From positions 1 through 24,966 of IMG/VR virus record IMGVR_UViG_3300005795_000002: a stretch of 24,966 nucleotides of DNA. One strand, written 5' to 3'. Position 1 is the first letter of the stretch. The number at the start of each line of letters is the position of its first letter. The notes under the pieces are model-generated. The model had not been told where the DNA came from and searched no databases. It saw only the letters and a list, made by a program, of their open reading frames with translations. The translations under genes and the position numbers were made by a program. The DNA comes from a virus. Positions 1 through 24,966 of the stretch are shown here, piece after piece.

Positions 1-164
1 TGCAGGGCGCGCGCCGCGTCGCCCAGCACGCAAGCCGGGATGCCACCACCAAAATGAGCAAGGCGTACTGCGCGCAGCAGCCCCCAGCAGTCGTAGGCGT
101 TCGGGCCGGTCGCGCCGGCCTCCCACGGCTTCCACAAGTACTCGCTGATCTGATCGGCCCTCAT
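1..164 (-). CDS. NlpC/P60-type tail peptidase, partial (N-terminus only)
   Basis: Only the first 54 residues are inside the window; the gene runs off the left edge. The ATG at 164-162 overlaps the stop of the DUF1833 gene (ATGA). Residues 23-30 read NAYDCWGL, the Asp-Cys-x-Gly motif that carries the catalytic cysteine (C26) of NlpC/P60 peptidases. In lambda-type tails such a protein (the gpK family) sits in the tail-tip operon after the tape measure and is thought to cut peptidoglycan during DNA entry or to act in tip assembly. The position, last in the row of tail genes, fits. The call rests on the motif and on context; the histidine part of the active site is not in view. Confidence 0.8.
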   Translation of the reverse strand, partial: MRADQISEYLWKPWEAGATGPNAYDCWGLLRAVRLAHFGGGIPACVLGDAARAL

Positions 165-697
165 CGGACCAGGCCCGGGAAGCGACTGGCCAGGTACTTC
201 ATGCCGGGGAAGGCGGCGTTGTGTACGTCATCCAGCGTGGCCGTACCAGTGATCTGCAGGCCGGCGGCATTGACGTTGGTGAGTTCCATCAAGATGGGAG
301 GGTCCATGCCGGGCTTGGATAGGTCCGTGGACACGAAAGGCCGATAGATCATTACGATGGGCTCGCTGGGCGCGCTCGCGGCCGCCTCCAGATGGGCGAT
401 GATTTCCTGCGTCCCGCCAGGCAGCGTGACTTTCATCTGTGGCACTTGGTCCTCTTCGAACCCGGCGAGCGAGAATCCGAAGGGCGCAGCGGTGAAATCC
501 ACGTACTGCCCACCATGCAGCGGGGCATCACCTTCCAATCGGGCCGCGATGTTCTCGTAGCCCAACACCACGCGAATGGCCGTAGGCTGGCCTTCGTCGT
601 CCACGAACTTCGAATGCAGGACTTCCAGCGTGTCAAACACAACTCGGTCCTGTGGCGCGCTCGCGTAGGCCTCTTTCAATGCCTGTTCCAAACTCAT
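161..697 (-). CDS. DUF1833-type minor tail protein
   Basis: 178 residues from the ATG at 697, starting MSLEQALKEAYAS. The open frame extends further upstream, but that part would run through a hairpin and into the neighbouring gene, so the internal ATG is preferred. The Shine-Dalgarno match is weak. The sequence has the layout of the DUF1833 family found next to NlpC/P60 genes in siphovirus tail-tip operons: an N-terminal helix, then beta-rich stretches such as VVLGYENIAARLEGDAP and EPIVMIYRPFVSTDL. The exact role in the tip is not known for the family. Its stop overlaps the start of the peptidase gene by four bases, suggesting coupled translation. Confidence comes mainly from gene order. Confidence 0.72.
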   Translation of the reverse strand: MSLEQALKEAYASAPQDRVVFDTLEVLHSKFVDDEGQPTAIRVVLGYENIAARLEGDAPLHGGQYVDFTAAPFGFSLAGFEEDQVPQMKVTLPGGTQEIIAHLEAAASAPSEPIVMIYRPFVSTDLSKPGMDPPILMELTNVNAAGLQITGTATLDDVHNAAFPGMKYLASRFPGLVR

Positions 698-711
698 AGA
701 GACACCCAAAG

Positions 712-733
712 AAAAGGCCCGCCGAAGCGGGCC
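712..733 (-). terminator. TTCG hairpin with short U-tract, minus strand
   Basis: On the minus strand GGCCCGC-TTCG-GCGGGCC (733-716) is followed by TTTTC. The stem is a perfect 7 bp with a UUCG tetraloop. It lies 3' of the 119-residue minor tail gene and only about 18 bases before the DUF1833 start codon. It can act as a weak intrinsic terminator or as a stem that protects or processes the mRNA. Downstream tail genes need read-through, which Q antitermination would supply. Confidence 0.6.
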
Positions 734-752
734 AAAACTGACATTCAGTGTG

Positions 753-1112
753 CTAGTCGATGTTGAGCTTTTCGACTTGACCTGACACTCGCCAAACGCC
801 TGTAGCGGAAACCAACTCCTCCGTGGGCGCCTTGATGAAGCGCACTCGGGCCAGTCGCACGCCTCGACCATCTCGGATCTTCAACATGAACCAACCAGTC
901 CACCCGTTAAGGGCGTCCGCAGCGAACTCCGAATACGTCGAAAACTGCTCCCCCGTGAGGACAAACTGGACAGACTGCACGACGGGATAGACTCGAAAGC
1001 GCCGGCGTTGGCGTGCCAACCCGCTATCCATCGGAGTACGAATGAACGGGTCTTGGGGCTGGCGAGAGAAACTTGCCAATGGCAGTGAAACGGGCCATAC
1101 AGGTAAAGTCAT
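753..1112 (-). CDS. Minor tail protein following the tape measure (unnamed family)
   Basis: 119 residues, ATG at 1112 with GGTGAG just upstream. It starts three bases after the tape-measure stop, which is where many siphoviruses encode the minor tail proteins (lambda gpM/gpL zone). The protein is Trp/Arg-rich with alternating hydrophobic residues (for example WFMLKIRDGRGVRLARVRFI), suggesting a beta-rich tip component. No catalytic motif or membrane segment is seen. The name is by position and general make-up only; I do not recognise the exact family. Confidence 0.7.
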   Translation of the reverse strand: MTLPVWPVSLPLASFSRQPQDPFIRTPMDSGLARQRRRFRVYPVVQSVQFVLTGEQFSTYSEFAADALNGWTGWFMLKIRDGRGVRLARVRFIKAPTEELVSATGVWRVSGQVEKLNID

Positions 1113-1115
1113 ATC

Positions 1116-4100
1116 TCACCCCAACTGCGGTACAAGACCGAATCTTTTTTGCATAGCGCGTCCCGTCGCACTTTGACCGGTTTCGATGGCTGACCCAAGC
1201 CGCCGATCGATCTGTCTCCAGATCATGTCGATTGATAGCGAGCCATCCGCGTTCTGACGAGCCTGCACGGCTGGCTCGGAAGGCGCCCCCGTCATGCTGA
1301 TGTGAACGCTTGGAGCGCCACCGAACCCTCCCGCTGCCCCGCCTGTCGTGAGCGGCGTAACGTAACCGCCTTGCTCGCCGGTCATTAGGAACGTCTTGCC
1401 CTCGGTCCGGTAGAGCTCCGGCCCCTTTTCGTTCACTTCCCAGAGCTGGCCAGATCCCACGCCGCCGCCCCCCGCCCGACCGCCCATTACCCCAAGCGAC
1501 TCCAGGCTCCAGGGGTTGCCGGTATTCGTGGTGGTCCAATCGCTCGGTTGGAAAGCGCTGGCAGCGAACCCGGAAATTGCACCAAAAAGAGGGGTTGCGG
1601 CGGCCTGAAGCTGCATCTTCACGAGCGATGCCACGAAAGCGCGCCCAACGTCGCCAATACTGACTTTCGTCCCCGTCGCCCATGCGGCTCCGGCGTCCGT
1701 CAGCCCATCGTAGAGATTGGTGAATGCATTCTTTGCCTGACTGGCAACGTCTCGCGCCTTGTCTGCATAGTCCTGCCATGCGGCCGTTGCGCCGTTCGTC
1801 CAATCCGCCTCGGCGACTCGAAGCCGCTCATTGGCCGCCAATTCCAGCTCAAGGCGCTGATCCTGATACTGCTGAAGCGCCGCCAGTTCCTGCTCGTAGA
1901 CCGACTGGCTAATACGGTTCTCGCTCCGAGACCGTGATAGGTCATATCGGCGCCGATCTGCGTCCTGATTTACCTGGTTGATTCTCGCCTGAAGCTCGCG
2001 CTCCGCCCCGCCCATGCCAACCGCTTCCACCTGGCTGCGGATCGCCTGCTCACGCACCGAGAGGGAATTCATCAGTGCATCGCTGTAGGCCTGAACCTGC
2101 AACAGCTCTTGACGCTCCAGCCGTGCGATTGCATTGCCGTGTTCCTTCCGAGCCTGCTCGATAGCTGCGTTGACGCGCCGCAACTCCCCCTCGTAGCGCT
2201 CCCGCGCCTTGACCTGCGCAGCACCACCCGAGAGGTCAATCTCCTTCTGTAGCAACGCTGCCTGGTTGCCCAAGGCAGATTGGCGCGCTGACAACTCTTG
2301 ATCCAGCGCCTCTCGGGCGGAAATCACGCCCTGCTGCTGCTGCGCCCGGATATCGGAAAGATGCCCACGCAGGGCCTCCTCCTCATCTTTGTATTGCTGC
2401 TGTAGCGCTTCAATACTTCCAGAAAGCTCCAGCCTGCCGGTGCGGGCGTCGGCATTCTTGCCCGCCTTTTCGTATTTCTCCGTCAGTTCAGCCTTGCGCG
2501 CCGTCGCAGCCGCCAGCGCTTCGTTGTACTTCTCGCTGCCCTGTTCAAGGCCCACCACGGCAGCAGAAAACTGTGCTTCCACCGCCTTGATGTTGGATTC
2601 GTACTGCTCCTGCCCAGTCTGGTGCTTCCCCCCGCTGATGAACGCACTCACGCGGTCATCCCGCGCTTTTGCATCGCGCGCGTCGGCAAGTCGCTGCTGC
2701 GCCTCAAAGGCTTCGAGGTCGCCGCCTGCGACCGCCGGGGTCATACGGCCATTGATTTGAGACAGCTCCCGGTTCAGCTGCCGAACCCGATTCTTCGCGC
2801 CACGGTCGCCGCCTTCCGCGGCCGACTTGTATCGGTCAATCTCCGCACGCAGATAATCGGCCCGATTCGCATCTGACTGAGGCGTGTAGTCAAAGGCATT
2901 CATCGGGTTGAGAAAGCGCGCTGCTCCCCCGGCACCGGCCGCAGCCTGCCCCCAAAAGCCCGCGCCTTCCTTCTTCGCGCGCTGCATGGCTTCCGTAACG
3001 CCGTTCACGCCGTCCGTGAGGATATTCAACTGCTCCGCGGCGAACTTACCGACCCCAGAATCCACAACGGTTCGGACAAAATCCGTCCAAGCCGTCGAAC
3101 TGCGCCCTAGTGCAGCCTGGGCTGCTTTCGCCGCCTCCTCGACGGAACCGGCGAACTCACTACGCAATTGCGCCGCGAACTTGGGCAGAAAGTCTTCGGA
3201 AAGTACCTGCCCCTGTTCGAGCATCTTGCTCAACTCGGCGGTGCTGACGCCCATCGCTCGAGCCGCAATCTGGAAGGCGCCAGGCAGGCGCTCGCCCAGC
3301 TGCCCCCGTAGCTCTTCTGCCTGCACAGATCCTTTGGACATCATCTGCTGTATTGCAGTCAATGCGCCGCTGGTTTGATCTGCGTTCAAGTGCAGCACAG
3401 TGGCCGCCTCGGCGACGGCGGTAAAAATTTCACGCGTCCGGTCACCCTCCAGCGACGTGCCACGCGATGCTGCGGCCAAGGACACATAGTCCTTCGCAAC
3501 CTGGTCAAGACTGAGCCCGAGCCTCTTGGTGGTGTCGCGCAGGTACTCCATATCCTGAGACGCACCCAGGACGCTGCCACCATTGATGAACTTCAATCCA
3601 ACCGTCAGCTTATCGACCTGCGCTTGGATTTCAACAAGACCACGCGCCGATCTAAGAGCCGCAGCCTCGATTCCGGCCAGCACCGGCACACCGACGCCGA
3701 TGCCCACCAATGCAACGCTCAGCGGGCTCATTCCGGCGGCCAGTTCGCTGATCCGCTCACCAGCCGAGGTTGCGCCCGCCGTAATCCGGTCCAGCCCAGA
3801 CCGCAGAGCGTCCGACTGTCCGGCCGCACGCTTCATGGACTCTTCAGATGCGGCAATCTGCGCAATGAAGGGCGCCGCCTGGTTCGTGACACCCAGTTGC
3901 GCGGCCTGCAAGCGCATAAGCTCCGAGCGCGCCAGGCCGGACGTGCTTGCTTGCTGCGTCAGGCTTCGCATAAAGCGGGAGATTGCGCGGGTTGACGCCT
4001 CGCTCCCGTTTTCCGTAGCCTCGGCCACAGCCCTCTGCGAAGCTTCCGTGCGGCGAGCCGCAGCCTCGTTCGATGCGGCCCAGGCATCTGCAGATCTGCC

Positions 4101-4169
4101 TGCGCGCGACAACTCCAGGATGTACCCGGAGGCGTCCGCGCCGAGCCGGACAGTTGTTTCGTTCGCCAT
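1116..4169 (-). CDS. Tail tape measure protein
   Basis: 1017 residues, the longest gene in view, ATG at 4169 with GAGGTAGG upstream. It fixes tail length and is threaded inside the tail tube; at about 0.15 nm per residue (established rule) it predicts a tail of roughly 150 nm. A tape-measure domain lies around residues 190-350, with the typical GQLGERLPGAF stretch. A hydrophobic segment at about 147-172 could be a membrane-inserting part. Residues about 430-800 are Gln/Glu/Ala/Arg-rich and coiled-coil-like. Residues about 790-880 (YDGLTDAGAAWATGTKVS, then VGRAFVASLVKMQLQAA) match the lambda gpH-like C-terminal domain. The last 36 residues resemble a segment of the protein at 14027-14719 (see findings). 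The chaperone genes lie upstream, as expected. Confidence 0.95.
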   Translation of the reverse strand: MANETTVRLGADASGYILELSRAGRSADAWAASNEAAARRTEASQRAVAEATENGSEASTRAISRFMRSLTQQASTSGLARSELMRLQAAQLGVTNQAAPFIAQIAASEESMKRAAGQSDALRSGLDRITAGATSAGERISELAAGMSPLSVALVGIGVGVPVLAGIEAAALRSARGLVEIQAQVDKLTVGLKFINGGSVLGASQDMEYLRDTTKRLGLSLDQVAKDYVSLAAASRGTSLEGDRTREIFTAVAEAATVLHLNADQTSGALTAIQQMMSKGSVQAEELRGQLGERLPGAFQIAARAMGVSTAELSKMLEQGQVLSEDFLPKFAAQLRSEFAGSVEEAAKAAQAALGRSSTAWTDFVRTVVDSGVGKFAAEQLNILTDGVNGVTEAMQRAKKEGAGFWGQAAAGAGGAARFLNPMNAFDYTPQSDANRADYLRAEIDRYKSAAEGGDRGAKNRVRQLNRELSQINGRMTPAVAGGDLEAFEAQQRLADARDAKARDDRVSAFISGGKHQTGQEQYESNIKAVEAQFSAAVVGLEQGSEKYNEALAAATARKAELTEKYEKAGKNADARTGRLELSGSIEALQQQYKDEEEALRGHLSDIRAQQQQGVISAREALDQELSARQSALGNQAALLQKEIDLSGGAAQVKARERYEGELRRVNAAIEQARKEHGNAIARLERQELLQVQAYSDALMNSLSVREQAIRSQVEAVGMGGAERELQARINQVNQDADRRRYDLSRSRSENRISQSVYEQELAALQQYQDQRLELELAANERLRVAEADWTNGATAAWQDYADKARDVASQAKNAFTNLYDGLTDAGAAWATGTKVSIGDVGRAFVASLVKMQLQAAATPLFGAISGFAASAFQPSDWTTTNTGNPWSLESLGVMGGRAGGGGVGSGQLWEVNEKGPELYRTEGKTFLMTGEQGGYVTPLTTGGAAGGFGGAPSVHISMTGAPSEPAVQARQNADGSLSIDMIWRQIDRRLGSAIETGQSATGRAMQKRFGLVPQLG

Positions 4170-4172
4170 TAC

Positions 4173-4607
4173 CTACCTCTTCACAGCTTCCGCCACTTTC
4201 TTCTCAAGGACAGCCCTCATCGCGGCGCCCGCGCGTCCTCGGGATCCGTCATAGCCGGGATGGAAGAACGGTTCCGCGGCCTGCCGAGAGGAGCCCCACT
4301 CCTTGAACCGCCAATAAAAGGCATCCCGGGCAATCCCGACCAAATAGGAGGCCCGAACACCCCGCAAGGAGTCCTCTTCGTCAAAAACAACGAAAACCGA
4401 CTTTTTCAGCGTGCCAGCGGGGTAGTGCTTGCCAGCACGCGTATGTCCTTTTGGCCCCTGCGGCGCGCGCCGGATCACTTCTTCATGCACCACCCTCGCC
4501 CCAGCCACCGCCGCCTGGCGAAGAACGCTTTCGGAAGCCACGGCCTCCAGCCTGTTGATCACATCCTTAATCCCGGCCGGATTAACCACCGTCATCGCTC
4601 TCGCCAT
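4173..4607 (-). CDS. HK97 gp10-like head-tail/minor tail protein
   Basis: 144 residues from the ATG at 4607 (MARAMTVVNPAG), with GGAGAAGG just upstream; an ATG ten codons earlier (4637) is possible but would lengthen the overlap with the preceding gene. Features of the HK97-gp10 family: an N-terminal helix (IKDVINRLEAVAS), then VVHEEVIRRAPQ, a central basic Gly/Lys loop (GKHYPAGTLKKSVFV), and a C-terminal AEPFFHPGYDGSRGRA leading into a helix. The family sits at the head-tail joint or tail terminator position. Here it is unusual in lying between the tail chaperones and the tape measure rather than next to the DUF3168 gene. It overlaps the end of the T frame by 26 bases. Confidence 0.78.
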   Translation of the reverse strand: MARAMTVVNPAGIKDVINRLEAVASESVLRQAAVAGARVVHEEVIRRAPQGPKGHTRAGKHYPAGTLKKSVFVVFDEEDSLRGVRASYLVGIARDAFYWRFKEWGSSRQAAEPFFHPGYDGSRGRAGAAMRAVLEKKVAEAVKR

Positions 4608-5315
4608 GTCCTTCTCCGCTTGTAGGTACTTCACCAAAGAGGGTTGCCGTAAGCAGTTCAGACATCCGCTCAGGATCGTCGACCACGATCAGATCGGCCG
4701 CCGCTTGTTGATCCACACGACGGGTCGCGTCGTTCCAGGGAAGGAAGAACAGGTCATCAAACGGCTTCGGGTGATTCTTGGTGTCGCGGTTGATGTTCGC
4801 CAGCATTGACACCACGGCGCCGGCGCGCCGGTCGTCAATATGAGAGCCAAACGGCTCTATGTTGGCGAAGGCCATGTACTCGGCAAATTCGGCGCTACTT
4901 AGGCGCTGGAGGAGCTCGCGGACTGGGATTCCGAGTTGGAGTGAGAGCCGGAAGGCGAAGCGCCGCTCGGGGCGGCTTCGGAGTTTTTTTCGGCGCCCTC
5001 CATGGCCTGCTGTCCTAACCCGTTCAGGCGCGATGCCGCGCCAGCAAGGTCGTTCAGCACCCCGGCTGGAAGCCGTTGTAGATTGCCGATGTCCGCCTCC
5101 GTGAACACCAGGGCGCCGCTTTCGTCCACAGCGGTCGCGACTACCAAGCGTGCCTGGAATTCGGACAGCGGTGCGCCAGCCTTCGCCGCGGAGAGAAAGA
5201 TATCGCGACCCTCGGCCGTGATCTCGCTGACACGCAGCACGCGCTTGCCCACGGGTACATCTTCGTGGCGCGGAGCGTTCTCCGTGAACAGCTCGGCTTT
5301 CGTAAGGAGTTTCAT
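4582..5315 (-). CDS. Tail assembly chaperone GT fusion, made by -1 frameshift
   Basis: A 244-residue product is predicted if ribosomes slip -1 on A AAA AAC at 4989-4983: 111 residues of the G frame, then 133 of the T frame down to the stop at 4584-4582. I translated the junction: after ...GAEKN the new frame gives LRSRPERRFAFRLSLQLGIP and continues RELLQRLSSAEFAEYMAFAN with no stop. The segment with 'AEFAEYMAF' followed by 'EPFG' is typical of siphovirus T-type chaperones (R-x-L-G...LL..ms..Ef.ew.af...ePfG). Without the slip the T frame would start at the ATG at 4875, in the middle of this domain and with no ribosome binding site. In lambda, gpG and gpGT load the tail tube protein on the tape measure; the same role is inferred here. 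Confidence 0.88.
4899..5315 (-). CDS. Tail assembly chaperone, G-like (unshifted product)
   Basis: 138 residues, ATG at 5315, two bases after the tail tube stop. The first 105 residues are a compact alpha/beta domain (LTKAELFTENAPRHEDVPV, then VLRVSEITAEGRDIFLSAA), typical of the chaperone encoded directly after the tail tube. The last 30 residues are Ser/Pro/Gly-rich and of low complexity, as expected for a stretch whose DNA mainly serves the overlapping T frame and the frameshift signal. It would be the major product, with the GT fusion made from a minority of ribosomes. Membership of a tail chaperone family is inferred from position and the frameshift. Confidence 0.85.
   Translation of the reverse strand: MKLLTKAELFTENAPRHEDVPVGKRVLRVSEITAEGRDIFLSAAKAGAPLSEFQARLVVATAVDESGALVFTEADIGNLQRLPAGVLNDLAGAASRLNGLGQQAMEGAEKNSEAAPSGASPSGSHSNSESQSASSSSA
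4956..4989 (-). promoter_or_regulatory. Programmed -1 ribosomal frameshift site: A AAA AAC plus hairpin
   Basis: On the minus strand G followed by seven A and CTC (4991-4981) contains the slippery heptamer A AAA AAC in the correct phase (zero frame GAA AAA AAC). Six bases after it begins GCCGC-CCCGA-GCGGC (4976-4962), a 5-bp stem; four more pairs (CGAA/TTCG, 4980-4977 with 4959-4956) can form below it around a 2-base bulge. Slippery heptamer, 6-base spacer and stem are the textbook parts of a -1 frameshift signal. Confidence 0.85.
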
Positions 5316-5317
5316 GC

Positions 5318-5977
5318 TTAGCCCCCGCTCACGACGGGGCCGGTGATGCGCAGCGGCACGCTGGAGGTCGCCACCGCGTCAACGGCGCCAGAAAGCGGGT
5401 TGGCACGCACATACGCATCGAAAGTGCGGGTCTTGTTGTTCGGCAACGTCAGCCGGAAGCTGCGTCGCGAGTTCGACGTGTACGCCGCCGACAGCGCAAG
5501 TTGACCGGGATCTTCCGCCGCGGTGATGTCATCGAACTTCTTGTTCAGTTCGATGGTGAAGCTGCCGTATCGCGCAATGCCCAGGATGATCTCCTCGGCC
5601 TGGCTGTCCAGGTCGGTCGTGTCGATTTCGTTGGCCTGGCCGTCGAAGCCGCTGAACGATTTCAGGCCGCCGATCTTGGTCCATTGCACGGGCGTGAGCG
5701 TACCGCCGCTGGTATAGGCTGTCATGGCGGCAGCGTTGATGTTTGCCAGAGCCACGGTGTTGGCGGTGACGTACTCGACCACGGCTTTCACGCCGTTCAG
5801 TTCAGTCGTGCCGACGATGCCGGCGACGGTCACCACATCTCCCGGTTTCAGCCCGTGGGCGGTCGCGGTGATCACCACCGGATTGCTCAGTTGAAGGCCG
5901 GTAATGCTCTTGGCCGCGCCCGAGGTGCCCGAAATCTCCAACTTGGAGTTCTGGGCGGAAATAGCAGTTTGTGCCAT
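5318..5977 (-). CDS. Major tail (tube) protein
   Basis: 219 residues, ATG at 5977 preceded by GGAG seven bases away. It polymerises in hexameric rings to form the tail tube. Telling parts are the N-terminal MAQTAISAQNSKLEISG, the central KIGGLKSFSGFDGQANEIDT with TTDLDSQAEE, and a C-terminal SRRSFRLTLPNNKTRTFDAYV, all typical of siphovirus tube proteins. Residues about 30-95 (LSNPVVITATAHGLKPGD onward, with 'NTVALANIN') form a small inserted beta domain resembling the FCCH-like domain seen in other phage tube proteins. Followed closely by the chaperone pair. A terminator-like hairpin lies just upstream (5990-6016), so its transcription may be separately set. Confidence 0.9.
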   Translation of the reverse strand: MAQTAISAQNSKLEISGTSGAAKSITGLQLSNPVVITATAHGLKPGDVVTVAGIVGTTELNGVKAVVEYVTANTVALANINAAAMTAYTSGGTLTPVQWTKIGGLKSFSGFDGQANEIDTTDLDSQAEEIILGIARYGSFTIELNKKFDDITAAEDPGQLALSAAYTSNSRRSFRLTLPNNKTRTFDAYVRANPLSGAVDAVATSSVPLRITGPVVSGG

Positions 5978-5989
5978 TCGTTTACTCCG

Positions 5990-6016
5990 AAAAAAACAAA
6001 GCCGCCCGAAGGCGGC
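5990..6016 (-). terminator. Intrinsic terminator-like TTCG hairpin upstream of the tail tube gene
   Basis: Minus strand: GCCGCC-TTCG-GGCGGC (6016-6001) followed by TTTGTTTTTTT (6000-5990). A 6-bp GC stem, UUCG tetraloop and long U-tract make it a convincing intrinsic terminator. The U-tract runs directly into the Shine-Dalgarno of the tail tube gene, so read-through RNA also keeps this stem in its 5' region. Confidence 0.75.
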
Positions 6017-6037
6017 TCAGAAAATGAACAATTGCGA

Positions 6038-6382
6038 TCAGTAGTACAGGCTGAAATCCTGCGTTATGCGGGTAAGGTTTGTGTCTTCCTCCCGGCTTGA
6101 AGACCACTCGCCGAGGGGCATTGCCTGCAACCGCTCGTGCAGGGCCCGGCCTACGCCCTGGATAAGCGCCTCGGCGCCGTCCAGGTCGGCAGCGTATATG
6201 TCAATGCGCAGCCGACAGTTCCGAAGCCCATCCGGACCGTCCAGATCGCCGATTGGGACGCCGCCGGCGGCCGTGTATACGATCCATGTGGGCTCGGTCC
6301 CAACAGGCGCGACGCCGGGATACACCTTGTCCGCTACCAGGGCATTCAACGCCTGCGGGACGATCACGCTGATCAGGGCCAT
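6038..6382 (-). CDS. DUF3168-type tail completion/terminator protein
   Basis: 114 residues, ATG at 6382, directly after the stop of the head-tail joining gene (TAA then ATG). The pattern of a short N-terminal helix (QALNALVADKVYPGVAP), then PTWIVYTAAGG and RLRIDIYAADLDGAEAL and a C-terminal strand (TRITQDFSLYY) matches the DUF3168 family, which lies between the head-tail joining and tail tube genes in HK97-like phages and caps the tail at the head end. Gene order agrees exactly. A terminator-like hairpin follows. Confidence 0.82.
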   Translation of the reverse strand: MALISVIVPQALNALVADKVYPGVAPVGTEPTWIVYTAAGGVPIGDLDGPDGLRNCRLRIDIYAADLDGAEALIQGVGRALHERLQAMPLGEWSSSREEDTNLTRITQDFSLYY

Positions 6383-6727
6383 TTACGCCTTCCTTCTTCC
6401 GGTGACGGCAACCAAGTCAACGTGTTCACGGTCCACCAGATCAAGAAGCACGGCGGTGATCTCGTAGGTGACTCCCAGCGTCCGAATACGCATGCCAGTC
6501 GTCAGGTCGGTCCGCCAAGGAATCCGAAATGAGGTCGATACCTCGCTCACTTCTGTCCCCGACGTGACAAGATCCCTTCCCTTCGGCTGCGCAGCATTGG
6601 CCCAGGGCCTGCATACCAGCTCCCAGTCCACAATGACCCCCTGACCGGACGCCCGCCGTTCCTTTACGGGACGCTCAATGCTGATCCGCAGCTTTCGCCG
6701 GCCAGACTCCAGTGACGGCTTAGTCAT
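6383..6727 (-). CDS. Phage head-tail joining protein (HK97/SPP1 gp16-like stopper)
   Basis: 114 residues, ATG at 6727 with AGGTGG seven bases upstream, overlapping the end of the connector gene by eight bases. Beta-rich, with a run of strands (LRISIERPVKERRASGQG, WELVCRPWANA, FRIPWRTDLTTGMRI, YEITAVLLDLVDREHVDLVA) and a C-terminal TGRRKA. This is the layout of the small 'head-tail joining' family that closes the connector after packaging. Neighbours on both sides support the name. Confidence 0.8.
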   Translation of the reverse strand: MTKPSLESGRRKLRISIERPVKERRASGQGVIVDWELVCRPWANAAQPKGRDLVTSGTEVSEVSTSFRIPWRTDLTTGMRIRTLGVTYEITAVLLDLVDREHVDLVAVTGRRKA

Positions 6728-7037
6728 AGAACCACCTGTGCATTTCCATGATCTGCTGTGCCCCCATCGGTACCATCTGCTCCGCGACCTGAGAGGAAAT
6801 CCCCCGATTCTCGTTCCGATGAGCGGTGATCATCAGCAGGGCGTTCCGTACATCCCCGGTGATCAGCAGCGCGTTCGACGGCGAATTGGCCGGCAGTTCA
6901 CTGCCTTCAACAAGAGTTCGCCCCGTCCGGGCCTCAAAGAGGCTGACCGCTCCCTCCCAGTAAGTGGTGAGCAACTTGTCACTGACGTCATCCTCCTCGA
7001 TGCGGAGGTGTTCCCGGATCTCAGTCAAATCCAGCAT
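6720..7037 (-). CDS. Head-tail connector (gp6-like adaptor)
   Basis: 105 residues, ATG at 7037. All-helical, beginning LDLTEIREHLRIEEDDVSD, with LTTYWEGAVSLFEARTGR and a later helix DVRNALLMITAHRNENRG; this is the signature of HK97 gp6-like adaptor proteins that form a ring under the portal. The Shine-Dalgarno is poor. It follows the capsid gene after a 40-base gap holding a strong hairpin, and runs into the next gene with an overlap. Confidence 0.85.
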   Translation of the reverse strand: MLDLTEIREHLRIEEDDVSDKLLTTYWEGAVSLFEARTGRTLVEGSELPANSPSNALLITGDVRNALLMITAHRNENRGISSQVAEQMVPMGAQQIMEMHRWFYD

Positions 7038-7047
7038 TGGTAATCAC

Positions 7048-7065
7048 GGGCCGGTTACCCGGCCC
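7048..7065 (-). other. Hairpin between capsid and connector genes
   Basis: GGGCCGG-GTAA-CCGGCCC on the minus strand (7065-7048), a perfect 7-bp stem 13 bases after the capsid stop codon. It has no U-tract, so it is more likely to shield the abundant capsid mRNA from 3' decay, or lower expression of the genes after it, than to terminate. Confidence 0.5.
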
Positions 7066-7077
7066 GCCCCAGGTCGT

Positions 7078-8301
7078 TTAGGCAGTCTTGCCTTGCAGCG
7101 CCTTGATGGCCGCGGTGTCTTGCAGAACGCAGCCAAAGCGATGGAAAGCCAGGAAGCCGGTCTGGTCAAACTCGGCGTAACGCTCGACCAGGCGCTTCAG
7201 CACCATGTAGCGCACGCGGCGCAGGATGAACTGGTCGAAGTCGCCCGCGAACATGAACTTGGCGCCAGCCGCAACAGACGGAATAGCCTGGTCGATCACG
7301 TACTGGTACTTCAGCAGGCGCGCCGGAGCGCCCGAGTCCAGGCCCGGGATCCACAGCGGCCGGCCGTTGCCGTCTTCCATTTCTTCCAGAATCTGGAGCG
7401 TGGCGTCGTTGAACGCCAGGCGGAACTTGGGCGCGTTGCGGTAGGCCGGATCGATCGAGTGAATCAGACCGTTCACCTCCTTCCAGGTGAACGCGCCTGC
7501 CGCGGCGGTCTGTTTGCCGACCGAGGCGGCCACCGCGAGCCCCTTGGGTTGCGCGGGTGTCCCGGTGCCGGTGCCCATGACAATCAGGCGGGATTCCGCA
7601 CGGCCGATGCGCGAAGCGATCCGACCGGCCAGGTAGCTTTCCATGTCGATGCCGGTGTCGGCCAGCAGTTCGTTGGAAACCCGAATTACCTTGGACGTGA
7701 GCTTGTGCGCGCCGAGCGCGTCCATGCCGAACTCCACGTCCTTTTCTCCAGCATCGGTGTTTTCGCCGATCAGCTCGCCTTCGTCGTTCGTGCCGTCGCT
7801 GGTGGGCCATTCAATCGCATTGCCGCCATCGGTGGCCAGCACCTTCGCGACACTGGCGATGCCACCGTACTGCTTCATGGACTCCTGCACCTTCGCCAGG
7901 AACGTCGTGGGAACGGTGTACCCCCCCTTCTCCGGGCCGGTCACGCCCTGGGCGCGGGCCTCTTGCAGCAGCGTGCGCTCTTCCGGCGTCAGTTCCGCCA
8001 TGCCTTGGCGCATGAACTTGTTGAACGCTTGCGCGCGCTGCTCGTCCGGATTCGGCTTACCCGCAGCGGCGGCCGCGACAGCGGCCAGATCGCCTGCGTT
8101 GCCTTCGACGTAGCGCTGCTCCGTGTCGCGCAGTTCTTCTTCGCGCTGGATCTGTTCGTCCAACTTCTTCAGGTCGGCTTTCATACCGTCCCACTTCGAG
8201 CGCTGCTCATCACCCCAGGCGGCTTCGCCTTGGGCATCATGGTAGGTGCGCATTTCCGCAGCGATGCGCGCACGTTTTTGCTTCAGTTCAGCAAGGGTCA
8301 T
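7078..8301 (-). CDS. Major capsid protein, HK97 fold
   Basis: 407 residues from the ATG at 8301 (MTLAELKQKRAR), with GGAG eight bases upstream; a TTG five codons earlier is less likely. Residues 1 to about 100 are a charged coiled coil that serves as the built-in scaffold (delta domain) removed by the prohead protease. From about residue 125 the HK97 fold is recognisable: GGYTVPTTFLAKVQESMKQY, the DDEG-type loop TNDEGELIGENTDAG, SNELLADTGIDMESYLAGRI, then AFNDATLQILEEM and a C-terminal FAGDFDQFILRRVRYMVLKR. Directly preceded by the protease and portal genes. Many copies per head, so it should be the most strongly made late protein. Confidence 0.95.
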   Translation of the reverse strand: MTLAELKQKRARIAAEMRTYHDAQGEAAWGDEQRSKWDGMKADLKKLDEQIQREEELRDTEQRYVEGNAGDLAAVAAAAAGKPNPDEQRAQAFNKFMRQGMAELTPEERTLLQEARAQGVTGPEKGGYTVPTTFLAKVQESMKQYGGIASVAKVLATDGGNAIEWPTSDGTNDEGELIGENTDAGEKDVEFGMDALGAHKLTSKVIRVSNELLADTGIDMESYLAGRIASRIGRAESRLIVMGTGTGTPAQPKGLAVAASVGKQTAAAGAFTWKEVNGLIHSIDPAYRNAPKFRLAFNDATLQILEEMEDGNGRPLWIPGLDSGAPARLLKYQYVIDQAIPSVAAGAKFMFAGDFDQFILRRVRYMVLKRLVERYAEFDQTGFLAFHRFGCVLQDTAAIKALQGKTA

Positions 8302-8312
8302 ATCGACTCCAA

Positions 8313-8939
8313 TCAAAAAGAGGTAAGAAAGGTCAAATCAAGGAAGCGCTCGCGTGCGCGACGCTCATCAACAGCCTTGGCAGCCAGTTCCTGCATGCCT
8401 TCGGCCTTCTTCTTCCAGCTATCCAGCGAGCGCTGGGCGGCATGGCTATCGCCATAAGCCGGGTACGTCACCGGCGACACGTCGCGGAGCTCGGCCAGCT
8501 TGTAAATGGTTCGCACGATGATTTCGCCCTCCCGGCGCCATTCGTCACCGTCCAGGGCCACTCGGAACCCGAAACTCGATCCGGTCACGTCACCGCGCTT
8601 GAGCGGCGTCAGCACCAGATCCCGGACGGTTTGCGTGTCCGGCGGATCGATGGTGTAGGCCAGACCTCGGGAGTCCAGCTCCAGCCGCAGCGTGTTGCTT
8701 CGCGTGCGGCCGAGCACGACATTCGAGTCGTGATTGAAGAGCGCCCGCACATCGTCGTCCATCACGTCGTCAAACGCCCCCGGGGCGATTTCTTCGACAA
8801 ACGAGCCGAACAGCAGCGCACTCCGGCTGTTGAAAACCGCCGCATAGCCTGTGATCTGCGGTCGTGCCGCCTCGCCTTCGCCAGACATGCGAAGCTCGCA
8901 CGGCTGGTTGCCCAGCGTGCGCATTTCAAGGTCTTTCAT
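8313..8939 (-). CDS. Prohead serine protease (HK97 gp4-like, U35 family)
   Basis: 208 residues, ATG at 8939. It matures the head by cutting the capsid delta domain and itself. Seen in the sequence: ITGYAAVFNSRS near residue 30, EEIAPGAFDD at about 49, the catalytic histidine in LFNHDSN (H70), the nucleophile in TGSSFGF (S121 or S122), and the acidic partner region LAELRDVSPVTYPAY (E150). All three match the order known for this family. The tail (about 170-208) is charged and variable. Start lies 8 bases after the portal stop. Confidence 0.92.
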   Translation of the reverse strand: MKDLEMRTLGNQPCELRMSGEGEAARPQITGYAAVFNSRSALLFGSFVEEIAPGAFDDVMDDDVRALFNHDSNVVLGRTRSNTLRLELDSRGLAYTIDPPDTQTVRDLVLTPLKRGDVTGSSFGFRVALDGDEWRREGEIIVRTIYKLAELRDVSPVTYPAYGDSHAAQRSLDSWKKKAEGMQELAAKAVDERRARERFLDLTFLTSF

Positions 8940-8947
8940 GATTTTCC

Positions 8948-10180
8948 CTATTCGGTTTGAGCCGCAGATGGCGGTGCCGGCGGATGCCCGACCTCACTGG
9001 CCGGCTTGGCGTTGACGCTGATAAGCAATTCCGACAGGCTTTCTCGCGGGCTCATGTCTTCCAGTGCCCGGACTTCGTTGCGATCCATCCAACCATCAGT
9101 AATGGCGTAGTGATAGAACTCGGCGCGCTCTTTTGGCGTGCCACGCAGCAGACCAGCCAGGTTGAGCTTGACGTAATAGCCGGCCCGACGTTCCGCTGGG
9201 GTGAACAGCTTGCAGTTGAGTTCCTGCTCCCAATTCACGGCCCAGGGCATGATCGAATAACGCACAAAGCGGATGCTCTGCTCCGTGATATTCGAGTTTG
9301 TGGCCCGCTCCAGGTCATTGATCATGTCCGCCGGGACGTTGTAGATGGCCGCAATCTCAGTGCGGTTCATCTTCCGTGTCTCCAGGAACTGCGCGGCCTC
9401 CGGAGGAATGGTCAACGCGCGGTAGTCAAGGTCAGCGGGCAAGAGCAGGGTTTTGTTCTTGGAGTCGACAAGACGGGAAACTGCGCCCTTCCAAAACTCC
9501 TTCAAACGCGTCCAGGAGTCCTTGCTTAAATCCCCCTTTACCGTCAACAGCCCAGTAGGTCTACCGCCCCCCTCGAAGAACTCCCGGCCGTAGCGCTGCG
9601 CGGCCAGGCCCAGCCCCAGCATTTCCGCGTGCTGCTGGATGATTCCTTTACCCATCCTCCCAGTGGAGCCCAAGGCACGCACGTGCACCATGTCGTCCGG
9701 ATGAACCGCCAACGGCGTGCCGTCCTCGTCGGTAGTGCTATATACCCAACGGCCAGCAGGCTTTATGAGTGTGGTGGCCCAGGGTACGCAGAATTCCAGA
9801 TTACGCAGCTCGCCAGAACGGCTGCGTACGATGCGCGTATAGCCGTTGCCCCAACCCAGCACGTGATGCTGTTTCGTTTCGCGCCACTTGTAGCTGGTCT
9901 GGAAGTCATTCGGCTTGGAATGCACCAGGTCGAACGCTGGGTGGTCGGTGGCCGGTTCGATCTTGTCGCCCTGACGCCGCAACACCGCCGCCGGCAATTG
10001 ACCGATGCTGCTGGAAAGCACGTAATGGCAGGCGTAGACGGCTGACAGGCACAAGGCGGCCTCCGGTGTCACGGCAATCCGGTTTCCTTCGCCGTGCAGG
10101 TACTCCTGCAAGTTCTGCCCGGTCAACGGAACACTGGGATCCTCGATGCTCCGGCGCTCAAATAGCGTTGAGAGGATCAT
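8948..10180 (-). CDS. Portal protein, HK97 family
   Basis: 410 residues, ATG at 10180 with a G-rich stretch as possible ribosome binding site; start overlaps the stop of the small membrane gene. It forms the dodecameric ring at one head vertex through which DNA is packaged. Family marks are AVYACHYVLSSSIGQLP near residue 48, HPAFDLVHSKPN at about 79, GNGYTRIVRSRSGELRNL, the stem region AAIYNVPADMINDLERATNSN and the C-terminal EVRALEDMSPRES. The length is normal for the family (about 390-430). The Pro/Ala-rich last 20 residues are typical. Confidence 0.95.
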   Translation of the reverse strand: MILSTLFERRSIEDPSVPLTGQNLQEYLHGEGNRIAVTPEAALCLSAVYACHYVLSSSIGQLPAAVLRRQGDKIEPATDHPAFDLVHSKPNDFQTSYKWRETKQHHVLGWGNGYTRIVRSRSGELRNLEFCVPWATTLIKPAGRWVYSTTDEDGTPLAVHPDDMVHVRALGSTGRMGKGIIQQHAEMLGLGLAAQRYGREFFEGGGRPTGLLTVKGDLSKDSWTRLKEFWKGAVSRLVDSKNKTLLLPADLDYRALTIPPEAAQFLETRKMNRTEIAAIYNVPADMINDLERATNSNITEQSIRFVRYSIMPWAVNWEQELNCKLFTPAERRAGYYVKLNLAGLLRGTPKERAEFYHYAITDGWMDRNEVRALEDMSPRESLSELLISVNAKPASEVGHPPAPPSAAQTE

Positions 10181-10332
10181 CGACGCCCCCCCGCCGCCGC
10201 GCGTAGGGCGAATGCGATCAACAGACCGCCAGCAGCAAGGAGCGACGGGCCGGCACCGAATTGCACGTACATCCCGGCCGCTACGCAGCCGAACCCAGCC
10301 AGGCCGGCCACATCAATAAGCAGATTTTTCAT
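10177..10332 (-). CDS. Small membrane protein between terminase and portal
   Basis: 51 residues, translated by me from the ATG at 10332: MKNLLIDVAGLAGFGCVAAG then a short polar turn and GPSLLAAGGLLIAFALRAAA, ending GGRR. Two hydrophobic segments (about 4-24 and 29-46) suggest a hairpin in the membrane. It begins one base after the terminase stop and its TGA overlaps the portal ATG, so it is embedded in the packaging operon. Similar tiny hydrophobic genes occur at this place in other HK97-like phages; none has a firm function that I know. Confidence 0.65.
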   Translation of the reverse strand: MKNLLIDVAGLAGFGCVAAGMYVQFGAGPSLLAAGGLLIAFALRAAAGGRR

Positions 10333-10333
10333 T

Positions 10334-12058
10334 TCACATCACCAGAATGTCGTCGTCGGTCAGGCTATCCAGCACTGAACCGTTGCGCTCGGCCAGCATT
10401 GCGCGCCCTACCGCCATGATCAGCGCCACCGCACCGTCGATTTTGTTGTCATTGCCCTGCTTGATTGGCCGCACCACGTCGTCGTTGCCGGGTAGGTTTT
10501 TGCCTACTACGTTGCCAATACACCAGGTCATGATCGGGTTTCCGTCATGATGAAAGCGCCCGGAATTGATGGCGGCTTCCAACTCCTTCATGGGATCGCT
10601 CATGTTGGTGTAGTTCTGCACGATAGAGATGGGCGTCAAACCCTCGTCGTCCAGGTGATGCGATAGGTTCGTGGCTCCACTGGGATCGATTGGCGATTCC
10701 ATGACGGGATTTAGCCGATTCGCTTCCATGGCCTCCGCGTGGATTTCGCGATAGTCAATTTCGGTGCCGTCAGTCGTGTACAGGTGGCCCGTATTGATCC
10801 ACTTCTGGAACCGCTCGGCCATTCTGCGGTTGTCGGTATCGTTCGCCGTGTCCTCAGGCACCCAAAAGCGAGGCGCGATGCAGTAGTAATGCCGCCGGCC
10901 GTCGATATCTCGATAGAAAAGCCGCGCCATGCTGTTCATGTCCAGCTTGCGCGCCAGGTCGAAGCCCAAAAAGCTGCTTTGCCCCTCGAACTGCTCCAAG
11001 GTCAGCGTTTCGTCCTTGCAGGCGTCCCACTTCTGCATGTTGAAGTAGCCTGCCTTGGCCGTAACCCACAGGTTCAAGTGCTTCGTCTTGAACGTGTTGG
11101 TAAAGCGTGCCTGCTTGATCGCCCGCTGCTGCTGACTGATGAGATAGTCCGCATAGACGGAAACGCCCATATTCGGGTTGGCCTTCGCCAACACCTTCGG
11201 GTCGGTCCAGTCGTCGCCTTCATCCAGTGTCCAGATCCAGCCGAATAGCTCGTCGTTGGGGACGAGCCCCTCCAGCATTTCTATGACCTCACGCCGCTTG
11301 TCGTAGCAAGGCCCCTCAATGTTCGCCCCCGCGGTCGTGATGATGAACATCAGCGGATGCCGCCGCGCGCCCATGCCGGTCAGCATGGTTTCATAGAGCG
11401 CGGCGGTGTCGTGTTCGTGGTATTCGTCCACGATGGAGCAAGACGGCGAAGCACCATCGCCAGGGTTGCCGATGATGGGCTCGAAGCGGCTTCCGTCTTC
11501 GGGCCGAGCCAACGCCTGGGCGTTGACCTCGATGCCCATATGCTCTACCAGCATGGGCGAGCGTAGAACCATCAGCCGCGCTGGCCGAAACACCTCCCAA
11601 GCCTGCTTTTCGGACGTGGCGCCAGAGTAGACCTCCGCACCAAACTCGTCGTCTGCCACAAACATGGAAATTCCCACGCCCGCAGCGATCACGCTCTTGC
11701 CGTTCTTGCGGGGGACTTCCCAATAGGACTCGCGGAAGCGGCGCAAACCTCCTTTCTTCTTCACCCAGCCGAACGTTGCGGCCAGGCCGAACTTCTGCCA
11801 CGGCTCCAGCGTCACCAGTTGCCGCTTAAAGGCCCATTCGCCCTTCGTGTGGGGCATCAACTCGATGAGCGCGAGCTTCTTTTCCGCCTCCGCGGCGTTG
11901 AATCGGTACGGATACTTCGCCGCCTTGCTGGCGGCAAGGTCGTCCAGGTGGCGCTGGCATGCCAGCACGACGTAGCGGCAGGCCGGAACCTTGCCCTTCA
12001 CCACGTCCTTTGCGAATTTCAGCGCCTGCGCCACCCGAGGGTACTGGGGCGCCGCCAT
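10334..12058 (-). CDS. Terminase large subunit
   Basis: 574 residues, ATG at 12058 with GGAGG seven bases upstream. The ATPase that drives DNA into the head and the nuclease that cuts it. Walker A is seen as PRKNGKS (residues 116-122), Walker B as [10 protein letters not shown] (D211, E212 as catalytic acid), motif III as IITTAGAN. The C-terminal RNase H-like nuclease starts with [15 protein letters not shown], where the first aspartate would bind metal, and a later acidic residue occurs in [12 protein letters not shown]. Length and motifs fit the Terminase_1 family (HK97-like, cohesive ends). Downstream of the small subunit with a three-base gap. Confidence 0.95.
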
Positions 12059-12061
12059 GCA

Positions 12062-12544
12062 TTAACCTCCGCCCAGCAACGCGGCAAAGGGATTGCCCTT
12101 GCCGGGCTTCTTCGGCCCCTGCATTCGCTGACGGCTGGACGGGTCCAACCCCAGAAATGAACCATACGTGGCCATTTGCTTCAACGCCTCGTTGGCGACC
12201 GTCGCAGCCGGGTTCTTCAGCGGCCCACCTTGTGACCCCGCGACCACGATTCCATGCTTCTGGATTTCTTCCTCAGCGCTCCTGAACCGGCCATAGGCGG
12301 CGCAGTACGCCTCCAGGTTCTGGATATCGGTGGCTTGCAGGATCTTTTCCCGGCACAGCAGCGGCGCCAAATGCTCCCAGAGGTCGCGCCCATGCCCCTG
12401 CAACCACTCGGGCGCGAAGATGTTGGTGATTTCGCCGTATGAAGGCGTGTCTTTGTTGATTACGCGCTTCCCGGGATTTCCGGCTGCCAGCTTCTTTTCC
12501 GCTGGTTTCGGCTTACGCCCGGAGCGCCCCGCTACTCCTGCCAT
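12062..12544 (-). CDS. Terminase small subunit, P27 family
   Basis: 160 residues from the ATG at 12544 (MAGVAGRSGRKPKP); GGAG six bases upstream favours it over the ATG at 12556. It binds the packaging site and guides the large subunit. Typical P27 features: basic Gly/Lys/Pro start (RSGRKPKPAEKKLAAGNPGK), then APEWLQGHGRDLWEHLAPLL, the helix DIQNLEAYCAAYGRFRSAEE, and PLKNPAATVANEALKQMATY before a basic C-terminal tail. The HNH gene upstream and large terminase downstream support the name. Confidence 0.9.
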   Translation of the reverse strand: MAGVAGRSGRKPKPAEKKLAAGNPGKRVINKDTPSYGEITNIFAPEWLQGHGRDLWEHLAPLLCREKILQATDIQNLEAYCAAYGRFRSAEEEIQKHGIVVAGSQGGPLKNPAATVANEALKQMATYGSFLGLDPSSRQRMQGPKKPGKGNPFAALLGGG

Positions 12545-12556
12545 AGCCTGCTCCAT

Positions 12557-12755
12557 TGGTCAAAAAGTGCGCAAAATGCGCTGCCCGCTAAATTTCATTT
12601 TTCGCGGGCGTAAAAAAAAGACGGAACGGGCGGTCCTGGGCGCCATCGGCCCAGAGATTTACCCACCCCCTCCCCCTGGCGAGGCCGGCGACACGGCGTC
12701 TAGGACCGTCGCAGCGGCCCGCTGGGGAACGAGCCGAGACGCGGCAAGGGGTCGG
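12557..12755 (-). other. Non-coding gap between HNH and small terminase; likely cos/packaging region
   Basis: About 200 bases with no supported gene. It holds an inverted repeat GCCCGC...GCGGGC around an AT-rich centre (about 12580-12607), a TGCGC/GCGCA dyad (12567-12580), and A and T tracts in an otherwise GC-rich area. In HK97-like phages the cohesive-end site lies here, between the HNH and small terminase genes. The exact cut cannot be read from sequence alone. Confidence 0.4.
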
Positions 12756-13136
12756 CTATCGCCTCGCCCTGACCCGCGCCCTGGCGCTTTCCTTGGCTGT
12801 CTTGCTTTTGTGGCAATCCACGTTGATCGCGGACAGATTGGCCGGGGCGTCGCTACCACCTTCCGCTTTCGGGATGCGGTGATCCACCTCAGTGGCAGGC
12901 AGCACGCGGCCAGTGCGCTTGCACTCGTCGCATTGGCACAGGTAGCGATCCCTCTTCAGGATCAGCACGCGCAGCCTGTCCCAGTCCGCGCCATATCCGC
13001 GCTGATGCCTGTTTCCGCGCTGGCGGTCTGGCTTCCACCCTACCGCCTCGCCCGCGTGCTGGTCACAATAGCCAGGGGACCGGACCAGCGCAGCACATCC
13101 ACGATGGCGGCAAGGAAGCGCAGTTCTACGCGTCAT
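12756..13136 (-). CDS. HNH endonuclease (packaging-associated)
   Basis: 126 residues from the ATG at 13136 (MTRRTALPCRHRGC), overlapping the stop of the upstream small gene by one base. The N-terminus has a zinc knuckle-like set (C9, C14, C24, H27), a second set is C67/C69 and C72, and the catalytic HNH runs from VDHRIPKAEGG (D85, H86) through N100 to CHKSK (C108, H109). HNH proteins encoded next to terminase, as HK97 gp74, are needed for specific cos cutting with the terminase; the same is inferred here. The basic tail (RARVRARR) may hold DNA. Confidence 0.92.
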   Translation of the reverse strand: MTRRTALPCRHRGCAALVRSPGYCDQHAGEAVGWKPDRQRGNRHQRGYGADWDRLRVLILKRDRYLCQCDECKRTGRVLPATEVDHRIPKAEGGSDAPANLSAINVDCHKSKTAKESARARVRARR

Positions 13137-13306
13137 CAGTCGCCCACCTTTCGGCATTCAATACGAAGCGCTCTGCGCGCCCAAGAGCGCACCTTGCCCT
13201 CGTCAGGCCTCAAGCCGGTCAAGACACTGAAGACGAGGACGCCCCAAAAGTACACACGCCACCACCACGCCAGCCGCGCGGCAATACTGACAGTTATCGG
13301 TTTCAT
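13136..13306 (-). CDS. Small membrane protein upstream of HNH gene
   Basis: 56 residues, translated by me from the ATG at 13306, with AAGAGG six bases upstream. One clear Trp-rich hydrophobic segment (about residues 9-31, ARLAWWWRVYFWGVLVFSVL) is followed by a basic tail (VRSWARRALRIECRKVGD). The stop overlaps the HNH ATG. It is the first gene of the packaging block. Its size, single membrane span and charged C-terminus would also fit a holin or holin-regulator, but no endolysin is next to it, so no function is given. Confidence 0.6.
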   Translation of the reverse strand: MKPITVSIAARLAWWWRVYFWGVLVFSVLTGLRPDEGKVRSWARRALRIECRKVGD

Positions 13307-13443
13307 GCGTGCCTCTTGAATTTGTGCCGGGTGCTACCTACTGCACACCGCCCGGCGCGATGACCCAACCCCCGCACGCCATGCCCAGCGTGCGGCCCTC
13401 GGTAGCGGGAGGGAATAGAGGCAAATGTATGCACAAAAAGTCC

Positions 13444-13472
13444 TTGCCTTTCCGACTTAACGTACATACAAT
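13444..13472 (+). promoter_or_regulatory. Promoter of the brnTA operon
   Basis: TTGCCT (13444-13449), a 17-base spacer, and TACAAT (13467-13472), close to the sigma-70 consensus. The predicted start of transcription, seven bases past the -10, is at 13479, the A of the toxin ATG. No ribosome binding site precedes that ATG, so the mRNA may be leaderless. TGTATG (13426) and CATACA (13465) form a widely spaced dyad that might bind BrnA. Confidence 0.7.
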
Positions 13473-13478
13473 AACTAC

Positions 13479-13745
13479 ATGGAACTCACATTCGACCCCG
13501 CCAAAGACCTGAGCAACCAGCGCAAGCATGGCGTTTCGCTGGCCGAAGCCGAAGAGTTCGAATGGGATGACGCCCTAGTGCGTGAAGACATGCGCCGCGA
13601 GTACGGCGAACGCCGCATGATCGCCCTGGGCTATATCGATGTGCGCCTGTACTGCGTCGTGTACGTGGACCGCAACAACGAACGGCGCATCATCAGCCTG
13701 CGCAAGGCAAATTCGAGAGAGGTGAATCTTTATGCCGAAGCTTAA
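13479..13745 (+). CDS. brnT: BrnT family ribonuclease toxin
   Basis: 88 residues. The start MELTFDPAKDLSNQRKHGVS followed by LAEAEEF is the BrnT signature (F-x-W/D-P-x-K...N..KHgvsF..A); the C-terminal RRIISLRKANSREVNLYAEA matches the family's R-x-iS-x-RkA...E..Y. BrnT is a RelE-like ribonuclease that stops translation and is held in check by BrnA. The gene overlaps brnA by 14 bases and runs opposite to the late phage genes from its own promoter, so it can be expressed in the lysogen. It is likely cargo that stabilises the prophage or limits other phages. Confidence 0.92.
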   Translation: MELTFDPAKDLSNQRKHGVSLAEAEEFEWDDALVREDMRREYGERRMIALGYIDVRLYCVVYVDRNNERRIISLRKANSREVNLYAEA

Positions 13746-14010
13746 GCCGGGGACGGTTGTCCCCACCCGTGAAGAAGATGAGGCCATCAACCGCGGCATC
13801 GCCGCCGATCCTGACACCTACGAACTCGGCGCGGCAGATCTGAAGCAGATGAAGAAGATCGGCCGCCCGAAGGCAGAGGTCACCAAGGAGCGCATCACTA
13901 TCCGCTTGTCGCCGGATGTGCTGGACCGCTTCCGCGCCACAGGCACCGGCTGGCAGACGCGCGTGGACGCGGCACTGCGGGACTGGCTAAAGACGCACGC
14001 ACCTCGTTGA
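13732..14010 (+). CDS. brnA: BrnA family antitoxin
   Basis: 92 residues, ATG at 13732 inside the end of brnT, with GAGAGG upstream. An acidic/mixed N-terminal half (TREEDEAINRGIAADPDTYE) that would wrap the toxin is followed by a ribbon-helix-helix-like C-terminus: KERITIRLSPDVLDRFRATG then GWQTRVDAALRDWLKTH, the BrnA pattern. BrnA with BrnT typically represses its own promoter; the site at 13444-13478 is the likely target. It is convergent with the gene ending at 14027, 16 bases away. Confidence 0.92.
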   Translation: MPKLKPGTVVPTREEDEAINRGIAADPDTYELGAADLKQMKKIGRPKAEVTKERITIRLSPDVLDRFRATGTGWQTRVDAALRDWLKTHAPR

Positions 14011-14026
14011 TGGGTTGCGGCCCAGT

Positions 14027-14719
14027 CTATGCCTTAGAAAACGAAGCGCCGATAGTGCCATCGGGATAGAGCACTGTGATCGCACTGCTCTTTAGGGGCG
14101 AGCTGCTCAGGATTGCCGTGTTGATGTATGCCTGCCCGTCTTTCACGATGACCCAGGGCGGAGACAGCGACGGCGCTGCTATCTCGCTGACGCCCACGCC
14201 CGCCTGCACCGTCTGACCATCCGCGCGGACTCCGACCCGAAACGTGAACCTCCCCGAGCGCATGTCGAGTTCCATCTCGCCATTGTCAGAGCGGATAGCG
14301 GTATTTTCCGGCAATGCCGCCGGCTGGGAGACGGGCTCGCTCAGCTCGAACCGCTCTTGTACGGCCCGACATAGCGCGCTCTCTCCCGAACGGATTGAGC
14401 CCGCCAGCTTCTCATCGATCCGCTTGAAGATCGCTTCAACCGTTGGCTCCAGTTCGTCCGCCTGCGCGCCCCCCTTCGGCAGAGCACCAATTTCCGCCCG
14501 CAGCTGAGACGGTAGACTCGATGCCACAATTTCGCCAGTCAGCCACTTCAAAAGCGCGTCAGGATCGTTGAGCATGTCTCGCCGTCTTTCCTCCCAACTG
14601 CGTGAGTCCAGGACTGTCCCGTCTTTCCGTGAGAGCAGCTCTCCATCAGGCCCAATGACATAGCCAGCCACATAGGCCAAGCCTTCAACAGCCTTTCTCA
14701 GTACCTCCAAATTGTCCAT
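14027..14719 (-). CDS. Phage protein with tape-measure-like and tail-fibre-like segments
   Basis: 230 residues from the ATG at 14719 (MDNLEVLRKAVEGLAYV), with AGGAG five bases upstream; the longer open frame runs through two tRNA genes and is not used. Residues 96-129 resemble the very C-terminus of the tape measure in this window (14 of 34 identical, no gaps). Residues about 150-230 (MELDMRSGRFTFRVGVRADG, then PPWVIVKDGQAYINTAIL) look like the beta-rich domain at the end of lambda gpJ-type host-specificity proteins (DUF1983-like). It stands alone in the cargo zone, after a terminator, far from the tail-tip genes. A tail accessory or a decoy affecting tail assembly are both possible; the function is unknown. 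Confidence 0.7.
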   Translation of the reverse strand: MDNLEVLRKAVEGLAYVAGYVIGPDGELLSRKDGTVLDSRSWEERRRDMLNDPDALLKWLTGEIVASSLPSQLRAEIGALPKGGAQADELEPTVEAIFKRIDEKLAGSIRSGESALCRAVQERFELSEPVSQPAALPENTAIRSDNGEMELDMRSGRFTFRVGVRADGQTVQAGVGVSEIAAPSLSPPWVIVKDGQAYINTAILSSSPLKSSAITVLYPDGTIGASFSKA

Positions 14720-14730
14720 GCCAGCTCCTG

Positions 14731-14770
14731 AAAAAATGAAGCCCCGACCGGAACAACCGTGTCGGGGCTT
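14731..14770 (-). terminator. Intrinsic terminator after the tRNA cluster
   Basis: Minus strand: AAGCCCCGAC (14770-14761) pairs with GTCGGGGCTT (14748-14739), with three further inner pairs, and is followed by CATTTTTT (14738-14731). A 10-bp GC-rich stem plus U-tract is a strong terminator, placed just downstream of tRNA-Arg and directly before the ribosome binding site at 14725. It would end tRNA transcripts made in the lysogen, while Q-modified polymerase reads through. Confidence 0.8.
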
Positions 14771-14779
14771 TCGTTTGTG

Positions 14780-14854
14780 TGGCACGCCCTGTAGGAATCG
14801 AACCCACATCAGGCGGGTAGAAACCGCCTGCTCTTTCCATTGAGCTAAGGGCGC
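14780..14854 (-). tRNA. tRNA-Arg (UCU)
   Basis: 75 bases including an encoded CCA. The acceptor stem GCGCCCT pairs with AGGGCGT; the anticodon stem GGCGG/CCGCC holds the loop TTTCTAC with anticodon TCT; the T-arm has GTTCGATTC. It reads AGA (and AGG), rare codons in GC-rich hosts. The 5' end is one base after the CCA of tRNA-Ser. Confidence 0.9.
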
Positions 14855-14855
14855 A

Positions 14856-14943
14856 TGGCGGGCAATGCAGGATTCGAACCTGCGGGGCGTCACCGCCCTA
14901 CGGGTTAGCAACCCGCTGCTTTCGGCCTCTCAGCCAATTGCCC
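14856..14943 (-). tRNA. tRNA-Ser (GCU)
   Basis: 88 bases including CCA. The acceptor stem GGGCAAT pairs with ATTGCCC; anticodon loop TTGCTAA with anticodon GCT; a long variable arm (TAGGGCGGTGACGCCCC) typical of class II serine tRNAs; T-arm GGTTCGAATCC. It reads AGC and AGU. Separated from tRNA-Arg by a single base, so both must come from one precursor. Confidence 0.9.
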
Positions 14944-14951
14944 CTGGAAAT

Positions 14952-15140
14952 CTACTTTTCGGCATCGGCCAACTGACTTTCAATGCAATCAAACTCTTCC
15001 TGAGTAAGGCGGCCGTAGGCCAATCCAGGAGGCAATTCAATCACCCTGTCCCCAGAGCGCAATGTTCCATCAGCCAGGGAGAATTCCCACCCCTGCGGGA
15101 CGCGCAGGCAGCGCCCGCGCTCGTCGAAAATCTCGATCAT
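14952..15140 (-). CDS. Unknown 62-residue protein between tRNA genes
   Basis: 62 residues from the ATG at 15140 (MIEIFDERGRCLRVPQGWEF). AGAGG lies nine bases upstream; a GTG two codons earlier would be too close to it. The N-terminal half is beta-like (IEIFDERG..LRVPQGWEFSLADG..LRSGDRVIELPPG), the C-terminal half an acidic helix (TQEEFDCIESQLADAEK). No known domain is recognised. It lies between tRNA-Gly and tRNA-Ser on the same strand, with 8 bases to tRNA-Ser, so its mRNA is part of the tRNA precursor and would be cut by tRNA processing. Confidence 0.6.
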   Translation of the reverse strand: MIEIFDERGRCLRVPQGWEFSLADGTLRSGDRVIELPPGLAYGRLTQEEFDCIESQLADAEK

Positions 15141-15172
15141 TCTCACCGCCCTCTTTTGCAGGGGTCGCCAAT

Positions 15173-15246
15173 TGGAGCGGGCTGCGGGGTTCGAACCCGC
15201 GTAGGCGGCTTGGAAGGCCGCAGCCTGACCACTCGGCCAAGCCCGC
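15173..15246 (-). tRNA. tRNA-Gly (UCC)
   Basis: 74 bases including CCA. Acceptor GCGGGCT pairs with AGCCCGC; D-arm region TTGGCCGAGTGGTCAGGC; anticodon stem GCGGC/GCCGC with loop CTTCCAA and anticodon TCC; T-arm GGGTTCGAACCCC. It reads GGA and GGG, the less used glycine codons in GC-rich bacteria. First of the three tRNA genes in the late transcript. Confidence 0.9.
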
Positions 15247-15289
15247 TAATTGTTACTATTCGTGCCACGTTCAATCAAAGAGGCACACC

Positions 15290-15706
15290 ATGGGAATCAA
15301 AATCACCGCTCTGGTAGCAGTTCTCTCCATCGGAATGGCTGGCTGCTCTACCACTCCGGTATCAGCAGACAAGGCGAAGCCTGTACCAAAGGAGAGGATT
15401 TATGGCTTCCAGAAGCAGCCCGCCGAGCCTTTCGGCACCGCAGTAGTCACAAGGGACTCTGGCTTCACGGGATCGGCTTGCTACGTCCTGCTTCGCATCG
15501 ACGGCCAAAAGGCGGCCGAGTTCGGCACCGCAGAAACGGCTACCTTTTACCTGAAGCCGGGCGAATCCATAATGGAAATTGACAGTGGGATTTGTGGTGG
15601 GGGCAACAAAGAAATCGAGGTGAAATCCCTAGCTGGCGAAAGCCGGCGCTACCGCATCTTTATCGATACCGCGTCGGGCTATGGCCTGTCTCGCACCACG
15701 TACTAA
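15290..15706 (+). CDS. Prophage-encoded lipoprotein, unknown function
   Basis: 138 residues from the ATG at 15290, with AAAGAGG eight bases upstream. The signal MGIKITALVAVLSIGMAGC ends in a lipobox (M-A-G-C, lipidated C19). The mature part has four cysteines or so (CYVLL, SGICGGG) and a beta-rich layout with AAEFGTAETATFYLKPGESI and SRRYRIFIDTASGYGLS, much like small periplasmic-facing lipoproteins found in bacteria. It is on the strand opposite to the late genes and has its own terminator, marks of a moron gene expressed from the prophage. It might alter the host surface or exclude other phages; nothing in the sequence decides this. A TACTAT at 15254-15259 may be its -10, without a good -35. 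Confidence 0.8.
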   Translation: MGIKITALVAVLSIGMAGCSTTPVSADKAKPVPKERIYGFQKQPAEPFGTAVVTRDSGFTGSACYVLLRIDGQKAAEFGTAETATFYLKPGESIMEIDSGICGGGNKEIEVKSLAGESRRYRIFIDTASGYGLSRTTY

Positions 15707-15711
15707 AGCAA

Positions 15712-15740
15712 AAACCCGCCGGCTTTCGCGTGGCGGGTTT
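15712..15740. terminator. Bidirectional terminator between lipoprotein gene and late promoter (tR'-like)
   Basis: AAACCCGCC (15712-15720) pairs with GGCGGGTTT (15732-15740). On the plus strand it ends the lipoprotein mRNA; on the minus strand the same stem is followed by TTTTTGCTTT and would stop transcripts starting at about 15772 after some 65 bases. The second role is that of lambda tR', the terminator overcome by Q. Confidence 0.8.
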
Positions 15741-15778
15741 GTCTGGACGCAGTAATACACCGTATCCGTTAGAGGCCC

Positions 15779-15807
15779 ATTCTGCGGGACTTTTCCGCAG
15801 AGGTCAA
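15779..15807 (-). promoter_or_regulatory. Putative late promoter PR' with Q-site-like dyad
   Basis: Minus strand: TTGACC (15807-15802), 17-base spacer, CAGAAT (15784-15779), 14 bases past the end of the Q-like gene and pointing to the late genes. The spacer contains a perfect inverted repeat, TCTGCGG-7 bases-CCGCAGA (15801-15781). In lambda the Q binding element lies between the -35 and -10 of PR'. The terminator at 15712-15740 follows closely. Confidence 0.65.
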
Positions 15808-15821
15808 CCGGAATCCTGAAA

Positions 15822-16475
15822 TCAACCTCTGCCGATGAGCATGCCACCAGCTTGCAGACGTTCTAGTAGCGCACGATGGGCTTGCTGGTGAATGCCAGGC
15901 TTGGCCTCTTCGTCTCCCTTGGCGGGGTAGCCGAACAACCAGCGCTTTAGCTTCGCGTTATGAGCTTCGGCTGTCCGCTCGCTTACCTCGTAGCGCTCAG
16001 CCAGCTTCGACAGCGAAACCTCTGCGCCGAGTAGGCGTTGAATCAGCGCCGACCGGAGACGCCCGTTCGACACGCAGCCCGAGAGCGCTCCTGCGGCCGC
16101 AGCGGATACCACCTGGCTCATTGCATCCTGCCATTCCGGATTTATCTTCCAACCAGAGCAGCAGGACACTCGGCACTCGCAGAGAATCTGAGATGGAGCC
16201 GCCGCCGCGATCAGGACAGCGCGGTGAAGCGGTGCCAACTGGTCCAATTCGGCACGGATCATGCCTGCCTGGCCTGCGCCATCAACCCCGCTGAGGCCCT
16301 TTCCTTCTCCCGAAGACGGCCCCGCCGCTACGCGGTTCATCAACGGTCGGTCATACTGCTGCATACGGAAATTGAAGGCGAACGTCAGCGCCGCGTGCAG
16401 GTTCTTGAACAGCGGTTCCTCTTCACCGCAAGTATGCCGCAATGCCGCCGGGCTCGTAAGTGTCATGGTAGTCAT
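15822..16475 (-). CDS. Late-gene antiterminator, Q-like (probable)
   Basis: 217 residues from the ATG at 16475 (MTTMTLTSPAALRHTCG); its start overlaps the stop of the VRR-NUC gene. A cysteine cluster CECRVSCCSG (residues 99-108) and nearby WKINPEW recall the zinc-binding part of phage Q-type proteins, and residues about 153-186 (VSLSKLAERYEVSERTAEAH, then KLKRWLFG) form a sigma-region-4-like helix-turn-helix. As the last gene of the PR operon with a strong promoter and terminator just behind it, it occupies the place of lambda Q. The Q role is inferred from position and these motifs, not from a clear overall match. Confidence 0.65.
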   Translation of the reverse strand: MTTMTLTSPAALRHTCGEEEPLFKNLHAALTFAFNFRMQQYDRPLMNRVAAGPSSGEGKGLSGVDGAGQAGMIRAELDQLAPLHRAVLIAAAAPSQILCECRVSCCSGWKINPEWQDAMSQVVSAAAAGALSGCVSNGRLRSALIQRLLGAEVSLSKLAERYEVSERTAEAHNAKLKRWLFGYPAKGDEEAKPGIHQQAHRALLERLQAGGMLIGRG

Positions 16476-16924
16476 CAGATAATCCCCGGGGAACAAATCA
16501 CTTTCGGATTCAGGTAATCGAGTAGCGCAGCGCGCGCCTCATCAAAGCTTCGGCACACCTCGACGCGGTATCCCGCCCCCTTGAGGTATTCGATCCAATC
16601 TTTCTGGGTCGTGCTGACCCTGCCGTCAGCGGTCTTCATTTCGATCCACAGCCCCGGGCATCCGAAGCGCGGCGCGGGCAAGCAAAGATCGGGCACGCCC
16701 GCTTTCACGCCCAGCCCCTTCAGCCTGGCCGCCACTGCTGCATGGCGCTGGCCGCCGTTGGGAACATGGAAGAGTCGCGCGAGCTCCGGATATGCGCCGG
16801 CCTGAAGAGCCGCCCACCTGATCACCTGGGCCTGGATGGTGTCTTCGCTCGGGCCAGCGAGCTTCGCTACACCGCTGGAACAGCGAGGCGAGCGCTTGGC
16901 GCCAGTATTCGGCCAGGGCTTCAT
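16475..16924 (-). CDS. VRR-NUC domain nuclease
   Basis: 149 residues, ATG at 16924 overlapping the loader gene's stop. The VRR-NUC fold (PD-(D/E)xK nuclease) is clear: ESxT-like start SEDTIQAQVIRWAALQAG, HVPNGGQRH at about 53, GVKAGVPDLCLPAPR with D79, LWIEMKTADGRVS with E95 and K97, and TTQKDWIEYLKGAGYRVEV after it. The family includes structure-specific nucleases that act on branched DNA; in the nin-like end of a phage early operon it probably replaces a RusA-type resolvase. Length is normal for phage members. Confidence 0.92.
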   Translation of the reverse strand: MKPWPNTGAKRSPRCSSGVAKLAGPSEDTIQAQVIRWAALQAGAYPELARLFHVPNGGQRHAAVAARLKGLGVKAGVPDLCLPAPRFGCPGLWIEMKTADGRVSTTQKDWIEYLKGAGYRVEVCRSFDEARAALLDYLNPKVICSPGII

Positions 16925-17700
16925 GCGTGCGCCCCCCGATGGCTGTCCCAGTCAAAGATGACCATGCGCCCGCCGCCTTCGCGCATCCGGTCAATCACGC
17001 GCTCGCCCAGCTCCGCCCCCAGCTTGTCCTTTGCCAGGTTGCTGAGCATGATGGTGGGCTTCATCGCGTTGTAGCGGTTGTTGATGACGTTCGTCAGGAT
17101 CATCCGCTCGGTGTCGGATCCGTACTGGTTTCCGATCTCGTCCAGCACCAGAAGGTCGGGCGCGGTCAGCCTCTCCAACACGGCGGCCTCGGTGCTGGCC
17201 GCGTCCCGGCGATACGTGCTTTTCACCGCCTGCATGGCGTCCAGCACCACGGCAAAGCGCGCGGAATACCCGGCCTCCAGCACCTGATGCATGATCCCCA
17301 CGGCCAAATGCGTTTTTCCCGTTCCCGGAGTGCCACAGAAGATCAGCCCGCGGCCTGCGGCCCGCGCAGTGGCGAAGCTATCGGCGTACTCGGTCGCCAC
17401 ACGCAGTGCGCGTCCCTGGCCTTCGTTTGAGGCGTCGTAGTTGTCCAGCGTCTTGCCGTGATAGCGCAAGGGCACCTCGGCCTGGCGCATGATGGTCAGC
17501 CGGCTGGCTTCGGCCTCCAGGCGGAAGCGCTCGGCCTGCTGGCGCTTGGCATTGCACATCGTGCAGTCCGACCAGCCTACCGGCGTCTTCATCGCGGTAT
17601 ACGCCCCATGCTCGGGGCAATGCCGCTCCTCCGTGGCGAAGTTAAAACCGGCCATCGTCGTCAACACCATGCCGGTAGTCCTGGCTGCTGAAGTTTCCAT
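16921..17700 (-). CDS. DnaC-like helicase loader ATPase
   Basis: 259 residues from the ATG at 17700, which has AAAGGAG upstream; the gene thus overlaps the end of the O gene by 59 bases. The N-terminus carries a CPEHG...CTMC zinc motif (C28, H31, C46, C49). Then the AAA+ core: Walker A GTPGTGKTH (123-131) and Walker B DLLVLDEIG (182-190), followed by SDTERMILTNVINNRYNAMK and a C-terminal arginine region (GERVIDRMREGGGRM). It would bring host DnaB helicase to the phage origin, as lambda P does by a different fold. Paired with O directly upstream. Confidence 0.92.
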   Translation of the reverse strand: METSAARTTGMVLTTMAGFNFATEERHCPEHGAYTAMKTPVGWSDCTMCNAKRQQAERFRLEAEASRLTIMRQAEVPLRYHGKTLDNYDASNEGQGRALRVATEYADSFATARAAGRGLIFCGTPGTGKTHLAVGIMHQVLEAGYSARFAVVLDAMQAVKSTYRRDAASTEAAVLERLTAPDLLVLDEIGNQYGSDTERMILTNVINNRYNAMKPTIMLSNLAKDKLGAELGERVIDRMREGGGRMVIFDWDSHRGAHA

Positions 17701-18538
17701 GGATCTTTGCTCCTTTCGCGGGGCGGCGCTGGTCTGCCCCTGGGGTTGTTGCCTTTGTCTGGTCACCGGCCAGCCAGTTGACGATGAATGCGGAGATGCC
17801 CCGGCGCGTCTTGCGGTTCGCCGGCTTGGCTGCGCACCAGACCCGCATCCGCTTCAACGCTCCCGGCACATCGACCTGAGGAAAAGCCGCGCTCCACTCC
17901 GCGAGCTGGACATCGGTGGGCAGAAACTCGGAGCCGTCTTGCAGCGGAAGCTGAACGACGGGAGGCGGAGCATTGCCGTCTTCGGCGCCAAGCAGCGCGA
18001 GCTGGTCGGCGCAAGAATCTGCGTCAGCAGATTCCTTTTGTTGGTTGTCTTTTGGAAGGTTGTCTTTTGTGTGTCCGAATTTCGGACTAGCGACCTGTCC
18101 GAGATTCGGACTAGTGGTAGTCCCGGTTTCGTTCACCTGTCCGAGATTCGGACTAGTAGTTCCACTAGTCCGAGATTCGTTCACCTGTCCGGATTTCGGA
18201 CTATCAAGCCACTGCGAATAGTCCTTGTTGATGCCCACAATGGAGCCGTACTTGCCCGGCCGCTTGTGGATGACCCGCATCCCAGCAAGCTCATTCAGCG
18301 CCGTGGTGATGTGCTGGCGCTTCATGTCGCCCAGCAGCGCCCCCAGCTGCGAGGCGGACAGGTCGTCTTCCTTCTTGTTGAAACCGTAGGTCTTGCGGAT
18401 AAGCGCCAGCAGCACGCGCAACGTCGTCTGCTTGAACGGATGCGCAGTGATCGCCTCCAGCAGTTCGTTGGAAATCTGAGTGTGGCCTTCCTCAAGCTGG
18501 GGGGATTTCGGCGTCATCTTCAAGACTACGGCGCTCAT
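17642..18538 (-). CDS. Phage replication protein O (origin-binding)
   Basis: 298 residues from the ATG at 18538, with GGGGAGG five bases upstream and ATGA overlap with the YbcO-like gene. Residues about 20-110 form the winged-helix domain of the phage Rep_O family (ISNELLEAITAHPFKQTTLR, ALIRKTYGFNKKEDDLS, LGDMKRQHITTALNELAGM). Residues 113-148 are a repetitive linker (SPNLGQV-like units) coded by the iterons. The C-terminal part (about 205-265: LAEWSAAFPQVDVPGALKRM, then CAAKPANRKTRRGISAFIVN) is the DnaT-like domain often fused to such proteins to contact the helicase machinery. It should bind the origin that lies in its own gene. Confidence 0.9.
   Translation of the reverse strand: MSAVVLKMTPKSPQLEEGHTQISNELLEAITAHPFKQTTLRVLLALIRKTYGFNKKEDDLSASQLGALLGDMKRQHITTALNELAGMRVIHKRPGKYGSIVGINKDYSQWLDSPKSGQVNESRTSGTTSPNLGQVNETGTTTSPNLGQVASPKFGHTKDNLPKDNQQKESADADSCADQLALLGAEDGNAPPPVVQLPLQDGSEFLPTDVQLAEWSAAFPQVDVPGALKRMRVWCAAKPANRKTRRGISAFIVNWLAGDQTKATTPGADQRRPAKGAKIHGNFSSQDYRHGVDDDGRF
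18031..18204. repeat. Iterons and AT-rich element inside gene O: putative phage replication origin
   Basis: Four full 19-bp repeats of the type TGTCCGAGATTCGGACTAG start at 18072, 18096, 18138 and 18186, and a half copy (TAGTCCGAGATTCG) at 18166. Each contains the dyad GTCCGA-N3-TCGGAC. To the left is an AT-rich, pyrimidine-biased stretch (18031-18070) with the 12-bp direct repeat GGTTGTCTTTTG at 18043 and 18058. Iterons followed by an AT-rich tract within gene O is the structure of the lambda origin. Confidence 0.8.
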
Positions 18539-19023
18539 GCCGCCTCCCCGTAGAGCTGCTGATACCCGCGCTCGGCTTCCTCCGGCCATTTGCCCATCGA
18601 AACGATCCGCAGCCGAGTAAGCCGCAAGCCCGGGATGAAATAGGACAGCTTCATTTCCATCGTGGCCTTGGAGTGGTCAATGAACCAATGGCACCCGCCG
18701 CAGCCGAAGGCGATAGCCCAGTCGTGGGCCTTGATGCCCTTCCCTTTGCCGTCCCGCAGGCGGTTGGAATGGCAGGCGACCGTGGTGTCCGTGCCACCCT
18801 GGCAGTACTTGGGCACACGCAGCAAGCATTCCTCGCCCTTGGCAAGGTCCAGCAACGCCGGGTTGCGATAGACGGTCTTGGGCGGTTTCTTGCCCTTCTT
18901 GCGTGCCTTCATGGCAGCGCGAGGCGGCGGCATCGGCTTGGCCCGCATCATCGGGGCCTTAGCCTTCAGCGGCGTGCCACGCTTCAACGGTGTCTTTTGC
19001 TTGAGAGGCGTGCGGCGCATCAT
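18535..19023 (-). CDS. YbcO/DUF1364-type nuclease
   Basis: 162 residues from the ATG at 19023 (a second ATG follows at once), overlapping the previous stop. The DUF1364 pattern is clear: YRNPALLDLAKGEECLLRVP with C66, YCQGGTDTTVACHSN with C74 and H85, GKGIKAHDWAIAFGC and CGGCHWFIDH with C108, C111 and H112, a metal-binding beta-beta-alpha nuclease set. In lambdoid phages the gene lies in the nin region, near recombination genes. The N-terminal 25 residues are an unusual basic repeat (RTPLKQKTPLKRGTPLKAK) that may bind nucleic acid. Confidence 0.88.
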   Translation of the reverse strand: MMRRTPLKQKTPLKRGTPLKAKAPMMRAKPMPPPRAAMKARKKGKKPPKTVYRNPALLDLAKGEECLLRVPKYCQGGTDTTVACHSNRLRDGKGKGIKAHDWAIAFGCGGCHWFIDHSKATMEMKLSYFIPGLRLTRLRIVSMGKWPEEAERGYQQLYGEAA

Positions 19024-19325
19024 CGGACGCTCACCCAGAACTTGTGGCCCCACGCGCCTTCAATCTCGCGCAGTTCTCCGCGTAGACGCGCCTCCCATAT
19101 GAGAGACCGTGCGGCCGCCAGCGCGGCCAACGCACGCGACGAGCCAGGCCAAGGATCCACGGGAACCAGGTCGGCGCGCAGGCTGCGAGCAAGATCCCGA
19201 TCACGGACCACGCGCGGACGACGTGCGCGAATCCAGTCCCGACCACTTTCCAATGCCTCCGGCGACAGCTTGAAGCCCATGAACATGCCCAGCGCGGCGC
19301 CGGGGGTGCGTCCTTCACGCGACAT
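19020..19325 (-). CDS. Unknown phage protein (101 residues)
   Basis: 101 residues from the ATG at 19325 (MSREGRTPGAALGMFMGF), with GGAG eight bases upstream; a further ATG 13 codons in is possible. The N-terminus is small-residue-rich, the middle very arginine-rich (GRDWIRARRPRVVRDRDLAR), and the C-terminus helical and Ala-rich (ALAALAAARSLIWEARLRGE) ending GHKFWVSVR. The high Arg content suggests contact with nucleic acid. It overlaps genes on both sides (11 and 4 bases), so it belongs to the tightly packed early operon. No family recognised. Confidence 0.65.
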   Translation of the reverse strand: MSREGRTPGAALGMFMGFKLSPEALESGRDWIRARRPRVVRDRDLARSLRADLVPVDPWPGSSRALAALAAARSLIWEARLRGELREIEGAWGHKFWVSVR

Positions 19326-19623
19326 ATTGGCCGCTCCACTCGACAAACGGAATGCGAACGGCGGTATGGAACAAGGCGGCGGCTGCGGCGTTATGGTCCA
19401 GTTCTGCGCGGCTGGAGATCCCGCACATGTCTCGCACGTATCGCGCCGCGTACTGGCTAGGGGGCACGCCCTCGGGGGCGGCGCCGATGCGGGAGACTAC
19501 CCACCGCTGAAACTTCGCGCCGTTGCACATCATTGCAGCCGTGCGCGACAGCGCCGCCCCCTTACGCTCCGTGGACGGGACACGCGCCCGCACGGGTACA
19601 CCCGATGTTCCGCGCTGGATCAT
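19315..19623 (-). CDS. Unknown phage protein (102 residues)
   Basis: 102 residues, ATG at 19623 in an ATGA overlap with the CII gene. A basic start (GTSGVPVRARVPSTERKG) precedes a helical domain with the run PSQYAARYVRDMCGISSRAE, then LDHNAAAAALFHTAVRIPFVEW. Short phage proteins ending in a similar 'SRxELD...A..F....R.PFxEW' stretch are familiar to me from early regions of lambdoid phages, but I cannot name the family or a function. The coding frame is well supported by its overlaps on both sides. Confidence 0.65.
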   Translation of the reverse strand: MIQRGTSGVPVRARVPSTERKGAALSRTAAMMCNGAKFQRWVVSRIGAAPEGVPPSQYAARYVRDMCGISSRAELDHNAAAAALFHTAVRIPFVEWSGQYVA

Positions 19624-20063
19624 TCTTCGGCCATCCCGCTCAGACGATTCGCAACACTCGCCACAGCCTCCATGACCACGCGTCCAGCCGCGGTGACGCG
19701 TGCCACCTCCTGCTGGTCCACGCCGCCATCGGCCAGGGCGTCGTACACCTCATGACCAAACTTGCCGTGGGCGACCATCAGGCCGGCAACCTGTTCCAGC
19801 ACGGAAATGTCGCTTTCGCCACATGCCTCCGGAGCCTTCACCAGCAGATAGCCGTTGCTGTGCGCGAAGGCGGCCAAGATCCGAGGATCGCCCGTCATGC
19901 GAACAATGCGATCCGCCTCGGCAAGCGTCAGGTGGTGCGTGTTGTTGTTGGGGTTGACCTTGTTGCGCAGGACGGCCGCCGAAATGCCAACCAACGGCCC
20001 CAATGACTCGCTCCCGCCCTTGTACTCATGCACCGTCAAATCGGCCGCAGTGGTGATGTTCAT
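19620..20063 (-). CDS. CII-like regulator (CP76 family)
   Basis: 147 residues, ATG at 20063 with AGGAA upstream. The N-terminal half is a helix-turn-helix with the family's hallmark LGPLVGISAAVLRNKVNPNN then HHLTLAEADRIVRMTGDPRI, in which the phage regulator lies down as a Cro/CI-type fold; the C-terminal half is helical, probably for oligomerisation. CP76/CII proteins steer the lysis-lysogeny choice by activating repressor and integrase promoters. It stands behind the Cro-like gene as lambda cII does. A CII-dependent promoter was not found with confidence. Confidence 0.85.
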   Translation of the reverse strand: MNITTAADLTVHEYKGGSESLGPLVGISAAVLRNKVNPNNNTHHLTLAEADRIVRMTGDPRILAAFAHSNGYLLVKAPEACGESDISVLEQVAGLMVAHGKFGHEVYDALADGGVDQQEVARVTAAGRVVMEAVASVANRLSGMAEE

Positions 20064-20131
20064 ATGTGAATTTCCTGAACGTATCTATTGCTGAGCAGCG
20101 GCCTTACGATGCGCTGCATGGAAAACATCCT

Positions 20132-20305
20132 TCAAACATCGAGCGGGCCAATCTGGACCCTGTCGTCCGGTTCAGCCGGCGCTGAGGGTGGCGCAACGTC
20201 GGCGGGCGCTTCATCTGGAACGTTGAAGAACCAGCGCGCCTCTTCTGGCGCCGGACGATGCAAGGCAAGGCGAGCGCCGAACGTCATGGGGGCTGCGTTA
20301 CGCAT
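20132..20305 (-). CDS. Unknown 57-residue protein between cro and cII
   Basis: Translated by me from the ATG at 20305, which has AGGAG seven bases upstream and lies inside the end of the Cro-like gene. The sequence starts MRNAAPMTFGARLALHRPAP and continues with EEARWFFNVP before an acidic Pro/Ala-rich tail ending QIGPLDV. No domain recognised. The good ribosome binding site and tight overlap support expression. It is followed by a 68-base gap up to the CII start. Confidence 0.6.
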   Translation of the reverse strand: MRNAAPMTFGARLALHRPAPEEARWFFNVPDEAPADVAPPSAPAEPDDRVQIGPLDV

Positions 20306-20573
20306 GGGGAGTCTCCTGTTGAGCGGACCGCAATGCGCCCTGATCGCAGTGGTCTGACAATTCGGGCCAAATGCGCCACCAGTCGTCAGGTCGGAGCGCG
20401 CTTCGCGCCACTTTCCCGCCCGTTCCGCGCTCGATATCCACACAGCGCTCGGGGGAAATGGGTGAGAGGCCGGAAGCCATCTGCGATAGGTAGGAGGGCG
20501 AGACACCAATTGCTTTCGCAAGGGCTGCGGCCGTGCCACGTGGGCTGATCGAGATATAGGTCTTGAGGTCCAT
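20298..20573 (-). CDS. Cro-like repressor (YdaS-type helix-turn-helix)
   Basis: 91 residues from the ATG at 20573 (MDLKTYISISPRGTAAALAK). A GTG seven codons upstream lies inside the operator and is less likely. Residues about 14-45 form the helix-turn-helix (GTAAALAKAIGVSPSYLSQM, then SPISPERCVDIER), and RPDDWWRIWPEL is typical of the Cro/YdaS group. It is the first gene from PR and divergent from cI, the position of lambda Cro. The predicted mRNA start lies within a few bases of the ATG, so translation may be almost leaderless. Confidence 0.85.
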   Translation of the reverse strand: MDLKTYISISPRGTAAALAKAIGVSPSYLSQMASGLSPISPERCVDIERGTGGKVARSALRPDDWWRIWPELSDHCDQGALRSAQQETPHA

Positions 20574-20580
20574 ACCCAAG

Positions 20581-20638
20581 AGTTTAGTTAGCACTAAACC
20601 GTAAGGTCAAGTGTTTACTAATTTAGTGTCCTATAAAC
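20581..20638. promoter_or_regulatory. OR region: PR promoter with operators O1, O2 (O3)
   Basis: PR reads on the minus strand: TTGACC (20610-20605), 18-base spacer, TAAACT (20586-20581). Operators of 7-4-7 form: O1 GTTTAGT-TAGC-ACTAAAC (20582-20599, perfect dyad, over the -10), O2 GTCAAGT-GTTT-ACTAATT (20606-20623, over the -35) and a weaker O3 ATTTAGT-GTCC-TATAAAC (20621-20638, over the cI promoter). O1 and O2 centres are 24 bp apart. Confidence 0.75.
20632..20637 (+). promoter_or_regulatory. PRM -10 element for cI
   Basis: TATAAA at 20632-20637 with no good -35, as in the activator-dependent lambda PRM. Transcription would start at about 20644, two bases before the cI ATG, and there is no Shine-Dalgarno, so a leaderless cI mRNA is predicted, as known for lambda. 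O2 upstream is placed where a bound repressor could touch polymerase. Confidence 0.5.
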
Positions 20639-20645
20639 TTTCGCC

Positions 20646-21671
20646 ATGACCACCCAAGAAATCCGACGGGCGAATCTCCGTGCCTGGGTCCAGCAGAATG
20701 GAACCCCTAGCAAGGAGAAGAGCTACTTCTCGCAAGTCCTCTCCGGCACCGCCCCCCTCGGGGAGCGTGCCGCGCGTCGCCTTGAAAAGGACTATCGGAT
20801 GGGTGAAGGCTTCTTGGACACGCCCCAGGGCGACTCGCCCGTAATCCCGGAGGCACCGCCACCCGCCCCTTGGCCTTTCGCGACTATTCAAGAAGCCGAC
20901 ATACGCGCCTTACCGGCAAGCCAGCTGAGCGCTCTGGAAGGTGCCATGGCGCTTGCAATCGCTCAGATGGGGCTGGGGATGGCTGTCGCCCCGCCTTCGT
21001 CTTCTCGCCCGCAGGCTGCAACTCGTGGCGGCCTGGTGGACATGGATGCCGCTGATGATCCGTTTCCTATGCGCATCGGCGGACTACCTGCTGCTCCATG
21101 GGAAGGTGGCAAAACCACCCTCCAGGCGGAGTATGACAACAAGGTTCGAATCAGCACCAAAACCGGCGTCATCGCCAATGTTGGCCCAGGAGAACCACAC
21201 GCGGCGAACGATAAGTTCGAGAAGGTTCCCGAGATGGCCGACGTGCGTCTGGCAGCCGGCGACGGCATAGAAAACTTAGCGGAAGAAGAAACCGGAACGG
21301 TTCAGTTCCGGCGGTCCTTCCTGCGGTCGGTTGGCGCCGGCGCAGGCAAAGCCCGTGTTGTGTATGCCAAGGGCGACAGCATGGAGCCAATCATCCGCGA
21401 TGGTGCGGCCTTGTTGGTTGTGCCGAATGAGAACCTCACCTTGCAGGATGTCGCCGCAGGCGGGGTGTACGCCATCAACTATGACGGCAAGATGATCGTA
21501 AAGACCGTGACGCAGGATCGACTGACGAAACGCTGGGTTGCGCGTTCATTCAATCCAGCATATCCGGACATTCCGCTAGAAAATGGCGCTCCAGTCCGCG
21601 TACTTGGACAAGTCGTGTGGGCGGGAACTCGCCTGCGCGACAACGAATCGGGCCAGTGGACGCGTTCATAG
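20646..21671 (+). CDS. CI-type repressor with S24 (LexA-like) peptidase domain
   Basis: 341 residues, ATG at 20646. The N-terminal 60 residues are a helix-turn-helix DNA-binding domain (EIRRANLRAWVQQNGTPSKE, then YFSQVLSGTAPLGERAARRL), followed by a long linker and from about 200 an S24 peptidase domain: cleavage pair A204-G205 in RLAAGDGIEN, catalytic serine S245 in AKGDSMEPII and catalytic lysine K286 in KMIVKTV. RecA-stimulated self-cleavage would induce the prophage after DNA damage. It is longer than lambda CI (237) because of the linker at about 60-200. It is divergent from the Cro-like gene and flanked by operators on both sides. Confidence 0.93.
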   Translation: MTTQEIRRANLRAWVQQNGTPSKEKSYFSQVLSGTAPLGERAARRLEKDYRMGEGFLDTPQGDSPVIPEAPPPAPWPFATIQEADIRALPASQLSALEGAMALAIAQMGLGMAVAPPSSSRPQAATRGGLVDMDAADDPFPMRIGGLPAAPWEGGKTTLQAEYDNKVRISTKTGVIANVGPGEPHAANDKFEKVPEMADVRLAAGDGIENLAEEETGTVQFRRSFLRSVGAGAGKARVVYAKGDSMEPIIRDGAALLVVPNENLTLQDVAAGGVYAINYDGKMIVKTVTQDRLTKRWVARSFNPAYPDIPLENGAPVRVLGQVVWAGTRLRDNESGQWTRS

Positions 21672-21693
21672 AGTCCCAGCCCTCAGAGCCAAT

Positions 21694-21718
21694 AGCCACC
21701 TTCGGGTGGCTTTTTTTT
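21694..21718 (+). terminator. Terminator of the cI gene
   Basis: AGCCACC-TTCG-GGTGGCT (21694-21711) followed directly by more T residues up to 21718. A perfect 7-bp stem with a TTCG loop and U8 tract; it isolates cI transcription from the PL operon that starts 100 bases further on. Confidence 0.9.
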
Positions 21719-21770
21719 CGCCCCTACGTCCCGGACCTGCCCTGTGAGCGCCATCCGCGCTCAAGTGCAA

Positions 21771-21812
21771 GTTTAGTTTTTACTTGACGTTAAGTTTAGT
21801 GTTTACTAATAT
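21771..21812 (+). promoter_or_regulatory. OL region: PL promoter with two operators
   Basis: TTGACG (21784-21789), 17-base spacer, TAATAT (21807-21812). Operators: GTTTAGT-TTTT-ACTTGAC (21771-21788, over the -35) and GTTTAGT-GTTT-ACTAATA (21794-21811, over the -10), centres 23 bp apart. The half-site ACTTGAC includes the -35 core in both PL and PR, and the two promoters align almost base for base. It drives the plus-strand left operon. Confidence 0.78.
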
Positions 21813-21818
21813 CCTCTT

Positions 21819-22176
21819 TAACGCAGCTTTGTCTGCACGCAGCACCCCACGGACCCGCAGCCAGCAATCAGGGCATCGCCTTAAGCGGGAGACGTCACCG
21901 CCACAAAGTCGGACTGGGGAAGGCGAGCATCGCTCCTTAAAAACCAGTCAGACCCAACCGCCGCCCCACATCGGGGCCGCGCGCGGGCGCGCCCAGTTCC
22001 ACGTAGGTGGCGCGAAACAGCAACCGGGTGCCACCGCTGCGGAGACCAACGCAAGCGAAGCACTGAAAGTGGAGACAGGCCGGATAGACGGCAGAGAAAC
22101 GCCTGGTACTCGACCAGGCGGTTTCGGCCAGCGCCGCGTGCGGCGCTTACCGAAGCCAACCAGAGAGGAAACCATC
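21819..22176 (+). other. Long structured untranslated leader of the PL operon
   Basis: About 360 bases without a supported gene; the frame open across it has no ribosome binding site before 22177. It contains several stems: GGTGGCGC/GTGCCACC (about 22010-22045), CGCCTGGT-ACTCG-ACCAGGCG (22100-22120) and AGCGCCG-CGTG-CGGCGCT (22130-22147) extended by TTCGG/CCGAA (22123-22127 with 22150-22154). The last ends 12 bases before the AGAGAGG of the first gene. Roles as antitermination RNA or expression control are possible. Confidence 0.5.
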
Positions 22177-22398
22177 ATGAACCGCAGACCCAACCCGCAG
22201 AAGGAAGTTAATGCCTGGAATGCCCGCGTGAAGGTGGGCGACACCATCAGCTACGTCGAGGTGAAAGGCCTGACCGAACCCCAGAAGTTCAAGACCAAGA
22301 GCGAAGCCGAAGTATTGAGCGGCCACACCGCCGTCGTGTGGCTTGAAGGCAAACGCGGCTGCGTGGCTGTCGACCACTGCACGCCCGTGGCAACCTGA
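22177..22398 (+). CDS. Unknown 73-residue protein, first gene of the PL operon
   Basis: 73 residues, ATG at 22177 with AGAGAGGAAACC upstream. MNRRPNPQKEVNAWNARVKV then GDTISYVEVKGLTEP, ending GCVAVDHCTPVAT. Short beta-strands and a KVGDTISYVEV start (as in small SH3-like or S4-like folds) suggest a compact beta-barrel. Such 70-residue proteins with 'G(D)x(V/I).. Y...' and 'T.SEA..LSGHTAVVWLEG' occur in early regions of betaproteobacterial phages, but their function is unknown. As the first PL gene it sits where lambda has N; it lacks the Arg-rich motif of N. Confidence 0.75.
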   Translation: MNRRPNPQKEVNAWNARVKVGDTISYVEVKGLTEPQKFKTKSEAEVLSGHTAVVWLEGKRGCVAVDHCTPVAT

Positions 22399-22416
22399 AG
22401 AAATCCAGGAACCTCC

Positions 22417-22668
22417 ATGAAAGCAATTCTTGCAATCGGGCTCGTCATCGCCCTTGCTGGCTGCACCGACGCCCAGAACGCGCACCGCGTTCTTAGCAAC
22501 GCCGGCTATTCCGATGTTCAGATCACCGGCTATCAAATGTTTGGATGCGCCAGGGAGACTCGGCGCACAGGCTTCACCGCCAAGAGCCCGAGCGGTGTGT
22601 ATGTGAGCGGCATCGTCTGCCAGGACTGGGGCTGGCTTTCGAAGGCAGCAACCATCCGTTTCGAGTAA
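22417..22668 (+). CDS. Small early lipoprotein
   Basis: 83 residues, ATG at 22417 with CAGGAA upstream. MKAILAIGLVIALAGC is a lipoprotein signal with lipobox LAGC (C16). The mature part (about 67 residues) has three more cysteines (MFGCARE, GIVCQDW, plus lipid C) and a beta-rich layout: YSDVQITGYQMFGCARETRR, then TGFTAKSPSGVYVSGIVC. This small lipoprotein pattern (VLSNAGYSDVQITGY...GCxxxDxxxT.F.A..P.G..V.G.VC) is frequent in phages of proteobacteria. Expressed with the PL operon, it might act in superinfection exclusion; that is inference. Confidence 0.8.
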   Translation: MKAILAIGLVIALAGCTDAQNAHRVLSNAGYSDVQITGYQMFGCARETRRTGFTAKSPSGVYVSGIVCQDWGWLSKAATIRFE

Positions 22669-22697
22669 ATCATTCTCCCAGCCTGGAGGCATCGAAC

Positions 22698-22817
22698 GTG
22701 CCAATCATCGAAACGCATGACTGTTTAGGCGGCGACTACCTGGATGAGACCCCGGCGGGATATTCGGCGGCCGCCTCCACCACGACCGCCGGTACTGGCT
22801 TGCATGGGCAAGCGTAG
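22698..22817 (+). CDS. Possible 39-residue gene with GTG start
   Basis: GTG at 22698 with TGGAGG eight bases upstream; the frame (VPIIETHDCLGGDYLDETPA, then a Ser/Thr/Ala/Gly-rich end) stops at 22817. The ribosome binding site is the best support. The C-terminal half is of low complexity and the protein matches nothing I know. It could also be only part of a leader for the next gene. Confidence 0.35.
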   Translation: MPIIETHDCLGGDYLDETPAGYSAAASTTTAGTGLHGQA

Positions 22818-22922
22818 ACCTCAGTACGCAGGGCGATTGTCTGCCCGGCGTAATGGACGACTACGGCACCCTGACGCCCGTCCCTAGCCCTCGCCGTCAA
22901 CCCCAACACTGAGGAAATGACC

Positions 22923-23060
22923 ATGACACACACATACGCCCTGGGTCTTACCCACTACCACACCTGGGACGGCGTTTGGCTAATGGACGATTTCGGAAAC
23001 GCGGTTTCCGCACAGGGAATGCGCGTCGATCAATGGGTCGTGTACACCGACCAAGCCTGA
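22923..23060 (+). CDS. Unknown 45-residue early protein
   Basis: Translated by me from the ATG at 22923, with GAGG eight bases upstream: MTHTYALGLTHYHTWDGVWL then MDDFGNAVSAQGMRVDQWVV and YTDQA. Rich in aromatic and His residues with no Cys or Lys; no membrane segment. The compact composition and good ribosome binding site make it a believable small early gene of unknown function. About 105 bases without a clear gene lie before it. Confidence 0.55.
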   Translation: MTHTYALGLTHYHTWDGVWLMDDFGNAVSAQGMRVDQWVVYTDQA

Positions 23061-23074
23061 CAGTCCCGGCTCAT

Positions 23075-23111
23075 GCCCCGCGTGCGGGGTATCGGCAGGC
23101 GCTGTTGCCTG
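23075..23111 (+). repeat. Two small hairpins between early genes
   Basis: CCCCG-CGTG-CGGGG (23076-23089) and CAGGC-GCTGTT-GCCTG (23096-23111) follow the 45-residue gene. There is no U-tract after either. They may slow 3' decay of the upstream message. Confidence 0.45.
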
Positions 23112-23138
23112 AATCCCTCCCACTCCCCAGAGATTCCC

Positions 23139-23210
23139 ATGGTCAACCTCTTCGAAGCCCTGTTCTATATCGCCGCGTCCGTCGTCAAAGCACTGCACCG
23201 TAAGGCTTAA
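23139..23210 (+). CDS. Possible 23-residue peptide gene
   Basis: ATG at 23139, MVNLFEALFYIAASVVKALH then RKA and TAA at 23208-23210. The peptide would be an amphipathic helix with a hydrophobic face and basic end, like many tiny membrane-acting phage peptides. AGAG lies about seven bases upstream, a weak ribosome binding site. Supported mainly by composition and by the row of small genes around it. Confidence 0.35.
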   Translation: MVNLFEALFYIAASVVKALHRKA

Positions 23211-23224
23211 CACCCCGCCACCCT

Positions 23225-23336
23225 GCCCCGCTCGTCGGGGCGGCTTCGGAGAGCAGGCCGGCGCCGCAACGTCACCGGCGCGAAAGTGACTTTCGTTCGA
23301 TACCACTGGCTGCTTTTCCGGCCTGCTCTCCAAAGC
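23225..23336 (+). other. Strongly structured non-coding element with 19-bp inverted arms
   Basis: Arms 23243-23261 and 23318-23336 pair over 18 of 19 bases (core GGAGAGCAGGCCGG with CCGGCCTGCTCTCC). Between them are two inner hairpins: GCGCCG/CGGCGC (about 23260-23280) and CGAAAG-TGA-CTTTCG (23281-23295). Just before is GCCCCG-CTCGT-CGGGGC (23225-23241). No gene is supported in 23211-23365. Confidence 0.6.
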
Positions 23337-23365
23337 CCACCACCGCGCATTCCGCGCAGATCCCC

Positions 23366-23494
23366 ATGCCATCAACTATCCCCGCCATCTGGTGGGGCCT
23401 GGCGCTGCTCGCCCTGGTGGCGGTGGCCCTGGTCCCCATCGGCAATTACTTCACCCGCCGCTATGTCGCGGCCGATCCCTGGAGCCCCACATGA
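23366..23494 (+). CDS. Small single-span membrane protein
   Basis: 42 residues, translated by me from the ATG at 23366: MPSTIPAIWWGLALLALVAV then ALVPIGNYFTRRYVAADPWS and PT. A strongly hydrophobic segment (about residues 6-26) is followed by TRR, which fits a membrane span with the basic end inside. The stop overlaps the next ATG (ATGA), so translation is coupled. No clear Shine-Dalgarno. Function unknown. Confidence 0.6.
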   Translation: MPSTIPAIWWGLALLALVAVALVPIGNYFTRRYVAADPWSPT

Positions 23495-23727
23495 ACACCA
23501 TCAGCGCAAGCGCGCCCCCGGTGCGCATCCGCCCCCAGCAAGCCATCGCGAAGGCCGGCCGCAAGCTGGGCAACTTGATCGCGCCACGCGACCACGCCGG
23601 GCACGGCAACTGGAGCAAGGATGCGGATATCCCGCCCCTGGTGGCCTGGTTAGCCGGCCTCGCGTTCGCGACGTTCGTCCTCTTCGGGCGGCAGGTCATC
23701 GGTTGGCTGCTGCACTTCGCCATATGA
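23491..23727 (+). CDS. Small tail-anchored membrane protein
   Basis: 78 residues, ATG at 23491 with GGAG six bases upstream. The N-terminal 50 residues are basic and soluble (PVRIRPQQAIAKAGRKLGNL), then residues about 48-76 (IPPLVAWLAGLAFATFVLFG, then RQVIGWLLHFAI) form one or two membrane spans at the very C-terminus. Coupled to the genes on both sides by ATGA overlaps. No family recognised; the three-gene cluster 23366-24008 looks like a unit. Confidence 0.65.
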   Translation: MNTISASAPPVRIRPQQAIAKAGRKLGNLIAPRDHAGHGNWSKDADIPPLVAWLAGLAFATFVLFGRQVIGWLLHFAI

Positions 23728-24008
23728 ACGGAATCGACTTCATGGTGCGCGACCGCGCCGGCTGGTCGCCCCCAATTGTGCCGCCTGCGCCCTTCCTGCA
23801 CCCCGAATTCGAACTGCCCGCGCCCCCGATCAAGGGCGAACCGCTGCGCGACGAGCATGTGGACTACATCAACGCCATGCGCGGCTTTGTCAGTGTCTAC
23901 GTCCTTGCAGAGCAGTTCCACATTTCCCGGGGAACCGTCTGCAACATCTGGAAGGGCGTCCCCAACGCCGGCAAGGCCATCTACAACCCGCGCGCGGCCC
24001 TCCGCTAG
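23724..24008 (+). CDS. Small helix-turn-helix protein
   Basis: 94 residues, ATG at 23724 overlapping the previous stop. After a Pro-rich N-terminus (PPIVPPAPFLHPEFELPAPP), the C-terminal half has LRDEHVDYINAMRGFVSVYV and LAEQFHISRGTVCNIWKG (about 58-78), a resolvase/Trp-repressor-like helix-turn-helix with S-x-G-T-V in the recognition helix. Probably a DNA-binding regulator or a small accessory protein for recombination. Target unknown. Confidence 0.7.
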   Translation: MNGIDFMVRDRAGWSPPIVPPAPFLHPEFELPAPPIKGEPLRDEHVDYINAMRGFVSVYVLAEQFHISRGTVCNIWKGVPNAGKAIYNPRAALR

Positions 24009-24044
24009 CGAAATCGAATTTCACCAATCCCCAACGGAGCCACC

Positions 24045-24842
24045 ATGGCAAAGAAATCCAAAGACGTGTACGGCGCGGACGGTCAAAGCAATCTGCTCAA
24101 TTTCGACCCGGCCAAGCTAACGCTCGTCACCGACGAATCCAGTCCGCTCTATGACCCGCGCGTGCATCTGCCCGTGGACGAGGCGCTGGCTCGCAACATC
24201 GACTATCAGGGCGTGCTGGAACCCATCGGCGTATCCAAGAACCCGGAAACTGGTGAAACCGAAGTTGTTTTCGGACGCCAGCGCGTCAAGTCCACCCGCC
24301 TGGCCAATCAGTGGCGCATGGAGCGTGGCGTATCCCCGAGGCTGATACCGGGCGTGGTCTACACGGGCAAGCGCCAGGATGCCCTGGATGCCATCGCCAG
24401 CGAGAATGAAGCCCGCACCGCCGACAGCCCGCTGGGCCGCGCCGACAAAATGCGCCGCCACCTGGCCCTTGGAAAGGGCGAGGATCAAATCGCTGTCATC
24501 TACAACTGCACCCTCACCACGGTTCGCGACACCCTCGCCCTCCTGGATAGCCCGAAGGCCGTGCAGAACGCTGTCGAGGCCGGGCAGATCACCCTGACGC
24601 ACGCCAAGGCCCTGGCGAAGCTGCCGCCAGACGAACAGCGCAGCAAGGTTGCCGAACTGGTCGAAGCCGGTAAGGACTCCAAGCCCCACGAACGCAGCCG
24701 CAAGCAGGCCGCCGTCATGGGCGAGCGCCCCCGCGTCAAATCCCGCAAGCAGATCCTGGCCGCCCTAGAGCAGGCCCAGGGCGATTACGCCGCAGCCCTC
24801 CGCTGGGTGCTGGGCCAGGAACAAGGAGCTTCCCCATGCTGA
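24045..24842 (+). CDS. ParB/Spo0J N-terminal domain protein
   Basis: 265 residues, ATG at 24045, CGGAGCCACC upstream. Residues about 18-130 are the ParB N-terminal (nuclease/CTPase-like) domain with ALARNIDYQGVLEPIGVSKN, then VVFGRQRVKSTRLANQW in the place of the GERR motif (here GRQRVK), and ASENEARTADSPLGRADKMR. Residues about 140-205 are the ParB helix-turn-helix (EDQIAVIYNCTLTTVRDTLA, LLDSPKAVQNAVEAGQITLT). No parA is adjacent, so a role in DNA processing or regulation rather than partition is more likely; stand-alone phage ParB-like proteins with nuclease activity are known. Confidence 0.85.
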   Translation: MAKKSKDVYGADGQSNLLNFDPAKLTLVTDESSPLYDPRVHLPVDEALARNIDYQGVLEPIGVSKNPETGETEVVFGRQRVKSTRLANQWRMERGVSPRLIPGVVYTGKRQDALDAIASENEARTADSPLGRADKMRRHLALGKGEDQIAVIYNCTLTTVRDTLALLDSPKAVQNAVEAGQITLTHAKALAKLPPDEQRSKVAELVEAGKDSKPHERSRKQAAVMGERPRVKSRKQILAALEQAQGDYAAALRWVLGQEQGASPC

Positions 24843-24966
24843 CCCCGCAACTCATGCTGGGCATTGCCGCCAAGCTGGTCGTCGACATCTTCGCCGGCGG
24901 CGGCGGCTGGTCCACCGCATATGAGCAGGCCACCGGCCAGCACGTGCATATCGCGATCAATCACAA
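24836..24966 (+). CDS. DNA cytosine-5 methyltransferase, partial (N-terminus only)
   Basis: 43 residues before the right edge, ATG at 24836 with AAGGAG eight bases upstream and overlap with the ParB-like stop. KLVVDIFAGGGGWSTAYEQA carries motif I of C5 methyltransferases (D-x-F-A-G-x-G-G), the S-adenosylmethionine-binding loop, followed by the TGQHVHIAINH that corresponds to motif II. It would methylate phage DNA, likely against host restriction. The catalytic Pro-Cys motif and target domain lie outside the window. Confidence 0.8.
   Translation, partial: MLTPQLMLGIAAKLVVDIFAGGGGWSTAYEQATGQHVHIAINH

Follow-up and report, generated by a model that had tools for sequence, protein, structure and literature searches.

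A probable lambda-like immunity switch with PaaR2-type operators in a temperate phage or prophage of the Achromobacter/Bordetella group

The DNA analyzed here (hereafter, the window) is the whole 24,966-nucleotide stretch of the IMG/VR virus record IMGVR_UViG_3300005795_000002. In the window, a cI repressor gene (20646-21671, plus strand; 341 aa) diverges from a cro-like gene of the YdaS family (20301-20573, minus strand, with an alternative GTG start at 20594; PF15943, E 8e-15), downstream of which lies a cII-like gene of the Phage_CP76 family (19620-20063, minus strand; PF06892, 1.5e-35; phrog_101). An Rfam search further located three tRNA genes at 14783-15246 on the minus strand. The CI protein consists of a PaaR2-type DNA-binding domain (residues 1-58), a long linker, and an S24 self-cleaving domain (about residues 200-325; PF00717). 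The AlphaFold2 model of CI placed N-terminal helices at residues 3-18, 25-33, and 40-49 with moderate confidence, without helix 2 of a standard helix-turn-helix. An assembly or frameshift artefact was ruled out as the origin of this short motif, which is common to PaaR2, whose structure is solved, and to all proteins of class A among the DNA-binding domain classes described below. Structural comparison by Foldseek revealed the PaaR2 N-terminal domain as the closest solved structure to the CI DNA-binding domain (rmsd 1.0 A, 55% identity), and in a phmmer search PaaR2 was the sole match to the first 59 CI residues (3.9e-15). The CI C-terminal domain, in turn, was matched by Foldseek to lambda CI (1.6e-6) and LexA, and across 34 sequences the self-cleavage residues A204, S245, and K286 are invariant, with G205 nearly so. 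CI thus carries the Ala-Gly cleavage site and the catalytic Ser and Lys of a Lambda/LexA-type self-cleaving repressor; its cleavage is predicted, and the conservation of Ala204-Gly205, Ser245, and Lys286 makes SOS induction likely.

The original prediction placed five 18-bp operators with GTTTAGT/ACTAAAC half-sites on the two sides of cI, and our analysis found all five to be real and at the proposed positions. Scored over the 14 fixed positions of GTTTAGT-N4-ACTAAAC, with no strand assigned to the sites, OR1 (20582-20599) is a perfect palindrome with 0 mismatches, OR2 (20606-20623) has 4 mismatches, OR3 (20621-20638) has 3, and OL2 (21771-21788) and OL1 (21794-21811) have 2 each; both halves are exact only in OR1, and neither is exact in OR2. 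OR2 and OR3 share 3 bp. The promoters, read from the sequence, are PR (20581-20610, minus strand), with TTGACC at 20610-20605 and TAAACT at 20586-20581 separated by 18 bp, and PL (21784-21812, plus strand), with TTGACG at 21784-21789 and TAATAT at 21807-21812 separated by 17 bp. The proposal that they are near copies, each lying under sites of the same 18-bp type, is borne out by an alignment in which 25 of 31 positions are identical with one gap, which corresponds to the 1-bp difference between PR and PL in promoter spacer (18 versus 17 bp) and in operator spacing (24 versus 23 bp). In both promoters, the -35 core is contained in an ACTTGAC half-site (in OL2 at PL and, as GTCAAGT, in OR2 at PR), while the second site, OR1 or OL1, respectively, covers the -10. 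These operator spacings amount to about 2.2-2.3 turns, and the earlier wording of close to two helix turns was inexact. OR3 covers the -10 (TATAAA, 20632-20637, plus strand) of the cI promoter PRM, in which, likewise on reading the sequence, a good -35 is absent. This PRM -10 stops 8 nt short of the cI ATG, and the cI mRNA is predicted to be leaderless. The cro start similarly lies about 7 nt past the PR -10 (20573-20586, minus strand) with no clear ribosome site, as for cI, and both mRNAs may therefore be leaderless.

Intergenic stretches of the window are richer in AT than the remainder, which would be compatible with the sites being chance AT-rich repeats of intergenic DNA. Against this reading, 5 matches with ≤3 mismatches were identified in the window, compared with 0.14 expected from dinucleotide-preserving shuffles of the whole window; four of these are operator sites, and one is a stray at 5980. 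Composition-matched shuffles of the two intergenic stretches yielded three OR sites in 1 of 5000 cases and two good OL sites in 0 of 5000. Moreover, in 14 close relatives (CI 82-95% identical; one short contig stops before PL), the operator sites, including the poorly matching OR2, are letter-for-letter identical wherever the DNA is present, the OR offsets from the cI ATG are fixed, and the PL sites are kept as an unbroken pair. The 4-bp center of OR1 varies among relatives (TAGC, GAGA, GAGG, AAGA, and GAGT), and the flanks and the stretch between cI and OL2 vary freely, the latter ranging from about 58 to 103 bp. A host-genome scan for the motif, set beforehand as a check, covered Achromobacter animicus and A. 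kerstersii (6.1 and 7.0 Mb) and returned, at ≤2 mismatches, only the prophage OR1, OL1, and OL2 together with one stray. These results, along with the class matching presented below, rule out a chance origin of the sites, a reading that we consider extremely improbable. It could also be argued that only OR1, OL1, and OL2 are operators and that the two weak OR repeats, which contain the PR -35 and the PRM -10, are conserved for these overlapping promoter elements. Yet in other PaaR2-type phages the third site is better and occupies the same place (e.g. ATTTAGA-N4-ACTAAAC, 2 mismatches), and two or three sites lie upstream of cI in most other classes too; we therefore regard a three-operator arrangement as unlikely and retain all five sites as operators.

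The operator had been proposed as a new sequence, a claim that did not hold. In CP-933P, a cryptic prophage of E. coli O157:H7, the roles of CI, Cro, and CII are played by PaaR2, YdaS, and YdaT, respectively, and gel shift and footprint experiments established that PaaR2 and YdaS bind 18-bp inverted repeats with the consensus GTTTAGTAA (PMC8630535). This consensus is the same 7-4-7 palindrome as the window sites, it lies within the PaaR2 and YdaS footprints, and the DNA-binding domain of the window CI is a PaaR2 homologue. In that prophage, PL933P has the -35 and -10 of PR933P, PaaR2 and YdaS repress both PR and PL, a low dose of PaaR2 activates PRM, and the paaR2 mRNA is leaderless (PMC8630535). 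The window shares with it a homologous CI DNA-binding domain with a short helix-turn-helix, a YdaS-family Cro, GTTTAGT palindromes at PR/PRM between cI and cro and again at PL, and promoter elements common to PR and PL. Its cI transcript, as predicted from the sequence, would likewise be leaderless. The two systems differ in several respects. The window CI has a long linker and an S24 domain, whereas PaaR2 is a 15-kDa protein that lacks S24, so that cooperativity and looping cannot be transferred from PaaR2 to the window CI. The window CII belongs to the CP76 rather than the YdaT family, and three repeats at OR, with two more at OL, stand against the four equally spaced repeats of CP-933P, to which the three correspond. 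Nor does the window cI, encoding 341 aa with S24 and separated from OL2 by only about 100 bp, lie in an operon of the paaR2-paaA2-parE2 type; no toxin-antitoxin pair adjoins it. The operator is thus already known, and what differs here is the self-cleaving repressor tail.

The association of domain and operator extends beyond these two systems. GTTTAGT-type sites were found upstream of cI in 14 more phages in which a PaaR2-type domain is joined to a different C-terminal part, and 12 of these phages carry a further site or pair of this type downstream of cI; in one of the 14, Escherichia phage Evi, the first 58 residues of the domain match the PDB PaaR2 sequence. A scan of IMG/VR by the DNA motif alone identified 119 loci; a PaaR2-type domain lay 54-67 bp from the motif in 12 of them and at 1.3-2.1 kb in another 6. 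Separately, the phage contigs L145, L178, and L176 carry five, six, and two perfect AGTTTAGT-N4-ACTAAACT palindromes, respectively, spaced along their length, and a PaaR2-type domain was not found on these contigs.

Comparison of about 80 relatives that have the same CI linker and S24 tail revealed at least 15 classes of DNA-binding domain (loci L006-L025 and L044-L113), and nearly every class has its own palindromes upstream of cI. Class motifs were picked by eye from these upstream sites, and every motif was then searched in every locus downstream of cI. Class-matched OL pairs were recovered in ten classes (A, B, C, D, E, H, I, K, N, and O; 56 loci, which are not independent of one another), and the only off-class matches were those of the E motif in four H loci, the E and H motifs being nearly the same. 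With adjusted motifs, OL pairs were also found in class G (4/4) and class K (4/5), giving 11 classes with matched sites in all; for classes F, L, and M, a search out to 5 kb with the spacings tried detected no OL pair, and that of J is weak. The PL layout, in which an OL pair covers the -35 and -10, recurs in other operator classes with spacings of 23-25 bp. On a quick tree of the C-terminal domain, 29 class changes are needed, and on well-supported branches classes B and C each have a minimum of 7, class D of 5, and class E of 3. The Bordetella avium phages IFTN1-8 have the same linker and S24 C-terminal domain at 65% identity but other DNA-binding domains (classes L and K); their operators were not described, and their lysogens were reported to lack superinfection immunity (PMC10269795). 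Our search of the literature on Achromobacter CI operators and modular repressor swaps found nothing direct. In several other classes, the third operator extends into the cI ATG. At the PL of L241, L242, and L264, direct repeats ATGCTAGTTTTTCTTG occupy the place of palindromes, and a further operator class may thus be asymmetric.

Cro also changes with class, so that class matching alone cannot separate CI from Cro. This covariation would fit a reading in which the sites are primarily operators of the YdaS-like Cro, while CI recognizes other, overlapping pseudosymmetric sequences at the same place. It would also agree with CP-933P, where the PaaR2 and YdaS footprints overlap, two kinds of repeat are present, and the question of which protein touches which sequence was left open (PMC8630535). 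However, PaaR2 protects the entire 78-bp stretch (PMC8630535), the palindromes accompany the PaaR2-type CI domain in the 14 other PaaR2-type phages, in which the CI domains were compared, and it is simpler to suppose that both proteins, like those of lambda, bind the same sites. We therefore judge a primarily Cro-specific role to be distinctly improbable and favor shared sites for CI and Cro.

Altogether, the original view of a lambda-like OR/OL switch stands: cI and cro diverge across OR, a separate PL carries OL sites of the same sequence, and this arrangement is kept in relatives and, with swapped sequences, in ten further operator classes. We are highly confident that the locus is a lambda-like immunity switch with PaaR2-type operators belonging to a temperate phage or prophage of the Achromobacter/Bordetella group. 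This reading is based on the observed site positions, their conservation, the gene families, the promoter sequences, and the co-inheritance of repressor class and operator class. We infer binding by the window CI and Cro, a filling order, and induction, as follows. CI dimers on OR1 and OR2 would close PR and, with it, cro, cII, and the replication genes, while other CI dimers on OL1 and OL2 would close PL. CI on OR2 would probably aid its own weak promoter, PRM, the lack of a good -35 there fitting activation by CI at OR2, as reported at low PaaR2 levels (PMC8630535). OR3, which overlaps both OR2 and the PRM -10, would serve Cro or excess CI in turning PRM off, and upon DNA damage, RecA-aided self-cleavage of CI would open PR and PL. 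In lambda, OR and OL lie about 2.4 kb apart. The window resembles lambda in its layout, in the number and order of its OR sites, and in the relationship of its S24 domain to the C-terminal domain of lambda CI, but differs in its operator sequence, its overlapping OR2 and OR3, its two OL sites, and its OR-OL distance of 1.2 kb, over which repressor looping may be possible.

A conserved leader RNA of ~85 nt (21842-21928, plus strand) forms the start of the PL transcript and is followed by a boxA-like site (CGCTCCTTAAAAA, 21931-21943, plus strand; CGCTCTTTAACAA in most relatives), which likewise follows the leader in most relatives. The leader is common to several operator classes and is thus not part of the operator set. 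The proposed fold has four nested helices, P1 (21845-21849/21915-21919), P2 (21854-21858/21885-21889), P3 (21860-21862/21872-21874), and P5 (21898-21900/21910-21912), and a crossing helix, P4 (21877-21881/21921-21925), all on the plus strand, that would create a pseudoknot. In this fold, 98.1% of cells pair, and two-sided changes occur in 15 cells, compared with a shuffled mean of 4.7 (0/500 as high), with a covariation of 0.106 versus 0.035. Three leader sequence types were distinguished, and types II and III, read by eye, have the same layout in other letters (CCTC/GAGG and TCCCA/TGGGA). P4 is invariant within type I, and its support is therefore its complementarity in the three types rather than covariation within a type. 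A fully nested fold was considered and not preferred: the version given by RNAalifold retains P2, P3, and the greater part of P1, with no pairing of the P4 strands. The leader is probably pseudoknotted. A covariance model recovered types II and III at 1e-5 to 5e-3 and never found more than one copy in a locus, always downstream of cI and on its strand; with filters off, it detected no second copy on the PR transcript in the window. A known Rfam family was also rejected, as nothing reached the gathering score and a permissive E-value gave chance-level matches only. The HK022 putL antitermination RNA consists of two stem-loops and has a second copy, putR (PMC9378689). The window element resembles putL in being structured, in its similar length, and in its position immediately after PL, but differs in its predicted pseudoknot, its subsequent boxA-like site, and its single copy per locus. 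We consider the PL leader a candidate new antitermination element.

Taken as a whole, these findings raise a broader and more tentative proposal, to which we give slightly less than even weight: that, in Achromobacter/Bordetella phages, the DNA-binding domain and its operators at OR and the distant PL form a portable set, swapped many times onto a single self-cleaving C-terminal domain to yield a natural library of no fewer than 15 repressor/operator pairs, and that the new pseudoknotted PL RNA with boxA lets RNA polymerase pass terminators. Since the operator has already been mapped by footprinting, published biochemistry can be used to interpret the switch. The PaaR2-type domain and its operator are found in phages of Achromobacter, Klebsiella, and Escherichia, joined there to dissimilar C-terminal parts. 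The relatives, in which one C-terminal domain is combined with at least 15 DNA-binding domains and with matched sites at both promoters, constitute a natural test of repressor-operator specificity. They could be used for studying the choice of DNA by helix-turn-helix proteins and as a source of independent repressors for gene circuits.
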